Assembly (NCBI RefSeq): GCF_012027615.1
Contig: NZ_SNUT01000005.1
Location: forward strand, 1-64,000
DNA from: Thermococcus sp. 21S7
GTDB lineage: Archaea > Methanobacteriota_B > Thermococci > Thermococcales > Thermococcaceae
Length of the DNA: 64,000 bases
Reading direction: 5' to 3'
The notes under the pieces are model-generated. The model saw only the letters and a program-made list of their open reading frames with translations, had not been told where the DNA came from and searched no databases. Positions within the stretch are counted from its first letter, which is position 1, and every line of letters begins with the position of its first letter. Shown here one piece after another: positions 1 to 64,000 of the stretch. The position numbers were made by a program, and so were the translations under genes.

Positions 1-371
1 CTGGTGGACGTTGGCAACGTTCTGGGGAAGATTGACGTTGTGGAAGACTTCGAGTATCATCTGGCACTCTACGCCAGAATCGCGCGAAAGGTCCCGAAGG
101 GAAGTAGAAATCACACGGTGGTACTTGAATAGAGAAGTTCACCTTCACGTTCCTTGAGGATCCATCGAAGGTGGAGAGGTACTTCGAAACGATAACCAGA
201 AAGTACCTCGACATCAGGGGTAAAATGAGCTTCATGTTCCTGAACGTTGATATGGCATCCGCGTACCTCACAAAGGGTCTGGAGGAGGACTCGGACTACG
301 TGATAGAGGTTGTGGGGGATGATTTAAAGCTCAAAAAATGTCCGGGGGCTGCGGGGAATGAGGCTTGCTGA
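1..371 (+). pseudogene. DUF257 family protein, frameshifted (5' end outside window)
   Basis: The frame entering the window ends at a TAG at 130-132. Homologous reading resumes in another frame around 129 and runs to 371. Restoring one G in the run at 127 (CTTGGAATAGAG for CTTGAATAGAG) joins the frames as ...VVLGIEKF..., so a single-base deletion is the simplest explanation. The C-terminal part (FMFLNVDMASAYL...GLEEDSDYVIEV) parallels the downstream gene's YFVNLDLADRRYV...LEESFIRVIRI, which marks the two as tandem paralogs. DUF257 is a Thermococcales family of unknown function. I cannot tell a real decay event from a sequencing error. Confidence 0.7.
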
Positions 372-969
372 ATATCTCAACCGTGTTGAATGGGGGGAGA
401 ATGTCCTCGTAGAACACACGTCGTTATCCTCCTATCCTCTGATTTTCCACACTATCGGAGAGACGTACGGATGGGAAAGAATACTAATCGTTGACGTTCT
501 CGACTCCATCATGCCCGTTCTCAGATGGCTACGGCTGTCGGGCATCCGGATACCAGAGAATATACGGAGAATCAAAGTGGGCGGAAACTCCGGCTGGGGG
601 GAAGTGGTTTTTGAAGTCGACCCCCACAAGGATCCGGGAATATTCCTCAACCGTCTCTCGGCCAACGTCAGGGAGTACTATCAGAAGAATCCCAAGACGG
701 TCTCTATCCTCATGAACCCCGAGAAGATGATTCCGCTCCACAGCAACAACCCGAGGTTTATCCTCACCCTGGCCAACCTGGGCTATGCCTTCCTTGGAAA
801 CCAAATCCGCAAGACGTTCTACTTCGTCAACCTCGACTTGGCGGACAGGCGGTATGTGGCCATACTGGAGGAATCATTTATAAGGGTCATCAGAATCCAC
901 GACGATGGGAGAGTCCTCCTGCTAAAATCCCCCCAAGTTGAGGAGGAGGGACGGACACTCGAACTGTGA
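358..969 (+). CDS. DUF257 family protein
   Basis: This 203-residue soluble protein matches my recollection of DUF257, a Thermococcales-specific family of unknown function. No signal peptide or membrane span is visible. Its last 80 residues parallel the frameshifted copy just upstream, so the two are tandem duplicates. The start ATG at 358 lies inside the 3' end of that copy (14-base overlap), which implies translational coupling. The N-terminal AEYLNRVEWGENVLVEHTS and the central VSILMNPEKM stretch are the most family-like parts. Function cannot be inferred from the context, because the next gene acts in tRNA thiolation. Confidence 0.7.
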   Translation: MRLAEYLNRVEWGENVLVEHTSLSSYPLIFHTIGETYGWERILIVDVLDSIMPVLRWLRLSGIRIPENIRRIKVGGNSGWGEVVFEVDPHKDPGIFLNRLSANVREYYQKNPKTVSILMNPEKMIPLHSNNPRFILTLANLGYAFLGNQIRKTFYFVNLDLADRRYVAILEESFIRVIRIHDDGRVLLLKSPQVEEEGRTLEL

Positions 970-985
970 CAGGGTGAAGAAAAAT

Positions 986-1906
986 ATGCCGATGAGATGC
1001 AAGTTCTGCGAGAGGCCGGCCTTCATCAAGCTCCACTATCCGAGAACCTACCTCTGCCCGGAGCACTTCACCGAGTACTTCGAGAGAAAGGTAAAGCGGA
1101 CCATAGAGCGCTACAAGCTCATAAGGCCCGGCGAGAGGATTCTGGTCGTCGTGAGCGGGGGGAAGGACTCGGCCGTCACCGCCCACGTCCTCAAGAAGCT
1201 CGGCTACGACATCGAATGCCTCCACATCAACCTGGGCATCGGCGAGTACTCCGAGAAGAGCGAGGAGTACGCCAAGAGGCAGTGCGAAGCTTTGGGAGTT
1301 CCGCTACACATCGTCCGCGTCAAAGAGCTACTCGGAAGGAGCATCGGGGAGGTGAGGACGAGAAGACCGACCTGCTCCTACTGCGGGCTGACCAAGCGCT
1401 ACATCTTCAACAAGTTCGCCTACGACAACGGCTTCGATGCCGTCGCCACAGGGCACAACCTCGACGACGAGGCGAGCTTCATCTTTGCCAACCTGATGAA
1501 CTGGAACACACAGTACCTCGCCAAACAGGGGCCGGTAACTCCGGCACAGTTCAACGGAAAGCTCGTGAAGAAGATAAAGCCGCTCTACGAGCTGACCGAG
1601 AGGGAGGTCGTCGCCTACGCCCTGGCGAACGGCATAGAGTATCACATCGAGGAATGCCCCCACGCGATCGGGGCGCCAACCATCGAGTACAAGGGGATAC
1701 TCAACGAGATGGAGGAGAAGAGGCCGGGAACTAAAATCAACTTCGTCAAAGGCTACCTTCGCAAAAAGAAGCTCTTCGAAGCCGAGCTCCAGGAAACGGA
1801 GCTGAGGGAGTGCAGGATATGCGGAATGCCATCGAGCGGCGAGGTCTGCTCCTTCTGCAGGTTCTGGCGCAGGGAGGAACCGATAGAGTTCAAGGTGAAC
1901 AGATGA
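986..1906 (+). CDS. TtuA/NcsA-family tRNA 2-thiolation protein (adenylating N-type ATP-pyrophosphatase)
   Basis: This enzyme type activates a tRNA uridine by adenylation and replaces its oxygen with sulfur, using a sulfur-carrier protein. An N-terminal zinc finger (CKFC near residue 6, then CPEH) precedes the PP-loop SGGKDS near residue 57. A Cys-rich active site follows (CSYCG, and later EECPHA), where relatives bind an iron-sulfur cluster. A second zinc finger (CRICG...CSFC) closes the protein. I place the start at ATG 986, behind AGGGTGA at 971-977. A longer reading from 938 lacks a ribosome site and overlaps DUF257. ATG 992 is an alternative. The stop overlaps the next gene by four bases. 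A paralog lies at 47172-48143. Confidence 0.9.
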   Translation: MPMRCKFCERPAFIKLHYPRTYLCPEHFTEYFERKVKRTIERYKLIRPGERILVVVSGGKDSAVTAHVLKKLGYDIECLHINLGIGEYSEKSEEYAKRQCEALGVPLHIVRVKELLGRSIGEVRTRRPTCSYCGLTKRYIFNKFAYDNGFDAVATGHNLDDEASFIFANLMNWNTQYLAKQGPVTPAQFNGKLVKKIKPLYELTEREVVAYALANGIEYHIEECPHAIGAPTIEYKGILNEMEEKRPGTKINFVKGYLRKKKLFEAELQETELRECRICGMPSSGEVCSFCRFWRREEPIEFKVNR

Positions 1907-2397
1907 GGGTCGTTGTGACGTTTCCAAAGCTCAGAAGAAGGTTTCTCAGATTTATGAGGGCGTATATTGCATTTCTTTGGGCCGGAGCACTGATTTCGTT
2001 TTCCATGATGTTCGTGTACGCATTGAGAGGACTGCCTGCCCCGGCCATAACGTACCTGACGGCGGCGGCGTTTTTCACCACGTCGGGCATGATGTACTCC
2101 GAGCTACACGATGAGATAAGAAAAACCCGCTTTTCCGTATACTGGCGCTTCTTCAGCAGGTACTCCCCTCCCCTAGGGGGATACGCTGTTCTGCACATTC
2201 TAACAGGGCTCATTTTTATCGTTGCTGATCTGTTAAAGGGCGGCTATGCGCCCGTAGCGCTCGCCCTAATCCTTAAGGGGGTCTTTGAGCACTCCCTTCA
2301 GGGGGCTGTGGAGAACCTCAAGGCGGCGTCCGTTCTATACCACGAGACGATAAACGGGGAACTCGACAGGCTCGCACTCAAGGATCCGTTCAAGTGA
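1903..2397 (+). CDS. Small integral membrane protein
   Basis: I do not recognise this 164-residue protein. It has four hydrophobic stretches (about residues 15-40, 45-62, 90-110 and 115-135) and polar connecting loops. The ATG at 1903 overlaps the TGA of the thiolation gene in an ATGA arrangement, with GGTGA a few bases upstream, so the two genes are translationally coupled. Its 3' end overlaps the convergent glycosyltransferase gene by eight bases. No enzymatic motif is seen. Confidence 0.65.
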   Translation: MRVVVTFPKLRRRFLRFMRAYIAFLWAGALISFSMMFVYALRGLPAPAITYLTAAAFFTTSGMMYSELHDEIRKTRFSVYWRFFSRYSPPLGGYAVLHILTGLIFIVADLLKGGYAPVALALILKGVFEHSLQGAVENLKAASVLYHETINGELDRLALKDPFK

Positions 2398-3733
2398 AGC
2401 GCCTCGTTTTCTCCCAGTGGAACTTTCCAACGAGCAGCCTTATGAGTCCCCGGAGGGTGTAAACGACACCCGCAACCACGAAAATCATGAAGTAGAGGGG
2501 ATACGCCAGAACGAACCACCACTGAACCCCAAAGCCGGTTCTGCTCCTCTCAACCCAGTTGGAGTAGGCTACGGAGAACCAGAAGGCCAGAAAGGCTATC
2601 ACTGAAACCGCCAGAAAGAGCCGCGGTCTGGCAATCAGAAGGGGGACTCCCCCGGATAAGAGGAGATAGCCGTTGATGAGAACGGACAGAAACCAGAACA
2701 CAGGCACGAGGTAGCTCATCATGTAGAAGTGCTCTATGAAGGCTTCGGTTATGCCGGAACAGCTCCTCAGGACGGGCCAGTAGTAATCAAGCATCACCTG
2801 GAGGTGGCCTTGAGCCCAGCGAGAGCGCTGTTTGATGTAGTCCCTGAGTGTCTCAACGGCCTCTTCCCAACCGACAACCGAATGGCAGTACCAGAAGCGG
2901 TAGCCCTCTATGAGAGCCCTTGCCCAGAGGTCGGTATCCTCCGTCACAGAATCCCCGCGAAACTTGCCCAGGCGGAGGAGGTGGGAGAACCTGAGCAGGG
3001 CAACGGTTCCCCCGTACTTTCCATTCTCGCTGAGCTTGAGGTCACCCTCGATGGCAACGTTAAAACCCACGAGCCGTTCTAGGGTTATGAAGCGAGTTAC
3101 AAAGTTTCGATTCCAGTTCCTAGGTCTGACGTTGGCCTGTACCCCTATTATGTAGTTCGGGGCCCCCTCCATTATCCCAACGAGCCGTCTGATCGTGTTG
3201 GGGGCTATCAGGTAGTCCGCGTCAAGGATGAAAATGTAATCTGGTCGGTTAAAGGCCTTCTCTATAACCTCCAGGGTGTAGTTGAGGGCGTGGGGTTTGC
3301 TCCGTCCCCTGTGTGGGGGAACGTTTATAACCACGACCCTGTCGGGGTTGGACGACTCAATTTTCCTCATGACCTCCAGCGTTCCATCGGTGGAGTTGTC
3401 GTTTATCAGGAAAATCCTCAAGTTGAAGTAATCCTGGTTAAGAACCGTTACCGCAGTTTTTTCAATGACGCTCTCCTCATTGTGGGCGGGTATCAGCACG
3501 TACACAACGGGCTCGAAGAAACCCCTGGGAACCTCCCTCGGACTGTAGGGATATTCACGACGTGTTGAAACCAGGAGAAGGGTGTAGAAAAAAACTCCCG
3601 ATGATACCATGAGGAACAGGAACAGGAGAATGGCCTCAAGTATGTACTGTGCGGGGACTATCAACGACAATCCAATAACCATGAGGGCGTACAGGTACAG
3701 CACGGACTGGAATTTCAGCGAGGGCTTCATCAT
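2390..3733 (-). CDS. Family 2 glycosyltransferase, processive cellulose/hyaluronan synthase type
   Basis: This 447-residue membrane-bound GT2 would polymerise sugars from a nucleotide-sugar donor on the cytoplasmic face. Two N-terminal membrane spans (about 10-30 and 32-55) precede the GT-A domain. Its hallmark residues are visible: IPAHNEE, DNSTDGT, the DAD metal triad, TEDTD and the QRSRW (QxxRW) acceptor motif. At least three C-terminal spans follow. Upstream on this strand, GGTATTTATACC (3752-3763) is a TATA box about 25 bases before the ATG, so the transcript is probably leaderless. ATG 3730 is an equally possible start. The product polymer is unknown. Confidence 0.85.
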   Translation of the reverse strand: MMKPSLKFQSVLYLYALMVIGLSLIVPAQYILEAILLFLFLMVSSGVFFYTLLLVSTRREYPYSPREVPRGFFEPVVYVLIPAHNEESVIEKTAVTVLNQDYFNLRIFLINDNSTDGTLEVMRKIESSNPDRVVVINVPPHRGRSKPHALNYTLEVIEKAFNRPDYIFILDADYLIAPNTIRRLVGIMEGAPNYIIGVQANVRPRNWNRNFVTRFITLERLVGFNVAIEGDLKLSENGKYGGTVALLRFSHLLRLGKFRGDSVTEDTDLWARALIEGYRFWYCHSVVGWEEAVETLRDYIKQRSRWAQGHLQVMLDYYWPVLRSCSGITEAFIEHFYMMSYLVPVFWFLSVLINGYLLLSGGVPLLIARPRLFLAVSVIAFLAFWFSVAYSNWVERSRTGFGVQWWFVLAYPLYFMIFVVAGVVYTLRGLIRLLVGKFHWEKTRRFT

Positions 3734-3774
3734 AAGAGTTTTAGGGGATTTGGTATAAATACCCGCCGGTTGAA

Positions 3775-4203
3775 ATGGCGGGAATAAAAATCATCGGGGC
3801 ATCCCATCCCAGCAAGTTCGCGAAGGAGTTCGGAAGGGGAGGGGTGGAGATTGAGAGCACCGAAAGGTATTCCGCAGAATTCAATCTCCACGGACATCGA
3901 TGCAGGGTGGTTCACGACCACACCACTGGAGAGGTTGTAATCTGGTTCGAGGCGCAGGCATTCACCGAAATCCTAACGAGGATGCTGTCCCTAACCGAGT
4001 ACCTTGGAAAAGCGCTCGTGGTGGGGATCGTCCCGGGGATGAGAATCGACGGAGACGCGTTTATCTGGGTTCCAGGGGGAGAGATAAAACTCTCCCGCGC
4101 AGGGGAGGGGCTCTGGATCGGCTGGGACGGGACGAATGGGGTTTTCTCGGCAACAGTTCCGGGGATAGCTGAGCTGATAAGCATTCTAAGGGGAGCGAAA
4201 TGA
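3775..4203 (+). CDS. Hypothetical protein (142 aa)
   Basis: This is a small soluble protein without a recognised family. It has a basic N terminus (IKIIGASHPSKFAKEFGRGG), alternating beta-rich segments (FNLHGHRCRVVHD, GEVVIWFEAQAF) and a hydrophobic middle. It is divergent from the GT2 gene and overlaps the following membrane protein by four bases, so the two are probably co-translated. The nearly palindromic TATA element at 3752-3763 is too close to serve this ATG well unless the true start is further in. The start is therefore uncertain. Confidence 0.6.
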   Translation: MAGIKIIGASHPSKFAKEFGRGGVEIESTERYSAEFNLHGHRCRVVHDHTTGEVVIWFEAQAFTEILTRMLSLTEYLGKALVVGIVPGMRIDGDAFIWVPGGEIKLSRAGEGLWIGWDGTNGVFSATVPGIAELISILRGAK

Positions 4204-6521
4204 GAAGGATATACGTGGCGATCCTCCTCGTAATTTCAGTACTTGAGTTCCTGCCCCTATTCCTGGCTCCAAGTCCCCCTGACCTTCAGGGCGACGGGCT
4301 TGGACACCTGTTTAAGATTCATAAACTCATGGAAAGCGGATGGGAACCCTGGATTGAAGACTGGTACGCGGGTTTTCCATTCCTCAGGTTTTATCCCCCG
4401 GCCTCTTATATTGCCGCAGCGTTTCTCGGAAGGCTCCTCGGGAGCGATGTGCGGGGGTACGCCGCAACGCTTGCCATAACATCATTCATTGGGGCGTTTT
4501 CGATGTATCTTTACCTGGAAACAACGAGAAAGGAAAGGTACATCGCCCCGATTCTGTTTCTCCTGTTTCCGTGGCGCCTGGGTGTAGCTTATATTGAGGG
4601 AAACTTCCCGAGGGCGAACTCAATAAACCTCATGCCCCTGTTTTTCCTGGCCATCTTTTGGATGAGTGAACACAGGGAAAGGTACATCTTGGCCTCGGCA
4701 GTGGCAATATCGGTGGTTTCACTCACCCATCACTCAATACTCGTTCCGCTTACCATCACGTCACTGATACTCCTCCGTAAGAAGGTAAATAACATCAACG
4801 CGCTGGGAAATTTTTTCAAGGTGGGGGGTGCGGTCGTAACACTCACCGCCTTTTGGTACCTCCCATTCATGTTCGAGAGGAACTGGACCCACTTCTGGAA
4901 CATCTACCAAAATAAATGGTTGTTCGCGGGATACAGCATTTCCCCCAGTTTATTCAAGGAGCCGGTGGGTTGTTCCATTCTGATAGCAACCGGAATAGTC
5001 CTAGCGGTCGGAGTACTCAGACGGCGAGTTGACCCCGTGAAAATACTCCTGGTTTCAGTTTACACGTACCTGGCAATGGGATACTACTCCCCCACCCCAT
5101 GGATACACTCACTTCCAATCCTTTCCATGATACCCCCGTACAGATGGATGGACATGGTCTGCATGATCGTTCCCCTCATGGCGGCGGAATCTTTATCAGA
5201 CCTCAATCTCAACCGAAAAGCTTTCACCGGTCTCAGCCTGATCCTCATCCTGCTCACACCCGCCATTATCTCATTCAACGGAATACATGAATACCCCGAA
5301 AACATCAAAGAGCTGGGAGACTTCCTTGGGGGATTCCCCGGCAATGAGTGGAGGTTCGTGGTCTATCCCCCAACTGGAACATCCTACTACAGCTATCTGC
5401 CGGCATTATGTTCAAAGCTCACGATGAATGGGCGGTACCATGAGGGCAACCCCGCCGGGGATGGAGAGTGGAGACTGTGGTACCTGTCCGAGACTGGGAA
5501 GAACGTCACCCCTTACCTCAGGGCATACTCCATAAGATTCTTCATAAGCTGCACCAATTTCGCACCCGCAGGCTATCACAGAACGACGGAGATTGGAAAC
5601 TGCGTTGTTTATTCCTCAAACGTGAGCTTCGCAAGGCCGGTACGGATTGTGCTTGCGGGAAAGTTCTACGAGATGCCGAGGGACTACGCGTACGTTAAAA
5701 ATGCAGTCAATGTAAAAATGTTCCCACCAACGGCCATCGGCGTGATTTACGCGGGCCAGCCCACGGAACAGGAGAAAGAGGTGCTGTGGAGATTTGTACG
5801 GGACGGAGGCACCCTTGTGTGGATACCTGAAGGGAGCGGAGAGCTCTTCGGAATTAACGCCACCATGGAAATAATAAACGGCTCAAGACTTAACTCAGAG
5901 GAATACAACATCTCGTTATTCTCTCCCTTTACCTACCAAGGCATGCCGTGGTACGGTCCCCTCTTCGATAACGTGAGCACCATTATAGGCTCGGGGAACC
6001 GCACGCTGCTGGGATGGATCAGCGTGGGTAAGGGGAGGGTGTACCTAGTCGGGGGAAACCTCCTCTTCCATGCCCTGTACTGGAACTCCAGCTATGAACT
6101 GGATTTAATACTAAACCTCGCGAAAAAAGATAGAAACATCACGTACTCCGTTCTGGATAGGGCGGATGGGGAATACACGCTGTATGTAAGTGCGGATACC
6201 CCCGCAGTGCTGGAAATCTCCGAGGCGTACTATCCTCATTGGCATATAAAAATAGACAACGATGAAATACTTCCGGTGAGGAACGACAGAACCGGTCTAA
6301 CCTTGGTGCCCATAACTCACAGTGGGGTGCTTCGGGGGAGGTTCGTGGACCCCTTTGCACCCCTGCGAAGATATTCGGCGCTCGGATGGGTACTCCTTCT
6401 TGTGTATCTTGGATTCAAAACGCTATCCGATAGGAAAAAACGTGTTGAAATTGTTCGGGAGGCGAATTTAACATCCCAGACCTCCCAATCAAAAAAATTG
6501 GGGGAACCTAAAGCTCCCTAA
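4200..6521 (+). CDS. Large multi-pass membrane protein, PTPS-related/GT-C-like type
   Basis: This 773-residue protein has an N-terminal half with about nine to ten membrane spans. A large extracytoplasmic domain (about 360-720) follows, with many N-glycosylation sequons, and one C-terminal span (about 735-752) before a short basic tail. The early acidic motif DLQGDGLGH after the first span resembles the catalytic first loop of GT-C enzymes. The layout recalls the archaeal integral membrane family labelled 6-pyruvoyl-tetrahydropterin synthase-related. I infer a lipid-linked-sugar glycosyltransferase or surface-glycan role, without proof. Its ATG overlaps the preceding TGA. Its 3' end overlaps the convergent glucanotransferase by 14 bases. 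Confidence 0.65.
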   Translation: MRRIYVAILLVISVLEFLPLFLAPSPPDLQGDGLGHLFKIHKLMESGWEPWIEDWYAGFPFLRFYPPASYIAAAFLGRLLGSDVRGYAATLAITSFIGAFSMYLYLETTRKERYIAPILFLLFPWRLGVAYIEGNFPRANSINLMPLFFLAIFWMSEHRERYILASAVAISVVSLTHHSILVPLTITSLILLRKKVNNINALGNFFKVGGAVVTLTAFWYLPFMFERNWTHFWNIYQNKWLFAGYSISPSLFKEPVGCSILIATGIVLAVGVLRRRVDPVKILLVSVYTYLAMGYYSPTPWIHSLPILSMIPPYRWMDMVCMIVPLMAAESLSDLNLNRKAFTGLSLILILLTPAIISFNGIHEYPENIKELGDFLGGFPGNEWRFVVYPPTGTSYYSYLPALCSKLTMNGRYHEGNPAGDGEWRLWYLSETGKNVTPYLRAYSIRFFISCTNFAPAGYHRTTEIGNCVVYSSNVSFARPVRIVLAGKFYEMPRDYAYVKNAVNVKMFPPTAIGVIYAGQPTEQEKEVLWRFVRDGGTLVWIPEGSGELFGINATMEIINGSRLNSEEYNISLFSPFTYQGMPWYGPLFDNVSTIIGSGNRTLLGWISVGKGRVYLVGGNLLFHALYWNSSYELDLILNLAKKDRNITYSVLDRADGEYTLYVSADTPAVLEISEAYYPHWHIKIDNDEILPVRNDRTGLTLVPITHSGVLRGRFVDPFAPLRRYSALGWVLLLVYLGFKTLSDRKKRVEIVREANLTSQTSQSKKLGEPKAP

Positions 6522-8466
6522 ACCTAATCCTGAACCTCAGCTCCCCGTCCAGGGGGAACAGCAGGGTATAGCTGACACCCTGCTGGATGAAGTCCCAGCC
6601 GGCCTCGCTCTGGCTGAGGGTCTTTATCGGGTACTTCCAGACCTTTGCCTTCCTGTCAAGCTCTATCTCCACCTTTCCGATGCCGTAGGGGTCGTTCACC
6701 TCAAAGCTTTCAGCCTCGAACTCCCCCGGCTCTTCCATGACGCTGTGGACGGCCAGGTTCAGTTCAACGCCGAACAGTGCCCTGGCATCACTCTTCACAG
6801 TGTAATCGACCCTGAATCCGCCCTCCTCCAGCAGGAAAGACTTCTCAACCCTGGTCGGCCTTCCGGAAACCCTTCCATCGCGCCACAGGGTGACGCCCCC
6901 ATCGAAGATGCTGTAGTCATAGGCCCCCTTCACGAAGTCGCCGAGCTCCAGGTACCTCGCAAGGCGGTACTCGTCCAGGGCAGTCTCGGGGTCGAGGAAA
7001 TGGTCCTGGAGGATGGCCCTCAGATGGCCATCGTAGGCCAGTTCGCGCCTTATCTCCTCGGGAATCTGTTTACCCAGTTCGTGTATGCTCGCAACGCCCT
7101 CATCTCCGCCCTCCTCAGGAGTGGCCGCCTCAGGAACCTCGTGGTAGTGCTCCCACCGCCTCGCGAGAACGTCGTTGTAGTTGACCGCCCTGTTCTTTGA
7201 GCTGAGTTCGAAAAGCGCCCCGCCGTAGGAAGGTTTAAACACCGCGTAGAAGCTTTCGTTCTCCAGAAAGACCTCGTCCCGTCCGTCGAAGTCTATGTCC
7301 CTAACGAAGGTTCCAATCTTCACGTAGCCGTTCGCACGTATGAGGTTCTCCCAGACCGCCCTTCTGAGGTGGGGGAGGTAGACGCCGCCGAAGACACCGT
7401 GCCAGTAGGCGTCGTTGCACTGGGCCTTGAGGAGGAAGTGCCTGGCCTCGGGGTTTTCCCTCACCAGCTTGCTCACCATTAGCATCCTCTTGTGCATGTA
7501 GTTGCTCTCCGGGTACTTGAGGAAGAAGTTCTTCCAGATGCCGCCGCGGACGAAAACGCGGTACCTCTCAAACTTCCCGTGCTGCTTCAGCGTCTCCACG
7601 AACTCGACGAAGAGCTTCGCCTGCTCCGCGGGCAGGGACCATTCGCTCATCTCGAAGTATGAAGCTATCGGAAGGTACACTATGCCCCTTGGCTTGAACC
7701 TCGAAAGGTACTCCGAGTAAAGGGTGAGGTTTATTCCCTCATCGCTTGAAATCCTGTCGAAGAACTCCCTGAGCCAGCCTTTTTTGTATACCCATTCGTA
7801 GGTTCCAGGCCAGACGCCAAACTTCTCGCCGTCGTCGTGGAAAACGGCGACCTTGCTCTCATCACCGTCGTCGAGGGAATGGAGGTACTCTATCGTTTTC
7901 TCAACCGGACGGAAGGGTATGAGGTAGCGCAGCTTCTCGTCTATCGGGAAGACGGCTATAACCTCCCCACCGTCCTCAGTGTAGTACGGCCAGAAGAGGT
8001 CCTCCTTGTTCAGGCCGGCGCTCATGAAGTGGTAATCGTCAACGATGACGTACTCTATACCCGCCTGGCGGAGACTCTTTACGAGCTCCGGCTGCCACAC
8101 GCGTTCGGTCAGCCAGACGCCCCGGGCATCGTAGCCGAGCTTTCTGGCGAAGTTTTTGAGGAGCTTTATCTGCTCTATCCTGTCCTCCTTCGGAATCGCC
8201 GCCAGAACAGGTTCGTAAAAGCCGGCGACGACTATCTCAAGCTGTCCCCTCCTGACGAGGGAGCGGAGGAGGTTAACGTACTCCGGCCGGTTTTCCTCCA
8301 GCCACTCAAGGAGGGGACCGCTTATGTGAACCGCGACCTTCATGTTCGGGTAGTCCTCAAGTATCTCCATGAACGGCCTGTAGGAGCGCTCGTAGGCATC
8401 CTCCAGAACCCAACCAAAGTTACCAAGCGGCTGATGGTTATGGATCCCGAATATGAAGTTCACCAT
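6508..8466 (-). CDS. 4-alpha-glucanotransferase, GH57
   Basis: This enzyme transfers alpha-1,4-glucan segments between malto-oligosaccharides in the cytoplasm (disproportionation and cycloamylose formation). The 652-residue protein closely follows my recollection of the T. litoralis and T. kodakarensis enzymes along its full length. GIHNHQPLGNFGW opens the GH57 barrel, Glu121 (GVWLTERVW) corresponds to the known nucleophile, and Asp212 (VFHDDGEKFG) to the acid/base. A beta-sandwich domain fills the C-terminal 270 residues. ATG 8466 is chosen over an upstream TTG/ATG because GAGGTGG lies just before it and family members begin here. The promoter has a Tgr site directly after its TATA box, the arrangement that means repression without sugar. 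Confidence 0.95.
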   Translation of the reverse strand: MVNFIFGIHNHQPLGNFGWVLEDAYERSYRPFMEILEDYPNMKVAVHISGPLLEWLEENRPEYVNLLRSLVRRGQLEIVVAGFYEPVLAAIPKEDRIEQIKLLKNFARKLGYDARGVWLTERVWQPELVKSLRQAGIEYVIVDDYHFMSAGLNKEDLFWPYYTEDGGEVIAVFPIDEKLRYLIPFRPVEKTIEYLHSLDDGDESKVAVFHDDGEKFGVWPGTYEWVYKKGWLREFFDRISSDEGINLTLYSEYLSRFKPRGIVYLPIASYFEMSEWSLPAEQAKLFVEFVETLKQHGKFERYRVFVRGGIWKNFFLKYPESNYMHKRMLMVSKLVRENPEARHFLLKAQCNDAYWHGVFGGVYLPHLRRAVWENLIRANGYVKIGTFVRDIDFDGRDEVFLENESFYAVFKPSYGGALFELSSKNRAVNYNDVLARRWEHYHEVPEAATPEEGGDEGVASIHELGKQIPEEIRRELAYDGHLRAILQDHFLDPETALDEYRLARYLELGDFVKGAYDYSIFDGGVTLWRDGRVSGRPTRVEKSFLLEEGGFRVDYTVKSDARALFGVELNLAVHSVMEEPGEFEAESFEVNDPYGIGKVEIELDRKAKVWKYPIKTLSQSEAGWDFIQQGVSYTLLFPLDGELRFRIRFREL

Positions 8467-8481
8467 GGCAACCACCTCTGT

Positions 8482-8498
8482 TATCACTAACGGTGATA
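8482..8498. promoter_or_regulatory. Thermococcales glycolytic motif (Tgr/TrmBL1 site), perfect
   Basis: TATCAC-TAACG-GTGATA matches the published consensus TATCAC-N5-GTGATA exactly. It lies between the glucanotransferase TATA element (8510-8519) and its ATG, overlapping the expected transcription start. Known Tgr sites in this position repress when maltodextrin is absent. Confidence 0.92.
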
Positions 8499-8509
8499 TG
8501 GAAAGAAAA

Positions 8510-8519
8510 GCATATAAAC
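8510..8519. promoter_or_regulatory. Shared TATA element of divergent promoters
   Basis: GCATATAAAC reads as a TATA box in both directions: ATATAAA on plus, TTTATATG on minus. Purine-rich BRE-like sequence is present on each upstream side (AAAGAAAA on plus, GAAAAAGG on minus). It sits about 17 bp from the Tgr site on the left and about 19 bp from the one on the right. Confidence 0.6.
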
Positions 8520-8533
8520 CTTTTTCTCCAAGT

Positions 8534-8550
8534 ATTCACTATCGGTGATT
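8534..8550. promoter_or_regulatory. Thermococcales glycolytic motif-like site, imperfect
   Basis: ATTCAC-TATCG-GTGATT differs from TATCAC-N5-GTGATA at a few outer positions but keeps the CAC...GTG core and the five-base spacer. It lies downstream of the shared TATA element relative to the plus-strand secreted protein, near its expected transcription start. The same repressor should therefore control both genes. Confidence 0.7.
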
Positions 8551-8593
8551 ACAGTACACCCATGGGGAATGTACATCACCGGGGGTGTTTAGT

Positions 8594-11500
8594 GTGAAAA
8601 AAACGGTATCCCTTATACTGATGGCTGTTTTTTTGTTCAGTTTAGTGCCCCTCGGAAAGTTCGCCAGTGCCATGTATGGGACCAAGATTATAGACGGGAG
8701 TTTAAACGACTGGAAGGCCTCAGACCTGATAGCGACCGGACAGAATAGCGGACTGGATGGAGCCAACCTCGACAGACTGTACGTTTCCTGGGACGAACAG
8801 TATCTGTATATCGCGATAAAAACAAACAACACCCAAAGCTGGGACGTTGCCTATGGAATAGGAATCGATATCGACCCCGGAACCGGTAGCGGCTATACCT
8901 CTGGCGGAGACTCTTGGGGAAGAAGCGTCGAATTCTCAGGTGGCTTTGCCCCCGACTACGAGATTTACTTCTGGTGGAGCAAGGCCAGCGGAATGGGAGC
9001 CGGCAACTTCAACACCTGGGCCGGCAGCGGCTGGGATAACAACGGCATCTCCAGCGTTGGCGGGAGCTTTGCCTACACAGGGGATACCACCACTGGCCTC
9101 CAAACGATTGAGATAAAGATTCCCTGGAGCGCCCTCGGAGGGAAACCCGACAGGATAGCCGTAATGGCATGGATTACCGGGAGCGGCGGCTCTGCAGTGG
9201 ACAGCCTACCAGCTGATCAGGCCATAGACTACGCCAACATTGGAAACGAGTGGGGCGACACGGACACATTTACCAGCATGGCGGTTGTTTACGTCGCCCC
9301 CAAGACAATAGACGGAAACCTGAGCGACTGGAGCGAGAACGAACTGGCGGCAGAGGATACAACCGGTACAGGCACTGACATGGGCAACCTCAGCAGGTTC
9401 TACGTCTCCTGGGATGACCAGTACCTCTACCTTGCCATCGAGACCAACAACACTAAGAACGGAGGAATGGCGTACGGTTTCGGAATCGACATCGACCCCG
9501 GGACTGGAAACGGCTACACGGCAGGAGGGGACGCATGGAGACGGAGCATAGAGTTCTCCAATGGATACGCGCTGGACTACGAAGTTTACTTCTGGTGGAA
9601 CGACGGCAAAGCATCAATAACCACCGCGCAGCTCAATTCATACAACGGAGGCTGGAACTGGCCGGACCTGACCGATATGGGCGGGAAGTACGGCTACACC
9701 GGGGACAGTTCAACGGGCCTTAAAACCCTCGAAGTCGCGATACCGTGGTCAGCCATCGGAGGAATGCCCCGCAAATTCGCGGTCGCCGCATGGGTAACCG
9801 GTGAAAGCGGCTCCGCCGTTGACGTACTCCCGCAGGAAGGCGCCGCCGCGGACAACGCAGACGAATGGGGCGACACCGACGTCATCACCGAGATGTCCGG
9901 GTTTGAGATGTTCATTCCGGTGCCCGAGCTTACCATCAGCGTAACCGGCCCCAGTGTCGTCGGTCTCAACAGAACGGCCATATACAACGTCACAGTGAAA
10001 AACCTCGGTTCCCTTCCGGCATCCGGTGTCGAGGTCAAGGTGTATCTCAACGATACACCCCTCTCCAATTGGACGATTAGCCTCAGCGCCGGAGAGGAGC
10101 GAGAACTGACATTCGTATGGAAGCCAAACGAAACCGGACGGTACATTCTAAAGGCAACCGTGGACGAGGACAACCTCATAAAAGAAGCCAACGAGGACAA
10201 CAATGCCTTTGAGATGGGAGTCAACGTGATGTGGGTTGGGGACATCGACGTCGACGGAGACCCCACCGACTGGCCCGAGGTAAGTCTCGCACCCAACTCG
10301 TACACAGTCCAGGATGGAGTCTTCATCTGGAATGATGCCTCGGGAGATCAAAGAACCGACAAGGATCAATATCTGCCGGGCAAGAGGTCCTCACACGCAG
10401 ACCTAACTGAAGTTGGCGTTACCAAAGACGACAGGTACATTTACTTCCTGTTCAAGTTCAGGAACATGAGCAACATAAAAATCGGGGACAACGGAGCGAC
10501 GTTCATAGCGGTTCCGATAGACTACAAAGATGATGGAGCGGACTGGTTCGCTGGCCAGATGGACACGAAGACCGTTATCAGCTGGAACCTCCAGATGGTG
10601 ATAAACCTGTGCAGTGACCAGCACACGGGACAAACCCATGCCGTTGCACCCGGAGGGAGCGGCCTCAAATCGCTCCTGTACTTCGTTAACGCGAACGGAG
10701 AAATCGTACCCGTGGAAGACTCCATAATAGGGGTTGATCTATCCAAGAATACAGTTGAAGTCGGGATTCCGCTGGAAGTCTTCGGGGACGCCCGGACATT
10801 TAGATTCCAGGTTGCCACGGGATTCAGCTACGGGGAGGGCGTCTGGAACTTCGGCGACCCAATGCACAATGACGGTATAAGCGACATCGTTGATACCATA
10901 AGCACCGAGAACACGGCCGATGAACTGATCGACAACGTCCCGGACGTGTACATTACCATCAAGTTCAACTCCATAGTGGAAAGTGCAGACGTTCTCTCAA
11001 TGAAGGAGGTGAGGGAACGGGAAAGGATAGAGAAACTGCACTCAACAATAATCTCCATTGGAAAGTACTACGGTCCGTATCACTTTGAGGAAGATTACAG
11101 CAGATACACGGAGATAGCGGCAGAACTCGGCAACATGTCGCTACCCGAAGACGTTACGAAGAGACTCAGCGAGCTCCAGAATAAAGTCGCGGATTTACTA
11201 AAGATGTACAACGGTGGAAGGGAACTAATGAACAGGGATGCAGAGTTTGCGGGTGCCCTTAAGATATACCGCGCATACACCGGCCTCAAGAAAATCGTCG
11301 GAGAGATGGAGGAGATCCTCAGAAAGGCCCAGGAGGGCGAATACGCGCGCGAGAAATACATGGAGGAACTCGCCAAGAACCTCACCAAGGACATAGACGG
11401 CAACCTCAACGACTGGGGCGTGGAGCCGCTTGCCGCTGACGATACAGGCTTCGGTCAGAACGGCGCCAACCTTAAGGCACTCTACGTTGACTACGACGAC

Positions 11501-12013
11501 CGGTTCCTGTACATAGCCCTCACCACCGAGAACAAGGCATCATGGAGGGTCTCCTACGGCATAGCACTGGACTACCGGGACGGTGGATACACGACCGGAA
11601 CCGATGCCTGGGGCAGGAAGGTGAGCTTTACCGGCGGAGTTGACGCCCAGCTCTACTTCTTCTGGAACGGGGAGTTCTTCGGCGACAAGGGAACCGGCAA
11701 CATAACCAGCGCCCAGCTCGCACTCTGGAACGGCACCGCCTGGAAGTACGAAGACCTCAAGTGGGTAGGGTTCTACGCCTACACCGGCGGCGCCGAGAAC
11801 GGACTCCAGACCCTGGAGATAGCGATTCCGTGGACGGCCATCGGGGGAGAGCCCGAGAAGCTGAGAATCGTTGCCTACGTGACCGGACAGGGCGGCGGGG
11901 ACTCGGCCGTTGACGTACTGCCGCTCCAGGATGCCGTTAAGGACAACGCGCCGGGCGATGAATGGGGAGACGCGGACACGTTCTCGGAGTTTGCCGTGGT
12001 CACGATTGAGTGA
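8594..12013 (+). CDS. Secreted multidomain carbohydrate-binding-type protein (three glucodextranase-C/DOMON-like domains plus CARDB)
   Basis: This 1139-residue exported protein starts with a signal peptide (about residues 1-26). GTG 8594 is preferred over GTG 8585 because GGGGGTG at 8581-8587 then becomes its ribosome site. Domain order: two tandem DOMON-like beta-sandwich units (about 32-235 and 238-440, each opening with DG-L-DW and holding SWD-QYLYIA), a CARDB domain (about 443-545), a diverged DOMON-like unit (about 549-790), a helical segment (about 800-925) and a third typical DOMON-like unit (about 932-1139). These domains occur behind the catalytic part of thermococcal amylopullulanases, but no GH57 or GH13 catalytic domain is present here. 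Shared Tgr control with the glucanotransferase suggests starch binding at the cell surface (inference). Confidence 0.85.
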   Translation: MKKTVSLILMAVFLFSLVPLGKFASAMYGTKIIDGSLNDWKASDLIATGQNSGLDGANLDRLYVSWDEQYLYIAIKTNNTQSWDVAYGIGIDIDPGTGSGYTSGGDSWGRSVEFSGGFAPDYEIYFWWSKASGMGAGNFNTWAGSGWDNNGISSVGGSFAYTGDTTTGLQTIEIKIPWSALGGKPDRIAVMAWITGSGGSAVDSLPADQAIDYANIGNEWGDTDTFTSMAVVYVAPKTIDGNLSDWSENELAAEDTTGTGTDMGNLSRFYVSWDDQYLYLAIETNNTKNGGMAYGFGIDIDPGTGNGYTAGGDAWRRSIEFSNGYALDYEVYFWWNDGKASITTAQLNSYNGGWNWPDLTDMGGKYGYTGDSSTGLKTLEVAIPWSAIGGMPRKFAVAAWVTGESGSAVDVLPQEGAAADNADEWGDTDVITEMSGFEMFIPVPELTISVTGPSVVGLNRTAIYNVTVKNLGSLPASGVEVKVYLNDTPLSNWTISLSAGEERELTFVWKPNETGRYILKATVDEDNLIKEANEDNNAFEMGVNVMWVGDIDVDGDPTDWPEVSLAPNSYTVQDGVFIWNDASGDQRTDKDQYLPGKRSSHADLTEVGVTKDDRYIYFLFKFRNMSNIKIGDNGATFIAVPIDYKDDGADWFAGQMDTKTVISWNLQMVINLCSDQHTGQTHAVAPGGSGLKSLLYFVNANGEIVPVEDSIIGVDLSKNTVEVGIPLEVFGDARTFRFQVATGFSYGEGVWNFGDPMHNDGISDIVDTISTENTADELIDNVPDVYITIKFNSIVESADVLSMKEVRERERIEKLHSTIISIGKYYGPYHFEEDYSRYTEIAAELGNMSLPEDVTKRLSELQNKVADLLKMYNGGRELMNRDAEFAGALKIYRAYTGLKKIVGEMEEILRKAQEGEYAREKYMEELAKNLTKDIDGNLNDWGVEPLAADDTGFGQNGANLKALYVDYDDRFLYIALTTENKASWRVSYGIALDYRDGGYTTGTDAWGRKVSFTGGVDAQLYFFWNGEFFGDKGTGNITSAQLALWNGTAWKYEDLKWVGFYAYTGGAENGLQTLEIAIPWTAIGGEPEKLRIVAYVTGQGGGDSAVDVLPLQDAVKDNAPGDEWGDADTFSEFAVVTIE

Positions 12014-12044
12014 CCATCTTTTTCTGTATTCTTGCATTTTTTCC
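12014..12044 (+). terminator. T-rich terminator
   Basis: Two T runs (CTTTTTC near 12018 and ATTTTTTCC near 12038) follow the stop of the secreted protein, in a 31-base gap between convergent genes. This is the usual archaeal intrinsic terminator composition. Confidence 0.6.
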
Positions 12045-12698
12045 TCAGAGGGAAATAAAGCCCGCAAGGTACAGTGCTATCGCTATCGCAAGCTGGTTGG
12101 AGAAGTTATCGTCCAGCTGATTGGCGGGGTTTCCACCAGGGGGCAGACCGTAGAGCTCAACAAGGGCCCCGATTAACGAACCGATAACAGCCAAGAAGGG
12201 GCCGACCAGGGGGCACAGAATCAGCACGCCGGAGAGGAAGTAGGCGAGACTCCCCTCAAGGCTCTTTCCGTTGCTGAAGCGGTGCCTGCCCAGGGATTTC
12301 CCGATTATAGCAGCGAGGGCATCCCCAACCGTGGCGACGGTGATGGCGCCGATGGCTATCTCCCCCGGGAAAAAGTATACCACTATGAAGGCCGCCGCTG
12401 CAAAGTATATGTGCGCCGCCACGCGATAGCGCTCGTGGCTCCGGGTTATCTCGTCGATCTGCTTCTCAAGAACCTCCACGCGCTCCATGACGTCGTTGTC
12501 CACGTATATCTTGAGCCTCCTCTTTATGTTGTCCCTCAGCTCCTCGATTATCCTGAAGGGCTCCAGCACAACGAAGATGAAGAACGCCAGGCCAACGAAC
12601 GTGAGCGTGAGATCCCGCCCGAAGAGGAGATAAAAGGCCGGAACCAGCAGCCCGGTGAGGTGGAGGGACTTACGCTTCAGCTCGCTTTTCATGCTCAT
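12045..12698 (-). CDS. Dolichol/polyprenol kinase-like membrane protein (CTP-dependent family)
   Basis: This 217-residue protein has six or seven membrane spans. The C-terminal signature GDALAAIIGKSLGRHRF...GKSLEGS is typical of the dolichol kinase and phosphatidate cytidylyltransferase superfamily. It would phosphorylate a polyprenol or a related isoprenoid lipid with CTP, feeding the lipid carrier of surface glycan synthesis or archaeal lipid synthesis. A charged loop (about 65-95) joins the halves. The start ATG lies inside the 3' end of the HAD gene (29-base overlap) behind GGAGGTGAT, so the two form an operon. The exact lipid substrate cannot be read from sequence. Confidence 0.75.
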   Translation of the reverse strand: MSMKSELKRKSLHLTGLLVPAFYLLFGRDLTLTFVGLAFFIFVVLEPFRIIEELRDNIKRRLKIYVDNDVMERVEVLEKQIDEITRSHERYRVAAHIYFAAAAFIVVYFFPGEIAIGAITVATVGDALAAIIGKSLGRHRFSNGKSLEGSLAYFLSGVLILCPLVGPFLAVIGSLIGALVELYGLPPGGNPANQLDDNFSNQLAIAIALYLAGFISL

Positions 12699-13368
12699 TC
12701 CTTATCACCTCCAGCGCCTCCATAAGGTTCCTCACCACGTAGTCCGCGTGCCTGGGGCGCCTCCCCTTGAAGTATCCCCTGCCAACGAGTATCGTGGTCG
12801 CACCTACCTCCTTCCCGCCCCTCATGTCTGTATCGTCCCTGTCCCCGACCATGTAAACCTCGTCCTCGTGCGGAAAGAGCCGCCTGGCCAGGCGGAAGTT
12901 GTGGGGATCGAGCTTGCTGTGCCCGGTCTCGCCGCTTATTATGAGGGCGTCGAAGTAGTCCTTTATGCCAAGGTATTCGAGCTTCTTCCTCTGCCACCGA
13001 GTCGAGGAGTCCGTCACCAGGACCACCTTGGCACCCATGCGTTTCAGCGCCTCAAGGAAAGGCACCGCATCCGGGAAGAGCCGGAGGTTGGAGAAGAACA
13101 CCCTGTCTATGAGTTCCTGCATCTCCTCAAGCTCCTCCGGAGGAACCCTGGCGTAGACCTTCTCCAGGAGGTTCTCCACGATTTTGTCCAGGTCCATCAT
13201 GTGGATTTCCCGCGACTGCTCCAGCTCACGGTACCTGGCGGTGAGTATGTAGAAGAAAGCCTTAAACTTCCTCCGTTTCAGCAGAAAGGGAATAAGGCGG
13301 ATTATCGTGTACTTCCCGGCCTCCCACGTGTTGCACAAGGTATCGTCGAGGTCAACGAGCACGAGCAT
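12670..13368 (-). CDS. HAD-superfamily hydrolase
   Basis: This 232-residue soluble phosphatase-like protein has motif I LVDLDDTLCNT (nucleophile Asp and acid/base Asp two residues on). Motif II is VLVTDSST, and motif IV is MVGDRDDTDMRGG with conserved metal-binding acids. A helical cap lies between motifs I and II (about 20-85). ATG 13368 is chosen because residues before it would be antisense to the divergent DUF131 gene. The substrate is unknown. Its operon partner is the polyprenol kinase-like gene. Confidence 0.85.
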   Translation of the reverse strand: MLVLVDLDDTLCNTWEAGKYTIIRLIPFLLKRRKFKAFFYILTARYRELEQSREIHMMDLDKIVENLLEKVYARVPPEELEEMQELIDRVFFSNLRLFPDAVPFLEALKRMGAKVVLVTDSSTRWQRKKLEYLGIKDYFDALIISGETGHSKLDPHNFRLARRLFPHEDEVYMVGDRDDTDMRGGKEVGATTILVGRGYFKGRRPRHADYVVRNLMEALEVIRNEHEKRAEA

Positions 13369-13441
13369 ATTAGAGAATCCCTCCCCCGGGTTTAAATCCT
13401 TTGGGTTAAGTTTTAAAAGATGAGGGGAAAGTCTCCAACGT

Positions 13442-13693
13442 ATGGACAAGGGAAGCCTGCTCATAATGACGGGCATGGGAATGATAATGCTCGGATTCTT
13501 GCTAGTCTTTATTGGAACGGCCATCTCGGCCCTCGGCGGCGGGGGCGAGGTGGAGGGCGGCGGGGTCATAATGATAGGACCGATACCGATAGTCTTCGGA
13601 ACGAGCAGAAGCGCCGCGGGAATAGCCATAGTACTGGCGATAATCCTCATGGCGCTCTGGGTGATAGGTGCTCTACTCATGAGGAGGGGATGA
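13442..13693 (+). CDS. DUF131 (TIGR00304) family small membrane protein
   Basis: This is an 83-residue protein with two membrane spans (about 7-30 and 58-80) joined by a glycine-rich loop (GGGGEVEGGGVIMIGPIPIVFG). The GPIPIVFG loop and the size fit the archaeal DUF131 family, whose function is unknown. Its TGA is one base from the GTG of the antiporter gene, so the pair is probably one transcript. A TATA-like TTTTAAAAG lies about 20-30 bases upstream. Confidence 0.75.
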   Translation: MDKGSLLIMTGMGMIMLGFLLVFIGTAISALGGGGEVEGGGVIMIGPIPIVFGTSRSAAGIAIVLAIILMALWVIGALLMRRG

Positions 13694-13694
13694 C

Positions 13695-14870
13695 GTGGAC
13701 TTCCTGCTGGCCCTGGCAATTCTCCTCGTGGTTGCGAAGAGCATCGAGTGGCTCTTCGAGAAGGCCGAGATACACCCGATAATAGCCCACGTGCTGACGG
13801 GAATACTCCTCGGCCCCTTCATCCTGGGCATCATAGAGCCGAGCGAGGAGCTGGGCGTCCTTGCGAGGTTCGGGCTCATAATGATGATGCTCTACATGGG
13901 GCTCACCAGCAACTTCTCGGCGATAGCGCAGAACACCAAGAAGGCCATCGTCGTGGCCAGCCTGGGGGTTGCCGCCTCGTTCATCCTGGGGTTCCTAACA
14001 GTCGAGTACTTCGGCAAGGGAACCACCGCCGCCATCTTCGTGGGAATAACCCTCGGAAACACCGCGATAGAGGTCACGAGCGGAATCCTCGTTAAGGAGC
14101 GCGTTAAGAGGGAGGTCTCGTCGATCCTCATGGGTGCGGCGTTCGCCGACGACATAATGGCAGTCTACCTGATAGGCATCATAACCGCGATGGCCGGCGG
14201 GAGCCTGGATGCCCTATCCTTCGGAATCCTGACCGTCAAGATATTCGCCTTCATCGGAGCGACGCTCCTCATCTCGGAGTACGTCTTCAAGAGGGCGAAG
14301 TGGTTCTACTCGATCGTCCGGAACCTGAACGTCTTCTTCACCTTCACACTCATCCTCACCTTTGCGCTGGCGATAATAGCGGAGAAGGCCGGCCTGAACC
14401 AGATAATCGGCGCATATCTGGCGGGGCTTACGATAAGCAGGCTCCGCGAGAGAAAGGACCCGCTCGTGGTCACGAGGATAAAGCTGAACGAGCTGATCGA
14501 AGACCTCCAGGTGGTGCTCACCGAGTTCTTCATACCGCTGTTCTTCATCTACGTCGGCCTGATGTTCAATCCGCCAACGGCGAGCATAAGCCTGGCCCTC
14601 ATAGCGGCCCTCTACCTCGCTGCCGTCCTAGGGAAGCTCATCGGCTGCGGCCTGGGGAGCAGGCTCTTCGGCCTCGGCTGGAGGGAGTCAATCCTAGTGG
14701 GCATTGGAATGGGCGGAAGGGGAAGCCTGGAGCTGGCCATACTCACCTTCGGCCTCACCACCGGGCTGATAGACCAGGTCCTGTTCGCCAGCGTCATAGT
14801 GGTCTCGATGCTGACTGCACTGACGACACCGCTGTTCTTTAAGACCTACATCAAAAGGGCAAAAGCTTAA
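13695..14870 (+). CDS. Cation:proton antiporter, CPA2 (KefB-type) family
   Basis: This 391-residue protein has about twelve membrane spans and the CPA2 fold. The signature AFADDIMAVYLIG carries the paired aspartates that exchange cation for proton. The conserved LGPFILGIIEPS and the late GMGGRGSLELAIL segment also fit. No C-terminal TrkA-N or TrkA-C regulatory domain is present, so this is the short form. The GTG start is preceded by AGGAGGGG. The ion (sodium or potassium) cannot be told from the sequence. Confidence 0.88.
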   Translation: MDFLLALAILLVVAKSIEWLFEKAEIHPIIAHVLTGILLGPFILGIIEPSEELGVLARFGLIMMMLYMGLTSNFSAIAQNTKKAIVVASLGVAASFILGFLTVEYFGKGTTAAIFVGITLGNTAIEVTSGILVKERVKREVSSILMGAAFADDIMAVYLIGIITAMAGGSLDALSFGILTVKIFAFIGATLLISEYVFKRAKWFYSIVRNLNVFFTFTLILTFALAIIAEKAGLNQIIGAYLAGLTISRLRERKDPLVVTRIKLNELIEDLQVVLTEFFIPLFFIYVGLMFNPPTASISLALIAALYLAAVLGKLIGCGLGSRLFGLGWRESILVGIGMGGRGSLELAILTFGLTTGLIDQVLFASVIVVSMLTALTTPLFFKTYIKRAKA

Positions 14871-14907
14871 ATTCATACCGGACGACTAGTGCCAGGCTGG
14901 TGAGAGG

Positions 14908-16056
14908 ATGTTCCCGAGGAGAGGCGCGAGCGAGGAAGAGGTTCTGGAGGAGCTTGAGGAAAAAACGTCGCCCGACCTTACCTTCGATTCGGGGAGGATA
15001 CTCGGTTCGATGTGCACGTACCCGCATCCCTTCGCCCTCAAAGTCGTCCGCCGCTACATTGACAGAAACCTGGGCGACCCTGGATTGCACGTCGGGAGCC
15101 AGAGGATCGAGGAAGAGGCCATAGAAATGCTCTCGAACCTCCTCGGCCTTGAGAGGGGCTACGGGCACATAGTTTCCGGCGGAACCGAGGCGAACATCTT
15201 AGCGGTCAGGGCCTTCCGGAACCTAGCGGGCGTTGAGAAACCGGAGCTCATTCTGCCCGAGAGCGCTCACTTCTCTTTCCTGAAGGCGAGCGAGATGCTC
15301 GGCGTTAAGCTCGTCTGGGCGGAGCTGAATAAAGACTACTCGGTCAACGTTAGGGACGTCGAGGAGAAGATTACCGAGGACACGATTGGGATAGTCGGAA
15401 TAGCCGGAACCACCGGTTTGGGAGTCGTTGACGACATCCCTGCCCTGAGCGACCTGGCCCTGGACTACGGCCTTCCCCTCCACGTGGATGCCGCCTTCGG
15501 GGGCTTCGTGATACCCTTCGCAAAAGCTTTAGGCTACGAGATTCCGGACTTCGACTTCAGGCTCAAGGGCGTGAAGAGCGTAACGATAGACCCTCACAAG
15601 ATGGGCATGGTTCCGATTCCAGCGGGGGGAATAATCTTCAGGGAGAAGAGATTTCTGGAGGCGATAAGCGTTCCGGCGCCGTATCTTGCCGGTGGAAAGG
15701 TGTGGCAGGCCACGATAACAGGGACCCGTCCAGGCGCGAGCGCTTTAGCGGTGTGGGCGATGATCAAGCACCTCGGCTTCGAGGGTTACATGGAGGTAGT
15801 GAGAAAAGCCATGGAGCTGAGCCGGTGGTTTGCCGGGGAGCTCAAGAAAATACCGGGCGTTTATCTGATCAGGGAGCCGGTTCTCAACATAGTGTCCTTC
15901 GGAACCGAGAACCTTGAGGAAGTGGAGGAGGAGCTGAAGAGGCGCGGCTGGGGCATAAGCGCCCACAGGGGCTACATCAGAATCGTCATGATGCCCCACG
16001 TGAGGAGAGAGCACTTGGAAGAGTTTTTGAGGGATTTGAGGGAAGTTATTCCGTAA
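14908..16056 (+). CDS. mfnA: PLP-dependent aspartate/tyrosine decarboxylase (MfnA family)
   Basis: This 382-residue group II decarboxylase has Lys231 in DPHKMG as the Schiff-base lysine, Asp194 (HVDAAFGG) pairing the PLP nitrogen, and His121 stacking on the ring. In Thermococcus the orthologue has been reported to decarboxylate L-aspartate to beta-alanine for coenzyme A, while in methanogens MfnA makes tyramine. Aspartate is therefore the likelier substrate here (from memory). GGTGAGAGG sits directly before the ATG. An IS607-type element begins within a few bases of its stop codon and is convergent with it. Confidence 0.9.
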   Translation: MFPRRGASEEEVLEELEEKTSPDLTFDSGRILGSMCTYPHPFALKVVRRYIDRNLGDPGLHVGSQRIEEEAIEMLSNLLGLERGYGHIVSGGTEANILAVRAFRNLAGVEKPELILPESAHFSFLKASEMLGVKLVWAELNKDYSVNVRDVEEKITEDTIGIVGIAGTTGLGVVDDIPALSDLALDYGLPLHVDAAFGGFVIPFAKALGYEIPDFDFRLKGVKSVTIDPHKMGMVPIPAGGIIFREKRFLEAISVPAPYLAGGKVWQATITGTRPGASALAVWAMIKHLGFEGYMEVVRKAMELSRWFAGELKKIPGVYLIREPVLNIVSFGTENLEEVEEELKRRGWGISAHRGYIRIVMMPHVRREHLEEFLRDLREVIP

Positions 16057-17243
16057 CCGTTCTGGTTATCCGCTACGATTGGTTCGCAAGTTCCAAAAGT
16101 AGCGGATAACCTTCCTCCTCCGCTCATTAGAAGGCTTTCGGGGGGAACGGTGACTCCCCACATCTTCAAGGCTCTCAAACGAACATTCCAAGAGCCGATA
16201 ACGTCTCTATCAGCCTCAAACCCACAATTCAAACACTTCACAATCCTGCCCCCATTCGGGCTTAACTTACCCCCACACACCGGGCACAGGGAGGAAGTAT
16301 GAGCAGGATTCACGAAAACAACCCTAACACCCTTTAATTTCGCCTTGTATTCGATAATGCTTTGAAGCTTCCGAAAACTCCACCTGTGGAGTCTTCCATT
16401 TATCTCGGCGGAATACCTGATTGACTCTCTGATTTTCGTTAAATCCTCTAAAGCAATCCCACCATATTTTTCCGCCAACTCGACGATTTTGTTGGCGAGC
16501 TTATGATACAAGTCGTTAAGCCTGTTCTTCTCCCTCCGCCCGTATTTTTCAAGGAGTTCTTTTCTCTTTCTTCCAGCCCTAATTTTCTGTTGGATTTTTC
16601 TCCTTTTCACGAAATAACCAGTCCTAATCTCCCGCTCGTGGGTGGTGATTTGAACGAATTCCCCGTTTGGAAGGGAAAGGGTAACGTTGTTCTCGTTCAA
16701 GTCCACGCCGACAAAGGCTTTCGGCTCTTTAACCTCAACGTCTTTAGAGAAGACGACGTTTAGAAATGTCCCTTTCGGCGTTCTCACTAACCACGCTTGG
16801 CCAACCTTCCAGCCCTTGAACTTCTCGTGGTATTTGGCCGGGTAAAACTCTAACTGGATTCGTCCCCTGGGAGTGGAGAGTTTTACTGTTCCCTTCTCCA
16901 AGTCGAGTTTGAACAGGTGGTCGTCGAGCATTATGACTTCTTTTTTGAATGCCGGCTTTCCCTTGGCCTTTCCCTTCTTTCTCCGCTTTCTAAAGCTTTT
17001 GAAGATTGCAGTCGCCATTTGACAACCCGTGTAAAGGTAGTGACTCGGTAGTTCTGGATACTCTTTCCGGAGGCTCTTGTAAGTTTCCTTTTTCAGCCGG
17101 TAAAAGCTGGTAACGTTGTTTTCGAAAGCGTAAGTGATGAGAAAGTTCACGATTTCCCGGTAAGTTTTGAAGAGGACATCTAATCCTTCTGGCGTTTTCT
17201 TGAGTTTGAATTTTGCCGTGAGTTTAATTGTCTCTGAGGGCAT
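15972..17243 (-). CDS. tnpB: TnpB RNA-guided nuclease (IS607 element)
   Basis: TnpB is an omega-RNA-guided DNA nuclease related to the ancestor of Cas12. The catalytic RuvC residues are intact: Asp181 (GVDLNEN), Glu266 (ALEDL) and Asp345 (ADRD). The zinc ribbon is Cys320, Cys323, Cys337 and Cys340. The protein is therefore probably active. The frame has no stop within the element: after residue 378 it reads through the right-end hairpin and then 28 codons antisense to mfnA. The natural C terminus is thus extended by host sequence. ATG 17243 overlaps the tnpA end by 20 bases. Length is 423 residues including the extension. Confidence 0.92.
   Translation of the reverse strand: MPSETIKLTAKFKLKKTPEGLDVLFKTYREIVNFLITYAFENNVTSFYRLKKETYKSLRKEYPELPSHYLYTGCQMATAIFKSFRKRRKKGKAKGKPAFKKEVIMLDDHLFKLDLEKGTVKLSTPRGRIQLEFYPAKYHEKFKGWKVGQAWLVRTPKGTFLNVVFSKDVEVKEPKAFVGVDLNENNVTLSLPNGEFVQITTHEREIRTGYFVKRRKIQQKIRAGRKRKELLEKYGRREKNRLNDLYHKLANKIVELAEKYGGIALEDLTKIRESIRYSAEINGRLHRWSFRKLQSIIEYKAKLKGVRVVFVNPAHTSSLCPVCGGKLSPNGGRIVKCLNCGFEADRDVIGSWNVRLRALKMWGVTVPPESLLMSGGGRLSATFGTCEPIVADNQNGYGITSLKSLKNSSKCSLLTWGIMTILM
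16064..16111 (-). repeat. Right-end hairpin of the IS607 element, probable omega-RNA 3' stem
   Basis: GGTTATCCGCTAC (16064-16076) and its exact complement (16099-16111) flank a 22-base loop. In TnpB systems the guide RNA scaffold ends in a right-end structure and the guide is the flanking host sequence. Here that flank is the 3' end of mfnA read on the minus strand. Confidence 0.6.
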
Positions 17244-17847
17244 TCTTTACCGCCTCGACGAGGCGTTTTTTCTTATGAGAACGAGCCCCGTAAAGCTTTC
17301 CAGCGAAGGATGTTACGATGGCTAATAAGTCCTCAACAAGTTCTTTTTCTGGTGTTTTCTCCTCATCGTCGAAGATTACTTCAATCTCAACGCCGTGAGA
17401 GTTAAAGTATTGTTCGAGGTATTTGAAGCCGAAGCGGGTGAGCCTGTCCCGGTAAGTTATGATGACTTTAGTAACTTCTCCGCTTTCGACGAGTTTGAAG
17501 AGCTGTTTTAATCCCTTCCTGTTCTCGTTCAATCCGGAAGAAATGTCCGTAATGATTTTAGCCACTTGATAACCTCTGGATGAGGAGTAATTCTTGAGGT
17601 ATTCGATTTGTCTTTCTAAGTCTTCCTTCTGGTCTCTGCTTGAAACTCTTGCGTAAATGACGACTTTATCGGGGATTTTGCCCTCAAGAATTCTCTTAAT
17701 TTCACTTTCTGGAACTCGGTATTCTTTGCCGATTCTGTGGGCTTTGAGTTTGCCTGATTTAATCCAGCGGAGGACTGTCATCTTAGAAACTCCAAGTTTC
17801 TTTGCGACTTCACCACTTCGATAAAGCTTCACCGCTCTCGCACCCAA
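17224..17847 (-). CDS. tnpA: IS607 serine recombinase TnpA
   Basis: This 207-residue recombinase catalyses transposition through a phosphoserine intermediate. An N-terminal MerR-type helix-turn-helix (SGEVAKKLGVSKMTVLRWIKS, about 11-31) is followed by the resolvase domain starting VVIYARVSSRDQ, with the catalytic serine at 69 or 70. Conserved arginines lie in ITYRDRLTRFG. The short linker between the two domains is characteristic of IS607. The length is normal and the frame is intact. It overlaps tnpB by 20 bases. Confidence 0.92.
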   Translation of the reverse strand: MGARAVKLYRSGEVAKKLGVSKMTVLRWIKSGKLKAHRIGKEYRVPESEIKRILEGKIPDKVVIYARVSSRDQKEDLERQIEYLKNYSSSRGYQVAKIITDISSGLNENRKGLKQLFKLVESGEVTKVIITYRDRLTRFGFKYLEQYFNSHGVEIEVIFDDEEKTPEKELVEDLLAIVTSFAGKLYGARSHKKKRLVEAVKNALRDN

Positions 17848-17888
17848 AAAGAATTCGTGCCAAAAATACTTAAAAGTTTCACTTGTTA

Positions 17889-18752
17889 TTATCTATGAAA
17901 CAGCCCCTTTATGTCCACGTGAACGAAGGCAACCTCCACATCGGGGATTTCCTCTATGCGCTTCTTCACCTCCTCGCTGATGTCGTGGGCTTCTTTCAGC
18001 GTCAGTTCGGGGGGAACCTCTATATGTAGCTCGACGTGGAGTCTGTTTCCGACGTAGTGAGCGCGGAGGTCGTGAACGCCGAGAACGTTGGGAACGCCCA
18101 GCGCGCGTTTCTTTATCTCCTCACATATCTCGAAGGGCGGGGCCTGTCCCGTCAGATACCCAATGTTCTCAAGGATTATCTCAAGCGAAACCTTCACGAG
18201 GAAGACCGCGACGACTAGACCCGCGAGCGCGTCACCGTACTGAAAGCCGAGTTTCTGGGCACCGAGGCCGATTAGGACAGCTACGCTGCTCAGAGCATCG
18301 CTCCTGTGGTGGTATGCATCAGCAACGAGTATCTGGCTGTTCAGCTTCCTGCCGACGTGGACGGAGTAGCGGAACATCAATTCCTTCGCGAGGATTGAAA
18401 GTATCGTTACGCCGAGCATTATCCCATTTACCTCAACGACCTCCCCACGAACGAGCCTCCCAACGGAGTCCCTTCCAATCTCGTACGCGACGACGAGAAG
18501 GGCCTCACCTATCAGGAACGCCACCAGGGGCTCGAATCGTGAGTGGCCGAAGGGGTGGCTTTTATCGGGCGGCTTCGAGGAGATTTTTATTCCAGCGTAG
18601 CCTACGACGCTCGTGATGACATCGCTCAGGGAATGAACGCCATCGGATATGAGGGCTATGCTTGAATACAGAAAACCCACGATTAGTTTGAAAACGGATA
18701 GGAGGACGTTGCCAACGATGCTGACCCATATGGGCCTGTAAATCTCCTCCAC
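17889..18752 (-). CDS. Cation diffusion facilitator (CDF) efflux transporter
   Basis: This 287-residue metal/proton antiporter has six membrane spans. Metal sites are visible in span 2 (SDGVHSLSD) and span 5 (ADAYHHRSDA). A cytoplasmic C-terminal ferredoxin-like domain (about 205-287) ends in HVDIK. Both site motifs have the HxxxD/HHRSD pattern found in zinc, iron or manganese exporters, so the ion is uncertain. The promoter has a perfect 22-bp palindrome overlapping the end of its TATA box (18785-18792). Metal-dependent repression by a DtxR-, MntR- or ArsR-type protein is therefore likely. Confidence 0.9.
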   Translation of the reverse strand: MEEIYRPIWVSIVGNVLLSVFKLIVGFLYSSIALISDGVHSLSDVITSVVGYAGIKISSKPPDKSHPFGHSRFEPLVAFLIGEALLVVAYEIGRDSVGRLVRGEVVEVNGIMLGVTILSILAKELMFRYSVHVGRKLNSQILVADAYHHRSDALSSVAVLIGLGAQKLGFQYGDALAGLVVAVFLVKVSLEIILENIGYLTGQAPPFEICEEIKKRALGVPNVLGVHDLRAHYVGNRLHVELHIEVPPELTLKEAHDISEEVKKRIEEIPDVEVAFVHVDIKGLFHR

Positions 18753-18764
18753 GGTATCACCACA

Positions 18765-18786
18765 ATTTTGTGCATATGCACAAAAT
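18765..18786. promoter_or_regulatory. 22-bp perfect palindrome, probable operator of the CDF gene
   Basis: Each arm reads ATTTTGTGCAT and the two arms meet at the centre without mismatch. It sits immediately downstream of the TATA-like TTTAAATA (18785-18792, minus strand), which places it over the transcription start of the efflux gene. A bound regulator would block initiation. Confidence 0.7.
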
Positions 18787-18876
18787 ATTTAAACCTTTCC
18801 ATACCGCCCTCGGAACCAAACTTTATTAGGTTTTCCAATTTTGTTAGGCTAATCGAAAAAAGCAGAACGGAGCATC

Positions 18877-18937
18877 ACGGTCAGTCCGTCACTCCATCAT
18901 CACGAGCCTCAGACAAGGCTGAAATCATCATCCCGGG
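18877..18937 (-). ncRNA. C/D box guide sRNA (2'-O-methylation guide), copy 1
   Basis: On the minus strand a canonical layout is seen: C box ATGATGA (18931-18925), 12-nt guide TTTCAGCCTTGT, D' box CTGA (18912-18909), 5-nt spacer, C' box GTGATGA (18903-18897), 12-nt guide TGGAGTGACGGA, D box CTGA (18884-18881). A TATA-like CTTTTAAG (18963-18956) lies about 25 bases before the expected 5' end. By the N+5 rule the D' guide fits 16S rRNA GCAAGGCUGAAA (one G-U pair; the G near E. coli 902). The D guide fits 16S CCCGUCACUCCA (the U equivalent to E. coli 1406). The rRNA sequences are recalled, not aligned. Confidence 0.87.
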
Positions 18938-18966
18938 AAAAGGTTGAGGATGGGCCTTAAAAGGGT

Positions 18967-19027
18967 TTGCTCAGCGATCACCTTTCCGTCCTCATCGATC
19001 GGTTCGCCCATCACTCATCATCGCGTT
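18967..19027 (-). ncRNA. C/D box guide sRNA, copy 2 (internal boxes degenerate)
   Basis: On the minus strand: C box ATGATGA (19021-19015), guide GTGATGGGCGAA, D'-like CCGA (19002-18999), guide GAAAGGTGATCG, D box CTGA (18974-18971). Every element is exactly 90 bp from its counterpart in copy 1, including the TATA-like GTTTTAAG (19053-19046). The C' box is weak (CGATGA overlapping the spacer). The D' guide can pair with 23S rRNA UUCGCCCAUUAA (nine Watson-Crick pairs, one G-U, one more pair). The D guide pairs for nine bases with the recalled 16S 3' end CGAUCACCU. This copy is less certain than copy 1. Confidence 0.62.
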
Positions 19028-19087
19028 CCGGGGTTCTCATGAGGGCTTAAAACGGTTGCCCAAAAATAAGTGAAGGAGGCAGTGGAG

Positions 19088-21442
19088 TCAGAACTCCAGC
19101 TCAAAGTCCCCGGGCTCGTGTTCGATCACAATGGTAAGAACCCCGTCCGAGAGGGACTCGTCCACGATTTTACCGCCGACGACCCTGACGTCTTCAACGT
19201 TCCTCAGCGCCACCTCACTGAGGTTCGAGAGATGGTTGCGGAGGTGGAGCACGTCGCCATCCCTGCAGAGGACGGTCGCGGTGGAGTAAACGACCTCGAC
19301 GTCGCCGTACCTGACCTCAAAGGGCAGGAAGAGAACGCCGCGCTTCCTCATCTCTATCCCGTCCATGAGCTTTGGAACCTCAGTCCCCCCGTACCGAACC
19401 TTCCCGAATACCCTGTGGCCGCGCGGATTGGCGAGGACAAGGTAGTTGCCGCGCGGAATCGCTATCATGTCCCTGTCCGTGACCTCGAAGTCCCGTTCAA
19501 TCCCCTGGAGGGACAGCAGTTTATCAACGAACTTTCTGTGGAGGTCGTGGTGGCTGCCGAAGTACTGGAGCCTGAAGCCGAGAACTACCGCGCTTCCCCT
19601 TCCCTTCCGAACGAGCGCCCCCACAGGCTTGCCGCTGGCGAATACTACCGGCGTTCCGCCCCGCACTTCTCTGACCACATTTCTCGTTATCATTCTGTCA
19701 ATCCCGTCCGAGGAGACGCTGACGAAGGGGATGAGCCTGACGTTGTCCCTCGCCTCCGCCGGCTCAACCTCAACGCCAAGGTAGTCTGCCAGGGTGGAGT
19801 ACGGCTTCATGTTCTCGTCCAGGTAGGGGAGCATCGGGAGGATTACGAGGTTGCCGCCCCGCTCAACGAACTCCACGAGCTTGTCCTGAACGTCTCTGGA
19901 CATGAAGTCGAGGCTGTAGACCCAGAGCTGGCCGTACGCCAACATCTCTCCGACGCTTGCCTCCTCAAGGTCGAGGACGTCGAAGGGGGCGTTGCTCATC
20001 GCCAGGAGCGTCAAAAGCCCGCGCTCTCCGAAGAGGTACTCGTTGAGGTTGACGCTCTCCTTAAGGCCATCCCTCAGTCCCCAGAGCGAGAGGGGCTCGT
20101 AGGGCTCGTAGGTTCCGAAGGCGAGCCTCGGCCTGAGCGGGCTTTCCACGAAACCTGGGTTGCCACTCAAAAATTCGCCGAGCCACCTAATAGGCTCGAC
20201 GTGCGGCCTCTCGCTTCCATCAAGACCGACCGGCGAGTAAACGTCCCAGGTTATTCCGTTGTGCGACTCGTAGCCTTCTGGATTCTCCCCGCCGGCGTAG
20301 AGGTAGTAGTTGATGTTGTGGATTCCGAGGGCCGGAAGGAGGGCGTAGAGCAGCTCCGCCTCGTCCGGCTCTATCGTGTGGGCCAGCGAGGCTTGAGTCT
20401 CTATGCTCAGAGGCGGCGTTCCGAGTTTTCTCTGATAGAAGCGGTAGATTCCGGTTTTGTAATAAATGTGCCCGAGCCTGTCCTCCTTGAAGTCAAAGGA
20501 GCGGTAGAAGGAGTACCAGAACTCTGTCCAGAGGTGGATATCGAGGTTCTTCTCACTCACGTAGCGGTAGAAGTGTTTCCAGGCCGCGAGGAGGAGGTAG
20601 GGGTCGAGTATGCTTATCGGGACGTCGATGTAGCGCTTGAGGTGGTCGTAGAGGGTCTCAACGTAGCGGTTGGTCATCCATATCTTGAAGCGGTGCCAGT
20701 CGAGGAGCTTCGGCAAAGGCTCGTTTTCGCTCGCCGGCGCGTAGACCTCGGAGTAGTCCCCGATTGGCCTTCCGTAGCGCTCGCCCAGTTCGTCGAGGGT
20801 GTAGTTTTCCCTGAGCCACTCCTCCCAGAGGCCGCCGGGTTTAACGACGACGTCGTTGTAGTCGGTGAGGAACGGCTGGAATATCGTTTCCCAGTAGGAC
20901 GGCTCGTCGTCTATGGAGACGCTTACTATCGGCCCCCCGTTGGTGTGGAGGTAGTCCCGGATTATCGGAAGAACCCCTTCGTACCAACGGGAGACGGCCT
21001 CCAGGTAGGTCGGGTGGAGGTATGTAATCGGCGGGTAGTAGATGTCCCGCGGCAGGGCGCCGTCCGGCCCCCTGGCGAGTATCTCCGGGTGCCCGTTGAT
21101 TAGCCATTCCGGAATTCCGCCGTTCCTCCACTCACCGCAGATGTAGGGGCCGGGCCTGACGATGGCGTGCATCCCCATCTCCTGAACCAGCTCAAGGAAG
21201 CCCACCAGGTCCCTCTGGGGGTGCGTCTCGCCAGTGAAGTCGAACTCACCATTTTCAGGCTCGTGCCAGTTCCAGGCGACGTAGGTGTCAACCGTGTTGA
21301 GGCCGTGCCTCCTCATTTTTTCCAGCCTGTCGCGCCAGTGCCTCCTCGGAATGCGGAAGAACTGGAGTGTTCCGCCGTAGATTACAACCCTCTCGCCGTC
21401 GATAACGTAAACCCTGCCGTCGTGCTCAACCTTCATGACCAT
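19088..21442 (-). CDS. glmA: Exo-beta-D-glucosaminidase, GH35-type
   Basis: GlmA removes glucosamine from the non-reducing end of chitosan oligosaccharides in the archaeal chitin pathway. The 784-residue protein starts with a TIM barrel resembling GH35 (GTLQFFRIP, VRPGPYICGEW). Glu180 (SIDDEPSYWE) and Glu348 (LSIETQA) align, with an offset of one, with the residues I recall as catalytic in T. kodakarensis GlmA. A beta-rich C-terminal half carries a glutamine-amidotransferase-like segment (about 440-590). ATG 21442 overlaps the glmD stop (TGATG). ATG 21436 is an alternative start. There is no signal peptide, so it acts in the cytoplasm, as last gene of the transporter operon. Confidence 0.93.
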   Translation of the reverse strand: MVMKVEHDGRVYVIDGERVVIYGGTLQFFRIPRRHWRDRLEKMRRHGLNTVDTYVAWNWHEPENGEFDFTGETHPQRDLVGFLELVQEMGMHAIVRPGPYICGEWRNGGIPEWLINGHPEILARGPDGALPRDIYYPPITYLHPTYLEAVSRWYEGVLPIIRDYLHTNGGPIVSVSIDDEPSYWETIFQPFLTDYNDVVVKPGGLWEEWLRENYTLDELGERYGRPIGDYSEVYAPASENEPLPKLLDWHRFKIWMTNRYVETLYDHLKRYIDVPISILDPYLLLAAWKHFYRYVSEKNLDIHLWTEFWYSFYRSFDFKEDRLGHIYYKTGIYRFYQRKLGTPPLSIETQASLAHTIEPDEAELLYALLPALGIHNINYYLYAGGENPEGYESHNGITWDVYSPVGLDGSERPHVEPIRWLGEFLSGNPGFVESPLRPRLAFGTYEPYEPLSLWGLRDGLKESVNLNEYLFGERGLLTLLAMSNAPFDVLDLEEASVGEMLAYGQLWVYSLDFMSRDVQDKLVEFVERGGNLVILPMLPYLDENMKPYSTLADYLGVEVEPAEARDNVRLIPFVSVSSDGIDRMITRNVVREVRGGTPVVFASGKPVGALVRKGRGSAVVLGFRLQYFGSHHDLHRKFVDKLLSLQGIERDFEVTDRDMIAIPRGNYLVLANPRGHRVFGKVRYGGTEVPKLMDGIEMRKRGVLFLPFEVRYGDVEVVYSTATVLCRDGDVLHLRNHLSNLSEVALRNVEDVRVVGGKIVDESLSDGVLTIVIEHEPGDFELEF

Positions 21443-22422
21443 CACCACTTCACCACCTTGCTCAGAAACCTCGGCCTGTCGGGGTTGAGTCCGCGCCCAA
21501 CGGCCTTGTAGTAGGCCAGGAGCTGGATAACCGGCAGGTAGAGAACCACGTTGGCCGGCGGGCTCAGCCCCGGAACCTCGATAAAGTAATCGGCTCCCGT
21601 ATCGCGCCTTCCAACGGTGAGAACCTTCGCACCCTGGTCTTGGAACTCCTCCGTGAGCTTTTCGTGCCACTCGAAGGGCTCGTCCACGAGGAGAACGACG
21701 AGCGTTCCGTCGTCGGCTATGGACTTGAAGCCGTGTCTGACCTCGAAGGTCTGGTATGCCTCGCTCCAGAAGAGGGCCATCTCCTTCATCTTCAGCATCG
21801 CCTCAAGTGCCACCGGATGGAGGATTCCCGAGCCGAGGAAGATGACGTTCCTGAAGTCGAAGCCGCTGACGATTTCCCTGATGTAGTCCTCGCTCCGCAG
21901 GACTTCTTTCGTTAGTTCCGAGACGAGTTCCGCGTCGTAGGTTTCCCGCCCGTACGAACGGAGGAGAAGCTGCAGGAAGGCGAAGTAGAAGGCCGTGAAG
22001 GAGTGGGTCATTACGACGCTCTCCTCGTGGGCAGGAACGATTAGGGCGTGGTCGGCTTCCCTTGAGAGTGTGCTTTCGTACGCCGTAAGGGCGAACCTGG
22101 GAACGTTCAGGGCATCGAGGGCCTTTATGGCCTCCGTGGTCTCGCCGGAGCGGGAGATGGCCACGAGAAGTTCGGGATTTCCTATTGGGTACCACTCCCT
22201 CGAATACAAAAGTTCGGAGCAGGGGGCGCTGAACCCCCTGCCCCCGAGGCGGGTGGTTGCCATGGCCAGCGGCTGCGACAGGAAGTGTGAACTGCCACAG
22301 CCAGTGTAAACTATCTCCCTCGGTAACCGGAAGTCGTGATTGGCTATGAAATCCTCAAAGGCCTTTTGAGCCTTCTTTATTCCCTCTGGGGTCTTTCTAA
22401 TCTCCCTAATCGTCGAGTGCAT
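21442..22422 (-). CDS. glmD: Glucosamine-6-phosphate deaminase, SIS-domain type
   Basis: This enzyme converts glucosamine 6-phosphate to fructose 6-phosphate and ammonia, the entry of chitin carbon into glycolysis. The 326-residue protein has two SIS domains: YTGCGSSHF and [11 protein letters not shown] in the first, [13 protein letters not shown] and LVDEPFEWH in the second. Unlike bacterial NagB it belongs to the isomerase domain of the GlmS superfamily. ATG 22422 follows GGGGGTGAG at good spacing and starts just after the oppF stop. The length matches the T. kodakarensis enzyme as I recall it. Confidence 0.93.
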
Positions 22423-22423
22423 C

Positions 22424-23386
22424 TCACTCACCCCCGTGGAGATGACAGGCAACCCAGTGGTTCTTCTCGACCTCGCGGAGCTCGGGGCGAACCTTGAAGC
22501 AGACGTCCTTGGCCTTCGGACACCTCGGTGCGTAGCGGCATCCGGCTATCTCGTAGATGCCGCGCTCCTCCTTCTCGGGCTCGATTCCCCTGAACTCCCA
22601 CTTGACGTTCAAATCGGGAACGCTCTCCAGGAGCATCCTGGTGTACGGGTGGAGCGGATTGTGAAACACCTTCTCCGTGTCGCCCATCTCGACGATGGTT
22701 CCGCGGTACATGATTATCGTCGAGTCGCTGATGTAGTAGCCGAGCGCCAGGTCATGGGTAACGAAGAGAACCGAGGTGTCGTGCCTGTCCCTGAAGTCGC
22801 CGAGGAGGTTGAGGATGTCGATTCTGGTCGACGCGTCGAGCATCGAAACCGCCTCGTCCGCTATTAGGAGCTTCGGCTTCAGCAGCAATGCCCTCGCAAT
22901 GAGGATTCTCTGAAGCTGTCCGCCGCTGAGCTGGTGCGGGAACTTGCCGCGCACCTCGTCGGGGTTGAGGCCGACCTGGATGAGCGCCTTGTCGATCATG
23001 TCGTCGCGCTCGCCCCTGCTGACGTCCGTGAGGTAGGAGTCGAAGACGAGGTCGAAGGCCCGGTCTATCGGGTGGAGCGGGTTGAAGCTCGCGAAGGGAT
23101 CCTGGAAAACGGCCTGGACGTCCCTGTAGTACTCCCTCCTCAGCTGCTTCTTGCTCAGCCCGGTTACGTCACGACCCTCGAAGAGTATCCTCCCGGAGGT
23201 GGGCTTTATCAGCCGGAGTATGAGCTTTCCGACGGTGGTTTTTCCGCTCCCGCTCTCGCCGACGAGGGAAACTATCTCGCCCTTTCCGATGGTGAAGCTG
23301 ACGCCGTCAACCGCCCGGATTTCAAAGCCGCCGATCAGGCCCGATGTGAATACCTTGGTCAGGTGTTCGACTTCGAGAAGGCTCAT
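22424..23386 (-). CDS. Oligopeptide/dipeptide-type ABC transporter ATPase (OppF/DppF)
   Basis: One of two ATPases of the importer. Walker A is GESGSGKTT, the signature is LSGGQLQRI and Walker B is LLIADEAVS. The D-loop reads MLDAST and the H-loop Asp-His (VTHDLALGY). The C-terminal oligopeptide-transporter extension holds four cysteines around [14 protein letters not shown], which in relatives bind an iron-sulfur cluster. Its ATG overlaps the oppD stop by four bases. Given glmD and glmA next in the operon, the cargo is probably a chitobiose-type sugar rather than peptide. Confidence 0.92.
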
Positions 23387-24348
23387 TGCTCCTCACCCCC
23401 GAGTAGATGGCATGCCGCGTAGTGGCTCTCACCGATCTTCACAAGGCTGGGCTCAACGTGCGGGCACCTGTCGAGGGCGTAGGGACAGCGGGTGTAGAAG
23501 CGGCACCCCTTCGGCGGTTTGAGGAGGCTTATCGGGTAGCCGGGAATTCCCTTGAGCTTCTGCTTCCTGTACTGCACCCCCATCCTCGGCAGGGAGTTGA
23601 GGAGGAGCTGGGTGTACGGGTGGCTCGGCTCGTTGATGAGTTCATCCGTGGGGCCGATTTCGACGACCTTGCCAGCGTACATGATCATTATCCTGTCCGC
23701 TATCTTGTCGAGTATGGCCAGGTCGTGGGTGACGAAGATTATCGACCTGACTATGCCCTCCTCCATGAAGTGGTGGAGCAGCTCGATGACTACTCTCTGA
23801 GTCGTGACGTCGAGGGCCGAGGTTACCTCGTCGGCGATGAGCAGGTCGGGGTTGAGGAGCGTTGAGACAACCATGGTGGCGCGCTGGCGCATTCCGCCGC
23901 TCAGCTCGACTGGATACATGTCCGCAACCTTGGGGCTGAGCTTCACCATAGCCAGCCTCTCGCGGAGGAGCTTCTCGACCTCCTCCCTGTCCGAGTGGCC
24001 GTGCTCCCTGGCCAAGTCCCAGACTATGTCCTTTATCTTCTTGGTCGGGTTGAGGGCGTTCATCGCGTACTGGGGGATTATTGAGAGTTCGCTGTAGCGT
24101 ATTTTTCTGGCCTCTTCCTCGCTCAGCCTCATCAAATCCCTGCCTTTGAAGATCGCCTTTCCGCCCATGTGAACCATCGGCGGCTTCCTGAGTATGAGGG
24201 AGTGCACGAGGGTTGATTTTCCGCAGCCGCTCTCGCCGGCTATGCCGAAGACTTCCCCCTCCTTGACCTCAAAGGAAACCCCGTCAACGGCCTTTACGTG
24301 GCCGACGGGAGTTGCGTAGTAAATTCTTAGGTTCTCAACGGTGAGCAT
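23383..24348 (-). CDS. Oligopeptide/dipeptide-type ABC transporter ATPase (OppD/DppD)
   Basis: This is the second ATPase (321 residues), pairing with the OppF-type subunit. Walker A is GESGCGKST, the signature is LSGGMRQRA, Walker B is LLIADEVTS and the switch histidine is in VTHDLAIL. The C-terminal extension carries the cysteine group CRFYTRCPYALDRC. The ATG lies within the oppC stop region behind GAGGAGGG. It is part of the five-gene importer of the chitin island. Confidence 0.92.
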   Translation of the reverse strand: MLTVENLRIYYATPVGHVKAVDGVSFEVKEGEVFGIAGESGCGKSTLVHSLILRKPPMVHMGGKAIFKGRDLMRLSEEEARKIRYSELSIIPQYAMNALNPTKKIKDIVWDLAREHGHSDREEVEKLLRERLAMVKLSPKVADMYPVELSGGMRQRATMVVSTLLNPDLLIADEVTSALDVTTQRVVIELLHHFMEEGIVRSIIFVTHDLAILDKIADRIMIMYAGKVVEIGPTDELINEPSHPYTQLLLNSLPRMGVQYRKQKLKGIPGYPISLLKPPKGCRFYTRCPYALDRCPHVEPSLVKIGESHYAACHLLGGEEQ

Positions 24349-24349
24349 G

Positions 24350-25288
24350 TCATTCCCTCCTCAGCCTCGGATTGAACACCTCTTCCATGCCCAGGTTGAT
24401 GAAGAACAACGCTGTGATGATGAGGGTGATTATCAGCCCGGGCGGGATGAACCACCACCACCAGCCGAACTGGAGGGCGTTGTGGGCTATCGCCTTCTGG
24501 AGTATCGTTCCCAGCGATACCGCCGTCGTTGGGCCGAGGCCTATGAAGTCGAGCGTCGCCGAGGCGAGTATCGCGCCGCTGAACTGCAGGATTCCGACCA
24601 TGAAGATGTAGGAAATCATGTTGGGCATTATCTCCTCGAAGATTATCCTGAGGTCGCTGAGGCCGACTATCCGCGCCAGGTTCACAAACTCGCGGTTCTT
24701 CAGCGAGAGGGTCTGGGAGCGAACTGCCCTGGCCACCCACGGCCAGCCGGTTAGGCCTATGATGAGCGCCTGAACCTCGGGGCTTCTGGCTTCGAGGTAG
24801 GCCGCGACCAGTATCAGGAGCACTATCGACGGGATGACCAGCATTATGTTGACGAACATCATGAGCAGCTCGTCGGTCAGCCCGCCCTTGTAGCCCGCGA
24901 TGAAGCCTATGGTAATTCCGAGTGCGGTTCCAATCACCGCAGCCAGCACCGCCACCCAGAGGCTCGTTCTCAGACCGTAGACGAGGAGGGCGTAGAGGTC
25001 CTTTCCGAGCTTGTCGGTTCCGAGGATGTGGAGGACCTCAACCTGGTTGCCAGTGTATGTCGTAAGGTTCTCGTGGGTCATCGGCGGGAGCGTTTTGGCG
25101 GAGTACGTCGCCACCGTGATGTTCGTTCCGGGTATGGTCTCGTAGTAGAGGCCATCGCTGGAGAACACGGTGAACATGGGCCCGACTATGGCGAACGCCA
25201 CGAAGAACAGGAGTACCCCGAAGCCGAAGCGGAACTTGTTGTTCCTCATTGCGAGTTTTAACTTGTAGAGCCTGCTCTCCCTGGCCAT
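24350..25288 (-). CDS. ABC transporter permease (OppC/DppC)
   Basis: This 312-residue membrane subunit has an N-terminal span (about 20-42), an extracytoplasmic region (45-110) and five more spans. The EAA loop is VNLARIVGLSDLRIIFEEIMPN (about 205-226) and contacts the ATPases. ATG 25288 is preferred to TTG 25294 because GGAGGG then has proper spacing. The gene starts one codon after the oppB stop. It forms the translocation path with OppB. Confidence 0.9.
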   Translation of the reverse strand: MARESRLYKLKLAMRNNKFRFGFGVLLFFVAFAIVGPMFTVFSSDGLYYETIPGTNITVATYSAKTLPPMTHENLTTYTGNQVEVLHILGTDKLGKDLYALLVYGLRTSLWVAVLAAVIGTALGITIGFIAGYKGGLTDELLMMFVNIMLVIPSIVLLILVAAYLEARSPEVQALIIGLTGWPWVARAVRSQTLSLKNREFVNLARIVGLSDLRIIFEEIMPNMISYIFMVGILQFSGAILASATLDFIGLGPTTAVSLGTILQKAIAHNALQFGWWWWFIPPGLIITLIITALFFINLGMEEVFNPRLRRE

Positions 25289-25290
25289 CT

Positions 25291-26283
25291 TCAACCCTCC
25301 GTGTAGCTCGTTCTGACGCGCGGGTCGATGAAGGCGTAGACTATGTCTATGATGAAGTTCGCCGCGAGAACCGAGATTACGACCATGAGGAACGCGCCCT
25401 GGAGCAGGAAGTAGTCCTGGCTCAGCGCCGCGTTCATTAGGAGTATGCCTATCCCCGGGTAGTTGAAGACTATTTCCGTCGCTATGGCTCCGGCAACCAT
25501 CAGGCCGAGCTGTAAAGCGAGACCGGTGACCTGAGGCAGTATGGCGTTCCTGTAGGCGTGGCTGGTCATCAGTCTCTCGCTCGCGCCGAGTGCCTCAAGG
25601 TAGCGGACGTAGTCGGCCTCAAGCTCGTAGATTATCATGTTGCGCATTCCTATGGCCCAGCTCCCTATCATGACTATGAACAGGCTCAGGAAGGGGAGTA
25701 TCCAGTGGGAGATGAAGCTCTTTATGAACTCCCACGAGAAGCTGGGGAGCAGGGAAGGGTCGTAGGCGCCCTGGTAGGGGAGCCATCCGGCCCTGACCCC
25801 GACGAAGTAGACGAGGAGCATGGCGAACCAGAAGTAGGGCATGCTCGCGAGGAAGTAGAAAACGGGCATCATGTAGCGGTCGTACTTCTTATTCTTACCC
25901 GCTATCGCGCCCAGCCAGTTTCCGACCAGCCAGCTGAGCGCTATGGCAGGGAGGAGGATGGCGATATCATAGGGAAGGGCGTGCTTGATTAAATCCCATA
26001 CGGGGGCCTTGTAGAGGAGGCTGTAGCCCAGGTCCCCGTGGAAGAGCCTGACCCAGAAGTTCACGAACTGCCTCCAGAGGGGCTCGTTGAGCCCGTAAAG
26101 CTCCTCGTAGAATTTAATCAGTATCTCCTTCTCGCCGGGGGCAAGGTTGAGGTTTGATTCTATCATGGCCTCTATAGGGTTGCCGGGCATGAGCCTGGGC
26201 AGGAGCCAGTTGAGCGTAACCGCGAACAGGAAAGTTATCGCGTAAACGAGGGTTTTCCTGGCGAGATACTTCCTGAACCCCAT
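25291..26283 (-). CDS. ABC transporter permease (OppB/DppB)
   Basis: This 330-residue permease has six spans. The conserved N terminus FLFAVTLNWLLPRLMPGNPIE and the EAA-like loop YVRYLEALGASERLMTSHAYR are typical of OppB. GGGAGGG precedes the ATG. Between oppA and this gene are 43 bases holding a T-rich tract (CTTTTTCTTCC, minus strand) and a TTTATAAC box. These could lower read-through from oppA and offer an internal promoter, so that the binding protein is made in excess. Confidence 0.9.
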   Translation of the reverse strand: MGFRKYLARKTLVYAITFLFAVTLNWLLPRLMPGNPIEAMIESNLNLAPGEKEILIKFYEELYGLNEPLWRQFVNFWVRLFHGDLGYSLLYKAPVWDLIKHALPYDIAILLPAIALSWLVGNWLGAIAGKNKKYDRYMMPVFYFLASMPYFWFAMLLVYFVGVRAGWLPYQGAYDPSLLPSFSWEFIKSFISHWILPFLSLFIVMIGSWAIGMRNMIIYELEADYVRYLEALGASERLMTSHAYRNAILPQVTGLALQLGLMVAGAIATEIVFNYPGIGILLMNAALSQDYFLLQGAFLMVVISVLAANFIIDIVYAFIDPRVRTSYTEG

Positions 26284-26326
26284 TGCTTTCCCTCCCGTTA
26301 TAAACTGTCAAAAGGAAGAAAAAGCG

Positions 26327-28246
26327 TCAGCGCCTCCTCCTCAGAAGGAGGGGCACAGCCGCCAGCAGCACCAAGGCGGCCGGACCGCAGGTGCTACCTC
26401 CGCCGGATGTGGTTGTGGTGGGCGAGCTCGATGAGGTAGTGCTCGGGCTGCTGGTCGTCGGTGAGGTGGTCGAGGGCGTGGTAGTGGTGGTCGGGCTCGG
26501 TGAACTGGTCGTCGTGGTTGTCGTCGGGGTCGGCGTGGCCGGCGGGTTCTCGTTGTACATCAGGCTGTAGTAGACGCTGTACGGGTCGGGCTTGAAGGTT
26601 CCGGCCCAGTGGAGCGCGAGGTCGAAGTCGCCGCCGTTGAGCTTCTGCATGAAGAAGTTGGTCCAGTCGCCCTTGTCTATGACGACCTTGATTCCGAGGG
26701 GCTTGAGCTGGTTGGCTATAATCTCGCCCGCCTGTATCCAGTCAGAACAGCCGGAGCAGGTTACGAAGTGAAGCTCAAGGGGCTTTCCGTTGTACTCCCT
26801 GATGCCGTCGCCGTCGGTGTCCTTGATGCCCAGCTTGTCGAGTATCTTTATCGCGTCGGCTATGTCCCCGTACTTCCAGCCGTACTCGTTGATGAGGTCC
26901 TTGGCGCCTATCTTCTCCTTCCAGCCCTGCATGATGGGTCCGAGCGGGGTCTGGTCCGGGACGGCGCTTATCGGGCCCTGCTGGACGATCTGCTGCGGGT
27001 TGATGGCCATGGCTATCGCCTTCCTGACCTCGGGGTTGTTGAGGGGCTCGCGCTGGGTGTTGAAGTAGAGAACCACCGGAACGACGGGCGGGAAGTAGGG
27101 CTCGGTGTCGAGCCAGCTGACGATGTTCGGGTTCTGCTTCTTGAGCTCGGCGATGTCCATGTAGTAGGTGGCGACGTCGAGGTCGCCCTTGAGGAACATG
27201 TTGGCGGCCTGGTCGTTGCTCGAAACGTAGAGCTGGATGATGTACTTGGCGGCGGGCTTCTGGAAGTACTTCGCCCCCCACCAGTCGTCGTTCCTCTCAA
27301 GGATGGACTTCTGCTGCTGGACGACCTCCTTGAGCCTGTAAGCTCCGGAACCGACGAGGTACTTCTTGTCATCGCCGGTGAATGTCATGGTCTTGACCTT
27401 CTCGGGGTCAAGGCTCTCGAAGACGTGCTTCGGGATGATGAGAACGGAGTAGAGGTTGCTCCTCCAGGCCCAGACGTTGGGTTTACCCTCAAAAACAAAG
27501 TCAACCGTTCTGTCATCAACGACTTTCACCTCCTTGAGACCGATGGAACCCCAGTCTTTGAGGCCGAGCTTCTCGTAGTACTCGAAGGAGAACTTCACAT
27601 CCTCGGCCGTCAGAGGCTGATCGTCCTGCCACTTAAGGCCGTCCCTGAGCTTGACCTCGAAGGTGTTGCCGTTCACCCAGGTGCCGCTCTCGGCGAGCCA
27701 GGGCTTCAGCTCCGTCGTCATGAAGTTCAGCATGAAGAGGGGCTCAAAAACGAGGCCATCGATGCCGATTATGTTGCCACCCTGGAAGGGGTTGGCGCTG
27801 GTCGGGGGAGCGCTGTTGGCGGTGTATATCGTCTCGTGCCTCGGGAAGTCACCGCCGCCGTTGTCCTGAACGCCCGTCGGCTTGACGCCCAGGAGCGCGA
27901 GTGCGGTTCCCCACGTTCCAAAGCCCGCCCAGAATATCGGGACACCGTAGGGGTTCTTTTCGTTGGGCCAGTCCTTCCAGTACTTGGTGTTGGCCTCGTA
28001 GAAGACCGTACCCGTGTAAACGGGAACGGCAGGAACGTCCTGGAGCCATATCTTCGTCAGCTCCTTCAGGTACTCGACCTGTTTGTTCTCATCGGAGGTA
28101 GTTGCGAGGGCCTTAAGGAGCTCGTTGGCCTTGGCGTTGTAATAGTTGCCAAAGTTGGCTGGACCCTTCTCCTCGGCGGCGCTTGCAAAACCGGCTAAGC
28201 TCCCAAGCAGAAGAGCCACCAGGGCAAGGGTGAGGTACTTTTTCAT
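26327..28246 (-). CDS. Solute-binding protein of the chitin-island ABC transporter, segments in permuted order
   Basis: A 639-residue family 5 (peptide/oligosaccharide) binding lipoprotein-like protein. After the signal peptide (1-23), residues 24-125 carry what is normally the C-terminal end of the domain (NAKANELLKAL...DVPAVPVYTGTVFYEANTKYW). The usual N-terminal part follows from residue 126 (HETIYTANSAPPTSANPF, then TAEDVKFSFEYYEK) and runs to about 570. It meets the Thr/Ser-rich linker directly. A CGP-type anchor (STCGPAALVLLAAVPLLLRRRR, residues 618-639) ends the protein. The order signal-C-B-linker instead of signal-B-C-linker suggests circular permutation or a rearranged assembly. ATG 28246 follows GAGGTGGG. 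Confidence 0.88.
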   Translation of the reverse strand: MKKYLTLALVALLLGSLAGFASAAEEKGPANFGNYYNAKANELLKALATTSDENKQVEYLKELTKIWLQDVPAVPVYTGTVFYEANTKYWKDWPNEKNPYGVPIFWAGFGTWGTALALLGVKPTGVQDNGGGDFPRHETIYTANSAPPTSANPFQGGNIIGIDGLVFEPLFMLNFMTTELKPWLAESGTWVNGNTFEVKLRDGLKWQDDQPLTAEDVKFSFEYYEKLGLKDWGSIGLKEVKVVDDRTVDFVFEGKPNVWAWRSNLYSVLIIPKHVFESLDPEKVKTMTFTGDDKKYLVGSGAYRLKEVVQQQKSILERNDDWWGAKYFQKPAAKYIIQLYVSSNDQAANMFLKGDLDVATYYMDIAELKKQNPNIVSWLDTEPYFPPVVPVVLYFNTQREPLNNPEVRKAIAMAINPQQIVQQGPISAVPDQTPLGPIMQGWKEKIGAKDLINEYGWKYGDIADAIKILDKLGIKDTDGDGIREYNGKPLELHFVTCSGCSDWIQAGEIIANQLKPLGIKVVIDKGDWTNFFMQKLNGGDFDLALHWAGTFKPDPYSVYYSLMYNENPPATPTPTTTTTTSSPSPTTTTTPSTTSPTTSSPSTTSSSSPTTTTSGGGSTCGPAALVLLAAVPLLLRRRR

Positions 28247-28260
28247 AGTTTCCCACCTCA

Positions 28261-28284
28261 TTATAAACAATGTCAATTTTATAA
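28261..28284. promoter_or_regulatory. Candidate chitin-regulon element at the oppA promoter (TTATAA-N12-TTATAA)
   Basis: TTATAA at 28261-28266 and again at 28279-28284, separated by 12 bases. It lies between a TATA box (GCTTATATAG, 28296-28305) and the oppA ATG, near the expected transcription start. The same spacing recurs at the GH1 and dac promoters. Either hexamer could itself act as a TATA box. Confidence 0.5.
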
Positions 28285-28412
28285 CATGGGGGAAATCTAT
28301 ATAAGCTTTTTGGTGAACAGGATGGGTATACAATGCACATAAACGTCCGGAAGAACAGGAACGGTGAGCGCAGCTGCCGCACCACAGCGTCACGGCAGCG
28401 CGAGTAGGAAAA

Positions 28413-28436
28413 TTATAAAAACACCAAAATCTATAA
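28413..28436. promoter_or_regulatory. Candidate chitin-regulon element at the GH1 promoter (TTATAA-N12-CTATAA)
   Basis: TTATAA at 28413-28418 and CTATAA at 28431-28436, 12 bases apart and about 18-40 bases upstream of the GH1 ATG. The first hexamer is well placed to be the TATA box, with the second over the start region. The rest of the 207-base gap between oppA and this gene shows no other feature I can support. Confidence 0.45.
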
Positions 28437-28453
28437 ATGCCCAGGTGGAACCG

Positions 28454-29926
28454 ATGGAAGAATTTTACTGGGGCGTCGTTCAGTCGGCCTTTCAGTTCGA
28501 GATGGGCGATCCGCTCAGGCGGAACATAGACGCAAGGAGCGACTGGTGGCAGTGGGTTCGCGACCCCTTCAACATCAAGAACGACCTCGTCAGCGGCGAT
28601 CTGCCCGAGGACGGCATAAACAATTATGAACTTTACGAAATCGACCACAGGCTCGCCAAGGACATGGGTTTGAACGCCTACCAGCTCACGATAGAGTGGA
28701 GCAGAATCTTCCCGTGCCCGACCTTCGGCGTCGATGCCGAGGTTGAGAGGGACTCCTACGGCCTGATAAAGCGCGTTAAACTCAAGAAGGAAGCCCTAGA
28801 GGAACTCGACGGACTGGCCAACCGTTCAGAGGTCGCCCACTATCGGGCCGTGCTGAAGAACCTCAAAAAGCTCGGCTTCTCGACCTTCGTGACGCTCAAC
28901 CATCAGACCCTGCCCGTGTGGCTCCACAACCCCATCGAGGTGAGGAGGGACTTCGAGGGAGCGAGGGCCAGGGGCTGGGCTGACGAGGAGAGCATAGTCG
29001 AGTTCGTTAAGTTCTCGGCGTACGTTGCGTGGAAGTTCTCCGATTTGGTGGATTTCTGGGCCACCTTCGACGAACCGATGGTTACCGTTGAGCTCGGCTA
29101 CCTCGCCCCCTACGTCGGCTGGCCGCCCGGGATACTAAACCCCAACGCGGCGAAGAAGGTTATAATTCACCAGATGGTGGCACATGCAAGGGCATACGAT
29201 GCGATAAAGGAGTTCTCGAAGGCGCCGGTGGGGATAATCCTCAACATAATCCCCGCCTATCCCCTGAACCCGAGGGACGAGCGGGACGTCAAAGCGGCTG
29301 AAAACTACGACTACTTCCACAACAGGCTCTTCCTCGATGCCCTGAACGAGGGGAGGGTGGACCTGGAACTGAACTGGGAGGGGGTTAAAATCAACCACCT
29401 GGCCAGAAACGACTGGATAGGGAACAACTACTACACCAGGGAGGTTGTTAAGTGGGTCGAGCCGAAGTTCAAGGAGCTGCCCATGGTAAGCTTTGTCGGA
29501 GCGGAGGGCTATGGCTATTCCGGAAACCCGATGGGGGTCTCGCCCGACAACAATCCAACCAGCGACTTCGGCTGGGAGGTCTATCCGAAAGGTATATACG
29601 ACTCGACGATGATAGCCGCGGAGTACGGGAAGCCGGTCTACATAACCGAGAACGGGGTGGCGGACTCCAAGGACATACTGAGGCCGCGGTACATAGTCAG
29701 CCACGTGAGGGAGCTGTTCAGGGCGATTGAGAACGGCGCCGACGTCCGGGGCTACTTCCACTGGGCGCTGACTGACAACTACGAGTGGGCGATGGGGTTC
29801 AAGATACGCTTCGGCCTCTACGAGGTCGACCTGATAACCAAGGAGAGAATCCCGCGCAGAAAGAGCGTGGAGACGTATAGGAGAATCGTCACGGAGGGGT
29901 TGGGAGATGAAAACGATAGCAGTTGA
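28454..29926 (+). CDS. GH1 beta-glycosidase (beta-glucosidase/mannosidase type)
   Basis: This 490-residue cytoplasmic retaining glycosidase has acid/base Glu in TFDEPMV and nucleophile Glu in YITENGVADS. The usual Asn before the acid/base Glu is Asp, a feature I also recall in the P. furiosus beta-mannosidase, which it resembles strongly at the C terminus (HWALTDNYEWAMGFKIRFGLY). ATG 28454 is behind AGGTGG at 28443. It is divergent from oppA. In T. kodakarensis a GH1 gene sits at the same place in the chitin cluster (from memory), where it may cleave beta-linked disaccharides. Confidence 0.9.
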   Translation: MEEFYWGVVQSAFQFEMGDPLRRNIDARSDWWQWVRDPFNIKNDLVSGDLPEDGINNYELYEIDHRLAKDMGLNAYQLTIEWSRIFPCPTFGVDAEVERDSYGLIKRVKLKKEALEELDGLANRSEVAHYRAVLKNLKKLGFSTFVTLNHQTLPVWLHNPIEVRRDFEGARARGWADEESIVEFVKFSAYVAWKFSDLVDFWATFDEPMVTVELGYLAPYVGWPPGILNPNAAKKVIIHQMVAHARAYDAIKEFSKAPVGIILNIIPAYPLNPRDERDVKAAENYDYFHNRLFLDALNEGRVDLELNWEGVKINHLARNDWIGNNYYTREVVKWVEPKFKELPMVSFVGAEGYGYSGNPMGVSPDNNPTSDFGWEVYPKGIYDSTMIAAEYGKPVYITENGVADSKDILRPRYIVSHVRELFRAIENGADVRGYFHWALTDNYEWAMGFKIRFGLYEVDLITKERIPRRKSVETYRRIVTEGLGDENDSS

Positions 29927-30116
29927 TGAGAGCACCTGGAAGAAGATAAAGCTCCTCAAGGACAAGCTTGAGGCCCGCTCCTACGATGAGGTGCTCCAGA
30001 AGCTCATAGAGACCTGGCACCTCGTCGAGCTCGACAAGAAGGTTGACAACGTCATAATGGACGACGAAGAGGCCGAGATGCTCATCAACCTGCTCGAAAA
30101 GAAGAAGGGGAGTTGA
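29907..30116 (+). CDS. VapB-like antitoxin
   Basis: A 69-residue protein beginning with a ribbon-helix-helix-like segment (KTIAVDESTWKKIKLLKDKL, about 2-21), followed by ARSYDEVLQKLIETW and a charged helical tail. This is the usual plan of archaeal VapB antitoxins. It overlaps the GH1 3' end by 20 bases and ends four bases before the PIN-domain gene, so it is co-transcribed with the glycosidase. Confidence 0.75.
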   Translation: MKTIAVDESTWKKIKLLKDKLEARSYDEVLQKLIETWHLVELDKKVDNVIMDDEEAEMLINLLEKKKGS

Positions 30117-30119
30117 AGC

Positions 30120-30569
30120 ATGCCGCTCCCATCGGAGATAACCTTCGACAGCCGGACGCTCCTCAGGATGCATACCGCGGGCAGGAAGAGACAGCTGGAG
30201 ATAACGCTGGCCAAGTTCACGGTATCCCTCTCAGTAATCACGCTCTACCGCTACCTCTCGGTTCGGGCGTACCTTAAGAAAAACGTCGAGAGGGAGCTGG
30301 AGGTACTGCGGGACATCTACACGATAGTCCCCCTGAGCGATGAGATACTCGTCAAAGCCGCCCAGATAGAGGCCCAGCTCCTTCAGAAGGGAAAGATGCT
30401 CGACCTTGAGGACATTCTCACCGCCGCAACGGCAATCTGCACGGGCAGTCTGCTCGTCACGGACGACCCCAAGAGGTACGAATGCATCAGGCAGTTCGGC
30501 CTGGACACGATGCCCCTGGAAAAGTTCCTGGGAGAACTTGAGATAATGGTAAAGATGGAGCTGGGCTAA
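30120..30569 (+). CDS. VapC-like PIN-domain protein
   Basis: This 149-residue PIN domain is paired with the antitoxin-like gene. Active toxins are metal-dependent RNases with four acidic residues. Here Asp10 (TFDSRTLL), Asp98 (LDLEDIL) and Asp115/116 (VTDDPKRY) are kept. The position usually holding Glu in the SVITLYE segment is Arg44 (SVITLYRYL). The RNase may therefore be weak or inactive. The length is slightly above the usual 130. It overlaps the convergent dac gene by four bases. Confidence 0.8.
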
Positions 30570-31366
30570 ATCAGCTCCGCGAAGGGCGTTATGTGCAGGA
30601 ACATGCCGGGCATGAAGCGCAGCCCCTCGGCGTACTTCACCCCCGCCTTTTTACCGTAGTAGAGCGCCACCGTTCTCAGGAAGGGCTCCCATTTCTCCCA
30701 GACGTCATCGGTGAACTGGCTTCTGTGGGCCCGTATCGCCCTCAGCTTCAGCTCCATGACGTCAGTGATATCAACGAAATAGTTTGGCCTCGCCGTGTAG
30801 TAGAAGCCGAAGACCTCGACCTGGTGGGGTTTCAGGCCGGCCGCCGCGTCCGTGCTCCCGAAGTTGGGGAGCTGGGAGAAGGCCACGGCGTCGAGGGCCA
30901 GAAAGCCCGCCCTTCTGTGGTCTGGATGCGCCTCGTAGGGGAGCCAGGGGTCGGGAGCGAGAACCGCGTCGGGCTTTTCAGCGCGGATTACCTTTACCAG
31001 GTCTTTTCTGACCTCCCTCGTGTAGGGGAGCTCAGTGTCCCTGTAACCGAGCCAGATTATCCTTTTGACGCCGAGCATCCCCGCGCTCTCTTCCTCCTCG
31101 CGCCTCCGGATGAGAGCAAGCTCGTGGGAGCTCAGGTCGTCGTCAAGGGTTCCCATTGAGCCGTCGGTCATGCAGACGTAGAGGACCTCTATTCCATCAT
31201 CGGTCAGCTTCTTTATCGTTCCGCCAAGGCCTATGACGCAGTCGTCCGGGTGGGGCTCGATGCACAGAACCTTTTCGACTTCCTCAAATGGATTCGAGAG
31301 GTCGAATTCAAGCTCTTCGAGGAGCTTTTCAAAGGCCTCATCAAAGTTATCGATGTCCTCGAACAT
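30566..31366 (-). CDS. dac: Diacetylchitobiose deacetylase, LmbE/PIG-L family
   Basis: Dac removes the acetyl group from the non-reducing GlcNAc of diacetylchitobiose and also deacetylates GlcNAc, preparing substrate for GlmA. The zinc site is HPDD (His39, Asp42) with the later His of HPDHRRAG. The [11 protein letters not shown] and [13 protein letters not shown] segments agree with my memory of the T. kodakarensis enzyme. ATG 31366 (266 residues) is chosen over GTG 31399 by length and because the family begins at [11 protein letters not shown]. Its promoter has the TTATAA-N12-TTATAA element shared with oppA. Confidence 0.92.
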
Positions 31367-31399
31367 CGCCAACACCGCCTCAACGTTGTACGCCAGCAC

Positions 31400-31423
31400 T
31401 TATAAATATGGCGGTAGTTATAA
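31400..31423. promoter_or_regulatory. Candidate chitin-regulon element at the dac promoter (TTATAA-N12-TTATAA)
   Basis: Two TTATAA hexamers (31400-31405 and 31418-31423) separated by 12 bases. Together with the outer C and G they form the inverted repeat CTTATAA-N12-TTATAAG. The element is 34-57 bases upstream of the dac ATG on the minus strand, overlapping the TATA region. Confidence 0.5.
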
Positions 31424-31424
31424 G

Positions 31425-31690
31425 TTTAGCAGAAGATATAACTGCTCGGTTGAAGATGCCTCCCCGGATGTTGAGGAACTGACCTCCTCCCCTGCTTGTA
31501 TTGGTCGTTCCTGAGGAGGATTAAAGGCTTCCTCTTCACGTCCTCCTTGAGATAGCTCGGTTTTGGTTTTTAGGCTTTAGAAGAGTGCCGCTTTCTGCTT
31601 AAAGGCCAGCTGGCTGTTTACTGCATCCCCGCGGTGAACGGCGAGGCTTGGAGAAAGAAAAATGTAAAAACTTAAACCCTCAGTTCCAAA
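31425..31690. other. Non-coding gap, possible decayed IS200/IS605-type remnant
   Basis: No gene is supportable here. The stretch has several TnpB-element-like pieces: a CTCCTCCCC tract near 31482 and GTGAACGGCGAGGCTTG at 31634-31650, preceded by CCCCGC so that a short stem can form. A close copy of the latter lies at 48189-48205. A TATA box (GTTTATAG near 31695) for the flippase gene follows. I infer a remnant of an insertion element at the border between the chitin and glycan islands. Confidence 0.35.
31634..31650 (+). repeat. Dispersed 17-bp repeat, copy 1
   Basis: GTGAACGGCGAGGCTTG. The copy at 48189-48205 on the other strand differs at one base. The sequence resembles the right-end stem region of archaeal TnpB-carrying elements, where the scaffold RNA ends. 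Confidence 0.45.
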
Positions 31691-31730
31691 TAAGTTTATA
31701 GGGTCAAAAACCATCAAATCGGGGATCGAG

Positions 31731-33275
31731 ATGGATGAAGTAAATCAAGCACTCCACAGAATAGCCAGGGGGACAGGGATAATCTTTGCTGGGACAATTA
31801 TATCGATGCTACTCGGTTTCATCAGCAGGACGCTGATAGCAAGACACTACACGGTTCTCGAATACGGGGTGTTTAATCTTGCCCTAACTGTAATAGGCAT
31901 TGGCTCAACCATAGCCACGCTAGGAATTACTAGCTCCCTGCCTAGAGAGGTGGCCTTTTACAGGGAAAAGGAGCCGGATAGGGTAGACACCCTCATATCA
32001 ACAGCTTTATCGCTAGTTGCCATAAGTAGCGTTCTAACGGTCGCTGCAATAATACTCTCAAGGCCTGAAATAGCGGATGCCTTGACGAGAACCGAGTCCT
32101 CTTACCTGCTTCTAAAGGATGCCCTAAAAGTGATAAGCCTCGCACTTCCGTTTACAGTTCTGACTGGCATAATATTATCAGTGACGCAAGGATTTGGGAG
32201 GGTTAGAGAGAGAGTCTATTTCAGAAATATAATCTATCCCATAATCTGGGTCTCAGCTGTCGTTGCGCTCATAGTCCTAAATCTCCCGTTTTCAGGGATA
32301 TTTCAGATGTACGTGCTGGCCCAGTTTTCAATCTTTGCGCTTCTCGTTTTTGAAGTTAAGAGACTCGGACTTTTCAACCTTAAGATTTCAATTGACCCAA
32401 GCCTGGGAAAGCATCTCATAGCGTTTTCCATTCCTCTTATGTTTACTGGAATACTCTCGTTTATCATGAACTGGACAGACACGCTGATGCTAGGCTATTA
32501 CAAAGGCTCAGAGATCGTTGGGATATACAACGCGGCCACTCCTCTGGCAAGGTTAATCCCGCTGTTTCTGAACTCGGCCGCGTTTCTGTACTCGCCGATG
32601 GCAAGCAGCCTCTACGCTAAGGGAAAACTGGAGGAAATGAAGCGGGTTTATCAAATTCTCACAAAATGGATTTTTATGCTCACCTTACCAATATTCAGCG
32701 TGATGTTTCTTTTCCCTGAGGCCGTTATTAGGTTCATCTTTGGAAGCAAGTATTTGGAGGCAACGTTACCACTGCAGATTTTGGCGCTTGGCTTTATGTT
32801 CCATACGTTCCTCGGGCTGAACGGACTGAACCTAGTAGTGCTTGGGGATAGCAGGGTTATCTTGGTAAGTAACCTAGTCACGACAAGCTTAAACGTCCTG
32901 CTTAACATTCTGCTGATTCCAAAGTATGGTATTGAAGGAGCTGCAACGGCAACGGCTGTTTCTTATGTCATTGGTAATATCTTAAGTTCAGTAAGACTGT
33001 ACCAGAGAACAAGAATCCATCCCTTTAGCCCGAACTACATTAAGCCCTTAATTATAAGCTTTCTCCTGCTAGGAATAATTCGCGGCCTTAAGCTGGAGGT
33101 TCCGAGCATCTGGTACGCGGTTTTGATTCTGGTACTGTTCCTAATCGTTTACTTCCTGCTGGTTCTCATAAGCAGGAGCATTGATAAGGAGGACGTGGAG
33201 CTGTTGCTGGCGATAGAGAAAAGGCTAGGAATTGATCTAAGGATAATAAAAAGAGTGCTAAGGAGGTTCGTTTAG
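31731..33275 (+). CDS. Polysaccharide flippase (Wzx/MATE-like MOP superfamily)
   Basis: This 514-residue protein has 12-14 membrane spans and the polysaccharide export fold: RGTGIIFAGTIISMLLGFISR at the N terminus and repeated spans throughout. It would move lipid-linked glycans across the membrane. It is the first gene of the surface glycan island and is preceded by a TATA box (GTTTATAG near 31695) and GGGGATCGAG before the ATG. Base composition is intermediate between the GC-rich host genes and the AT-rich genes that follow. Confidence 0.88.
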   Translation: MDEVNQALHRIARGTGIIFAGTIISMLLGFISRTLIARHYTVLEYGVFNLALTVIGIGSTIATLGITSSLPREVAFYREKEPDRVDTLISTALSLVAISSVLTVAAIILSRPEIADALTRTESSYLLLKDALKVISLALPFTVLTGIILSVTQGFGRVRERVYFRNIIYPIIWVSAVVALIVLNLPFSGIFQMYVLAQFSIFALLVFEVKRLGLFNLKISIDPSLGKHLIAFSIPLMFTGILSFIMNWTDTLMLGYYKGSEIVGIYNAATPLARLIPLFLNSAAFLYSPMASSLYAKGKLEEMKRVYQILTKWIFMLTLPIFSVMFLFPEAVIRFIFGSKYLEATLPLQILALGFMFHTFLGLNGLNLVVLGDSRVILVSNLVTTSLNVLLNILLIPKYGIEGAATATAVSYVIGNILSSVRLYQRTRIHPFSPNYIKPLIISFLLLGIIRGLKLEVPSIWYAVLILVLFLIVYFLLVLISRSIDKEDVELLLAIEKRLGIDLRIIKRVLRRFV

Positions 33276-34573
33276 ATTTTGCCTTTGAGTTTGAGATTTT
33301 TGATGGCTTTTTTAAGTGAGATGTGGGACCAAGTTCCTCTAACCATAGTCATGTGCTCTTGAAAAACCTCTCTAAAACTCAGAGAGGTTTTTTTGAATCT
33401 TTTAGCTACATTTATTTTCTCCTGAGGATCCTTCTCTAAATCATACAGTTCTATCTCCCTTGTTCTCGCATAATAATGAGCTTTCCATTTATCATCAATA
33501 ATAGAGATTCTCCATTCATTCAGATCTACTTTATCAGATATTGATGTATTTGCCACCTCGCTAATAACAAGTTTATCTTCAGAAATACCCAAAAGAGATT
33601 GTCCCAACCATTTTTTATTTTTAGCACATCCCAAAACTTCACAAATGGTAGGAGAAATATCCAACTGGTCAACTCGCTTTGTAATCTGTCTATTAGTTAA
33701 AGAAGGATTGCTTAAAATTAATGGAATGTGAAGAAGCTCATTATACAATTTAGGTGTATGTCCTAATCCACCATGTTCCATAAACTCGTCACCATGATCT
33801 GCAGTCAGTATTACCAGTGTGTCCTCTAATAGTTTTTCTTTCTCTAAGAAGGATATTAGGTCTCCAATATATTTATCTACTCTTAGGATACCTTCATCAT
33901 AAAGGATAATCAATTGGTCCAATATATCTTTTGGAATACTATTCATCTCCCCATATACCACCTTAAGAATATAAGAATTAGCCAGGTGAATTTTCTTTCT
34001 GAGCAGAAGATTCTTCAATTTGTCTTTGTAGAAGTATGGGAAGTGGACATCCATATAATGAATCCACATGAAAATTCGTCTATTTGTATTTTTAGCGTGA
34101 TGTATCTGTTTTTTAGCAATTTTGTTCAAAGTAGAACCTACAGGATAAGGAGAAGGTTGTAACAGATGCTTCAAAAACCGTACACCCTTTTGAATTAAAT
34201 TGTCGGAGGACTCATTTAATCCATCATAGAAAAAGTCAAATCCTCTATTATATCCATAGTAATGACTTAAATAGGGATTTGAGACTATTCCAATTGTATA
34301 GATAGAATCACCAAGAGCAGATTTTAGAATATTAGGTAAATACGGTCGGAATTTTGACATATATCCATATCCACCATACATAGTCGGATAAGTTGAAGTT
34401 AAGATAGCTTGGAAAGAGCTTGGAGTGCCCGGACTATTTGCATATGCATTTTTAAAGAGTATTCCTTGTGATGCTAGTTTATCTATATTAGGGGTCTCGA
34501 TAGGATAATTGTATGGACTTAAATGATCAGCCCGAAGACTATCAATTGTTATTAGGATCACATTTTTGAACAT
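33272..34573 (-). CDS. Sulfatase/alkaline phosphatase-superfamily hydrolase or transferase
   Basis: This 433-residue soluble protein has the sulfatase fold: metal Asp in LITIDSLRADHL (Asp11), and TADHGDEF plus GGLGHTPKLYNE later. The formylglycine motif CxPxR is not kept. The Cys position is Thr50 (SPGTPSSF) and the Arg position is Phe. A Thr nucleophile fits phospho- or phosphoglycerol transferases and phosphodiesterases of the superfamily better than a true sulfatase. It overlaps the flippase by four bases and is notably AT-rich. It probably modifies surface glycans (inference). Confidence 0.75.
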   Translation of the reverse strand: MFKNVILITIDSLRADHLSPYNYPIETPNIDKLASQGILFKNAYANSPGTPSSFQAILTSTYPTMYGGYGYMSKFRPYLPNILKSALGDSIYTIGIVSNPYLSHYYGYNRGFDFFYDGLNESSDNLIQKGVRFLKHLLQPSPYPVGSTLNKIAKKQIHHAKNTNRRIFMWIHYMDVHFPYFYKDKLKNLLLRKKIHLANSYILKVVYGEMNSIPKDILDQLIILYDEGILRVDKYIGDLISFLEKEKLLEDTLVILTADHGDEFMEHGGLGHTPKLYNELLHIPLILSNPSLTNRQITKRVDQLDISPTICEVLGCAKNKKWLGQSLLGISEDKLVISEVANTSISDKVDLNEWRISIIDDKWKAHYYARTREIELYDLEKDPQEKINVAKRFKKTSLSFREVFQEHMTMVRGTWSHISLKKAIKNLKLKGKI

Positions 34574-34654
34574 TACTGAACCCTCACGGGATAAGCATTG
34601 TGGTTTGGGGATATTAATATTTCGGTTAACACAAACCTAACAGGAGAAAGAAAA

Positions 34655-34662
34655 ATATATAA
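34655..34662 (+). promoter_or_regulatory. TATA box of the methyltransferase gene
   Basis: ATATATAA following AAAGAAAA (BRE-like) places a transcription start near 34684, only about a dozen bases before the ATG at 34696. Confidence 0.55.
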
Positions 34663-34695
34663 GCCCAGGCTAAATGTATTCGGGGGGCTTTAGAA

Positions 34696-35343
34696 ATGTG
34701 TCATATGAGCGTCGTAGAGTTTATCATAGAAACTATGCAGTCTCATGAATTCGAAGGAAAAAAGATACTCGAAGTAGGAAGTAGATATGAAAATGGAAGT
34801 GTTAGACCGCTTATACAGCGATGTTATTCCCCAAGAGAATATATTGGGATAGATATACAACCAGGAAGATATGTAGATTTAATCCTTCCGGCTGAGGAAA
34901 TAGTTAACTACTTTGGAGAGAACTCATTTGATGCTGTTATCTCCACAGAAGTTCTCGAACACGTTAAGGATTGGAGATTAGTAATTAACAATATTAAAAG
35001 AGCTGTGAAACCCAATGGGGTGATATATATAACAACAAGATCATATGGATTTCCGTATCATGCTTATCCATATGACTTCTGGAGATACGAAATAGATGAT
35101 ATGAAGCGAATATTTGCAGATTTTGAAATAATAGAACTAAAAAATGATCCAGAAGCTCCGGGAGTCTTTTTAAAAGCAAGAAAACCAAAAAGATGGAAGC
35201 CTGTGGATTTATCTAATATCCAACTCTACTCTATAATTCTCGGTAAAAGGACAAATAGAATAGTAAGTGTAGAGGATATGCCTATATTAAGGAAAATCAA
35301 GCTAGGGATATATGCCAAAGTATTGCATAAGTCCATCGTGTAA
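34696..35343 (+). CDS. SAM-dependent methyltransferase, class I
   Basis: A 215-residue Rossmann-fold methyltransferase with motif I ILEVGSR (about 25-31), acidic DIQPG, motif IV FDAVISTEVLEHV (about 79-91) and post-motif NGVIYITTRSYGF. The family of small-molecule and sugar methyltransferases is indicated, and the context suggests methylation of a surface sugar. The gene is AT-rich with ATA/AGA/AAA codons, unlike the window's core genes, and was probably acquired with its neighbours. Confidence 0.82.
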   Translation: MCHMSVVEFIIETMQSHEFEGKKILEVGSRYENGSVRPLIQRCYSPREYIGIDIQPGRYVDLILPAEEIVNYFGENSFDAVISTEVLEHVKDWRLVINNIKRAVKPNGVIYITTRSYGFPYHAYPYDFWRYEIDDMKRIFADFEIIELKNDPEAPGVFLKARKPKRWKPVDLSNIQLYSIILGKRTNRIVSVEDMPILRKIKLGIYAKVLHKSIV

Positions 35344-35345
35344 CG

Positions 35346-36308
35346 TTAGTGAGAGCTGAATATTCTATAATAATATTTACGGAGTTGTGCATATATGAGA
35401 AATAATGTAGCCACCAATTCAATTCTGAATGATGCAAAATCCCGGGCTATCATAAAGCAATCCTTTGCATTCTCAAATTTGTTTAAATTAAGTTCAAACT
35501 TCCCCAAATTTAAATAATCAACGGATAGTCCATGTTTGAAGATATCCATCTCGGATATCTTTATTGCTTGTTTAATATTTGTAGGCAGGCTCCTAAAAAA
35601 GTACAGAGCATAAACCCTCGCCTTGACAGTCATTGTTTCAAAATATTTCACAGTTGCTTGACTTTCATGTCTTCTCCAATATCCTAAAATATGATTAACT
35701 GGGCGGAATTTTCCAATAGTAGCAAGTTCAAGCCATGTAGGATAATCCACATACGGGAGATTTAATGGCTGCTTAAATCCACCAATACTTAGCAAAGCTT
35801 CCTTTCTGATCATCACAGTAACTGCGGGAATAAAATCCCTAAATATGAGTTGCTGGAAAATATGATTATGGTCACTTGTGATTAAATCCTCGGAGATATC
35901 CCAAACAGCCCGTAAGCTTCCGTCTTCATTAACGATTCCTGCCTTGCCCCAGCTTAAAACTACATCAGGATCTTTAAAAGCTCCAATCTGGAGCTCTAAT
36001 TTATGATCCGGCCAAAAGTCATCTCCCTCAAGAATAGCAATTAACTCACCATCAGCAAACTTTAAGGCTCTATTATATGTCTTTCTTAGGCTCCATATCC
36101 CCTTATTTTTCTGTCTGAGATAATGTATTCTGTCATCAGACTCCACATATCTACGAACAATCTCGGGAGTTCTATCCGTTGACCCATCATCAATTATTAT
36201 CATCTCCCAGTGAGGGTAAGTTTGAGAGAGAACACTCTCAATGCACTCGCTAATATATTTCTCATGGTTGTATGTGGGGGTTATTATACTCACAAGGGGC
36301 TTTGACAT
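35346..36308 (-). CDS. Family 2 glycosyltransferase
   Basis: A 320-residue GT-A enzyme: VSIITPTYNHEKYI at the N terminus, DDGSTDRT donor site, LEGDDFWPDHKLE metal motif. One hydrophobic segment near the C terminus (about 295-310) may attach it to the membrane. ATG 36308 is preferred to GTG 36317 because GGTGG then lies at normal spacing. It belongs to the AT-rich part of the glycan island. Donor and acceptor cannot be predicted. Confidence 0.85.
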   Translation of the reverse strand: MSKPLVSIITPTYNHEKYISECIESVLSQTYPHWEMIIIDDGSTDRTPEIVRRYVESDDRIHYLRQKNKGIWSLRKTYNRALKFADGELIAILEGDDFWPDHKLELQIGAFKDPDVVLSWGKAGIVNEDGSLRAVWDISEDLITSDHNHIFQQLIFRDFIPAVTVMIRKEALLSIGGFKQPLNLPYVDYPTWLELATIGKFRPVNHILGYWRRHESQATVKYFETMTVKARVYALYFFRSLPTNIKQAIKISEMDIFKHGLSVDYLNLGKFELNLNKFENAKDCFMIARDFASFRIELVATLFLIYAQLRKYYYRIFSSH

Positions 36309-36328
36309 GGATTCCACCGAATGAACCG

Positions 36329-37663
36329 TTATGTAACTAAAGACATATATATCCTTTCAATCTCATTAGCCTGCTCACTAATGCTCTTTGGGAGTTTTAT
36401 ATTTTTCTTAAATTTTGTTATCAGATTGGGGTTCTCTATGAGGTACATAATCTTTTCATGCAGATCACTTGGATCGTTAGGCTTGAAAAGGAATCCCACT
36501 CTATTATTTTCAACGAACTCTGGAATGGCACCTAAGTTCGATGCAATTACTGGAGTTCTAGTTGCACGCGCTTCAGCTAATACTAATGGACAGTTCTCAT
36601 ATGTAATTGAGGGAAACACTAAAACGTCTATCTCAGAAAAAGGCACTTTAGGATCTTCATATTTACCCAAAAAATGAATATTAGACTTTCCCTGTATTTT
36701 TTTGAAGAGCTCCCGAACATAAGGTGAGTTCGAATTATACCCCCCATAGATTCTCAGCTCGGCCTTCTCCTCAGGCACTTTCAAAAAAGCTTCAATCAAT
36801 ATGTGAACACCTTTTATAGGAGTAACACTCCCAGCGAATCCAAAGATCATCTTGTCTGTGTCCTTTTTCTTTTTTCTAAATCCTTTGAAGATTTCTAAGT
36901 TATATCCGTTCTCAGAGTAAATTATTTTATCTGATAGAACTCCATATTTGGTAAATATGCTCATCAGGAATTGTGATGGGGTGACTATTTTATCGGCCAT
37001 CAACAGTAGGGACTTCAGATAGCACTCCCTTTGTTCAAATTTTGTTGGAGAATTTAACGCCCTTAAAGTCACTTCGAGGGGTCTCAACGTTAGAGACTTT
37101 GGAATAGGAATATAGAACTTTGCAAGTGATTCCGCGAGAGCTTCAGAATGCTTTTTAGACCAGCATAGCTGACATCTCTTGGGATAGGGTCCATTACACA
37201 GAGAATAGTCCCATCTAAGAAGGTTAGTGGTGGGGCACATGAACCAGTAATCATGGAGAGTTAGGACAGTCGGCACATTTTTTTGTTTTGAAATCTTGAT
37301 TAAAGAAGCAGACAATCCAATTACATGCTGAAAATGAACTATGTCAGGATTTATTTCATCAAGTAAATTCTCGAAAAGAGGATCTATTCTGGAGTTTAAA
37401 TAAGTATTTTCAATAAACATGGAGTTAATGAGACGTTTAAGTTTATCTATAAATCGAGTAGGAAAAACAATTTCATGAATGTATAACCCATCTTCATACT
37501 TATCTCGGACCCATAGCTCTTTTTTAGATTTTTTTTCAAATATCGGATAAAGAATATGGACTTCATGCTTCTCTGCCAACTCTTTGGAAAGGTAGTACGT
37601 ATAGAGTTCTACTCCCGCACGCCTAATACTCGGAAAGCTATGAACCACTTGTAAGATTCTCAC
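36329..37663 (-). CDS. Family 4 glycosyltransferase
   Basis: A 444-residue GT-B enzyme. The N-terminal half contains SFPSIRRAGVELYTYYL and a cysteine-rich patch (CPTTNLL...CNGPYPKRCQLCW) common in O-antigen type GT4 proteins. The C-terminal half has GFAGSVTPIKGVHIL and the donor motif VFPSITYENCPLVLAEA (ExxxxxxxE type). It starts at GTG behind GGTGATG. AT-rich like its neighbours, and transcribed with the GT2 gene downstream (20-base gap). Confidence 0.87.
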   Translation of the reverse strand: MRILQVVHSFPSIRRAGVELYTYYLSKELAEKHEVHILYPIFEKKSKKELWVRDKYEDGLYIHEIVFPTRFIDKLKRLINSMFIENTYLNSRIDPLFENLLDEINPDIVHFQHVIGLSASLIKISKQKNVPTVLTLHDYWFMCPTTNLLRWDYSLCNGPYPKRCQLCWSKKHSEALAESLAKFYIPIPKSLTLRPLEVTLRALNSPTKFEQRECYLKSLLLMADKIVTPSQFLMSIFTKYGVLSDKIIYSENGYNLEIFKGFRKKKKDTDKMIFGFAGSVTPIKGVHILIEAFLKVPEEKAELRIYGGYNSNSPYVRELFKKIQGKSNIHFLGKYEDPKVPFSEIDVLVFPSITYENCPLVLAEARATRTPVIASNLGAIPEFVENNRVGFLFKPNDPSDLHEKIMYLIENPNLITKFKKNIKLPKSISEQANEIERIYMSLVT

Positions 37664-37733
37664 CTAGCATCACCGCCTATGCACACCCTAAAGATTTAAG
37701 AGCGTCTTAGGGCTTTAAAATTTAGGGGATCCA

Positions 37734-38789
37734 ATGTTTCCACGTGTCTCTATCATCATCCTCAACTGGAACGGCTGGCGGGACACAGTGGAATGCCTAG
37801 AATCAGTGTACAGAATAGATTATCCCAACTACGACGTCATCGTTGTTGACAACGCATCCCACGATGAATCAATACAAAAAATCAAAGAATACGCCCGGGG
37901 GAAACTAAAAGTCAAATCAAAATTCTTTGACTACAACCCGGAGAACAAACCAATCAAAATTTTTGAGCTCAGTGAGGAGGAGGCACTCCAGGGGAAATTT
38001 AACAGGCCCCTCTATGACAAATATGACCCGGACAGACGATTGATCATTATAAAAAACAGAGACAACTACGGCTTTACTGGGGGCAACAACGTAGGCATGA
38101 AATTTGCCGCCTCAATCCTGGAACCCAAGTATATAATGCTGCTGAACAATGACACCGTAGTAGCCAGAGATTTCCTCAACATCCTCACAGAGCGTGCCGA
38201 GCACCACACCAACATCGGCATAGTCAGCCCGAAAGTTGTGAAATACCACAATCCGCGGATAATAGATTCCGCCGGTCATGTCCTTGGAGGAGTAAGAATA
38301 GTGGACAGGGGAAAGGGTACCTTGGATGAGGGTCAATTTGATAAGGAAGAACCGGTGATGGGTGCAATAGCGGCAGCCGCGCTGTACAATACAGAGATGA
38401 TACTCCAAATCGGGCTTTTTGATGAGACATTTGGAACCAATTATGAGGATGCGGAATACTCCTGGAGAGCAAATAAATTTGGCTGGCCGGGCCTTTACGT
38501 ACCGGATGCCGTTGTTTACCACAAGAGAGGTGCAACAACTAATAAATCCAAAAGCATTAGATTAAATATTTCAAAGAAATTCTGGAGGAATATGATTGTA
38601 ACAATCTTTAGATATGGGCGTCTTTTCGATAAATTTCTCCTAATTATTTTTGTCGTAACGGTTTCAGACGGCAGCTTTCTAAAGTACCTGCTGAGAATAA
38701 ACCCGGCTCCCCCAGTGAACATTTACTGGGGACTCCATGAGGCAATGAGGAGGCTACGTTCGGATTATCGCAGGGTGAAGTATCTCTAA
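37734..38789 (+). CDS. Family 2 glycosyltransferase, rhamnosyltransferase-like
   Basis: A 351-residue GT2: VSIIILNWNGWRDTVECLES, VVDNASHDES, NYGFTGGNNVGM, LLNNDTVV and FGTNYEDAEYSWRA. The GGNN and ED(A/V)(E/D) motifs are those of WbbL-type deoxyhexose transferases. An insertion of about 45 residues between the first and second motifs (about 50-105) is longer than usual. Two membrane-associated helices lie near the C terminus (about 295-315). It opens a plus-strand pair with the next GT4 gene. Confidence 0.87.
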   Translation: MFPRVSIIILNWNGWRDTVECLESVYRIDYPNYDVIVVDNASHDESIQKIKEYARGKLKVKSKFFDYNPENKPIKIFELSEEEALQGKFNRPLYDKYDPDRRLIIIKNRDNYGFTGGNNVGMKFAASILEPKYIMLLNNDTVVARDFLNILTERAEHHTNIGIVSPKVVKYHNPRIIDSAGHVLGGVRIVDRGKGTLDEGQFDKEEPVMGAIAAAALYNTEMILQIGLFDETFGTNYEDAEYSWRANKFGWPGLYVPDAVVYHKRGATTNKSKSIRLNISKKFWRNMIVTIFRYGRLFDKFLLIIFVVTVSDGSFLKYLLRINPAPPVNIYWGLHEAMRRLRSDYRRVKYL

Positions 38790-38805
38790 AAATCGGGTGA
38801 CACTC

Positions 38806-39978
38806 ATGAAAATCTCAATACTCACCCCGAATATGTCATCAAACGCATTGGGGAGGGCGTATCTACTCGGACAGCTGCTCAGCCCCGAAAACGAGGTTGA
38901 GATAGTCGGCCCGGTTTTGGGAGGGGATATATGGCCTCCCCTGAGGGATACCAACGATAACATAACCCTGGTACCGATAAAGACAAGAACACTCTTTTCA
39001 TACGTGAAATACCTGGCGGAGAACATGTCCAGCGATGTAATCTACGTTTCAAAACCCCTGCTCACGAGCTTCGGAATATGGGAAATAGTGAAAAGCCGGA
39101 ACAATGTGCCCGTGGTCATTGATATAGACGATTGGGACTTGGCTTTCGTAGTCGACTCCATCAAAAAAGGATACCTCCCGTGGTATCAATTCCCCGGCCC
39201 GCACAATTATTTTAAGGCCCTCCCCGACTCATACGTGCTGGATAAAATCGCAGAAACCATAAACGTTCCCAAAACCGTGTCAAATTCCTTTCTCAAGAGA
39301 AAGTTTGGTGGGACCATTATATGGCACACACGGGACGAAGAGAAGTTTAATCCAAAAAAATATCCCCCCGAGACAGCTAAAGAGAAACTCGGACTGCCCA
39401 CCGACAAGACAGTCGTGATGTTTTTTGGAACCCCCCGGCCCCACAAGGGGGTAAAAGAGCTGATACTGTCATTTAGAGAGGGAAAACTGGCCGAGAGAAA
39501 CGACCCAATGCTGGTAATAGCGGGCATTGGCCGGGATGTCTACTCGCAGAGGATCCTAACACTGGCAAGGAAAATCCTAGCCAACAGGGTCAAATTTATT
39601 GGATACATTCCGTTTTCCAAGATACCCGAAGTTGTATCCGCCGCCGATATCTACGTGATTCCCCAAATCGAATCAAAATCCGCCAGGGGACAGCTTCCGG
39701 CAAAACTGTTTGACGCCATGGCAATGTCCAAGGCGATCATATCCACCAATGTGTCGGATATCCCGGAAATCCTCAACAACGCGGGCATTATAATCCCGAG
39801 TGATCAAAGACACATGGCGAGTGAACTCTCCAAGGCACTGGTTTACCTTCTGGATAATCCCAAGCTGATAACTTCCCTCGGGCTAAAGGCCCGGAAAAAG
39901 TTTCTGAGAAACTACAGCTTCTCGCGAATGAGGGCATCACTGAGGACCGTATTAAAAAACGCACTGGGAGATTCATAG
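38806..39978 (+). CDS. Family 4 glycosyltransferase
   Basis: A 390-residue GT-B enzyme with ISILTPNMSSNALGRAYLLG at the N terminus, VVIDIDDWDL in the middle and MFFGTPRPHKGVKEL plus IPQIESKSARGQLPAKLFDAMAM in the donor domain. The Gln/Pro-Ala-Lys-Leu-Phe-Asp variation of the E-x7-E motif is common in archaeal GT4. ATG 38806 is chosen over GTG 38797 because GGGTGA at 38795-38800 precedes it. Codon use is closer to the host than in the 33-37.7 kb block. Confidence 0.86.
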   Translation: MKISILTPNMSSNALGRAYLLGQLLSPENEVEIVGPVLGGDIWPPLRDTNDNITLVPIKTRTLFSYVKYLAENMSSDVIYVSKPLLTSFGIWEIVKSRNNVPVVIDIDDWDLAFVVDSIKKGYLPWYQFPGPHNYFKALPDSYVLDKIAETINVPKTVSNSFLKRKFGGTIIWHTRDEEKFNPKKYPPETAKEKLGLPTDKTVVMFFGTPRPHKGVKELILSFREGKLAERNDPMLVIAGIGRDVYSQRILTLARKILANRVKFIGYIPFSKIPEVVSAADIYVIPQIESKSARGQLPAKLFDAMAMSKAIISTNVSDIPEILNNAGIIIPSDQRHMASELSKALVYLLDNPKLITSLGLKARKKFLRNYSFSRMRASLRTVLKNALGDS

Positions 39979-39999
39979 ACTGGAGCCTTATGAACTGAA

Positions 40000-41160
40000 T
40001 CATCCAGTTGCCCGTTTTATCAATCTCCCATAAATTGATAGAATAAGTCCCTCCTGCGCCTCCCAAACCCACTTTTGGCGTATTTTCTTAGGACTGAATT
40101 TGAACTCCCGAACGATATCAATCGCCCTTTCAAGTTCCCCCTTGGAGGGCTCTTTAATGGCAACCCCACAGTTATTCAGCCTCACAAAGTCCTCCATCAG
40201 GGACTCGGCATTGACGATAACCGGCACTCCCAAGAACGCGCTCTCAAAGACCTTTACCGTGATCGTCCTTTTCACGTTCTCAGTGGGCGGAAAGTAGGAG
40301 TACAAAACGTCACAGAGACGATAGTAGTTGGGTATCAGCTCATAGGGGACACCGCCGGTGAATTCGACATCAACTTCGGGGAACTCCTCGCGGGCTATTC
40401 TCTCAACGGCCTCTTTGGACTTTCCGCTCCCCACAAAAAGGAGCTTGTATCCCCGCTTTTTTGCAAGCTCAAATAGGGGGACAAAGTTTGAAACTGTTCT
40501 AATCGATCCAATGTACCCGATTGTAAACTTGGAGGATTTCTTTAGGCCCAAACGCGGGTAGTCCAGAAACATGGAGGCGCGGGGGGTGTTCCACACAATT
40601 TTAATCCTATCGGGCGGAACCCCGCGCTCTACATAGAACTCCTTAAACCCCTCATACTCCCCACCAAGGGACCTCGTGACCACTACAACAACATCGGCAA
40701 ACTTCGCGTGCAGAATCTCCAGTTTCATCAGAATCCGCTGAAAAATTCCCAGGGACGGTCGCTCCTTCAAGAGGGAGATGCGGGTGAAGTATATATCATG
40801 AATGTCAAAAATCCACGGTTTGCCCCGCAGAAGCTTTATCAACGCCCCCAGCGGGGCCGTATCAAAATCGTGAGTGTGTATCACATCGAAATCCATCTTA
40901 AGCAGACGGATAAGCGCGGCCAGGTAAAACAGGGGGAGGGCAACAACAAACCCAATAATGGAACCATATTTCGCCCTAACCCGTATCCTCTCAACGTTAA
41001 TACCATCCACCGTCTCCCTCAAAGGATGAACTCCCTCCCTGTCCCACGCGAGAATTGTAACATCGTATCCGCCGTTAACCAGGGTAAGGGCTTCCTTATA
41101 GACTCGCGGATCAACTTTAAATGGATTTGAGAGGGTCATTACCACCCTAGGCCGCTTCAT
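40000..41160 (-). CDS. Family 4 glycosyltransferase
   Basis: A 386-residue GT-B enzyme. RVVMTLSNPFKVDPRVYKEA and VIHTHDFDTAPLGALIKLL mark the acceptor domain. IGYIGSIRTVSNFVPLFELA and VKVFESAFLGVPVIV mark the donor domain. A hydrophobic stretch (about 68-85) may dock on the membrane. It diverges from ugd, and both genes use TGGTGGGA as ribosome site, which produces an inverted repeat across the intergenic region. Confidence 0.86.
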   Translation of the reverse strand: MKRPRVVMTLSNPFKVDPRVYKEALTLVNGGYDVTILAWDREGVHPLRETVDGINVERIRVRAKYGSIIGFVVALPLFYLAALIRLLKMDFDVIHTHDFDTAPLGALIKLLRGKPWIFDIHDIYFTRISLLKERPSLGIFQRILMKLEILHAKFADVVVVVTRSLGGEYEGFKEFYVERGVPPDRIKIVWNTPRASMFLDYPRLGLKKSSKFTIGYIGSIRTVSNFVPLFELAKKRGYKLLFVGSGKSKEAVERIAREEFPEVDVEFTGGVPYELIPNYYRLCDVLYSYFPPTENVKRTITVKVFESAFLGVPVIVNAESLMEDFVRLNNCGVAIKEPSKGELERAIDIVREFKFSPKKIRQKWVWEAQEGLILSIYGRLIKRATG

Positions 41161-41221
41161 GTAGTCCCACCAAGACTCAAAGTTTATATTAACTCCTCAA
41201 TATTCTCCTCATGGTGGGATT

Positions 41222-42505
41222 ATGAAGGTTTCGGTCATTGGCTCCGGCTATGTGGGCCTCGTTACCGGCATGGGGTTCGTTAAGCTCGGAAACGAAGTTA
41301 TTTTCGTGGACGTTGACGAGGGAAAAATCAGCATGATAAACAACGCGGAACCACCAATCTACGAGGAAGGCTTAGACGAGCTAATGAAGGAATTTAAAGG
41401 ACGCTACCGCGCAACTAACGATTACCGCGAGGCGATTCTCAACTCTGAAGTCACTTTCATCTGCGTCGGAACACCCTCGCGAGAAGACGGCTCGATTGAT
41501 CTAACCTATATCGAGCAGGCATCAAGGGAAATCGGAAAGGTTCTCCGTGAAAAGAGCGATTATCACACTGTCGTTGTCAAGAGCACCGTTCTCCCCGGAA
41601 CCACCGAAAACGTCGTCAAGCCGATACTTGAAGATGAATCGGGCAAAAAAGCCTTCAAAGACTTTGGTTTGGCAATGAACCCCGAATTCCTCCGCGAGGG
41701 CGTTGCGTTGAGGGACTTCCTCAACCCTGACAGGATAGTGATAGGCGTTCAGGATGAGCGAACGAAGCGGGCCCTGGAGGAGCTTTACGCCCCCATAAAC
41801 GCTCCCAAGCTCTTCACCGACATCAAGACCGCTGAAATGATTAAGTACGCTTCAAACGCGTTCCTTGCAACAAAAATCAGCTTCGCCAACGAGATTGGGA
41901 ACATCTGCAAAAAGCTCGGCATTGACTCGTGGAAGGTCTTCGAGGGCGTCGGCCTCGACCACCGAATCAGCCCGCACTTCTTCAGGACGGGAATAGGCTG
42001 GGGCGGCTCGTGCTTCCCAAAGGACGTGAGGGCACTCATCAACAAAGCCGAAGAAATTGGGGAAGAGCCGGTAATACTGAAGGCCGCCGTGGAGGTGAAC
42101 GAGAGGCAGCCGCTTAAACTCATCGAACTCCTCATGAAGCACGTTCCGGAGCTTGGGGGGAAAACCGTCGGAGTCCTCGGTTTGGCATTCAAGCCGGACA
42201 CGGATGACGTGAGGGAAACGAGAGCCTACGCCGTCATTAAAAAGCTCCTCGAAGAAGGGGCTGAAGTCATAGCTTACGACCCCCAGGCAATGAAGAATTT
42301 TAAGCGATTCTATCCCGACGTTGGAGAAAAAATTGCGTACGCTGAGTCCGCCGAGGACGTCCTCAGAGCCACCGATGTTGTACTGCTAGTCACCGAATGG
42401 AGGGAGTTCGAGGAAATCGATTATTCGGGGAAGATCGTCATTGACGGCAGGCGCGTGAGAAAGGCAGAGGAAACGGCCGAAGTCTACGAGGGGGTGTGCT
42501 GGTGA
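41222..42505 (+). CDS. ugd: UDP-glucose 6-dehydrogenase
   Basis: Oxidises UDP-glucose to UDP-glucuronate with two NAD+, supplying uronic acid donors to the glycan island. The 427-residue protein has the NAD fold VIGSGYVGLVTGMGF, the substrate region STVLPGTTENVV and NPEFLREGVALRDFLNPDR, and the catalytic Cys in GWGGSCFPKD. The C-terminal UDP domain has GLAFKPDTDDVRETRA. The length and motifs are normal for the family, though UDP-N-acetylmannosamine dehydrogenases are related. It overlaps galU by four bases (GTGA), so the enzyme making its substrate is co-translated. TATA: GTTTATATTA near 41182. Confidence 0.93.
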   Translation: MKVSVIGSGYVGLVTGMGFVKLGNEVIFVDVDEGKISMINNAEPPIYEEGLDELMKEFKGRYRATNDYREAILNSEVTFICVGTPSREDGSIDLTYIEQASREIGKVLREKSDYHTVVVKSTVLPGTTENVVKPILEDESGKKAFKDFGLAMNPEFLREGVALRDFLNPDRIVIGVQDERTKRALEELYAPINAPKLFTDIKTAEMIKYASNAFLATKISFANEIGNICKKLGIDSWKVFEGVGLDHRISPHFFRTGIGWGGSCFPKDVRALINKAEEIGEEPVILKAAVEVNERQPLKLIELLMKHVPELGGKTVGVLGLAFKPDTDDVRETRAYAVIKKLLEEGAEVIAYDPQAMKNFKRFYPDVGEKIAYAESAEDVLRATDVVLLVTEWREFEEIDYSGKIVIDGRRVRKAEETAEVYEGVCW

Positions 42506-43362
42506 GGGTCAGAAAAGCCGTTATCCCCGCGGCCGGACTCGGCACCAGAATGCTCCCAATAACAAAATCAATGCCCAAGGAAATGCTTCCAATAGTTGAC
42601 CGTCCGGTTATCCATTACGTGGTCGAAGAAGCCATCAGGGCCGGTATCGACGATATCCTCATCATTACGGGAAAGGGAAAGCGTGCTATAGAGGATTACT
42701 TCGACAGGAGCTTTGAGCTGGAATACTACCTGAGAGAAAAAGGCAAGGTTGACGAGCTCAAGCAGATTGAAGAGATAGGCGAGATGGTCGACATCTACTA
42801 CGTCCGTCAGAAAAAGCCCCTTGGGCTGGGGGATGCGATACTCCACGCCGAGAAGCACGTGAACGGGGAGCCATTTGCAGTTCTCCTTGGTGATGACATC
42901 ATAATAAGCCAGAACCCCGCGATAGGCCAACTGATGGAAGTCGCCGGAAGAAGGGACGCGGCGGTTATTGGCGTGGAGGAGGTTCCCTTTGAACTCGTGG
43001 GCAGATACGGAATCGTGGATGGGGAAGAAGTCGAAGACGGCCTCTACAGGATAAGGGCCCTTGTAGAGAAGCCATCGCCGGAGGAAGCACCGAGCAACAT
43101 CGCAATAATCGGGAGATACGTTCTAACACCGGATGTCTTCGACGCCCTCAAAGAAACATCCCCCGGAAAAGGGGGCGAGATACAGCTCACCGACGCCCTC
43201 GGAGCCCTCTTAAAGGGGCGGGAGATGTTTGCAAAGAGAATTACGGGAAAGAGATACGACGTTGGAAGCAAGGCGGGATTCATCCGGGCGAACATTGAAA
43301 TAAGCCTTACCCGGGAAGACCTGAGGGAGGAAGTTGCCAGGTATCTCACAAAACAGCGATGA
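42502..43362 (+). CDS. galU: UTP-glucose-1-phosphate uridylyltransferase
   Basis: Makes UDP-glucose from glucose 1-phosphate and UTP. The 286-residue protein has the nucleotidyltransferase signature PAAGLGTRMLPITKSMPKEM, the LGDD metal motif and VEKPSPEEAPSNIAIIGRYV. GTG 42502 overlaps the ugd TGA and has GGGGGTG five bases upstream. GTG 42496 is a weaker alternative. It works directly before Ugd in the pathway. Confidence 0.93.
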   Translation: MRVRKAVIPAAGLGTRMLPITKSMPKEMLPIVDRPVIHYVVEEAIRAGIDDILIITGKGKRAIEDYFDRSFELEYYLREKGKVDELKQIEEIGEMVDIYYVRQKKPLGLGDAILHAEKHVNGEPFAVLLGDDIIISQNPAIGQLMEVAGRRDAAVIGVEEVPFELVGRYGIVDGEEVEDGLYRIRALVEKPSPEEAPSNIAIIGRYVLTPDVFDALKETSPGKGGEIQLTDALGALLKGREMFAKRITGKRYDVGSKAGFIRANIEISLTREDLREEVARYLTKQR

Positions 43363-43377
43363 AACTTGAGGAGCTGG

Positions 43378-44592
43378 TCAATAACTAAGCCTCAGGGTGT
43401 AGCTCAAACAGTCCAGCACCTCCGACGTCATGAACATGTCCGGGAAGTTCCGGGAGGGCTCTATCGTGGAGGTTTTCACTCCCAGGAGCCGGGTCAGAAG
43501 GTTAAACACCGCATCGTCCCGAACATCCTCAGAAAACCTTCTCCTTGCCACCTGGCGGTAGAGAGCGTAACCGAGCCTGAACAATCTATGGGTAAATGGA
43601 TATTTCCCGAGCCAAGCACTCCTGAACGAAACAAGCAAGTCCTTGGGAAAATCCCCCCACCTCCCTCGTTCCCAGCGGAGAACGATATTGGGGGTGTTGT
43701 CAGCCAAAACAGGAAGCAACCTCCCTGCGTTCTCTATATACTTCCTGCTCCACTGCGAGGCATAGATAAAAGCGGCGATGCCAAATGCGTAGGCTCCAGT
43801 AAGATAATAAGCGAACATAAGCCCGCTTCTTGACCAGTCAAATCTGCCATCGGATTTTTGAACCCGTGAAAGCCAATCAACGCCCCGAAGGAGGCATTTC
43901 TCAAGCCATTTTTCCCGGGTCACCGCGTGAATCTTCGAAAGGTAGTACAGGGTAACACCCTGATAATGAATGCACGGCACGTTGAGGGGGTACTTCTCGG
44001 ATCCCGAGTTCACCGTGTACGGGAACGAACCATCTGCCTCCTGGAATCTGCAGACCCTTTTCGCGGCCCGCAGTGCTCCCTCCAGAGCAGCCTTGTCCCC
44101 GGTGGAATCGTGATACTGTGCCAGAAAAGCCCCACAGGTAGCATCAACGTTGAGGTAATCGGCGGTGTAAAGCGTGGACTTGCGAAAGTAGCCCTCCTCA
44201 ATCTCATTTAGAAGAACAAAATCCCTGGCCCTCTTTAGAGATGCCCTCACCCTCTCCCCCATCTCCTCCCGGAGGTACGGGAGCGCCATCAGGAGCGCTT
44301 CTCCCACGAAGGACGTTACAAGGGCCGACTCCTGATTGTAATTTGGATGTATCTCGTTCCATGACCCGCTCGAATTCTGCCTCGACAGAAGAAAGTTCAC
44401 GAGTTTGGTTATCAAATCCGCCCTTTCGCCCCCATACAGCCTGATAACAGCCTTCAGGTACTCCGCAGTAACCCGGTTTCTGATTACGTCAAAAACCGGA
44501 TCCTCAATGTAAGCCATACTATCATTGACTACGAGATGCCGCGTCGCCTCGTTGAGCAACGAATGAACGTATCCGTTAAGTCCCTCCACCAT
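43378..44592 (-). CDS. Alpha/alpha-toroid protein with QW-like repeats (terpenoid cyclase/prenyltransferase fold)
   Basis: A 404-residue protein with regular helix pairs and three QW-like repeats: SRQNSSGSWNE, CRFQEADGSFPY and RVQKSDGRFDW. These are typical of squalene cyclase and related toroids. The DxDD catalytic motif of class II cyclases is not seen (NVDATCG at the similar place), so terpene cyclisation is unlikely. Lone toroid proteins of this kind occur in archaeal polysaccharide clusters, and binding or modifying a glycan or isoprenoid carrier is possible (inference). ATG 44592 follows GGTGAGG. It overlaps the upstream GT4 gene by 17 bases. Confidence 0.65.
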   Translation of the reverse strand: MVEGLNGYVHSLLNEATRHLVVNDSMAYIEDPVFDVIRNRVTAEYLKAVIRLYGGERADLITKLVNFLLSRQNSSGSWNEIHPNYNQESALVTSFVGEALLMALPYLREEMGERVRASLKRARDFVLLNEIEEGYFRKSTLYTADYLNVDATCGAFLAQYHDSTGDKAALEGALRAAKRVCRFQEADGSFPYTVNSGSEKYPLNVPCIHYQGVTLYYLSKIHAVTREKWLEKCLLRGVDWLSRVQKSDGRFDWSRSGLMFAYYLTGAYAFGIAAFIYASQWSRKYIENAGRLLPVLADNTPNIVLRWERGRWGDFPKDLLVSFRSAWLGKYPFTHRLFRLGYALYRQVARRRFSEDVRDDAVFNLLTRLLGVKTSTIEPSRNFPDMFMTSEVLDCLSYTLRLSY

Positions 44593-45784
44593 CAGCACCC
44601 CTCACCAGATTTAGAACTTTTAAAAACCTCCGGGCGGAGTTTTCACGACTGTATTTGGATATGTACTTCAGCCCCCTAACGGCCATTTTCCGGCCGTTGG
44701 AATTTGCGAGCCGCTTAATGCACAGGGCCACTTCCCGGGGCGTTCTTCCAACACATCCCGCCCCGCTCTCTCTGGCAACCCTTTCGATTTCCCCGTAGCC
44801 AACGCCAACGAACGGAAGGCCGCACGCGAGGTACTCGTATATCTTTGAGGGCACCGCGTACTTTAAGCTTTCATCGGCCTTTATGGGGGCAACCCCTATA
44901 CTGGAGGAACAGAGCAGCCCAACCACCTCTTCCCTAGGGAGCATCCCAACGTATTCAACCCATCCGGACAGCCCGAGTTCTTCAGCCTTTGCCAGCACAT
45001 CCCGGAGCGTTTCGCCACCGCCGGCAAGGATCAGGGGCATCCTGTTCTCCTCATCAACCATGGCGTATCCTTCCAGGAAAGTGTCGAAGTCCTGAGCATG
45101 TCCGAAGTACCCGGCATAGACCATCCGCGGATTCCGACGGGCGGCACCGCATTTGAAGACGCTGAGATCAACGCCGTTGGATACAACATGACATTTTGAA
45201 GCCTCCATCCCGTAAGTCTCCGATAGCTGCCTTCGTATCCTCGGAGTCACGGTTGTCACGGCATCCGCGGAAGTCAAAGCCTTGGACTCCATGAACCTAA
45301 AAACCCGTTCAACAACGCCGCCCCGCTTTATGAAGCCGAGGCTAACACTAACATCCAAAAACAGATCCCTGACATCAACTACAACCTTTTTTTTCAAAAG
45401 TTTCGCTATCAAAGCCACGAGATACATCTGGGGAGGGGGCGAGGTGACAAGAACCACATCCACGAGTTCCCTGTTTAAAACCAGCCATATACTGGCCAGG
45501 ATTGGAAAGACCGTGTAATACAGCGCCCTCCCAATATTCGAGGCATTTTCCAGAGGCTGATAAGTAAAAAGCCTGATTACATCCCCGTTTCGTTCATGCA
45601 GCATTAATTTCCTTGGAAAACTACCGAAAGGATACGTTTCAATCGCGGATACAACCGTCACATTAACCCCAAACGCAGTTAGATACTTGTACAAATCGCC
45701 CATACGAGACGCGTTTCCCCCCTTCTCCGGAGGAAAAGCCTGGGTAAATATGACAAGGCCGTACCCACGGGCCACATCCTTCAT
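44576..45784 (-). CDS. Family 4 glycosyltransferase (WbuB-like)
   Basis: A 402-residue GT-B enzyme: VIFTQAFPPEKGGNASRMGDL at the N terminus, VDVRDLFLDVSVSLGF, VSNGVDLSVF, YAGYFGHAQDFDTFLEG and VPSKIYEYLACGLPFVG (donor motif). The pattern fits the WbuB/L-fucosamine transferase-like subgroup of GT4. CGGGAGG precedes the ATG. It is the first gene of the minus-strand pair with the toroid protein, and closes the glycan island. Confidence 0.87.
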   Translation of the reverse strand: MKDVARGYGLVIFTQAFPPEKGGNASRMGDLYKYLTAFGVNVTVVSAIETYPFGSFPRKLMLHERNGDVIRLFTYQPLENASNIGRALYYTVFPILASIWLVLNRELVDVVLVTSPPPQMYLVALIAKLLKKKVVVDVRDLFLDVSVSLGFIKRGGVVERVFRFMESKALTSADAVTTVTPRIRRQLSETYGMEASKCHVVSNGVDLSVFKCGAARRNPRMVYAGYFGHAQDFDTFLEGYAMVDEENRMPLILAGGGETLRDVLAKAEELGLSGWVEYVGMLPREEVVGLLCSSSIGVAPIKADESLKYAVPSKIYEYLACGLPFVGVGYGEIERVARESGAGCVGRTPREVALCIKRLANSNGRKMAVRGLKYISKYSRENSARRFLKVLNLVRGADGGGT

Positions 45785-45889
45785 TAATTATACCTCCCGA
45801 AGGTTATCATCCCAGCAAGAATATAAGGGTTATCTCCAATCGCACTACATTTTTAAACCCCGCCGGAAAGCCCCTATTAGGTGACCCAA

Positions 45890-47023
45890 ATGAACGGCAC
45901 ACTCATCGCAGTCATCGCCGGCATCGCCGCATTCTGGGTGATCCTCTACGCCCTCTTCGGTAGAAGGGAGGAGAAGGAAGAGGGCCTGACCGTTGACCTG
46001 TTCATCGCAATGTGGAGAACGAAGAGGCTGCTTGGGCTTATAGACAGCCTCGCAGGGAAGGCCAAACGCTTCTGGAGGGTCTACGCGGATGTTGGAATAG
46101 TCCTCGGATTTGCCGGAATGGCCTACGTCTTCTACGCACTTCTCAAGACCGCAATGAGAACCATCCAAACCGGCGGCGAACAGTCGGGGGTCCAGCTCGT
46201 CATTCCCGGCGTCACGATCCCCCTCTGGTACGGCCTCATAGCCCTCGCCGTCGTCATGATAGTCCATGAGCTGAGCCACGGGGTGGTTGCCAGGGCCGAG
46301 AACCTGCCGCTGAAATCGGTGGGCCTGGTTCTCCTCGCGGTCATTCCAGGAGCTTTCGTCGAGCCGGACGAGGAGGAGCTTGAGAAGGCCCCGCTCCGCT
46401 CAAGGTTGAGGGTTTACGGCGCCGGCTCCCTTGCGAACGTCGTAACCGCCCTGATAGCCCTCCTCATAGTGAACCTCGCCATAACGCCCGTTCTCCAGCC
46501 CGCGGGAATCCTCGTTTCCGGGGTTATTGAGGACGGCCCAGCTTTCGGCGTTCTCCAGCAGGGAGACGTTATAATCGCAATGGACGGGGAAGGGATAATG
46601 GACATAGGGAGCTTCATGAGATTCATGAACACCACAAGACCCGGCCAAATCGTGACGCTCACAGTCCTGCGCAACGGGGAGGAGCTGAACCTCCGGCTGA
46701 AGCTCGGCGCGCACCCGGACAACCCGGAGAAGGGCTACATCGGCATATATCCATCCCAGCACGTAACCTCAAAGATCGGCCACGAGAACGTAGTACTCCC
46801 TCTGTTCTTCACGTTCTACTGGATATACGTGCTCAACCTCGGAATCGGGCTGATGAACCTCTTCCCGCTGGTGCCCCTCGACGGAGGGAGGATGCTGGAC
46901 GACGTGGTTAAGGCGTACCTTCCGGAGAGCGTCGCAAAGCCCGTGAGGTACTTCACGATAGGCGTCGGCCTGTTCCTGCTGGCTCTCAACCTGTGGCCCG
47001 CGCTGGCGAACCTGGTCGGCTGA
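45890..47023 (+). CDS. Site-2 protease family (M50) membrane metalloprotease with PDZ domain
   Basis: A 377-residue intramembrane protease. Zinc ligands are His126 and His130 with Glu127 (IVHELSHG) in a membrane span, and the third ligand Asp is in PLVPLDGGRML near residue 335. A PDZ domain (about 200-285: GVIEDGPAFGVLQQGDVI) separates the two active-site halves. Additional spans are at the N terminus (about 4-22) and 65-85. ATG 45890 follows AGGTGA. GTG 45881 would have no spacing. It probably cleaves membrane-anchored regulators or signal remnants. The substrate is unknown. Confidence 0.88.
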   Translation: MNGTLIAVIAGIAAFWVILYALFGRREEKEEGLTVDLFIAMWRTKRLLGLIDSLAGKAKRFWRVYADVGIVLGFAGMAYVFYALLKTAMRTIQTGGEQSGVQLVIPGVTIPLWYGLIALAVVMIVHELSHGVVARAENLPLKSVGLVLLAVIPGAFVEPDEEELEKAPLRSRLRVYGAGSLANVVTALIALLIVNLAITPVLQPAGILVSGVIEDGPAFGVLQQGDVIIAMDGEGIMDIGSFMRFMNTTRPGQIVTLTVLRNGEELNLRLKLGAHPDNPEKGYIGIYPSQHVTSKIGHENVVLPLFFTFYWIYVLNLGIGLMNLFPLVPLDGGRMLDDVVKAYLPESVAKPVRYFTIGVGLFLLALNLWPALANLVG

Positions 47024-47040
47024 TTCCAGCCCGGCGAGAC

Positions 47041-47058
47041 AAATCCTTTCTTTTTTGA
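47041..47058 (+). terminator. T-rich terminator after the M50 protease gene
   Basis: TCCTTTCTTTTTTGAAGG follows the stop by about 20 bases and precedes the promoter (CTTTTTAAATC near 47130) of the next gene. Confidence 0.5.
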
Positions 47059-47171
47059 AGGTTTTCCATCCACTGCAGGTTGTTGTGCACGGCATGCAGC
47101 AACACCGCACGCATCCACTCCCGCCGAACCAACCTTTTTAAATCGTGTTCCGACCTTTCCCCGGTGAGGTC

Positions 47172-48143
47172 ATGAAGTGTTCCAAGTGCGGTCGCCCAGC
47201 CGTCTACCACGCGCGCTACACCGGACGGTACTACTGCCACAAACACTTCAACGAGATGGTCGAGAAGAAGTTCAAGGAGACCGTGAAGAGGTACCGCCTC
47301 ATCGGGAAGGGCGAGAGGATAGCGGTTGGAGTCAGCGGTGGAAAGGACAGCGTCGTCCTCATGCACCTTTTGGCTAAACTCCGCGAGAAGTTCCCCTTCG
47401 AGCTGGTCGCGGTAACGATTGACGAGGGCATAGCAGGCTACAGGCCTCCAAGCGTTGAGATAGCCAGGAGAAACGCGGAGAAGCTTGGGGTAGAGCACCG
47501 CGTTTATTCATTCAAGGAATACATCGGGTTCACCCTCGACGAGACCGTTGAGATAATGGGGAGCTTTGAAAAGGGCGAGCGCGTCGGTGCCTGCTCCTAC
47601 TGCGGCGTCTGGAGGCGCTGGCTCCTCAACTACGCGGCGAAGGACGTCGGGGCCGACAAGTTGGCTGTAGGCCACAACTTGGATGACGAAGTCCAGATGT
47701 TCATAATGAACGTTCTGAGGGGAGACGTAGCACGCCTGGGCAGAACCGGGCCGTACTACGAGGAAATCCACCCGGAACTTGTCCCGAGGATAAAACCCCT
47801 CCGCGAGATTCCGGAGAAGGAGATAGTCCTCTACGCGGTTCTGAACAGCATAGAGGTGGACTTCAGCGAGTGCCCCTACGCGGTCGAGGCCTTCAGAGCG
47901 GAAATCCGCGACTGGCTCAACGAGATGGAGGAGAGGCACCCTGGGACAAAGTACCAGGTTCTCAGGAGCTACGACAAGCTCTTCCCGCTGATAGCGAAGA
48001 CCTACACGAAGAGGACGAGCGAGCTGAACCGCTGTAAGATATGCGGCCAGCCAACGACGGGGGAGATATGCAAGGCCTGCCAGTTCCGCCTCCAGGTCGA
48101 GAGGAAGGCGAGGGAGAAGGGGATGACGTTCAGGGTTGGGTAG
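47172..48143 (+). CDS. TtuA/NcsA-family tRNA 2-thiolation protein, second paralog
   Basis: A 323-residue PP-loop ATPase with the same plan as the gene at 986-1906. N-terminal zinc finger CSKCG with CHKH, P-loop SGGKDSVV, active-site cysteines in ACSYCG and SECPYA, and C-terminal zinc finger CKICG...CKAC. It would adenylate and thiolate tRNA uridine or cytidine. The two paralogs in one genome suggest different tRNA positions or different sulfur donors. ATG 47172 is behind GGTGAGG. An upstream extension to 47145 lies over the TATA box region and is rejected. Confidence 0.9.
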   Translation: MKCSKCGRPAVYHARYTGRYYCHKHFNEMVEKKFKETVKRYRLIGKGERIAVGVSGGKDSVVLMHLLAKLREKFPFELVAVTIDEGIAGYRPPSVEIARRNAEKLGVEHRVYSFKEYIGFTLDETVEIMGSFEKGERVGACSYCGVWRRWLLNYAAKDVGADKLAVGHNLDDEVQMFIMNVLRGDVARLGRTGPYYEEIHPELVPRIKPLREIPEKEIVLYAVLNSIEVDFSECPYAVEAFRAEIRDWLNEMEERHPGTKYQVLRSYDKLFPLIAKTYTKRTSELNRCKICGQPTTGEICKACQFRLQVERKAREKGMTFRVG

Positions 48144-48188
48144 CAAGGGTTAAGGAGACAAAGCTCAGTGAGTCTACTACCTCTCTTG

Positions 48189-48205
48189 CAAGCCTCGCCG
48201 TCCAC
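48189..48205 (-). repeat. Dispersed 17-bp repeat, copy 2
   Basis: On the minus strand GTGGACGGCGAGGCTTG, one mismatch from 31634-31650. The flanking 48144-48292 gap has no gene. It holds this repeat, a CTCGC arm that can pair with its GCGAG, and AT-rich promoter sequence for the ATPase gene. Confidence 0.45.
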
Positions 48206-48292
48206 AGCGAGTTCTCTTGTATTTAATATCAATTAAGTAGCATAAAACGATAGCTTTTTATCCTACTATGATGAACTACACTGGGTGCGGGT

Positions 48293-49675
48293 ATGGAGGA
48301 AAAACTTGTGGAAAGCATTGTGAGAAGGACTATTGAAACAGCCGAGGCAAGGCTTAGAAAGTACGTGTTTACCCCAACTGGAGAAAAAAGACCTGAAAGG
48401 AAACCCCTCATAGAGCTTGAAGAGGAAGTCGAGTTATTCCTCAAAACCCGGGAGAACAAACTTTTGGTTCTTTATGGTCTTCGTGGTGTTGGAAAAACTA
48501 CCATGCTTGCTCAGACCTATTTCAAGCTTCTCCCCCAAATTCCCAGGGAGAGACTTGTTTACGTCTCCCTCGACAAGCTCCGTCCGTTGGGAATAAGTCT
48601 GAATGACTTTGTTCAAGCCTACGAGCGTCTCCTCGGTGAAAGGATTGAAGAGCTGAGCCGGCCGACTTTCCTATTCGTTGATGAAGCCCACTATGATGAG
48701 AACTTCGGGATTACCGTGAAGGACCTTTACGACTCCGCAAGTAATCTCATGATTGTGGTTACTGGGTCCTCTTCGCTCCCCCTCAAGCTTGACCCCGACT
48801 TGATGAGGAGGGCCAAGAAGCTTAGAGTACCACCCCTTACATTCACCGAGTACCTGCTCCTCAAGCGGGGCATTCAAATCCCCGAAGAACTCAGTAAGGC
48901 TTTAAAGCTGGCATTTCTCAACTGTGATTTCTCAGGAATTGAGGAGAAGCTTGGGGGAGTACTGCTAAAGTTCACTGAAAAAGACGTTGAAGATTACCTC
49001 ATTCAAGGCTCGCTGCCCATTTACCTTACCTCCAGGAATCCACTCGAAGATGCTTATGAAGTACTGAGAAAGGTTGTTGAAGTTGATTTAGTGCGCGAGG
49101 GTCTCTCTGAGACGACACGGGAAAAGGCCCTTGGCCTGTTACTCCTTCTTGCTTCCGGTGAAAGCTTGGCGTACGATGACCTGAGCTCAACTTTGGGGCT
49201 CGCCAAGGCGACTGTGGAAAAGATGATTGAGAAGCTTGAGGACCTTGAAGTCATCTTTCCAGTGAGGGCCTATGGTTCTTTGGGTAAAGTCGCTCGAAAG
49301 ACTCCAAAGTATAAGTTTCTGGCACCAATGCTCAGGAGCGCGGTGCTTTACGAGTTTGGACTCTTTGAAAGGGATTCAAAAACGCTCGGCATGCTTCTTG
49401 AGGATGCCGTAGCACTTTATCTTCACCTGCTTGCTAAGGAGAAGAAGTTGGGGCTTCACTATGATGCCCAAAGGGGCGGTGCGGACTTTATCTTGAAGGG
49501 GCACGCGGGGGGAGTCGTGGTCGAGGTCGGCTGGGGAAGGAAGAGCGTCCGTCAGGTCGTCAAGACCATGAAGAAGACGGGATTAACCTGCGGCCTCGTG
49601 GTCTATAACGGGCCTTTGAAGAAGAAGGGCGGTGTATGGTTTGTGCCAAGGGAGCTCCTCCTACTGATGCTCTGA
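48293..49675 (+). CDS. AAA-family ATP-binding protein, archaeal ATPase (AAA_14/DUF4143-like)
   Basis: A 460-residue protein. Walker A GLRGVGKTT (62-70), Walker B TFLFVDEAH (about 125-133) and the sensor TGSSSLPL are clear. A winged-helix segment follows (LSSTLGLAKATVEKMIEKLEDLEV, about 305-328). The C-terminal part GGADFIL...VVVEVGWG resembles a restriction-fold nuclease core lacking the usual Lys. This family is common and often mobile in archaea, with unknown function. It lies directly next to a repeat reminiscent of an insertion-element end and may have been acquired. Confidence 0.8.
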   Translation: MEEKLVESIVRRTIETAEARLRKYVFTPTGEKRPERKPLIELEEEVELFLKTRENKLLVLYGLRGVGKTTMLAQTYFKLLPQIPRERLVYVSLDKLRPLGISLNDFVQAYERLLGERIEELSRPTFLFVDEAHYDENFGITVKDLYDSASNLMIVVTGSSSLPLKLDPDLMRRAKKLRVPPLTFTEYLLLKRGIQIPEELSKALKLAFLNCDFSGIEEKLGGVLLKFTEKDVEDYLIQGSLPIYLTSRNPLEDAYEVLRKVVEVDLVREGLSETTREKALGLLLLLASGESLAYDDLSSTLGLAKATVEKMIEKLEDLEVIFPVRAYGSLGKVARKTPKYKFLAPMLRSAVLYEFGLFERDSKTLGMLLEDAVALYLHLLAKEKKLGLHYDAQRGGADFILKGHAGGVVVEVGWGRKSVRQVVKTMKKTGLTCGLVVYNGPLKKKGGVWFVPRELLLLML

Positions 49676-49707
49676 TATCTTCCTTTGAACGCTCTGGAGG
49701 TTCCTCC

Positions 49708-49902
49708 TTGATTATCGAGACGGCGGTGCCCTTTGAGGAGCTGGAGGAGATAAGGGGGAAGAGCGGGGCCAGCGTCAGGCTGACCCTCCTCGAAACCCTT
49801 GAGAGGAACGGGATAGTCCTCAATCGGGTTCTCGTGGAAGGCCCCCTGGAGGAAGTCGAGCGCTTCATGGAGAAGCTCCGCCTGGCGAGGGCGGGCGGCT
49901 AA
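49708..49902 (+). CDS. Small conserved-type hypothetical protein, TTG start
   Basis: A 64-residue protein whose reading fits TTG 49708, with GGAGG seven bases upstream (49696-49700). The alternative ATG 49636 lies inside the ATPase gene and would add unconvincing residues. The sequence IIETAVPFEELEEIRGKSGASVRLTLLETLERNGIVLN then LVEGPLEEVERFMEKL suggests a small alpha/beta fold. No family is recognised. Confidence 0.55.
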   Translation: MIIETAVPFEELEEIRGKSGASVRLTLLETLERNGIVLNRVLVEGPLEEVERFMEKLRLARAGG

Positions 49903-49968
49903 CTCTGCACTCCAGAGAAACTTCACGTTATAAATAGACGAAGCGCCAAGGGGATACCGGTGGTGAGA

Positions 49969-50562
49969 ATGGAGGACATGAAAGAGCTCAAGAGCGTCCT
50001 TGAGAGGGTGGAGGGCAAGCTCATAGCGGCGGGCAGCATATACGCGGCCATGAACTTTGTCTACTGGCTCCTTGCGATGTCCCTTTTCTACGTCGTGAGC
50101 GGTGCCGTGGAGCTGCCTGGAACCCTGGCCGCGCTGTACTGGGGTGCCGCAATACTCGCGGGCTTCTGGGTGACGGGGACTGTCTTCAAAAGGCTCGCCG
50201 ATCTCTACGCTGCATCAGGGAAGGGCACCGGGGGTTTCCCCCTGTGGAAAATCGCAGTCCCGTGGGGCGTTGGGTCGGTGGTTGGATGGTGGGCGGTCCC
50301 GGCAGCCCTTGACGCCTCCCCGGACGTCAGGTTCGCGGTGGGACTTCTCTCCTTCATAGCCGTATCCCTCCTAGGCCAGTGGGCGCTCGTGACGAGGGAC
50401 ATGGAGTCGATGCCTTCGTTCCTCGTGCCGCTGATGGCCGTGCCCCTGGCGTTCACGATGAAAGCCGGCGCCTCAAGCTGGGCGGGATTCGCGGTGGCGA
50501 CTGGCTTTTCACTGACGGTACTGCTCTACCTCCACTCGGCATTCAGGGCAATAGAGCGGTGA
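49969..50562 (+). CDS. Membrane protein with five or six spans
   Basis: A 197-residue protein: a short acidic/basic N terminus (MEDMKELKSVLERVEGKL), then spans at about 22-45, 55-75, 95-115, 122-140 and 145-195. ATG 49969 follows GGTGG; a TATA box (GTTATAAATAG, 49926-49936) is upstream. It is four bases from a winged-helix regulator gene, a pairing in which the regulator often controls, or is sensed by, the membrane protein. Function unknown. Confidence 0.65.
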   Translation: MEDMKELKSVLERVEGKLIAAGSIYAAMNFVYWLLAMSLFYVVSGAVELPGTLAALYWGAAILAGFWVTGTVFKRLADLYAASGKGTGGFPLWKIAVPWGVGSVVGWWAVPAALDASPDVRFAVGLLSFIAVSLLGQWALVTRDMESMPSFLVPLMAVPLAFTMKAGASSWAGFAVATGFSLTVLLYLHSAFRAIER

Positions 50563-50566
50563 TACG

Positions 50567-50875
50567 ATGGAACCGCTGAGGGAGCTGACGAAGAACCACG
50601 TCCTCGGAAACCCCGTGAGGTTAGGAATCATGCTCTACCTGCTTCCCCGGGGAAGGGTGCTCTTCCGGGACCTCCTGAAGGTTCTGGAGGTAACGCCGGG
50701 CAACCTTGACTCGCACCTTAAGGCCCTCGAAAAGGCGGAGTACATTGAAATCTACAAGGTCTTCGCGGACAGGCCGAGAACCGCCGTCAGGATAACGGAA
50801 AGGGGAGTCAAGGAAACCGGGGGTTATCTGAGGACTCTGAAGGAGGCGCTATCACTCATTCCCCCGAAGGACTGA
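50567..50875 (+). CDS. Winged-helix transcriptional regulator (ArsR/MarR-like)
   Basis: A 102-residue DNA-binding protein: NHVLGNPVRLGIMLYLLPRGRVLFRDLLKVLEVTPGNLDSHLKALEKAEYIEIYK is a complete winged helix with recognition helix around residues 44-58, and the wing is DRPRTAVRITERGV. No ligand domain is present. Co-transcribed with the preceding membrane protein and convergent, with a 20-base overlap, with the next gene. Likely an autoregulator of this pair (inference). Confidence 0.8.
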   Translation: MEPLRELTKNHVLGNPVRLGIMLYLLPRGRVLFRDLLKVLEVTPGNLDSHLKALEKAEYIEIYKVFADRPRTAVRITERGVKETGGYLRTLKEALSLIPPKD

Positions 50876-51470
50876 ACGGATAGCCCTTCTTCGTGACCAT
50901 CCAGAGGCCGAAGAGGGCCCCCAGCTGTTCCATCAGGACGTCCCTTACCTTGTTCCGCATCGTCTCCTTCAGTATGCCCTCCGTGAAGTGGCTCCCGAAC
51001 CACTCGGCTATCTCCCAGCCCACGCCGAGTACCAGCAGGAGCGCGAAGGAATAGAGGAGCAACCTTCTCCACGGCATTCCACTGAAGAGCCTCCGGAGGA
51101 TGCTCACGAGGAAGAGCCAGAGGACGAGTCCCCCCAGAGAGTGGCTTATCATGTCCACGTTCCGGCAGGCGACGTTGAAGAGGTCCACATTCGTGAACGG
51201 GACGTTTACGAGGGACGCATGAACGGCAAGGAAAACCGATGTTATGGCGGTGATGCCCCCGCTGTAGAAGGGGCTGAGAAGGGCCCCGAGGGTTCCATCC
51301 GGCCGTTTGTACTTCCGGGGAAGCCACAGAACGGCGAGAAGGTAGGCCATCATCCACGAAGTCCGCAGTATGTGGTCGAGCCGCCGATAATATATCCCCG
51401 TGAAGAATCCGATGAAAAGCACGAGCAGTGATGCCAGAACGACCCGTTCTTCCCGGTTTATATCCACCAC
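50856..51470 (-). CDS. Integral membrane protein (YjdF/DUF2238-like)
   Basis: A 204-residue protein with five or six spans. The polar motifs DMISHSLGGLVL and LGVGWEIAEWFGSHFTEG are characteristic of the DUF2238/YjdF-type families as I recall them. The first conserved Asp, His and Glu lie within or near spans. The function of the family is unknown. It stands alone on the minus strand. Confidence 0.6.
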   Translation of the reverse strand: MVDINREERVVLASLLVLFIGFFTGIYYRRLDHILRTSWMMAYLLAVLWLPRKYKRPDGTLGALLSPFYSGGITAITSVFLAVHASLVNVPFTNVDLFNVACRNVDMISHSLGGLVLWLFLVSILRRLFSGMPWRRLLLYSFALLLVLGVGWEIAEWFGSHFTEGILKETMRNKVRDVLMEQLGALFGLWMVTKKGYPFSPSGE

Positions 51471-51495
51471 CAGCCCTGGGCGATTTTCAAACTAC

Positions 51496-53502
51496 TTAAG
51501 CCTTTCGATGCTCCGATTTGGATTCCTCCTCGGCCTTTCTCCTCAGCTCCTTCATGCGCTCTATCCGGTACTCCTCCACGAGGCGGAGGAGCCTCTCTGC
51601 CTCCCTCTCGCGGTCTTCCTCCTCCCACCCCGCCAGCAGTTCCTCAATTGCCCTTTCAAGGGTCTCCCTCTCAACGACGGCGAACTCGTCAACCCTCTTG
51701 ACGTCCAGCTCCTCGCTCGTGAAGAATGGCAGGTGGGCCTCCCGGAGGACTTCCCTCACAGGCCCCGGAAGGGGCTTCTCGGTGATCAGGGCGCGTATCC
51801 CCTTCCCAACCAGCTCCTCGGCTATACTCCTGCCCGCGCCGGCGGGGTTTACGACGAAGAGAACGTCCCCCCGCTTGATTCCTATTTCACGTTCCAGCCT
51901 CTGGAGTTCGCGCCAGCTGAGGACGTTCATGACCTTGAGGGGAACCGCGCTGCCGCGTATCTCCACCACGTTCATCCTTTTAACCTGAACGAGGTCGCGG
52001 CTCAGCCTTTCAATGACTGCCTTGGCCTCCTTCAGCTGTTTTTCGAGGATTTCGATGCGCTTCACCTTCGCCTCCAGCTCCCTCTCGCGGAGAACCTTCC
52101 TCCTAATCTCCTCGTCGTAGTCAACCAGCTTTCTCTCAAGCCGGCCGATTACCCTCTTCTGCTCCTTTATGACCTCCCTCAGCTCAGCGTTCTCCCTCTC
52201 AAGGAACTCTATCCTCCTCTCCAGCTCACGGATGCGCCTTATATACGGCCTCACGTCCACCCCCGGCCCCTCTTCAGGCCTCTCTTCCTCCTTCGGCCTC
52301 TCGCGCAGTGTAACGCGCTGCATGGCCTCACCGAGGTTGTAGCCCTGAATGACCAAAGCTTTGACCTCGTCGGCCTTCCTCGTGAGCCCAGCCTCACGGA
52401 GCTTTGCTTCCACATGTTCAAGCTTGGGCTTCAGGCGAAGGTAAGCCTTGTAGGCGGCAGCCAGGGCATCTCGCTGATGGTCGTCGTCGACGCTTATCCC
52501 CAGGTTCCGCAGGAGTTCGTTCTTCTCCTCAACCCGGAGGCTCTCCCTGGGGACGAAAAGGTTGGCCTTGAAGGAACGGGCAATTTTTTCGACGAATCCG
52601 GGGGCGGGGTTTACATCGGTGGCAACGACAACGGGATGACCGACGTCGCTTATGAAGCGGAAGACCTCGCCGACAGGCATGTTCCTCTCGCTGTGGAGGG
52701 CGACTATCCTTCCGTTCAGGTCTATCGCAGCTATGCCCACGGTTATCCCCGGGTCTATTCCCACTATGATGCTCCTCCTCTCGCGTATCGCCTCCTCGCC
52801 CCTCAGGGGGGCGAAGCCAAGTTCGGCCCTCTCAACCGGCTGAATCCTCACCTCGACGTCCCCGCCGCGGGTGGGCTTTATCAGTCCGGCGAGTTCTTCC
52901 CTTCGGGCGTAGACCTTGAACTCCCCCTTGGCCAGGCCGTAGTCCTTCTCCTCGGTCTCAAGATCGAAGGGTATCTCAGCTCTCCTCAGTCTGTCCTCTA
53001 TCTCCCTCACCTTATCGCGGACGAGGTTGTGAACGCGCTTCCTGTACCTGTCCTGGCTCCAGCCGCCCTTGCCGTGGCTCCTGCCCCGGGTTACCTTGAT
53101 TATCACCTCGTCCTCAAATGCCAGAACCTCGTAGCCAACCCCCTTGCTGGCCAGCAGGGCGGAGAGCTTGGCCTCCTCATAGGGGTCGAAGCGATCCCCT
53201 GTTCGTATCCCGTGCTCTCTCGCGAGGCTTTGAAGGCTTCTCTGTTCACCCGGACGGCCGGTCACCTGGACGAGCTTCGTCCCGCTCGGGAGGGCGCGGA
53301 GAAACTTTCTGAGATCGTCTCCAAGCTCGGTGACGCTGTCCATGGCCACCATATCCGGTCTCTTGGACTGGATGAAGCGGATCAAGCGATACAGGGTGAA
53401 CTCACCCTTTCTCTCAAGCCTGCCGTTGAACCAGCTCACGACGGCGAACCTCTTGGGGTTCTCGCTCACCACGTCGATTCCCAGGATTAGAATGGATCCC
53501 AC
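51496..53502 (-). CDS. DUF460 family predicted RNase H-like nuclease
   Basis: A 668-residue archaeal protein of the COG2433 type. It has two actin/RNase H-like segments: GIDVVSENPKRFAVVSW near residue 8 with MDSVTELGDD, and IVGIDPGITVGIAAIDLNG near 247 with VVATDVNPAPG and DDDHQRDALAAA. The second, with its DPG and DHQRDA motifs, is the RuvC/YqgF-like catalytic core. A long coiled coil (about 400-530) and a charged C-terminal helix follow. A role in DNA or RNA processing is inferred from the fold. GTG 53502 is used, though the ribosome site is atypical (GAGGTGGG overlaps it), and an ATT nine bases on is conceivable. Confidence 0.82.
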   Translation of the reverse strand: MGSILILGIDVVSENPKRFAVVSWFNGRLERKGEFTLYRLIRFIQSKRPDMVAMDSVTELGDDLRKFLRALPSGTKLVQVTGRPGEQRSLQSLAREHGIRTGDRFDPYEEAKLSALLASKGVGYEVLAFEDEVIIKVTRGRSHGKGGWSQDRYRKRVHNLVRDKVREIEDRLRRAEIPFDLETEEKDYGLAKGEFKVYARREELAGLIKPTRGGDVEVRIQPVERAELGFAPLRGEEAIRERRSIIVGIDPGITVGIAAIDLNGRIVALHSERNMPVGEVFRFISDVGHPVVVATDVNPAPGFVEKIARSFKANLFVPRESLRVEEKNELLRNLGISVDDDHQRDALAAAYKAYLRLKPKLEHVEAKLREAGLTRKADEVKALVIQGYNLGEAMQRVTLRERPKEEERPEEGPGVDVRPYIRRIRELERRIEFLERENAELREVIKEQKRVIGRLERKLVDYDEEIRRKVLRERELEAKVKRIEILEKQLKEAKAVIERLSRDLVQVKRMNVVEIRGSAVPLKVMNVLSWRELQRLEREIGIKRGDVLFVVNPAGAGRSIAEELVGKGIRALITEKPLPGPVREVLREAHLPFFTSEELDVKRVDEFAVVERETLERAIEELLAGWEEEDREREAERLLRLVEEYRIERMKELRRKAEEESKSEHRKA

Positions 53503-53589
53503 CTCAGGGTTATGGTCAGCCTACACTTTTAAAGTATTACCAAAAGATTATTTATGTCCATGAACATAATAAATAAGGAGGTGACGACG

Positions 53590-53916
53590 ATGAAGATGCG
53601 GATTATCTTCGACAAGGAGTATGACATCCTAGAAGGCGTCTACAAGGTCAGTGTGCGCTCCATCGACCTCGACGACGAACTGAAGGCCGTCATTGACGGC
53701 ATAGAACCGGTCATAAAGGTCAACGGGACGGAGCTGACCCTCAAGGACCTCCTTGAAAGAACCTTCGAGGGCGCCTCAAGGGAGGAGGCGGAAAAGACGA
53801 TGAGCCAGATAAGGAGCGCCCTGGTGGAATCCTTCAGCTCCCTGATAGCCCGTTTCAAGGAAGCCCAGAGCTTCAACGGCTCCGTCGTCCATGAGATTGA
53901 CTTCAACGAGCTTTAA
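53590..53916 (+). CDS. Hypothetical protein (108 aa), acidic, helical C terminus
   Basis: A small soluble protein not recognised by family. The N terminus is beta-like (MRIIFDKEYDILEGVYKVSVRSIDLDDELKAVIDG) and the C-terminal half is helical and charged (SREEAEKTMSQIRSALVESFSSLIARFKEA). ATG 53590 has AGGAGGTGA five bases upstream, a very strong site. The promoter (TTATTTATG near 53548) overlaps a near-palindrome at 53554-53567. It is divergent from DUF460. Confidence 0.65.
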   Translation: MKMRIIFDKEYDILEGVYKVSVRSIDLDDELKAVIDGIEPVIKVNGTELTLKDLLERTFEGASREEAEKTMSQIRSALVESFSSLIARFKEAQSFNGSVVHEIDFNEL

Positions 53917-54520
53917 TCACACCCGCAATGGAAGCCTTCACCGCCACTAAAATCGCTTTTCTTATCGTTTCAAGGGCCATTGAAGGCCGCGGTTTCTCCA
54001 GGGCCTGCTCGTGGCTAAAGGGAACGTGGATGAAGCCGGCCTTGGTTTCCATTCCTGCCACGGCTATCGTGTGCAGGGCCGTGAACATTGCAGTATTGCA
54101 GACGTAGGTTCCCGCGGTGTTGGAGATTCCAGCGGGAATTTTCTCCTCCCTCAAAGCCCCCACGATGGCCTTTATCGGAAGTGTTGCGAAGTATGCCGCC
54201 GGAGCACCCTCAAAGACCGGCTCGTCCTCCGGAGCAAATCCCTCGTTGTCGGGCATCGTTGAGTCCATGACGTTTATTGCAACGCGCTCGACGGTTACGT
54301 TCGGCCTCCCGCCGGCCTGACCGGTCAGGATTACAAGGTCAGGTTTCTCATCAATGATAATCCTCGGGAGAACCTTCCTGACGCCGTTGAAGGTCACAGG
54401 AAGCCTGCGTTTGATTATCGCTGCGCCATCCACCTCCCCAGGAAGCCCCGAAACGGCCTCCCAGGACGGGTTTATCTCCTCACCGCCGAAGGGTTCAAAT
54501 CCCGTCACGAGCACTTTCAT
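53903..54520 (-). CDS. pcp: Pyrrolidone-carboxylate (pyroglutamyl) peptidase
   Basis: Removes N-terminal pyroglutamate from peptides. The 205-residue C15 cysteine peptidase keeps the catalytic triad Glu79 (NVTVERVAIN), Cys141 (AGTYVCNTAMF) and His165 (GFIHVPFSH), plus the entry signature VTGFEPFGGEEINPSWE. The length is normal for the tetrameric archaeal enzymes. It overlaps the 3' end of the preceding convergent gene by 14 bases. Confidence 0.95.
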   Translation of the reverse strand: MKVLVTGFEPFGGEEINPSWEAVSGLPGEVDGAAIIKRRLPVTFNGVRKVLPRIIIDEKPDLVILTGQAGGRPNVTVERVAINVMDSTMPDNEGFAPEDEPVFEGAPAAYFATLPIKAIVGALREEKIPAGISNTAGTYVCNTAMFTALHTIAVAGMETKAGFIHVPFSHEQALEKPRPSMALETIRKAILVAVKASIAGVIKAR

Positions 54521-54580
54521 GGTACCACCGGAAAGGTTAGGTTTTTAGGTTTTAAAACGCACTCCCCCCGGTGGGTGAGA

Positions 54581-55693
54581 ATGAGGTACGACGTTCTTAT
54601 CATCGGCGGCGGGCCGGTTGGCAACTACCTCGCAAACCTGCTCGCGAGGGACTTCAGTGTGGCCGTTGTGGAGAGAAAGGGGGCCTTCGGGGGAAAGGCC
54701 TGCACCGGCATAATAGGTGCCGAGAACTATGAGAGGCTCGGCCTTCCGGAGGGCGCGGTTTTGAACAGGCTCCGCGGAGCGGTTTTCTACTCGCGAATAC
54801 AGAGCTTCGAGATAGAGAGAAAATCGCCTCAAGCGTATCTCGTGGACAGAAAAGCTCTTGAGAGGTGGCTGGCCGAGAGGGCGGTTGGAAAGGGTGTGGA
54901 TTACTACATGGCCACCACGTTCCTTGCCTTCAGGGACGGAAAGGCCGTCCTCCAGAGGCTCGGCGAGAGGATCGAGGTAGAGGCAGACTTCTACATCGGA
55001 GCCGACGGCGTGAACAGCACCGTAGCCAAGGCGATAGGTGTCCGGACGAAGGCGGAGTTTCTGAGCGGCTACGAGGCGGAGGTGGTGGGAGAATTCGACC
55101 CGGACTCCGTCGAAGTCTGGGTGAACAAGGATATAAACCCGGAGTTTTTCTTCTGGGTGGCCCCCGTGAGCGAGGATGTAGCCAGGGTCGGGACGTTCGG
55201 GAGCCCCGATGCCTTTCACAGGTTCCTGAAGGTAAGGATGCTGAAGCCAACTTCGGTAGTCGAGTTCAAAGCCGGAAGCGTCGGCTTCGGCGTGAGGAAG
55301 CCCTGGGTCAGGGGCAACGTGGCCCTCGTCGGCGATGCCGCGCTCCAGATTAAGCCCACCACCGCGGGAGGAATAGTATACGGGATGTACTGCGCCCACG
55401 TCCTCAGGAGGGCACTCCTAGATGGAAGGCTTGGGGACTACGAGAAGGGCTGCTCCTTCGTCAGGAAGCAGGTGAGCTTCGGGCTCAGGTTTAGGAAGCT
55501 CTTCCTCGGCATGAGTCAGGACGACATAGAAAAAGTCTTTGAGGTTCTCGGAAGTCCGGAGGCAAGGGAGGTAATAGAGGGCCAAGCTGACTTCGACGAC
55601 CACGTGAAGACCGCGAAGGCAATCTTTAAGAGGCCGAAGCTCCTCGCAAGGCTGATAAAGATAAGCCCCGCCATAGTCAGAACCCTCCTGTGA
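54581..55693 (+). CDS. FAD-dependent geranylgeranyl reductase-type oxidoreductase
   Basis: A 370-residue flavoprotein of the archaeal GGR superfamily. Dinucleotide-binding GGGPVGNYLANLLA, the VVERK FAD strand, the ACTGIIG motif (a cysteine-containing CxGx loop typical of isoprenoid reductases), GADGVNSTVAKA and VALVGDAALQIKPTTAGGIVYG. Homologs hydrogenate geranylgeranyl chains of membrane lipids, while others act on different substrates. ATG 54581 follows GGTGGGTGA; GTG 54575 is possible. Co-oriented with an ASCH gene ten bases downstream. Confidence 0.82.
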   Translation: MRYDVLIIGGGPVGNYLANLLARDFSVAVVERKGAFGGKACTGIIGAENYERLGLPEGAVLNRLRGAVFYSRIQSFEIERKSPQAYLVDRKALERWLAERAVGKGVDYYMATTFLAFRDGKAVLQRLGERIEVEADFYIGADGVNSTVAKAIGVRTKAEFLSGYEAEVVGEFDPDSVEVWVNKDINPEFFFWVAPVSEDVARVGTFGSPDAFHRFLKVRMLKPTSVVEFKAGSVGFGVRKPWVRGNVALVGDAALQIKPTTAGGIVYGMYCAHVLRRALLDGRLGDYEKGCSFVRKQVSFGLRFRKLFLGMSQDDIEKVFEVLGSPEAREVIEGQADFDDHVKTAKAIFKRPKLLARLIKISPAIVRTLL

Positions 55694-55702
55694 GGTGATT
55701 TC

Positions 55703-56071
55703 ATGGCAACGTGGAGAATGGGGCTTCAGGAGGAGTACCTCAGGGCGATAGCCGAGGGCAGGAAAAAGATCGAGGGGCGTCTGTACGACGAGAAGCGGCA
55801 GGGGATAAGGCCAGGGGACACGATAATCTTCGAGAACAGGCTGATGTGCGTGGTGAAGGACGTGAGGGTCTACTCCTCCTTCAGGGAGATGCTGGAGAAG
55901 GAAGGCATTGAGAACGTCCTGCCCGGCGTGGAGAGCATCGAGGAGGGCGTTAAGGTCTACAGGCGCTTTTATTCCGAGGAGAAGGAAAAGAAGTACGGGG
56001 TGGCGGCGATAGAGGTTGAACCTGTGGCGTGGATGGGGAACCACTTGAATGACTCCCAACCAAAAAGTTAA
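55703..56071 (+). CDS. ASCH-domain protein
   Basis: A 122-residue protein with the PUA-like ASCH fold: the LQEEYLRAIAEGRKKIEGRLYDEKRQGIRPGDTIIFEN segment (the KKIEGR and PGD positions are the family marks) and VRVYSSFREMLEKEGIENVLPG. ASCH domains bind RNA or hydrolyse modified nucleosides (N4-acetylcytidine amidohydrolase). Which applies here is unclear. It has AGGTGA before its ATG. Confidence 0.82.
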   Translation: MATWRMGLQEEYLRAIAEGRKKIEGRLYDEKRQGIRPGDTIIFENRLMCVVKDVRVYSSFREMLEKEGIENVLPGVESIEEGVKVYRRFYSEEKEKKYGVAAIEVEPVAWMGNHLNDSQPKS

Positions 56072-56104
56072 AGTCTCTTCCCCCATCTTAACATGGTGTG
56101 CGAC

Positions 56105-57610
56105 ATGAGAAAGAAGCTCCCAATAATTCTCCTTCTGGTTTTCATCATAGGTTCCATGTTGCCGCCCGCAGGAGCCGGTTCATTAAGGGGTAGGGGGGCG
56201 GAGCACTACATAAACGAATATCAGCTCCGAACCCTTAACCGTGCATGGAACACCGAAAGCGTCTCCGGGTGGGATGCCTTCAGGGAGAATGAGACGTTTT
56301 ATCTTGCATGCCTCAAGGTCATAGCCCTCGCGCGGAGCGGCTATCCAAAGAACTCTACGGAGTTCAGGGGACTGGTTGAATGGATAAAGTCTAGGCAGAG
56401 CGGGGACGGTTCCTTTCCAGCGATAATAACCGACGATTATCCGAAGCCGGATTCGGAGTGGTTCTACTGGGAGCTCTCCAGACCAGCCGGAACCGGACTG
56501 GCTATTTTAGCCCTCCTTGAGGCGGGCGAAAGTCCCAGTTCCAAAGAGATAGAGAAGGCGGCCCAGTTCCTGCTGAAGAACGAGAGCGGGAACCACTGGG
56601 GGAGCGAGGTTTACATTTTCTGGGAGCGAACCGGCCTTCACAAACTCAACGAGTCGCCGAGCATCGTCGCCACGGCCTACGCAGTCACCGCCCTCTCAAG
56701 GCTCGGCCACAACGTCTCAAAGGAGTGGAAATGGCTGGAGGAGAGGCTAACACCGGAGAGGCTCGCGAATCCTTACTTGGACAATTTCTTCACAAGATTC
56801 ATCTTTCCGATGCCCTACCGCGATATGAGGGCACCCTACGAAAGCGTAGTCCTGCCGTTGCTCTTTCTGAAGGAGGAGAACATGAGTCCACCGAAGGAGA
56901 CGCTCGATTTCATCTCCTCCCTTCTCGAAAGGACTCAGTACCTCGGAAACGCAACGCTGAGGCTGGGCTTTAGAGGGATTACCAACTACACGGTTGAGGA
57001 GAGGATTTACACCGCAAACGGCTGGGAAACTGTCAGAACATGGAACGGAACCGGAAGAAGGGCCGAGATAAACGTCAGCCTGGGAACCGCCGACCAAGGA
57101 AGTCTCTTCCTGATACGCTCGGGGAAATCTCTCCTAGAAAACGAGTCTGGCTTCTTCAAAGGAGGGATGAAGCTCTACCCGAAGCTTCCGGAGGACTATA
57201 TAACCTTCATTGGGAGCGGGTATAGAGAAAGGACTGTTTTCCAGTTCAGGGGCGGAGAGAACTATGCGGTGATTTATGCCCCCAAAATGGACGGCTCCTG
57301 GAACCACGATGTTTATTCGACGGCAATGGCACTTATATGGCTCCACATGGCAGACAGGGGCGATGGCACCAAAGAGGCCATAGAATTTCTCGAACTCGCG
57401 AGCCCCGGGGAATCCATGACCTTCGACGGCGATGCCTACGCGCTGATAGCCCTGAGCCTATACGGTGGAAAGTGGGAAAGCAACAGGCCCGGACCAGTGA
57501 ATAATGAGCCAAGCGCCCAATCAGGGGTTTCATGGAGGCTGCCGGCGATTTTTGGGATAGGGCTTTTGATTGGGGCGCTCATTGGCTTTGCGGCCAGAAG
57601 AAAGAGTTAG
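56105..57610 (+). CDS. Secreted/membrane-anchored QW-repeat toroid-like protein
   Basis: A 501-residue exported protein: signal peptide (about 1-24), helical repeats with QW-like motifs (SRQSGDGSFPA near 100 and KMDGSWNH near 400), an Asn-rich extracytoplasmic region with several NxS/T sequons, and a C-terminal span (about 478-497) followed by RRKS. Prenyltransferase/squalene-cyclase-like toroids outside the cell commonly bind or process polymers (alpha-2-macroglobulin-like or glycan-active). No catalytic motif was found. ATG 56105 is chosen as the start with a standard signal peptide (MRKKLPIILLLVFIIG); ATG 56093 is possible. Confidence 0.65.
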   Translation: MRKKLPIILLLVFIIGSMLPPAGAGSLRGRGAEHYINEYQLRTLNRAWNTESVSGWDAFRENETFYLACLKVIALARSGYPKNSTEFRGLVEWIKSRQSGDGSFPAIITDDYPKPDSEWFYWELSRPAGTGLAILALLEAGESPSSKEIEKAAQFLLKNESGNHWGSEVYIFWERTGLHKLNESPSIVATAYAVTALSRLGHNVSKEWKWLEERLTPERLANPYLDNFFTRFIFPMPYRDMRAPYESVVLPLLFLKEENMSPPKETLDFISSLLERTQYLGNATLRLGFRGITNYTVEERIYTANGWETVRTWNGTGRRAEINVSLGTADQGSLFLIRSGKSLLENESGFFKGGMKLYPKLPEDYITFIGSGYRERTVFQFRGGENYAVIYAPKMDGSWNHDVYSTAMALIWLHMADRGDGTKEAIEFLELASPGESMTFDGDAYALIALSLYGGKWESNRPGPVNNEPSAQSGVSWRLPAIFGIGLLIGALIGFAARRKS

Positions 57611-57753
57611 GGACTAAAGGAATGGCCGACCAAGTTGGACCCCCACTCCTCAAACTCCTTTTCAATATATTCAAGAGCCCTCAAGACAGCCCTGTACTCC
57701 TCCTCACTCAGGATTCCACGGATTTTTTCGAGGACCCATGCGTTATCCTTCAA
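57607..57753 (-). CDS. Possible 48-aa protein, TTG start
   Basis: Reading from TTG 57753, with GGTGAGG four to five bases upstream, gives a fully helical acidic peptide (LEKIRGILSEEEYRAVLRALEYIEKEFEEWG) ending SFSP. The composition and strong ribosome site argue for a real small gene. Its stop overlaps the stop of the toroid gene on the other strand. It may be an antitoxin-like or orphan partner of the degraded DUF433 gene next to it (inference). Confidence 0.4.
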   Translation of the reverse strand: MKDNAWVLEKIRGILSEEEYRAVLRALEYIEKEFEEWGSNLVGHSFSP

Positions 57754-57842
57754 ACCCCCTCACCCACGGAAGAATGGAAGTTGGGGTTTAAGGGAGTTGC
57801 GGAAAAGCATGTCATGTTAAGGTCAGTCTTGAAGATGGGGAC

Positions 57843-57983
57843 ATGATGATTGACGACAGAATTGAGATGCCTGTAATAAAGGGAACGAGGATCCAGTGTA
57901 CTTTATCCTTGAACTCCTCGCCAACGGCTGGAGCTTCTTGAAAGCTACCAGCTAACGAAGAGGATATACTGGCGATCATTTAA
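57843..57983 (+). pseudogene. DUF433 antitoxin-family remnant
   Basis: Pieces of a DUF433 (VapB-like) protein appear in successive frames: MIDDRIEMPVIKGTRI, then VYFILELLANGWSF, then ESYQLT and EEDILAII. At least two frameshifts and a deletion in the N-terminal turn are needed to join them. No intact partner toxin (DUF5615/PIN) is found nearby. A decayed toxin-antitoxin locus. Confidence 0.6.
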
Positions 57984-58012
57984 CACGGTTCCGTTCTATG
58001 GCCCCCAAAAAA

Positions 58013-58207
58013 TCAGCCAAATTCTTCACGAAGCCTCTTTTCTATTGTTTCCAGCAGTTCTGGAGGAATATCTTCACCAGTCAATGCTTTGTAATATCCC
58101 CTAACCCAGTTCAAAGAGCTTTTAATAACCCGGTCTTCTTTGTCGGGATAACGACGGAGATATGCCCGCGCCCAATTGACGGTAATCTCAATCAGACCCT
58201 CGTACAT
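58013..58207 (-). CDS. Small hypothetical protein (64 aa)
   Basis: A helical, basic/acidic peptide: YEGLIEITVNWARAYLRRYPDKEDRVIKSSLNWVRGYYKALTGEDIPPELLETIEKRL. ATG 58207 has GAGGAG six bases upstream; ATG 58213 and 58231 lack it. The family is not recognised; the two NWARAY/NWVRGY segments suggest an internal helical repeat. Confidence 0.55.
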   Translation of the reverse strand: MYEGLIEITVNWARAYLRRYPDKEDRVIKSSLNWVRGYYKALTGEDIPPELLETIEKRLREEFG

Positions 58208-58243
58208 CACCATCTCCTCTAAAAATTTCAAAAAATGTAAAAA

Positions 58244-59740
58244 TCACAGATACCTCTCCTTCACCCACCTGATGAAGTAGTCCGGGTTCAGCTCCTCGCC
58301 GATGGCCTTCCTGAGGAGCTCCTTCGGCGGGTAGATGCTTCCCCAGAGGTGTATCTTCTCCCTCAGCCAGGCCTTGATTGGCTCGAACTCGGCCCTTGCA
58401 ACCTTCTCCTCGAAGTCCGGGATGTCCTTCTTCATATGGTAGTAGAGCTGGGCCGAGAGGAGCGTTCCTATGCTGTAGGTCGGGAAGTAGCCTATCGTTC
58501 CGTGCGCCCAGTGGATGTCCTGGAGTATTCCCTCGCGGTAGGTCTTCGGCCTTATGCCGAGGAGGTTCTCCATCTCGTCGTTCCAGAGCTCTGGGAGGTC
58601 TCTGGCTTTAACACCCTCGTTGAGCATCATCCTCTCCAGCTTGAAGCGGAGGAGTATGTGGAAGTTGTAGGTGACGACGTCGGCCTCGGTTCGTATGAAG
58701 TCCGGGCGCACCATGTTGAAGTAGAGGTAGACGTCCTCCGGCGTGTACTTGGACATGAAGGGCAGGTTCTCACGAAGGGTCGGGTAGATTAGCCCGGCGA
58801 ACTCCCTTGAGCGGCCGACTATGTTCTCCCAGAAGCGGCTCTGGCTCTCGTGGATTCCGAGGGAAACGCCGCCGGCTATGGGGGTGAAGGTGAAGCGCTC
58901 GTCCTGCTGGAGTTCGTAAAGGGCGTGACCGAACTCGTGGACGGTGCTGAGGACGGTCATCCTGAAGTCGTAGCCCTCGTAGCGCGTGGTTATCCTGACG
59001 TCCCTTATGCCGAACTCGGTTGTGAAGGGATGAGCCGAAACGTCGAGCCTTGAGCGAACGCCGAGCGGGAAGCCGAACTTTTCGAGTATCCAGCGGTTCA
59101 CCTTCTCCATCCGGGCCTGCTCGTAGGTCTCCTTCTCAAGCGGGTGGCTCTGGGGAACCTTTCCTTCTTCCATTATCTTTTCGAGGAGCGGCTTGAGCTC
59201 CTTCTCAAGCTTGTCGAACATCCTTGTGACGTCCTTTGTCGTGGTTCCCTCCTCGAATAGGTCAAGTAAAGCGTCGTACGGCTCGTTCTCGTAGCCGAGG
59301 TAGTCGGCGGCGCGCTTTGCGAGGTCTATGATTCTGTCGAGCCAGGGTTCGAACTTGGAGTAGTCGTCGCTCTTCTTGGCCTCCTCCCAGGCCTTCGTTG
59401 CCTGGCTGGTGACCTCGCTCATCTCCCTGAGAAACTCGGGCGGGAATGAGCGGCTTATCCGTATGTTCCTGTCCAGAACGCGAACGACACCGCGCTCGTA
59501 CTCGTTGAGCTCAAGCCCCTTGGCCTTTTCGACGAGCTCGATGAACTCCGGCTTGAGGAGGAACTCCTGGCTGAGAACGGAAAGCTCACCCTGGGCGACC
59601 GAGCGCTCAAGGATGCCCTCCCTTGGCATGTTGACCTCCATGTCCCAGCCGAGAACGCTCTGGGCATGGCCTATTGCCCAGATGCGCCTGTACCTCATGA
59701 GTATCTCCCTGACGGTCTCGTTTTGGAAGACGCTTTCCAT
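58244..59740 (-). CDS. Thermostable carboxypeptidase, M32 family
   Basis: A 498-residue metallocarboxypeptidase that removes C-terminal residues with broad specificity. The zinc site is His268-Glu269-x-x-His272 (STVHEFGHALYELQ) with Glu298 (GIHESQSRFWEN) as third ligand, one residue off the P. furiosus numbering I recall. Conserved RTEADVVTYNFH and HWAHGTIGYFPTYSIG follow. ATG 59740 follows GGGGTGG; TTG/ATG upstream choices add only three residues. Cytoplasmic, no signal peptide. Confidence 0.94.
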   Translation of the reverse strand: MESVFQNETVREILMRYRRIWAIGHAQSVLGWDMEVNMPREGILERSVAQGELSVLSQEFLLKPEFIELVEKAKGLELNEYERGVVRVLDRNIRISRSFPPEFLREMSEVTSQATKAWEEAKKSDDYSKFEPWLDRIIDLAKRAADYLGYENEPYDALLDLFEEGTTTKDVTRMFDKLEKELKPLLEKIMEEGKVPQSHPLEKETYEQARMEKVNRWILEKFGFPLGVRSRLDVSAHPFTTEFGIRDVRITTRYEGYDFRMTVLSTVHEFGHALYELQQDERFTFTPIAGGVSLGIHESQSRFWENIVGRSREFAGLIYPTLRENLPFMSKYTPEDVYLYFNMVRPDFIRTEADVVTYNFHILLRFKLERMMLNEGVKARDLPELWNDEMENLLGIRPKTYREGILQDIHWAHGTIGYFPTYSIGTLLSAQLYYHMKKDIPDFEEKVARAEFEPIKAWLREKIHLWGSIYPPKELLRKAIGEELNPDYFIRWVKERYL

Positions 59741-59898
59741 GGAAACCACCCCGTATCACTTTGAAGAATTTTCGAGGGCAGTTCTTTTAATCTTTTCGAT
59801 GGCCATCTAAACGGAGGGGTAGAAATCTATTACTTCAACCGGAAACGGCTTAAAGGGGGAAGCGTATGTCCGTGAAAGAACTAGTGCCGGTGATGACC

Positions 59899-60732
59899 AT
59901 GGAACTCGACCTGGCTGTACTGGGCCACGTCTCGATAGACCACATCCGGTTTCCGGGGAGGGATGAGATACTCTACCCCGGCGGTGCGGCCGCGGCCGTG
60001 GCCACTTCGGCGGCCCTGGCCGGCGCGAGGGTTGGCCTGGTAACCAAAGTTGGAGAGGACTTTCCCGGGGAATGGCTCGAAAAGCTCGCCTCCGTCCTGG
60101 ACGTTAAGGGCGTTCAAATCCTGCCCGGCAGGACGATTCACATATACATGATTTACCATGAGGATGGAAGTGTTGACGCTCCGGTTGACATGGGAGTTGC
60201 CCGCAACATGGGGGAGACCCCGATTCCGGAGGAGTACCTGAACGCTGAAATCTTCCACATAGCCCCAATTCCACCCGAGGAGCAGCTCAAGGCCCTGAAA
60301 AGGCTGGAGGGCAAAAGGGTAAGCCTGGACTTCAACCCGACCTACATCGAGGACTACGCCAGGAGAACCGGGCTGATGAGGGAGATAGTATCGCGGGTTG
60401 AGGTTCTCTTTCCAAACGAGAGGGAGGCCCTAACGATAACCGGGGCCCGGGACGTTAAAGGGGCCGCGGAAGTACTGTACGAATGGGGGGCGAAGCTGGT
60501 GGTGATAACGCGCGGCGAGAGGGGCGTTCTCGTCTACGACGGTGATTTCAGGGAGTTCCCGGCGCTTCCGATATCTCCCCACGAGATAGTCGACCCCACC
60601 GGTGCGGGGGACGCCTTTGCCGGGGGATTCCTGGCAGGGTTCGCGAAGGGGATGCCCCTCGGGGAGTGCGTGAGTCTCGGCCTTGGGCGCGCAAGGGAAG
60701 TTCTGAAAAAAACAGGAAGCTGGAGCGTTTAA
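59899..60732 (+). CDS. PfkB-family carbohydrate/nucleoside kinase
   Basis: A 277-residue ribokinase-fold enzyme: GHVSIDHIRFPG at the N terminus, PGGAAAAVATSAALAGARVGLVTKVGEDFPG, and the catalytic DPTGAGDAFAGGFLAG with the Asp base. In Thermococcus, related kinases act on ribose 1-phosphate, cytidine or myo-inositol, so the substrate is open. Start ATG 59899 is chosen because family members begin right before LAVLGHVS and GGTGATG lies upstream. ATG 59866 would add eleven residues. A TATA-like CTTAAAG is near 59850. Confidence 0.85.
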   Translation: MELDLAVLGHVSIDHIRFPGRDEILYPGGAAAAVATSAALAGARVGLVTKVGEDFPGEWLEKLASVLDVKGVQILPGRTIHIYMIYHEDGSVDAPVDMGVARNMGETPIPEEYLNAEIFHIAPIPPEEQLKALKRLEGKRVSLDFNPTYIEDYARRTGLMREIVSRVEVLFPNEREALTITGARDVKGAAEVLYEWGAKLVVITRGERGVLVYDGDFREFPALPISPHEIVDPTGAGDAFAGGFLAGFAKGMPLGECVSLGLGRAREVLKKTGSWSV

Positions 60733-61151
60733 GAGGTCGCGAGCCTGGCGAAGAGGTAGAGCACAACCAGAAGCAGCGCGGCCAGTGCGGTCACCTCCAG
60801 CCTCGGAAGCGCGGGGGAGAGCGTCGACATCAGCAGGTAGGTCGGGAAGGACATCGCAACCGCCGCGAGGAGGATGAGGTAGTGCTCCCTCGGGGCACGC
60901 TCCCTGTCGAGGTAGCCCATCTCAAGGGCAAGGAGGGCAAGCGCCATCACCACGAGGCCGTAGAGCCCCCCCGTCCTCGTGTAGATGAGGAAAGCCGCCG
61001 TCGCCAGGAGAAAGAGCGTGCCGATGAAATACCACTGGATCGCCATGAGGGCCAGCGGGATTAGGAGGAGGGTTCTGGAATCGACGGTTCCGAGGAGGAT
61101 GAAGAGTGGAACCAGCGGTACGAGGGAGTAGAGCCTTCTCTTTACCTTCAT
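60729..61151 (-). CDS. Small membrane protein of the MoxR-DUF58 operon
   Basis: A 140-residue protein with four or five hydrophobic segments (about 8-25, 28-45, 46-62, 85-105 and 118-137). It overlaps the DUF58 gene stop by four bases and is the last gene of the minus-strand operon. The family is not recognised. It overlaps the convergent kinase gene by four bases. Confidence 0.6.
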   Translation of the reverse strand: MKVKRRLYSLVPLVPLFILLGTVDSRTLLLIPLALMAIQWYFIGTLFLLATAAFLIYTRTGGLYGLVVMALALLALEMGYLDRERAPREHYLILLAAVAMSFPTYLLMSTLSPALPRLEVTALAALLLVVLYLFARLATS

Positions 61152-62443
61152 AGACCCATCACCTCCGCTATCGCGGCCTTCAGGGGTTTTCTGACGTCCC
61201 AGTCAACGATGATGCCGTAGGCGGACATCCTCATGAGCATCGCGCGCCTCTGGAGCGTCAGCAGCTTCAGCGCAAGCTCCTCCTCTCTGCTCTTGGGCTC
61301 AACCGCCGTGTACGGGTTGGGGCTTATGACGACGACGTTGTATCCGTACTGAGCCATTATCCTGAGGGCGTCCCTGCTCTCCTCGGTCAGGAGGGGGGAG
61401 AAGTACAGCAGCTGGGCTCTGGCCGGGAAGCGCGCCTTTATGAGGTGCTCGACCTGGTAGGCTATCATGTTGTTTTTGTCCGGTCTGGCGGTGCTCAGAA
61501 AGTCGATGCATTTGAAGAAGTGCCTCTTACCGTAGTCAACGCGAATCCAGAGCGGAACCTCCTCGGACAGCAGGAGTCCAAAGCTCGTGCCGTTGTTGAG
61601 AGCGTTGAGCATGAGGGAAGCCGCGGCGCGGACGAGATGGTCGAAGACGAGACTCCCGGTGTAGGAGGCGTCCACTATGAAAACGACGTCGACCTTGCGC
61701 TCGCTCTCGTACTCGTTGGCCATTATCCTGCCGGTTCTGGCGGTGGCCTTCCAGTTGATTATCTTGAGCGGGTCGCCCGGCTGGTACTCCCTGACGGCGT
61801 GGAACTCAACCCCCTCCCCCACCCTCGGCGACGGGAGCGGGCCGACGGTTATCTTCGTTCCCTTGGTGGAGTACGGCGTGGGAACGTCGGTGATTATCGG
61901 AACGCCCACTATCTCGCTGTAAACCTCCACCGCCTTGTCAACCTTGAAGAAGCCGAAGGGGTCGCGGTAGCTCAGCCTCACCCAGTTGAACTCGTGGATT
62001 CCCCTCTTAACACGAACCCTGTACCTTATCTCCCTTTCCTCGCCGGGCTTAAGCGACAGAACGTGCTCTTTCTGTCCTTCCACGAGCTCCAGACCGGGCG
62101 GGAGGTCCTCCGTGACCTTCAGGGTGGGTATCCTTTCGTGTGATTTGATTCTAAGGACTATCTCCAGCTCGGTCCCCTCAAGGAAGCGGTTGTGGGGGAG
62201 TACACGCTCTATCTCAACGTTCAGTGACGGTTTGAAGAAGAACACCGCCACGAAGAGGAGCCATATTATCGGAAGCGTCAGGTACACGAGTTCCCACCGC
62301 AGGAGGAGGAAGGCCATCATGATGATCAGCCAGAGGGCCAGGAGTATCTCCTCTGCCCTCTCCGTCGGGTGCATTTTTCCCGCAGGTTCTTCCTTCTCCC
62401 CAACCGGAACGGAGTGACCGTAGAGCGGGGGTTGGGCCTGCAC
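61148..62443 (-). CDS. DUF58 domain protein (vWA-like), MoxR partner
   Basis: A 431-residue protein with two N-terminal spans (about 33-52 and 54-70), a beta-sandwich region (about 75-190), and the DUF58 core ((V)REYQPGDPLKIINWKATARTGR, about 215-238) followed by a von Willebrand A-like MIDAS segment VVFIVDASYTGS. Such proteins work with MoxR ATPases in assembling or activating metal-containing or secreted complexes. GTG 62443 follows GAGGTGA. It lies nine bases downstream of the moxR stop. Confidence 0.88.
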   Translation of the reverse strand: MQAQPPLYGHSVPVGEKEEPAGKMHPTERAEEILLALWLIIMMAFLLLRWELVYLTLPIIWLLFVAVFFFKPSLNVEIERVLPHNRFLEGTELEIVLRIKSHERIPTLKVTEDLPPGLELVEGQKEHVLSLKPGEEREIRYRVRVKRGIHEFNWVRLSYRDPFGFFKVDKAVEVYSEIVGVPIITDVPTPYSTKGTKITVGPLPSPRVGEGVEFHAVREYQPGDPLKIINWKATARTGRIMANEYESERKVDVVFIVDASYTGSLVFDHLVRAAASLMLNALNNGTSFGLLLSEEVPLWIRVDYGKRHFFKCIDFLSTARPDKNNMIAYQVEHLIKARFPARAQLLYFSPLLTEESRDALRIMAQYGYNVVVISPNPYTAVEPKSREEELALKLLTLQRRAMLMRMSAYGIIVDWDVRKPLKAAIAEVMGL

Positions 62444-62452
62444 CTTTTCACC

Positions 62453-63406
62453 TCACTCAAACTTGGGAACCGGGACGCGTTCAAGGAGTTTCGCCATTAT
62501 ACTCTCCTGGCTGACCTTCGTGTACCAGAGTTCCCTCTTGAGGATGAGCCTGTGGCTCAGCGCCGGAACGGCGACCGCTTTAACGTCGTCAGGGATGACG
62601 TAGTCCCTGCCTTCCAGGGCGGCATAGGCTCTGGAGAGCTTGAGAAGGGCGAGGCTTCCCCTGGGCGAGGCCCCAACCTCTATCTCCTTCCGGTCCTCCC
62701 TCGTCGCCAGGACTATATCGGTTATGTACTCCAGGATCGCGTCGCTGACGTAGACGTCCTCCACAGCCTTTTGCATCTCAACAACCTCGTCAGGGGTCAG
62801 AATTGGCGTTATGTCAACCTCCTCCCTCTTCCGGGCCATCCTCCTGCGGAGTATCTCTATCTCCTCGCCCCTGCTCGGGTAACCGACGCGAAGCCTGACG
62901 AGGAACCTGTCCAGCTGGGCCTCGGGAAGGGGGTAGGTGCCCTCCTGCTCTATCGGGTTCTGGGTGGCAAAGACTATGAACGGCTTCTCAAGTTCGTACG
63001 TGTTGCCCTCGATGGTGACCTGCCTCTCCTGCATGGCCTCCAGGAGAGCGCTCTGGGTCTTGGGTGGGGCGCGGTTTATCTCGTCCGCAAGGAGGATGTT
63101 CGTGAAGACGGGGCCCTTTTTGAACTCAAACTCAAGCGTTTTCTGATTGAAGATGCTGACGCCGAGTATGTCGCTGGGGAGAAGGTCCGGCGTGAACTGA
63201 ACGCGCTTAAACCTCACACCCATGGCCGTGGCGAAGCTCTTCGCCATGAGCGTCTTGGCCAGTCCAGGCAGGTCTTCCAGGAGCACGTGGCCGTCCGCCA
63301 AAATCGTTGTCAGTATGAGCCTCAGCACCTCGTCCTTTCCGACTATCGCCTTCTTGACCTCCCCAAGAACGGCGTTACCCTTGGAGCTTACCTCCTCTAT
63401 CTTCAT
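62453..63406 (-). CDS. MoxR-family AAA ATPase
   Basis: A 317-residue AAA+ chaperone-like ATPase: the modified Walker [12 protein letters not shown], Walker [15 protein letters not shown], sensor 1 [23 protein letters not shown] and the C-terminal [11 protein letters not shown] arginine-finger region. MoxR proteins mature other proteins together with DUF58/vWA partners, one of which follows directly. Its start overlaps the preceding gene by 32 bases. Confidence 0.92.
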
Positions 63407-63824
63407 TCAGATCCTCCTCCACGATTTTTAATGCCCTCTCAAGGTTATCGAGAAAGTCCCCCTCCGAACGGAGGGCCCTGAGGGCCTCGTTGGGCTCGGA
63501 AATGAGCGCGTGAAACGTTCGAGTGTAATCCTCGGAGAGGGTGGCGTATATCTCCGCTATCTTCTCCTCAAGGAGGGAGCGGGCGACCTTCCCACCCTTG
63601 GCGCGCTCTATGAGCGTTGCAACCCTCTCAACGTCGGTTTTCCGCTCGACCCGTTCCGGCTTCTCCCTTCCGGGAAGGGGCACGCGTATCTCGAATCCGA
63701 AGAGGAAAAAGGCCAGAAGGCCGCCCAGCGCCAGAACCGCGAGCCACCTGATCATGTACGAGCCGGCGATTACGGCGATGAGCAGCGGAACCGCGGCTAT
63801 CGCAAGGGCGTAATTAAGCCTCAT
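63375..63824 (-). CDS. Membrane protein of the MoxR operon (149 aa)
   Basis: A 149-residue protein with two N-terminal spans (about 5-22 and 28-45). A cytoplasmic helical tail ([42 protein letters not shown]) follows. The order upstream of moxR fits the MoxR-DUF58-DUF4129-type operons. Its own family is not recognised. It overlaps moxR by 32 bases and the upstream gene by 11. Confidence 0.65.
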
Positions 63825-64000
63825 TCACACCCCTCCTCATCTCGCGGTAAACCTCAAGGGCCCTCCTGGCGTCGTCCCACGTTATTTTCTCGGGGGCGTA
63901 TTTGGCCTTTTCGAAGAGCCGCGTCAGCTCGACGAAGGCATCGTGCATGTATTTAACGTGCCCCGCATGCTCCCAGTGCGTCCAGCTCTCCTGGTACGGC
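63814..64000 (-). CDS. C-terminal fragment of a DUF4129/transglutaminase-operon type protein (5' part outside window)
   Basis: Only the last 61 residues are visible: a helical segment (HVKYMHDAFVELTRLFEKAKYAPEKITWDDARRALEVYREM) ending at TAA 63814-63816. The position at the head of the MoxR operon, and the helical C terminus, fit DUF4129-like proteins that follow a transglutaminase core. This is an inference from context. Confidence 0.45.
   Translation of the reverse strand, partial: PYQESWTHWEHAGHVKYMHDAFVELTRLFEKAKYAPEKITWDDARRALEVYREMRRGVNEA

Follow-up and report, generated by a model that had tools for sequence, protein, structure and literature searches.

A circularly permuted family 5 solute-binding protein in the chitin gene cluster of Thermococcus

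Natural circular permutants are usually spotted between distant homologues, at a stage where one can no longer read how and when the rearrangement came about or what it cost. Among tethered binding proteins of ABC importers, a natural circular permutation has been described for Treponema pallidum Tp0684 (TpMglB-2, "cluster Bc"), and its authors suggested that such a topology may be an adaptation to membrane anchoring (PMC4990184). The protein described here, encoded in a 64,000-nucleotide stretch of the Thermococcus sp. 21S7 genome (the whole stretch is referred to as the window), resembles TpMglB-2 in being a circularly permuted, membrane-anchored binding protein. However, TpMglB-2 is a bacterial, glucose-binding protein of the Type I (cluster B) fold whose permuted part is hardly similar to unpermuted relatives, whereas the window protein falls in family 5 and its own orthologues are still 80 to 90% identical. 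All best sequence and structure matches of the window protein are to family 5 (cluster C) rather than to the Type I (cluster B) fold. In the open-access literature searched, no report of a permuted family 5 binding protein or of the window protein itself was found.

The closest solved structures are those of the mannoside-binding proteins TM1223/TM1226 of Thermotoga maritima (1vr5, 4pft, and 4pfu), which match both blocks at about 34% identity but are unpermuted and bacterial and bind mannosides. The Vibrio chitin oligosaccharide-binding protein (1zty, 5yqw, and 7ebi) has the family 5 fold and a chitin oligosaccharide ligand, both of which are presumed for the window protein, and 1zty matches a profile of the unpermuted relatives with an E value of 8e-61; it is likewise bacterial and unpermuted and is only about 22 to 24% identical. 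Far closer are the unpermuted binding proteins of the Thermococcus chitin cluster (L011 to L032), which agree with the window protein in locus, neighbors, signal peptide, linker, and anchor type. In these proteins, block B (the N-terminal and central portion of the canonical domain; 64 to 89% identity to the window protein) precedes block A (the canonical C-terminal segment; about 64 to 80% identity), and the VQDxxGG connector of the permuted form is lacking. Permuted and unpermuted alleles occur at one locus within one genus at 80 to 90% identity and with readable junctions, in three permuted versus about thirty unpermuted copies. This makes the locus an unusually fresh natural case of a rewired chain order in which the fold was apparently kept, and it opens three questions to experiment: how a protein can keep working when its chain order changes, whether substitutions near new termini compensate for it, and whether shifting the tether alters a binding-protein importer.

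The permuted gene occupies positions 26327 to 28246 on the reverse strand, the strand of all gene parts given below, with an open frame of 639 amino acids from an ATG at 28246. Pfam SBP_bac_5 (PF00496), the middle domain of family 5, matches residues 179 to 566 (E = 7e-76; 256 bits against a cutoff of 32). The order along the chain is signal peptide, block A, block B, Ser/Thr linker, and CGP-CTERM anchor, compared with signal peptide, B, A, linker, and anchor in the homologues. The signal peptide (residues 1 to 23; 28178 to 28246) is in its usual place and resembles those of the unpermuted orthologues. Block A (residues 24 to 125; 27872 to 28177), which now stands in front, was delimited by identity to the nearest orthologues and by alignment to residues 442 to 540 of 4pfu. 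It carries the domain-closing motifs EKGPANFGNYYN...DVPAVPVY...YEANTKYWKDWP...LGVKPTG, and a check against the sequence upheld the coordinates assigned to it in the preliminary description. A new connector, VQDNGGG (residues 126 to 132; 27851 to 27871), bridges the former C and N termini and is seen only in the three permuted copies, as VQDNGGG, VQDDAGG, and VQDDTGG (VQDxxGG); it is absent from unpermuted orthologues. Block B (residues 133 to 569; 26540 to 27850) was delimited by identity to the unpermuted orthologues and by alignment to residues 4 to 432 of 4pfu. Sequence and orthologue comparison place the Ser/Thr/Pro-rich linker (26393 to 26539) in its usual position, now joined to B, and the CGP-CTERM anchor follows (residues 619 to 638; 26333 to 26392; TIGR04288, 29.2 bits against a cutoff of 21).

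The three joints can be read from the sequence. At the first, the signal peptide sequence ...GCC GAG GAC is joined to GAC AAG GG..., possibly by a crossover at the common GAC codon followed by substitution. At the second, VQDxxGG is added ahead of the native DFPR. The canonical N terminus had been proposed to follow block A directly, from 27871; it does come after A, but HETIYTANSAPP (HETIY) begins only at 27838, preceded by the new joint (VQDNGGG, 27871 to 27851) and the native start of B (DFPR, 27850 to 27839). At the third, MYNEN is fused to the Pro/Thr linker, in keeping with the earlier placement of the linker directly after MYNENPPA near 26536. The new chain ends sit in a variable loop, MYYKNETDKGAANF, which lies between B and A in the unpermuted order, and the old termini are bridged by VQDxxGG. 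A GCCG-like microhomology, previously noted at all three joints, was found within 12 nucleotides of each joint in the window but not at the second joint of Thermococcus indicus, and it is too short to weigh; we did not retain it.

To establish the block order across genomes, both blocks were searched by tblastn against 30 Thermococcus loci. The order A-B was found in three genomes (that of the window, G004, and T. indicus), and B-A was found in the 27 others. A query spanning the junction matched 33 of the 115 genomes of the phylum sample, and only the same three matched it over the full length as one piece. None of the weak homologues within the window's own genome (L002 to L004) has the permuted order. 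Compared with the nearest unpermuted orthologues, block A is 74 to 80% and block B 83 to 89% identical, with the blocks in opposite order. On the Thermotoga structure 4pfu, residues 135 to 564 align with 4 to 432 and residues 28 to 124 with 442 to 540 (E = 1e-75 and 7e-11), so that both segments are homologous to one reference in swapped order; a profile of the unpermuted relatives aligns with those solved structures over the whole length. These block identities to opposite-order orthologues and the swapped-order E values place the permutation far beyond chance. The circular permutation first suspected from the window alone is thus borne out by same-locus orthologues and solved structures, and sequence comparison confirms it as real. 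In the window protein, the last 100 residues of the canonical family 5 domain precede the rest. The gene is encoded with two permeases and two oligopeptide-type ATPases, as befits family 5 (cluster C), and by these comparisons the protein is a permuted derivative of that family, not a canonical member.

Whether built from the whole domain or from block B, trees group the three permuted copies in one clade (support of 99/100 and 100/99). Block A is short, and its protein tree leaves the clade unresolved, whereas its nucleotide tree recovers it (100/99); the two blocks give the clade somewhat different positions. Species markers (rpoB, EF-2, and rpoA1) instead place the window genome with the unpermuted G019, and G004 and T. 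indicus in a different clade, and they reject the permuted clade (AU test, P = 2.5e-52). Rejection comes from the flanking cluster genes as well (P = 1e-51 and 9e-69), though only marginally from the adjacent permeases (P = 0.064), whereas the segments of the binding protein itself favor the permuted clade (100/100 and 100/99). In a sliding comparison of identity, the window is clearly nearest to the other permuted copies between about 28200 and 27300, and downstream of this it is equally near to G019. The simplest reading is a single origin with later replacement of unpermuted alleles by homologous recombination, which would indicate that a permuted allele can pass between species through ordinary recombination. 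We consider it highly probable that the gene encodes a natural, functional permuted binding protein of the Thermococcus chitin-oligosaccharide ABC importer, which arose in one event and whose allele then spread in this way. From an ancestral domain of order B-A, the chain would have been reopened in a Thermococcus ancestor within the B/A loop (MYYKNETDKGAANF) and its old ends linked by the short connector, with the signal peptide and the C-terminal anchor keeping their places at the gene ends. The permuted chain would fold into the same two-lobed clamp, capture chitin oligosaccharides, and pass them to the conserved permeases, and its tether would now exit from the end of B. After this one event, homologous recombination at the conserved chitin cluster would have carried the permuted allele into other Thermococcus lineages, where it took the place of unpermuted ones.

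Several other explanations were weighed against this reading. The window genome is a 48-contig draft, and reads of a conserved gene might have been joined in the wrong order, a mis-assembly that the preliminary description had allowed. However, the same order occurs in a third assembly (G004, a 70-contig draft) and in the complete genome of T. indicus; the three separate assemblies come from well-diverged species, and their junctions are alike, sharing joint residues, but diverged. An open frame and low dN/dS across the joints are also not expected from mis-joining. Because the A-B order stands on the single-contig, 2.2-Mb chromosome of T. indicus, we reject an assembly artefact, which is excluded for practical purposes. 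A real but decaying, nonfunctional rearrangement product might be suspected from the G004 copy, one of the three, in which the linker carries a frameshift; the sequence is repetitive at that point and the genome is a draft, however, and the other frame still encodes the anchor. Pairwise dN/dS within the permuted group is 0.03 to 0.08 in A and 0.09 to 0.13 in B. At positions invariant in the unpermuted orthologues (193 in B and 43 in A), the permuted copies lose at most four in B and one in A, so that nearly all invariant residues are kept in all three copies. These values indicate that the permuted gene is under purifying selection. No close unpermuted second copy was found elsewhere in the window's genome, so the permuted gene is its only close copy, and the partner importer is intact. 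We therefore regard decay as very unlikely. Two or more independent permutations at the same site in different Thermococcus lineages would account for three host species that do not form a clade, but the copies have the same breakpoints and connector and form one gene clade for the whole domain and for block B, which makes repeated origin extremely improbable.

Block A might instead derive from a different, foreign allele, which would make the gene a chimera and not a simple permutation. The nucleotide tree of A hints at this: it sets the permuted copies outside the unpermuted group in which B nests them, and forced agreement is rejected (P = 0.011). Nevertheless, the synonymous divergence of A between permuted and unpermuted copies (0.88) equals the level among unpermuted copies (0.86), whereas its nonsynonymous divergence is 2.9-fold higher. 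Normal synonymous combined with raised nonsynonymous divergence implies faster amino acid change, not an older donor; the synonymous distances do not support an older origin, and we set the foreign donor aside as improbable. Within B the nonsynonymous excess is smaller, at 1.9-fold in the first part and 1.5-fold in the remainder, and 9 of the 11 fixed amino acid differences in A fall in alignment columns 6 to 25, adjoining the new N terminus. This pattern suggests that amino acids changed more quickly on the permuted stem, most of all in block A right behind the new N terminus, although it is suggestive only, because the choice of region followed inspection of the data and divergence at synonymous sites is already considerable. 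Recombination inside B that left the chain order intact could have lowered the divergence in its second part. Regarding the route at the DNA level, general models of circular permutation (duplication; fission and fusion) and their predictions have been reviewed (PMC3320104). The end product here fits either model, with the difference that only an internal domain is permuted while signal peptide and anchor stay in place. Fission and fusion at the permutation point was discarded: no relative with separate A and B genes was seen, and one split orthologue (G101) has the order B-A and breaks inside B. We lean towards a route in which B-A was duplicated internally and the first B and the last A were then lost, in line with the tandem duplication and partial deletion raised in the preliminary description. 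Transfer of block A by one cut-and-paste event, or by its excision and reinsertion, seems the less likely course; it would agree with the clean breakpoints, with the lack of any duplicate remnant in the permuted gene, and with the lack of duplicated or half-trimmed intermediates (A-B-A or B-A-B-A) among the 33 matching genomes, but it demands a precise in-frame reinsertion in one step. Missing intermediates do not exclude duplication, because such forms would be short-lived and easily missed.

Two observations on single copies concern gene integrity. In G004 (L009), the frameshift in the Ser/Thr linker shifts the frame off the CGP-CTERM anchor, either by sequencing error or by real loss of the anchor. 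In G101, which belongs to another Thermococcaceae genus (L189, 1385 to 3394), a break inside block B divides the unpermuted orthologue into two open frames, and the frame of the C-terminal anchor continues into unrelated sequence; it is probably a decaying gene.

To examine whether the two blocks can complete one fold, as had been suggested, structures were predicted by AlphaFold2. Confidence was equal for both orders (permuted domain, pLDDT of 88.3; unpermuted orthologue, 88.0; pTM of 0.87 for both), with the permuted alignment built from relatives cut into blocks, and the moved block has nearly identical secondary-structure elements in the two models. In Foldseek comparisons, which keep chain order, the unpermuted model aligned with 1vr5 over 551 columns (TM score of 0.90), and the permuted model aligned over 429 columns (TM score of 0.66), approximately the length of block B. 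The permuted model is thus of high confidence, its block B matches solved structures, and the permuted protein is predicted to keep the two-lobed clamp fold. In the permuted chain the anchor follows the end of B, whereas before the permutation it followed the end of A. Judged by the domain boundaries of OppA, the new ends should be on the C-terminal lobe and the old ones on the N-terminal lobe. Speculatively, and in our judgment rather doubtfully, the permutation may have been adaptive: shifting the tether and the N terminus away from the lobe that bore the ancestral ends, to the opposite lobe of the clamp (the B/A loop), might have altered sugar presentation to the permease, with a burst of compensating substitutions by the new N terminus and spread of the allele between Thermococcus species.

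The surrounding genes point to the likely ligand. Downstream of the binding protein gene, on the same strand, lie two permeases of the importer (25291 to 26283 and 24350 to 25294; both PF00528), two ATPases with oligopeptide-type C-terminal regions (23383 to 24348 and 22424 to 23386; both PF00005 and PF08352), the glucosamine-6-phosphate deaminase GlmD (21442 to 22452; NF041128 above cutoff), and the exo-beta-D-glucosaminidase GlmA (19088 to 21430; NF041127 above cutoff). On the other side, a GH1 beta-glycosidase is transcribed divergently on the forward strand (28364 to 29926; NF041004 above cutoff; PF00232), followed by a PIG-L family deacetylase on the reverse strand (30566 to 31399; PF02585), a probable diacetylchitobiose deacetylase by its cluster context. 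The order PIG-L deacetylase, PIN protein, GH1 glycosidase, binding protein, two permeases, ATPases, GlmD, and GlmA is the same in eight other genomes. For T. kodakarensis, a pathway of deacetylase and exo-glucosaminidase is outlined as background in PMC3575233. Given this context and the relatedness to the Vibrio chitin-oligosaccharide binding proteins, we infer that the ligand is chitin oligosaccharides, delivered to the ABC importer. The VapC-like PIN-domain protein (30120 to 30569, forward strand) lies within the cluster in all eight genomes compared and has no obvious role in chitin use. A paralogous second family of unpermuted binding proteins (L033 to L037; about 42% identity) is present in several Thermococcus genomes. 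The whole chitin cluster (18900 to 31500 in the window) is mosaic among Thermococcus genomes, G004, for example, being close to the window there although it is not so in rpoB, a pattern pointing to repeated recombination or transfer of the cluster.
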